Assembly (NCBI GenBank): GCA_030834835.1
Contig: JAUQXD010000863.1
Coordinates: forward strand, 1 to 5,689
Direction: 5' to 3'
Source of the DNA: Thermoflexales bacterium
Lineage (GTDB): Bacteria; Chloroflexota; Anaerolineae; Fen-1058
Length of the DNA stretch: 5,689 nucleotides
The notes beneath the pieces were generated by a model. It did no database searches, had not been told where the DNA came from, and worked only from the letters and a program-made list of their open reading frames with translations. Positions 1-5,689 of this stretch are shown here, one piece after another. Each line of letters opens with the position of its first letter. The stretch's first letter is position 1. Position numbers and translations under genes: made by a program.

Positions 1-1461
1 TGGCTGTTGCGCGATGTCTTGCGCGGCGAATGGGGGTTCGATGGCTTCATCACGTCCGATGGCTATGCCGTCACTCAACTGCACGCGCTGCATCACGTCG
101 CCGCCGACATCGCCGAAGCCGGGCGCAAGGCGTTACAGACCGGCATCGATTTTGAACTGGATAGCTGCTTCGGCACGCTGATTCAACAAGTGCGCGACGG
201 CGTGATCGCCGAGGCTGTGATCGATCAGGCGGTAGCGCGCGTGCTGCGCGCCAAATTCTTGCTGGGCCTGTTCGAGCAACCATACATCGATGTGGAACGC
301 GCCGAAGCCATCACGAATAGCGCCGAACATCAGGCGTTGGCCTTGAGGGCCGCGCACCAATCGATCGTGTTGTTGAAGAACGACGGACTGCTGCCGCTTG
401 ATCGAAATCAACTGCATTCCATCGCCGTGATCGGCCCCAACGCCGCGGATTTTCATCCCGGCGGCTACAGCACCGAATGCGCACACGGCCTCAGTGTGTT
501 GGAGGGCATCCGGCGCAAAGTCGGCGATCAGATCGAGGTGCGGTACGCCGAGGGCTGCCGCATCACCGAGGGCGTGCAGGGCTGGCAGCAATGGTGGGAC
601 AACGCCGTCATCGCGAGTGATCCGCGCGACGATGTCGCCCGCATCGCGCAGGCGGTTGAGGTCGCGCGAGCGGCAAACGTGGCGATCGTGGTCGTGGGCG
701 AGAACGAAGGCACCTGCCGCGAAGGCTGGAGCGAGAATCATCTGGGTGACCGCGAGAGCCTGAATTTGCCGGGACGTCAGGACGATCTGGTCAAGGCCAT
801 CGTCGCTACGGGCACGCCGACGATCGTGCTGTTGATCGGCGGGCGACCGTTGTCCATCAACTGGATTGCAGAGCACGCGCCCGCGATTCTGGAGGGCTGG
901 TATCTGGGGCAAGCCACCGGCCCGGCCGTGGCCGATGTGTTGTTCGGCGACGTGAACCCCGGCGGCAAATTGCCCATCACCTTTCCGCGCTCGGCAGGGC
1001 AGATTCCGGCCTATTACTATCACAAGCCGTCGGCGCGGCGCGGTTATCTGTTTGCGGACAGGTCGCCGTTGTTTGCCTTTGGGCACGGCCTCAGTTACAC
1101 GACGTTTGCATATGCTGATCTGCGCGTGACACCGATGCAGATTACGCGCGCTGAATCAGCCACCGTCAGCGTGCGGGTCACAAACACGGGCCAACGCGCG
1201 GGCGATGAAGTGGTGCAGCTGTACGCGCACGATCAACTCGCGTCGGTAACACGGCCCGTGAAGCAGTTGATCGATTTTCGCCGCATCACGCTCGAACCGG
1301 GCGAGACGCGCACCGTGGAGTTTATCGTCAAACCCGATCAGCTGTCGCTGCTGAACGAGCACATGCAGCGCGTGGTTGAGCCGGGACTGTTTGATCTCAT
1401 GATTGGGACGAGTTCGGAGCGAGTGGAGACGATGCAGCTGGAAGTGAAGGTTGAAGGCTGA
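1..1461 (+). CDS. Glycoside hydrolase family 3 beta-glycosidase (beta-glucosidase/xylosidase type), 5'-truncated
   Basis: The reading frame is open from base 1, so the gene begins upstream; the TTG at 7 is not the real start. It probably encodes a retaining beta-glucosidase or beta-xylosidase that removes terminal sugars from beta-linked glycosides. Counting codons from base 1, the fragment starts at the end of the TIM-barrel domain with GFDGFITSDGYAV; the Asp at codon 20 (58-60) fits the family's catalytic nucleophile. The GH3 C-terminal alpha/beta sandwich follows, with KNDGLLPL at 126-133 and a GENEGTCREGW segment; its Glu at codon 241 (721-723) is the likely acid/base, by alignment from memory. 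GHGLSYTTF at 361-369 leads into a fibronectin-III-like domain (about 380-480), a common end for BglX-type enzymes. The N-terminal barrel and any signal peptide lie outside the window, so localisation is unknown. The stop codon lies inside a heptamer repeat. Family assignment is firm; substrate is not. Confidence 0.93.
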   Translation, partial: WLLRDVLRGEWGFDGFITSDGYAVTQLHALHHVAADIAEAGRKALQTGIDFELDSCFGTLIQQVRDGVIAEAVIDQAVARVLRAKFLLGLFEQPYIDVERAEAITNSAEHQALALRAAHQSIVLLKNDGLLPLDRNQLHSIAVIGPNAADFHPGGYSTECAHGLSVLEGIRRKVGDQIEVRYAEGCRITEGVQGWQQWWDNAVIASDPRDDVARIAQAVEVARAANVAIVVVGENEGTCREGWSENHLGDRESLNLPGRQDDLVKAIVATGTPTIVLLIGGRPLSINWIAEHAPAILEGWYLGQATGPAVADVLFGDVNPGGKLPITFPRSAGQIPAYYYHKPSARRGYLFADRSPLFAFGHGLSYTTFAYADLRVTPMQITRAESATVSVRVTNTGQRAGDEVVQLYAHDQLASVTRPVKQLIDFRRITLEPGETRTVEFIVKPDQLSLLNEHMQRVVEPGLFDLMIGTSSERVETMQLEVKVEG

Positions 1462-1478
1462 AGGCGGAAGGATGAAGA
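1444..1478. repeat. Five-unit heptanucleotide tandem repeat (NNGAAGG) over the GH3 stop codon
   Basis: Five consecutive 7-bp units are visible: GTGAAGG, TTGAAGG, CTGAAGG, CGGAAGG and ATGAAGA. They share the core GAAGG, with the last unit diverged by one base in the core. The array spans the last codons and the TGA stop of the GH3 gene and runs into the short intergenic gap. Short heptamer arrays of this kind are known in cyanobacteria and, as I recall, in some Chloroflexota. It may have changed the last residues of the GH3 protein. No function can be assigned. Confidence 0.6.
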
Positions 1479-1501
1479 ACAGCCGGTGCTATGACTGGAA
1501 G

Positions 1502-1507
1502 AAGGAG
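1502..1507 (+). promoter_or_regulatory. Possible ribosome binding site of the GH5 gene
   Basis: AAGGAG lies 14 nt before the ATG at 1522. The spacing is longer than the usual 5-10 nt, so this is a weak or suboptimal site. No other purine-rich motif lies closer to this ATG, and the encoded protein matches its family from the first residues, which supports the start. No convincing -35/-10 promoter is visible in the 60-nt gap, so read-through from the GH3 gene is plausible. Confidence 0.45.
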
Positions 1508-1521
1508 TCCTGCTCTTAATC

Positions 1522-3393
1522 ATGATCCACACCCAAGGTCCCTGGTTTGTCGACGAACATGGCCGCGTCGTAGTGCTGCGCGGCGTGAACCTGTCGGGCA
1601 GCAGCAAAGTGCCGATCGGGCTGCCGACGCGCGTGCGCGAAGGCTTCTTCGATCATCGCCACGTCTCCTTCGTTGGGCGGCCGTTTCCGATCGAGGAAGC
1701 CGACGAGCACTTCGCGCGCCTGCGTGAATGGGGCCTGACCTTCGTGCGCTTCCTCGTCACATGGGAGGCGATCGAACACGCGGGGCCGGGCCAGTACGAT
1801 GCAGCGTATCTCGATTATCTTGTGCAGGTGATCGAGAAAGCGCGGCAGCACCACATCCGATTGTTCATCGACCCCCATCAGGATGTGTGGGGGCGGCTGT
1901 CGGGCGGCGACGGCGCGCCGGGCTGGACTTACGAGGCCGTCGGCTTCAATCCGCAGAACTTCACCGAGACCGGCGCGGCAATCGTACACTGTCTTCACGG
2001 TGAACCGCTGCCCCGCATGATCTGGCCGTCGAATTACAGCAAGCTGGCCGCCGCGACGATGTTCACGTTGTTCTTCGGCGGCAACGCTTTCGCACCGCAG
2101 ATCAAGATCGACGGCGAACCCGCGCAAGACTACTTGCAGCGCCATTACCTCGACGCGCTGAAGCAAGTGGCGCAGCGCGTGAAGGACTTGCCCAACGTCG
2201 TCGGCTTCGATTCGTTCAACGAGCCTTCGACGGGCTACATCGGCATGAAGGATCTGGCGCAGCCCATGAACATCCTGCGCACGGACGCCGCACCGACGCC
2301 GTTCGAGTCGATGCTGCTGGGTGCAGGCTTTTCACGCCCGATCGATGTGTACGAGATGACGCTGCTCGGCCCGCGCCAACGCGGCCAGCGGCTGATCAAT
2401 CCACAGGGCGTGAGTGCGTGGCAAGACAATTGCGAGTGCATTTGGAAACAACACGGCGTGTGGGAGGTGGCCGCCAACGGCACACCGCGCTTGCTCAAGC
2501 CCGATTACTTTTCTCGCCTCAACGGCCGCCCCGTCGATCCGACCGATGATTTCATCCGCCCGTTCATTCGCCGCTATGCACGCGAAATCCGCTCCGCCAT
2601 GCCGCACGCCGTGATCTTTGCGGAGAATGTGACGCTGGAGAATTCGTTGCGCTGGACGGCGGACGATGCGCCCAACGTCGCCAACGCCGCGCACTGGTAC
2701 GACGTGCTGACGTTGTACTTCAAAGATCACATCTCATTCTTCAGCATCGATCCAATCACGCGGCGGCTCGCGTTAGGCGCGCAGCGCGTGCGGCGCCTGT
2801 TTACGGAGCAGCTGCGCGACATCCGGCATTGGGGCATTCACGCCATGAATGAGTCCCCCACGGTTATCGGCGAGTTCGGCGTACCGTTTGACTTGAAAAA
2901 GAAGCACGCCTATCGCACCGGCGACTTTGGCCCGCAGACCCGCGCGCTCGATTCGTACCTGGATGCCATGGATGCTAACCTGCTGAACTGGACGCTGTGG
3001 AACTACACGCCGGACAACGACAATCGCTGGGGCGATCAGTGGAACGACGAGGACCTGTCGATCTTCAGCCGCGATCAGCAAACGAATCCGCAGGACATCA
3101 ATTCGGGCGGACGTGCACTGGTAGCCGTCGTGCGACCCTACGCGCGCGCGATCGCGGGTGAGCCGCTGCACATGAAGTTCGATCGGAAGTCGCACCACTT
3201 CGAGTTTGAGTTTCGCCATCACGCCGAAGTCACCTCGCCAACGGAAATCTTCGTGCCAAACTATCAATATCCGCAGGGCTATCACGTGGACGTGTCTGAC
3301 GGGGCGTATGATGCGGATCGGGCGGCGCAATTGCTCATCTATCGACACAGCCATGATCGAGCCGTGCATCATGTGCGAGTGACGCCGGTTTGA
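1522..3393 (+). CDS. GH5 family glycosidase, GH5_12-like (glucosylceramide/steryl-glucoside beta-glucosidase type)
   Basis: The complete 623-aa protein is a retaining glycoside hydrolase of clan GH-A. The N-terminus (GPWFVDEHGRVVVLRGVNLSG) has no signal peptide, so the enzyme is probably cytoplasmic. DPHQDVW at 117-123, followed by SGGDGAPGW (127-135), is a hallmark I associate with GH5_12 and endoglycoceramidase-like enzymes. FNEP places the acid/base at Glu234, and VIGEFGVPFD places the nucleophile at Glu451. HWYD (391-394) and LWNY (492-495) fit active-site strands. From about 545 a beta-sandwich domain of the Glyco_hydro_5_C type follows, with PTEIFVP at 573-579. The segments MIWPSNYSKLAAATMFTLFF and GVSAWQDNCECIWKQHGVW also match the fungal EGCrP/Sgl1 group, which cleaves glucose from glucosylceramide or ergosteryl glucoside inside the cell. 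The substrate here is inferred; other lipid or aryl glucosides are possible. The upstream GH3 enzyme suggests a glucoside-breakdown cluster. Confidence 0.9.
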   Translation: MIHTQGPWFVDEHGRVVVLRGVNLSGSSKVPIGLPTRVREGFFDHRHVSFVGRPFPIEEADEHFARLREWGLTFVRFLVTWEAIEHAGPGQYDAAYLDYLVQVIEKARQHHIRLFIDPHQDVWGRLSGGDGAPGWTYEAVGFNPQNFTETGAAIVHCLHGEPLPRMIWPSNYSKLAAATMFTLFFGGNAFAPQIKIDGEPAQDYLQRHYLDALKQVAQRVKDLPNVVGFDSFNEPSTGYIGMKDLAQPMNILRTDAAPTPFESMLLGAGFSRPIDVYEMTLLGPRQRGQRLINPQGVSAWQDNCECIWKQHGVWEVAANGTPRLLKPDYFSRLNGRPVDPTDDFIRPFIRRYAREIRSAMPHAVIFAENVTLENSLRWTADDAPNVANAAHWYDVLTLYFKDHISFFSIDPITRRLALGAQRVRRLFTEQLRDIRHWGIHAMNESPTVIGEFGVPFDLKKKHAYRTGDFGPQTRALDSYLDAMDANLLNWTLWNYTPDNDNRWGDQWNDEDLSIFSRDQQTNPQDINSGGRALVAVVRPYARAIAGEPLHMKFDRKSHHFEFEFRHHAEVTSPTEIFVPNYQYPQGYHVDVSDGAYDADRAAQLLIYRHSHDRAVHHVRVTPV

Positions 3394-3410
3394 TCCTGCG
3401 CGCATTCATC

Positions 3411-3416
3411 AGGAGG
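3411..3416 (+). promoter_or_regulatory. Strong ribosome binding site of the MerB-family gene
   Basis: AGGAGG is a perfect Shine-Dalgarno core placed 5 nt before the ATG at 3422. It fixes the start of the MerB-family gene ahead of the later in-frame ATG at 3530. It also argues that the gene is actively translated rather than a decayed remnant. The site lies in the 27-nt gap after the GH5 stop, so the two genes may be cotranscribed. Confidence 0.8.
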
Positions 3417-3421
3417 TTGCC

Positions 3422-4174
3422 ATGCACAATGCTTTGTTGTTAGGCGTTGGTCGTCGTCTGATCCCGATCCCGGCGTTCATCTGGCAGCGACAGGTGAAGG
3501 CCAACACCGGCGAGAGTCCCACGGCCTTCATGACGCCCGATCATCATCGCGTGCATGATTTCGTGGTGACTGAACTGCCGATCGAGGGACAGCCGCTGCC
3601 GCCGGAGTTGATCGCCGCCCGCTTGAATCTGCCGCTCGATCGAACGATCGCCATCCTCGACGATCTGGAAAAGCGCCTGACTTTTCTGTTCCGCGATGAA
3701 GCGGGCGCGGTGGTCTGGGCCGATCCCGTGACGGCGGCGAAGACGCCGCATCGCTTCACGGCTAATACGGGCGACACCCTCTACGCGGCTTGAGCGATCG
3801 ACGCGATTGCGACGCCCTTCGTGCAAGGGCACTTACGGCCAGAGTTTACGTCGATCTCGATCACCACGGAATGCGCGCATTGCGGCCGGCCGCTGCACAT
3901 CGAACTTGATCGCGAGTTGAACTATGGGGTGGCCGAGGCCGAAGCGCGGCCGATCGTGGTCGCGCCGCAGGTCAACTTTGCCCGGCTGCGCGATCCCAGC
4001 ATCATCGACGCCTTCTGAAGAAAATCGATCTTCTTCTGGTCAGAAGAACACGCGCGAGAATACCGCAAACAACATGCTGAGGATCGCTGCACGTACCTGA
4101 CGCTGGATCAAGCCGTCTATGTGACGCGCATCGTGCAAAGCGCGATCTTTGCGTTTCCACGGTGTACAGAGTAG
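3422..4174 (+). CDS. merB: MerB-family organomercurial (alkylmercury) lyase-like selenoprotein with two in-frame UGA (Sec124, Sec199)
   Basis: Read through two TGA codons (3791-3793, 4016-4018), this frame gives one 250-aa protein ending at TAG 4172-4174. Residues 41-100 form a helix-turn-helix-like N-terminal domain (PELIAARLNLPLDRTIAILDDLEK) as in MerB. The lyase domain follows: DPVTAAKTPHRF (101-112), then YAA-U-AID, where U124 aligns with MerB Cys96 and Asp127 with Asp99. ECAHCGRPL holds Cys151 and Cys154. SIIDAF-U-RKSIFFWSEEH puts U199 at MerB Cys159 (SFCCHVHFF in R831b). LTLDQA lies near the C-terminus. MerB cleaves the carbon-mercury bond using two Cys and one Asp, releasing Hg(II) to MerA. 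Here both catalytic Cys codons are TGA, each followed by a SECIS-like hairpin, so two selenocysteines are inferred. A pseudogene is the main alternative, but no other frame defect exists and the Shine-Dalgarno site is perfect. The symbol is family-level; substrate is unproven, and no other mer genes are seen here. Confidence 0.88.
3791..3793 (+). other. In-frame UGA, predicted selenocysteine codon 1 (Sec124, MerB Cys96 position)
   Basis: This TGA interrupts the MerB-family frame between YAA and AIDAIATPF. In MerB the matching motif is YAWCALD, so the TGA replaces the codon of the first catalytic Cys, with the catalytic Asp kept three residues later. TGC or TGT to TGA is a single-base change, typical of Cys/Sec exchange in protein families. 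Homology continues in the same frame on both sides. Termination here would leave a 123-aa protein with no active site. Confidence 0.85.
3814..3830 (+). promoter_or_regulatory. Putative bacterial SECIS hairpin 1
   Basis: A perfect 6-bp stem, GCCCTT (3814-3819) with AAGGGC (3825-3830), closes a 5-nt loop CGTGC. The loop starts 26 nt after the first TGA, inside the 16-37 nt range described for bacterial SECIS apical loops, and has G followed by U at loop positions 2-3, the feature SelB reads in known elements. It lies within the coding sequence, as bacterial SECIS elements do. The stem covers codons for Pro-Phe and Gln-Gly, so part of the pairing may reflect the protein sequence. No lower stem or bulged U is obvious by eye. 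Confidence 0.6.
4016..4018 (+). other. In-frame UGA, predicted selenocysteine codon 2 (Sec199, MerB Cys159 position)
   Basis: This TGA lies between SIIDAF and RKSIFFWSEEH, 75 codons after the first. In the R831b enzyme the matching stretch has Phe-Cys159-Cys160 followed by HVHFF, so the TGA is at the second catalytic Cys. The 51 sense codons after it, up to the TAG at 4172-4174, read as a typical MerB C-terminus although they are too short to be found as a separate ORF. The same frame is kept on both sides. Confidence 0.85.
4031..4048 (+). promoter_or_regulatory. Putative bacterial SECIS hairpin 2 (GGUC apical loop)
   Basis: A perfect 7-bp stem, TTCTTCT (4031-4037) with AGAAGAA (4042-4048), closes the tetraloop GGTC. 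The loop starts 19 nt after the second TGA, nearly the spacing seen in E. coli fdhF, whose loop also carries GGUC. This is the stronger SECIS candidate of the two. A caution is that the stem is made of Phe-Phe (TTC) and Glu-Glu (GAA) codons of the conserved FFWSEE motif, which are naturally complementary, so the pairing is not independent of the protein. Confidence 0.68.
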
Positions 4175-4198
4175 GGGCGACCCTCGCGGTCGCCCCTA
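4172..4198. repeat. Perfect palindrome between convergent genes; possible terminator or dispersed palindromic repeat
   Basis: An 11-bp perfect stem, TAGGGGCGACC (4172-4182) with GGTCGCCCCTA (4188-4198), closes the 5-nt loop CTCGC. A G-T pair (4171/4199) could extend it. It fills the gap between the MerB-family stop and the end of the molybdoenzyme gene on the other strand, where a bidirectional terminator is expected. No T-tract follows on either strand, so it is not a classical intrinsic terminator. The sequence resembles dispersed GTAGGGGCGA-type palindromes I recall from many bacterial genomes. Its first bases supply the TAG stop of the MerB-family gene. Confidence 0.65.
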
Positions 4199-4204
4199 TA
4201 TCAT

Positions 4205-5689
4205 TCACATGTTCAGCGCAGGCGTGGCCGCCTCAACTTCGACGCGATTGTCGTGATAGACCGCGCCGCCCATGTCCGAGTCGCGTTCGGCGACGGTGGC
4301 ATTGGCGTTGGCGGCTTGGCCGTTCAACTTTGGCCAATACCCTTTCGGACTCAGCGCCACGCCGGGCCGAACGGCCTCGCTCACTTCGACAATGGCCTGA
4401 AACTCGCCGCGATCATTGAAGATTCGCACGCACGCGCCGCTCGATAACTGCCGAAGCGCGGCATCGGTTGGATGGAGCACCACACGCAGCGGCCCGGCCT
4501 TTTTCAGCAGGTCCGGTTTGTTCACGAATAGACTGTTCAGAAAATAGTGCGAGGCCGGCGTGATGAGCGTCAACGGATAACGCCGCGCCAATTCTTGATC
4601 CACGACTTCCTGCGACGGCGTATAGGTCGGCAATGGATCGAAGCCGTCGTCCGCGGCTGTCTGCGAATAGAACTCGATCTTGCCCGAAGGCGTTGGGAAG
4701 CCGTGCGGATACGCGAGCGTCGGCTGCGGATAATTCAAGCGTGCCCAACCCTGCTCTTTGAGTTTTTCCAGCGTGATCCCTTTGAGCGATGGATGATCGG
4801 TATCGAGAAAGGCGCGCGCCAGATCATCGTCGCTGTCGTAGAGACACGGCTCGGTCAGCCCCATCTGCCGCGCCAGCCGACGAACGATCTCGGTACCGGG
4901 CAGGCATTCGCCCGGCGGCGAGATCGCCGGTTCGTTCCACAGCACGTAGAGATGACCATAGGCGTTGTGCAGATCGGCGTGTTCGGGCTGCATCGTCGTC
5001 GGCAGCAATAGATCGGCGTAGTCGGCGGTGTCCGTTTGAAAGTGATCGACGACGACGGTGAAGAGATCCTCGCGCGCCAGACCGCGACGCACCGTGTTCT
5101 GATCGGGGTTGCTGGCGACCGGATTTGCCGCCAGCACCAGCAGCGCCTTCACCGGTGGATCCGTAGCCTCAAGCAGATTGTCGCCGAGGCGCGACATCAA
5201 AAGGGTGCGCGTTTGCGACGAGCGCAAATCAGGGCGGAACAGACGATCGAAATTGCCCTGCATGTAATCGCCGGTCGAATAGACCGCACCGCCGCCCACG
5301 TACTGCCAATCGCCGGTGACGCCGGGAATGGTCATGATCGTGCGCAGCGCCATGCCGCCGCCCGCATGGCGTTGAATACCCATTTTCGTGAAGATGCCCG
5401 TCGGGCGAGTGGTCGCCAGGCGTTGGCCCAATGCGCGGATCGTTTCCGCCGGGATGCCCGTGATGTGCGCGACTCGTTCCGGCGGATAGTTCATGATGCG
5501 CGCGCGATATTGCTCCCAGCCGAGCGTGTGCTGCTCGATGTAAGCACGATCTTCCGCGCCCGATGTGACCACGACATTCAAGAGGCCCATCGCCAGCGCG
5601 GCGTCCGTCCCCGGAATGAGCGAGATATACTCATCGGCCTGTTCGGCCGTGCGGGTGCGGATCGGATCGATCACGACCACGTATGCGCC
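4205..5689 (-). CDS. Molybdopterin oxidoreductase (DMSO reductase / formate dehydrogenase superfamily), C-terminal part; 5' end outside window
   Basis: The frame is open to the window edge, and Gly-Ala-Tyr precede the GTG at 5680, so the start lies beyond the window. The visible 494 residues are the later domains of a large Mo/W-bisPGD enzyme (COG0243 type). VVVIDPIRTRTAEQAD and IPGTDAALAMGLL near the edge are typical of the second molybdopterin-binding segment. TKMGIQRHAGGG, LLVLAANPVASNPDQ and TDTADYADLLLPTTMQPEH follow, also family hallmarks. From about residue 371, YPLTLITPASHYFLNSLF begins the C-terminal molybdopterin-dinucleotide-binding domain, which runs to the end. The N-terminal Fe-S site and the Mo ligand residue (Ser, Cys, Sec or Asp) are not in the window, so the substrate cannot be told. 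It converges on the MerB-family gene with a 30-nt gap. Superfamily is certain; the particular reaction is not. Confidence 0.92.
   Translation of the reverse strand, partial: GAYVVVIDPIRTRTAEQADEYISLIPGTDAALAMGLLNVVVTSGAEDRAYIEQHTLGWEQYRARIMNYPPERVAHITGIPAETIRALGQRLATTRPTGIFTKMGIQRHAGGGMALRTIMTIPGVTGDWQYVGGGAVYSTGDYMQGNFDRLFRPDLRSSQTRTLLMSRLGDNLLEATDPPVKALLVLAANPVASNPDQNTVRRGLAREDLFTVVVDHFQTDTADYADLLLPTTMQPEHADLHNAYGHLYVLWNEPAISPPGECLPGTEIVRRLARQMGLTEPCLYDSDDDLARAFLDTDHPSLKGITLEKLKEQGWARLNYPQPTLAYPHGFPTPSGKIEFYSQTAADDGFDPLPTYTPSQEVVDQELARRYPLTLITPASHYFLNSLFVNKPDLLKKAGPLRVVLHPTDAALRQLSSGACVRIFNDRGEFQAIVEVSEAVRPGVALSPKGYWPKLNGQAANANATVAERDSDMGGAVYHDNRVEVEAATPALNM

What the first reader, a model, noticed from the sequence alone, without database searches (positions are those of the whole stretch)
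3422..4174. MerB-family protein with both catalytic cysteines replaced by UGA: a probable double-selenocysteine organomercurial lyase
One frame, interrupted only by two TGA codons, encodes a full-length MerB-like protein. The TGAs fall at the Cys96 and Cys159 equivalents, while Asp99 is kept (U-A-I-D). Random decay would be very unlikely to hit just the two catalytic Cys codons and nothing else in 250 codons. TGA ends the neighbouring GH3, GH5 and molybdoenzyme genes at natural C-termini, so global reassignment does not explain it. I do not recall a described MerB with two Sec, but cannot check the literature here.
Basis: partly seen in the sequence, partly recalled or inferred. Interest (0 to 1): 0.95.

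Follow-up and report, generated by a model that had tools for sequence, protein, structure and literature searches.

The report
Double-selenocysteine MerB-like organomercury lyase
A bacterial gene related to the mercury-detoxifying enzyme MerB carries UGA codons exactly where both catalytic cysteines belong; the same two UGAs, each followed by a conserved hairpin, recur in 79 of 80 relatives, so it very likely makes an enzyme with two selenocysteines, predicted to break carbon-mercury bonds.

The parts
3422..4174 (+). double-UGA merB-like gene (250 codons + TAG), start ATG, AGGAGG ribosome-binding site at 3411-3416
3791..3793 (+). UGA codon 124, equivalent to MerB Cys96
   Evidence: profile alignment; TGA in 80 of 81 genes, TGC in one
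3800..3802 (+). GAC codon 127, equivalent to catalytic Asp99
   Evidence: invariant in 81 of 81
3814..3830 (+). first predicted SECIS-type hairpin GCCCUU-CGUGC-AAGGGC, loop 26 nt after UGA124
3872..3874 (+). TGC codon 151, equivalent to structural Cys117
   Evidence: invariant in 81 of 81
4016..4018 (+). UGA codon 199, equivalent to MerB Cys159
   Evidence: profile alignment; TGA in 81 of 81 genes
4031..4048 (+). second predicted SECIS-type hairpin UUCUUCU-GGUC-AGAAGAA, loop 19 nt after UGA199

Best explanation
The 250-codon frame at window 3422-4174 encodes a MerB-family protein whose two in-frame UGA codons stand at the positions of both catalytic cysteines (Cys96, Cys159) and are predicted to be read as selenocysteine, giving a likely double-selenocysteine organomercury lyase. 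Shown: the frame, the two sites, the kept Asp99 and Cys117 equivalents, the same UGAs in 79 of 80 related loci, a conserved hairpin after each UGA, and selA/selB/selD in the host genome; the MerB fold is a confident prediction. Inferred: SelB and Sec-tRNA insert Sec at both UGAs, each directed by its own downstream hairpin; the two selenolates bind R-Hg(+), Asp127 protonates the carbon as Asp99 does in MerB (recalled mechanism), releasing R-H and leaving Hg(II) between the two selenolates; without MerA, Hg(II) would leave to cellular thiols or sulfide. The gain from Sec would be capture of very dilute methylmercury in anoxic cells, as selenolates bind mercury more tightly than thiolates (recalled). 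Probability that UGA is read as Sec: about 0.97; that the reaction is C-Hg cleavage, given that: about 0.7.
Against: tRNA-Sec was not found in the window's genome: the RF01852 hit over cut-off is tRNA-Ser(TGA) by ARAGORN, and the stretches read around selA, selB and selD hold none. SelA is missing in 2 of 49 host genomes and below cut-off in 2 more. In the window alone, neither hairpin folds better than shuffles (z -0.97 and +0.61), and the first is not in the minimum-energy fold, so the SECIS claim rests on comparison. Site 1 has only one pair with changes on both sides (335 of 500 shuffles reach that). One database protein has Gly/Leu at the two sites (P0012), one Arg/nothing (P0025), one Ser/nothing, one Trp/Pro. 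47 of 124 and 53 of 120 have Trp/Trp; I read these as UGA called as Trp, but did not see their DNA. No mer operon: MerA over cut-off in 1 of 50 host genomes, not in the window's own. No activity, substrate or expression data.
Confidence: 0.68

Rival explanations
1. It is a double-selenocysteine MerB-fold protein, but not an organomercury lyase: the two selenolates act on another organometal or metalloid (tin, lead, arsenic, antimony), or merely hold Hg(II).
For: Host genomes lack MerA (1 of 50 over cut-off) and the loci have no conserved mer neighbours; the commonest adjacent gene is a MerR-type regulator, in 10 of 81 loci. NCBIfam MerB/SaoL scores are far below cut-off (52.1 of 200, 39.6 of 140). 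Clade S mostly has Glu in place of the catalytic Asp (114 of 120).
Against: In clade L the whole catalytic set UGA-or-Cys/Asp/UGA plus the Cys117 equivalent is invariant, and the model fits MerB over 203-204 residues. HgcA is over-represented among carriers, though kinship and habitat are not controlled.
Confidence: 0.28
2. UGA is reassigned to tryptophan (or another residue) genome-wide, so nothing is special about this gene.
For: 47 of 124 clade L and 53 of 120 clade S database proteins, from several sources, show Trp at both sites, as if called with UGA = Trp (DNA not seen).
Against: UGA ends three neighbouring frames in the window and is the terminal stop of 11 of these very genes. Conserved Trp99 is TGG in 81 of 81. 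Where the residue at site 1 is given and is not Trp, it is Cys in 12 of 14 (clade L) and 64 of 65 (clade S) proteins. By record title the hosts span many phyla.
Confidence: 0.01
3. Decayed pseudogene or sequencing/assembly errors.
For: A single draft contig of 5689 bases in a 1452-contig assembly; L078 and G481 (L126) do show other breaks.
Against: The same two codons and no others in 79 of 80 loci apart from L078's late break; coding constraint unchanged after each UGA; frozen silent sites.
Confidence: 0.01
4. The functional product is the 123-residue N-terminal fragment and UGA124 is an ordinary or regulatory stop.
For: Public annotation lists many proteins of 125 residues that stop there (54 of 124 listed).
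Against: The 126 codons downstream evolve as protein, hold most of the MerB Pfam domain (104-235), and homologues with Cys at site 1 read on.
Confidence: 0.02

Closest known systems
SaoL, MerB-like organometallic lyase of the Sec-assisted organometallic (SAO) system (NF040728)
   Same: MerB-related selenoprotein; listed in Table 1 of the 2026 review (PMC13188914, passages and section 7 parts 1-2) and under pfam03243 in PMC9312934 (passages).
   Different: One Sec in a CU motif, 159-position model; our protein scores 39.6 against a cut-off of 140 and has two UGAs 75 codons apart at both catalytic cysteines. The primary papers could not be read here (Haft and Gwadz 2023 is not held; the main text of the 2008 GOS paper, also credited, does not name MerB).
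MerB, organomercurial/alkylmercury lyase (PF03243; NF033555, NF009710; PDB 3f0o, 5c17)
   Different: Both catalytic Cys are UGA; a longer N-terminus; 16-20% identity in the structural alignments; MerA over cut-off in only 1 of 50 host genomes.
Double selenoproteins such as MbdU, TsoB and the UxxU metal-binding protein (NF041115)
   Same: Two predicted Sec in one bacterial protein, some linked to metals (review table).
   Different: Listed under other domains; no two-Sec row of that table is a MerB.
Selenoprotein forms of HgcA and HgcB (mercury methylation)
   Same: Predicted Sec in mercury chemistry (review table).
   Different: Opposite predicted direction: HgcAB makes methylmercury, a MerB would break it.

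Membership tests
Bacterial selenoprotein | In-frame UGA at a position that is Cys in homologues | tested here: met
   TGC at site 1 in L063; Cys at site 1 in 12 of 124 and 64 of 120 database proteins, Cys at both sites in 2 of 120; Cys96/Cys159 of MerB
Bacterial selenoprotein | SECIS-type hairpin shortly downstream of each UGA | tested here: met
   Comparative evidence; loops 26 and 19 nt after UGA (the usual 16-37 nt range is recalled). Single-sequence energy is not significant, and recoding by the hairpins is untested
Bacterial selenoprotein | selA, selB, selD in the genome | tested here: met
   SelA in 47 of 49 other host genomes
Bacterial selenoprotein | selC (tRNA-Sec) in the genome | tested here: inconclusive
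   RF01852 hit is tRNA-Ser(TGA); none in the stretches read around selA/selB/selD; assembly fragmented, and only 150 of 848 candidates were scored
Bacterial selenoprotein | Selenium in the protein | not testable with these tools
   needs 75Se labelling or mass spectrometry
MerB superfamily (PF03243) | Pfam score over gathering cut-off and MerB fold | tested here: met
Canonical MerB (NF033555 / NF009710) | score over the curated cut-off | tested here: not met
   52.1 of 200 and 61 of 193 bits
Canonical MerB (NF033555 / NF009710) | Cys96, Asp99, Cys159 | tested here: not met
   Asp kept; both Cys are UGA. It may still work like a MerB
Canonical MerB (NF033555 / NF009710) | cleaves C-Hg bonds | not testable with these tools
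   -
SaoL (NF040728) | score over the curated cut-off | tested here: not met
   39.6 of 140 bits; 37.1-49.8 for four other double-UGA proteins
SaoL (NF040728) | single Sec in a CU motif | tested here: not met
   two UGAs, in AA-UGA-A and F-UGA-R contexts; the CU motif is from the review table
SaoL (NF040728) | SAO operon neighbours | tested here: inconclusive
   none noticed in the window or in the tallied Pfam matches of 45 upstream and 31 downstream neighbours, but SAO models were not run on them and the window's contig is short

The most novel reading that the evidence does not exclude
A large, overlooked superfamily of double-selenocysteine organomercury lyases, missed because gene callers stop at the first UGA, is the anaerobic methylmercury demethylase of sediments, present even inside mercury-methylating (hgcA+) bacteria that lack merA.
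Probability: 0.35. Interest if true: 0.95.

Novelty: new variant of a known kind. Interest (0 to 1): 0.86.

Why it matters
A MerB relative with both metal-binding catalytic residues replaced by selenocysteine was not found described in my searches, and it is no curiosity: by record title the same pattern recurs in Chloroflexota, Deltaproteobacteria-type, Acidobacteria and other MAGs. How cells with MerB but no MerA cope with methylmercury is posed as an open question in a 2021 survey of 84,032 genomes, which found no MerB-only genome with HgcAB (PMC8261052, passages); here 21 of 50 genomes with the UGA-interrupted MerB have HgcA over cut-off, none of the 21 with MerA over cut-off. Surveys that rely on called proteins would tend to see only the fragment before the first UGA. 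One expression and one demethylation assay would decide it.

Tried and rejected
Phage or plasmid origin: no relative confirmed among IMG/VR contigs; the listed plasmid hits are ordinary mercury-resistance lyases at under 60% identity. Rfam on the window: no match at gathering scores. tRNA-Sec in the own genome: the apparent hit did not survive, so I do not claim selC. A MerA-like frame with one TGA near hgcA in G414 turned out to be a flavoprotein disulfide-reductase-type gene whose TGA is its terminal stop. Operon function from neighbours: no neighbour family beyond a MerR-type (10 of 81 loci) and a MarR-type (6 of 81) regulator recurs in more than 4 loci (neighbours picked by a crude longest-frame rule). 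Free folding energy as SECIS evidence: windows starting at codons 193-199 are the lowest in the gene (median z -0.97 to -1.42), but the first site (z -0.76 at codon 121, -0.21 at 124) is not unique; codon 4 gives -0.88. The extra TAA that one search reports in G499 lies at the gene's end, as the frame reads open to position 247. Tree of clades L and S: they fall apart among Cys MerBs in the free tree, but one clade is not rejected (AU p 0.274), so whether double Sec arose once or twice is open. In that tree L063 carries the label UU although its codon 124 is TGC, and the clade S database rows labelled UU rest on Trp/Trp translations whose DNA I did not read.

Literature: searches list no paper on a two-Sec MerB (listings seen). 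PMC13188914 was read in part (section 7 parts 1-2 of 3, and passages); of PMC12013277 and PMC5029168 I saw abstract and term counts, of PMC9312934, PMC2398784, PMC10349881 and PMC8261052 passages. Haft and Gwadz 2023 and Haft and Tolstoy 2025 are not held, so a mention there is not excluded.

Full report
OBSERVATION. The window is a whole 5689-base contig (G000:C435) of a 6.48 Mb draft genome, 90.7% complete with 7.0% contamination, so the binning of this short contig is itself not certain. The frame 3422-4174 runs from ATG to TAG with only TGA124 (3791-3793) and TGA199 (4016-4018) inside. TGA is the stop of the three flanking frames. The read-through gives Pfam MerB at 64.6 bits over residues 104-235; the 123-residue fragment before the first UGA gives nothing above cut-off.

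RELATIVES. One scan of GTDB-species contigs gave 87 relatives, of which 80 were kept. By codon: TGA+TGA in 79, TGC+TGA in one, L063. The scan pattern lies outside both sites. TGA occurs nowhere else in the 81 frames except at codon 234 in L078, whose end is broken, and at codon 248 in 11, where it is the terminator. So in the same genes UGA serves both as an inner sense codon and as stop. Conserved Trp99 is TGG in 81 of 81, which speaks against UGA = Trp. Substitution by codon position (0.40/0.30/0.63 before, 0.41/0.29/0.61 between, 0.42/0.37/0.65 after the UGAs, hairpins left out) shows equal protein-coding constraint in all three parts.

DATABASE PROTEINS. Of 124 clade L relatives (P0002-P0125, listed; query left out), 60 have no residue at site 1 (54 of them are 125 residues long), 47 have Trp/Trp, 12 have Cys and nothing at site 2, 3 Trp and nothing, 1 Arg and nothing (P0025), and 1 (P0012) has Gly/Leu; none has Cys/Cys (the Cys/Cys count printed there is the query itself). 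I read Trp/Trp as UGA translated by code 4 in metagenome gene calls; I did not see that DNA. The profile search found 1533 proteins at E <= 1e-5 among the 7996 scored, 120 listed.

HAIRPINS. After UGA124, GCCCUU-CGUGC-AAGGGC pairs in 98.1% of 486 cells, with one pair changed on both sides in 6 sequences and unpaired in 9; covariation score 0.078 against 0.041 shuffled, 0 of 500 as high, but the count of pairs with double change is not special (335 of 500). After UGA199, UUCUUCU-GGUC-AGAAGAA pairs in 99.6% of 567 cells, three pairs with double changes (9 cells), covariation 0 of 500 as high. Silent positions are frozen here: P132 CCC, F133 TTC, V134 GTG, G136 GGG and F204 TTC in 81 of 81, S207 TCA in 75 of 81; mean excess of codon identity 0.56 and 0.32 against 0.06 for 60 other conserved columns, of which the highest (column 164) reaches 0.50. 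Against: in the window's own sequence neither hairpin is more stable than shuffles.

SECOND CLADE. Searching the class of one host (155 genomes) gave 13 genomes with the clade and 7 with a divergent MerB relative at 21.6-26.7 bits, each again with two TGAs (one more weak match, G574, not counted). In the seven (clade S, 234-243 residues as read) the UGAs fall on the same two sites, with Glu in place of Asp99. The second hairpin is there in the same place in 7 of 7, UUCUUCC-GGUC-GGAAGAA, and folding predicts a different hairpin with a GGUCU loop after the first UGA; the other six are 83-88% identical to the first, so they give no covariation of their own. Of 120 listed clade S database proteins 62 have Cys at site 1 and nothing at site 2, 53 have Trp/Trp, 2 have Cys/Cys, and 1 each Ser/nothing, Trp/Pro and Trp/nothing. 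Sec/Sec, Cys/Sec and Cys/Cys forms of one protein would be the classic mark of a selenoprotein. L124 and L125 are a further, long-branched UGA/UGA group inside clade L.

SEC MACHINERY. The own genome has SelA (522 bits, at a contig end), SelB (322 bits, at a contig end) and SelD (354 bits), all over cut-off. tRNA-Sec: not found. The RF01852 hit (48.3 bits, cut-off 47) is tRNA-Ser(TGA) by ARAGORN and is listed as plain tRNA by Rfam; the four weaker ones are other tRNAs. Of the genomes of L012-L061, 49 were held and searched (L038 not held; L062-L091 not searched): SelA is in 47, over cut-off in 45; the two without are those of L022 and L035. In the own phylum SelA is common (331 of 400), so there its presence is weak evidence by itself. 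The 4 of 400 genomes with the double-UGA gene all have SelA; 15 further genomes have weaker MerB-like matches without inner TGA.

FUNCTION. Neighbourhoods are not conserved; a MerR-type regulator is nearby in 10 and a MarR-type in 6 of 81 loci (8 of 45 upstream and 2 of 31 downstream neighbours match MerR). MerA is over cut-off in 1 of 50 host genomes including the window's. HgcA, the methylating corrinoid protein, is over cut-off in 21 of 50 (in one more, G421, it is in two pieces below cut-off), not in the window's genome. Controls: in the class above, HgcA is in 10 of 13 clade L carriers against 65 of 142 others (Fisher p 0.042), or 15 of 20 against 60 of 135 with clade S (p 0.015). In Chloroflexota, 4 of 17 carriers (16 loci assigned by record title, Aquidulcis by recall, plus the window) against 1 of 396 non-carriers (p 1e-5; different sampling frames; G338, a carrier without HgcA over cut-off, is not among the 17). 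These tests ignore kinship and habitat, so the link is a lead. That the window's phylum is Chloroflexota is inferred: the phylum sample shares genomes with L021 and L041 (identical HgcA-hit coordinates).

MECHANISM. Inferred from MerB (recalled): the Sec pair takes R-Hg(+), Asp127 protonates carbon, R-H leaves and Hg(II) stays between the selenolates. Release without MerA is the weak step; PMC8261052 raises the same problem for MerB-only genomes and discusses MerA-independent routes, thiols and sulfide among them (passages).

NOVELTY. NCBIfam June 2026 has no model over cut-off for this protein or for the four other double-UGA relatives tested. The review table of 119 families lists one MerB relative, SaoL with one Sec in a CU motif. 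The main texts of GOS 2008, ISME J 2016 and deep-Sep do not contain 'MerB', although later reviews credit the first with a MerB-like selenoprotein. I therefore call it a new variant of a known kind: a selenoprotein MerB relative is known, a double one at both catalytic positions was not found described in searches.

Noticed in passing
window 4205-5689 (-): C-terminal part of a DMSO-reductase-family molybdoenzyme (best NCBIfam model dmsA_ynfE, 184 bits, below its cut-off), cut by the contig end.
   Followed up: no
   Followed up: no
L117-L123: Second, divergent family of MerB-like genes with UGA at both catalytic sites and Glu in place of Asp99; the second hairpin matches that of the window's family.
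   Followed up: yes
L063:1201-1203: The one TGC in place of the first UGA keeps the full first hairpin, as if Sec had changed to Cys recently.
   Followed up: partly
L064 and L069, second hairpin loop: Loop reads GUUC instead of GGUC (Trp206 becomes Cys) while the stem stays intact.
   Followed up: no
P0012: Full-length relative with Gly and Leu at the two sites; source DNA not seen, could be error or a dead enzyme.
   Followed up: no
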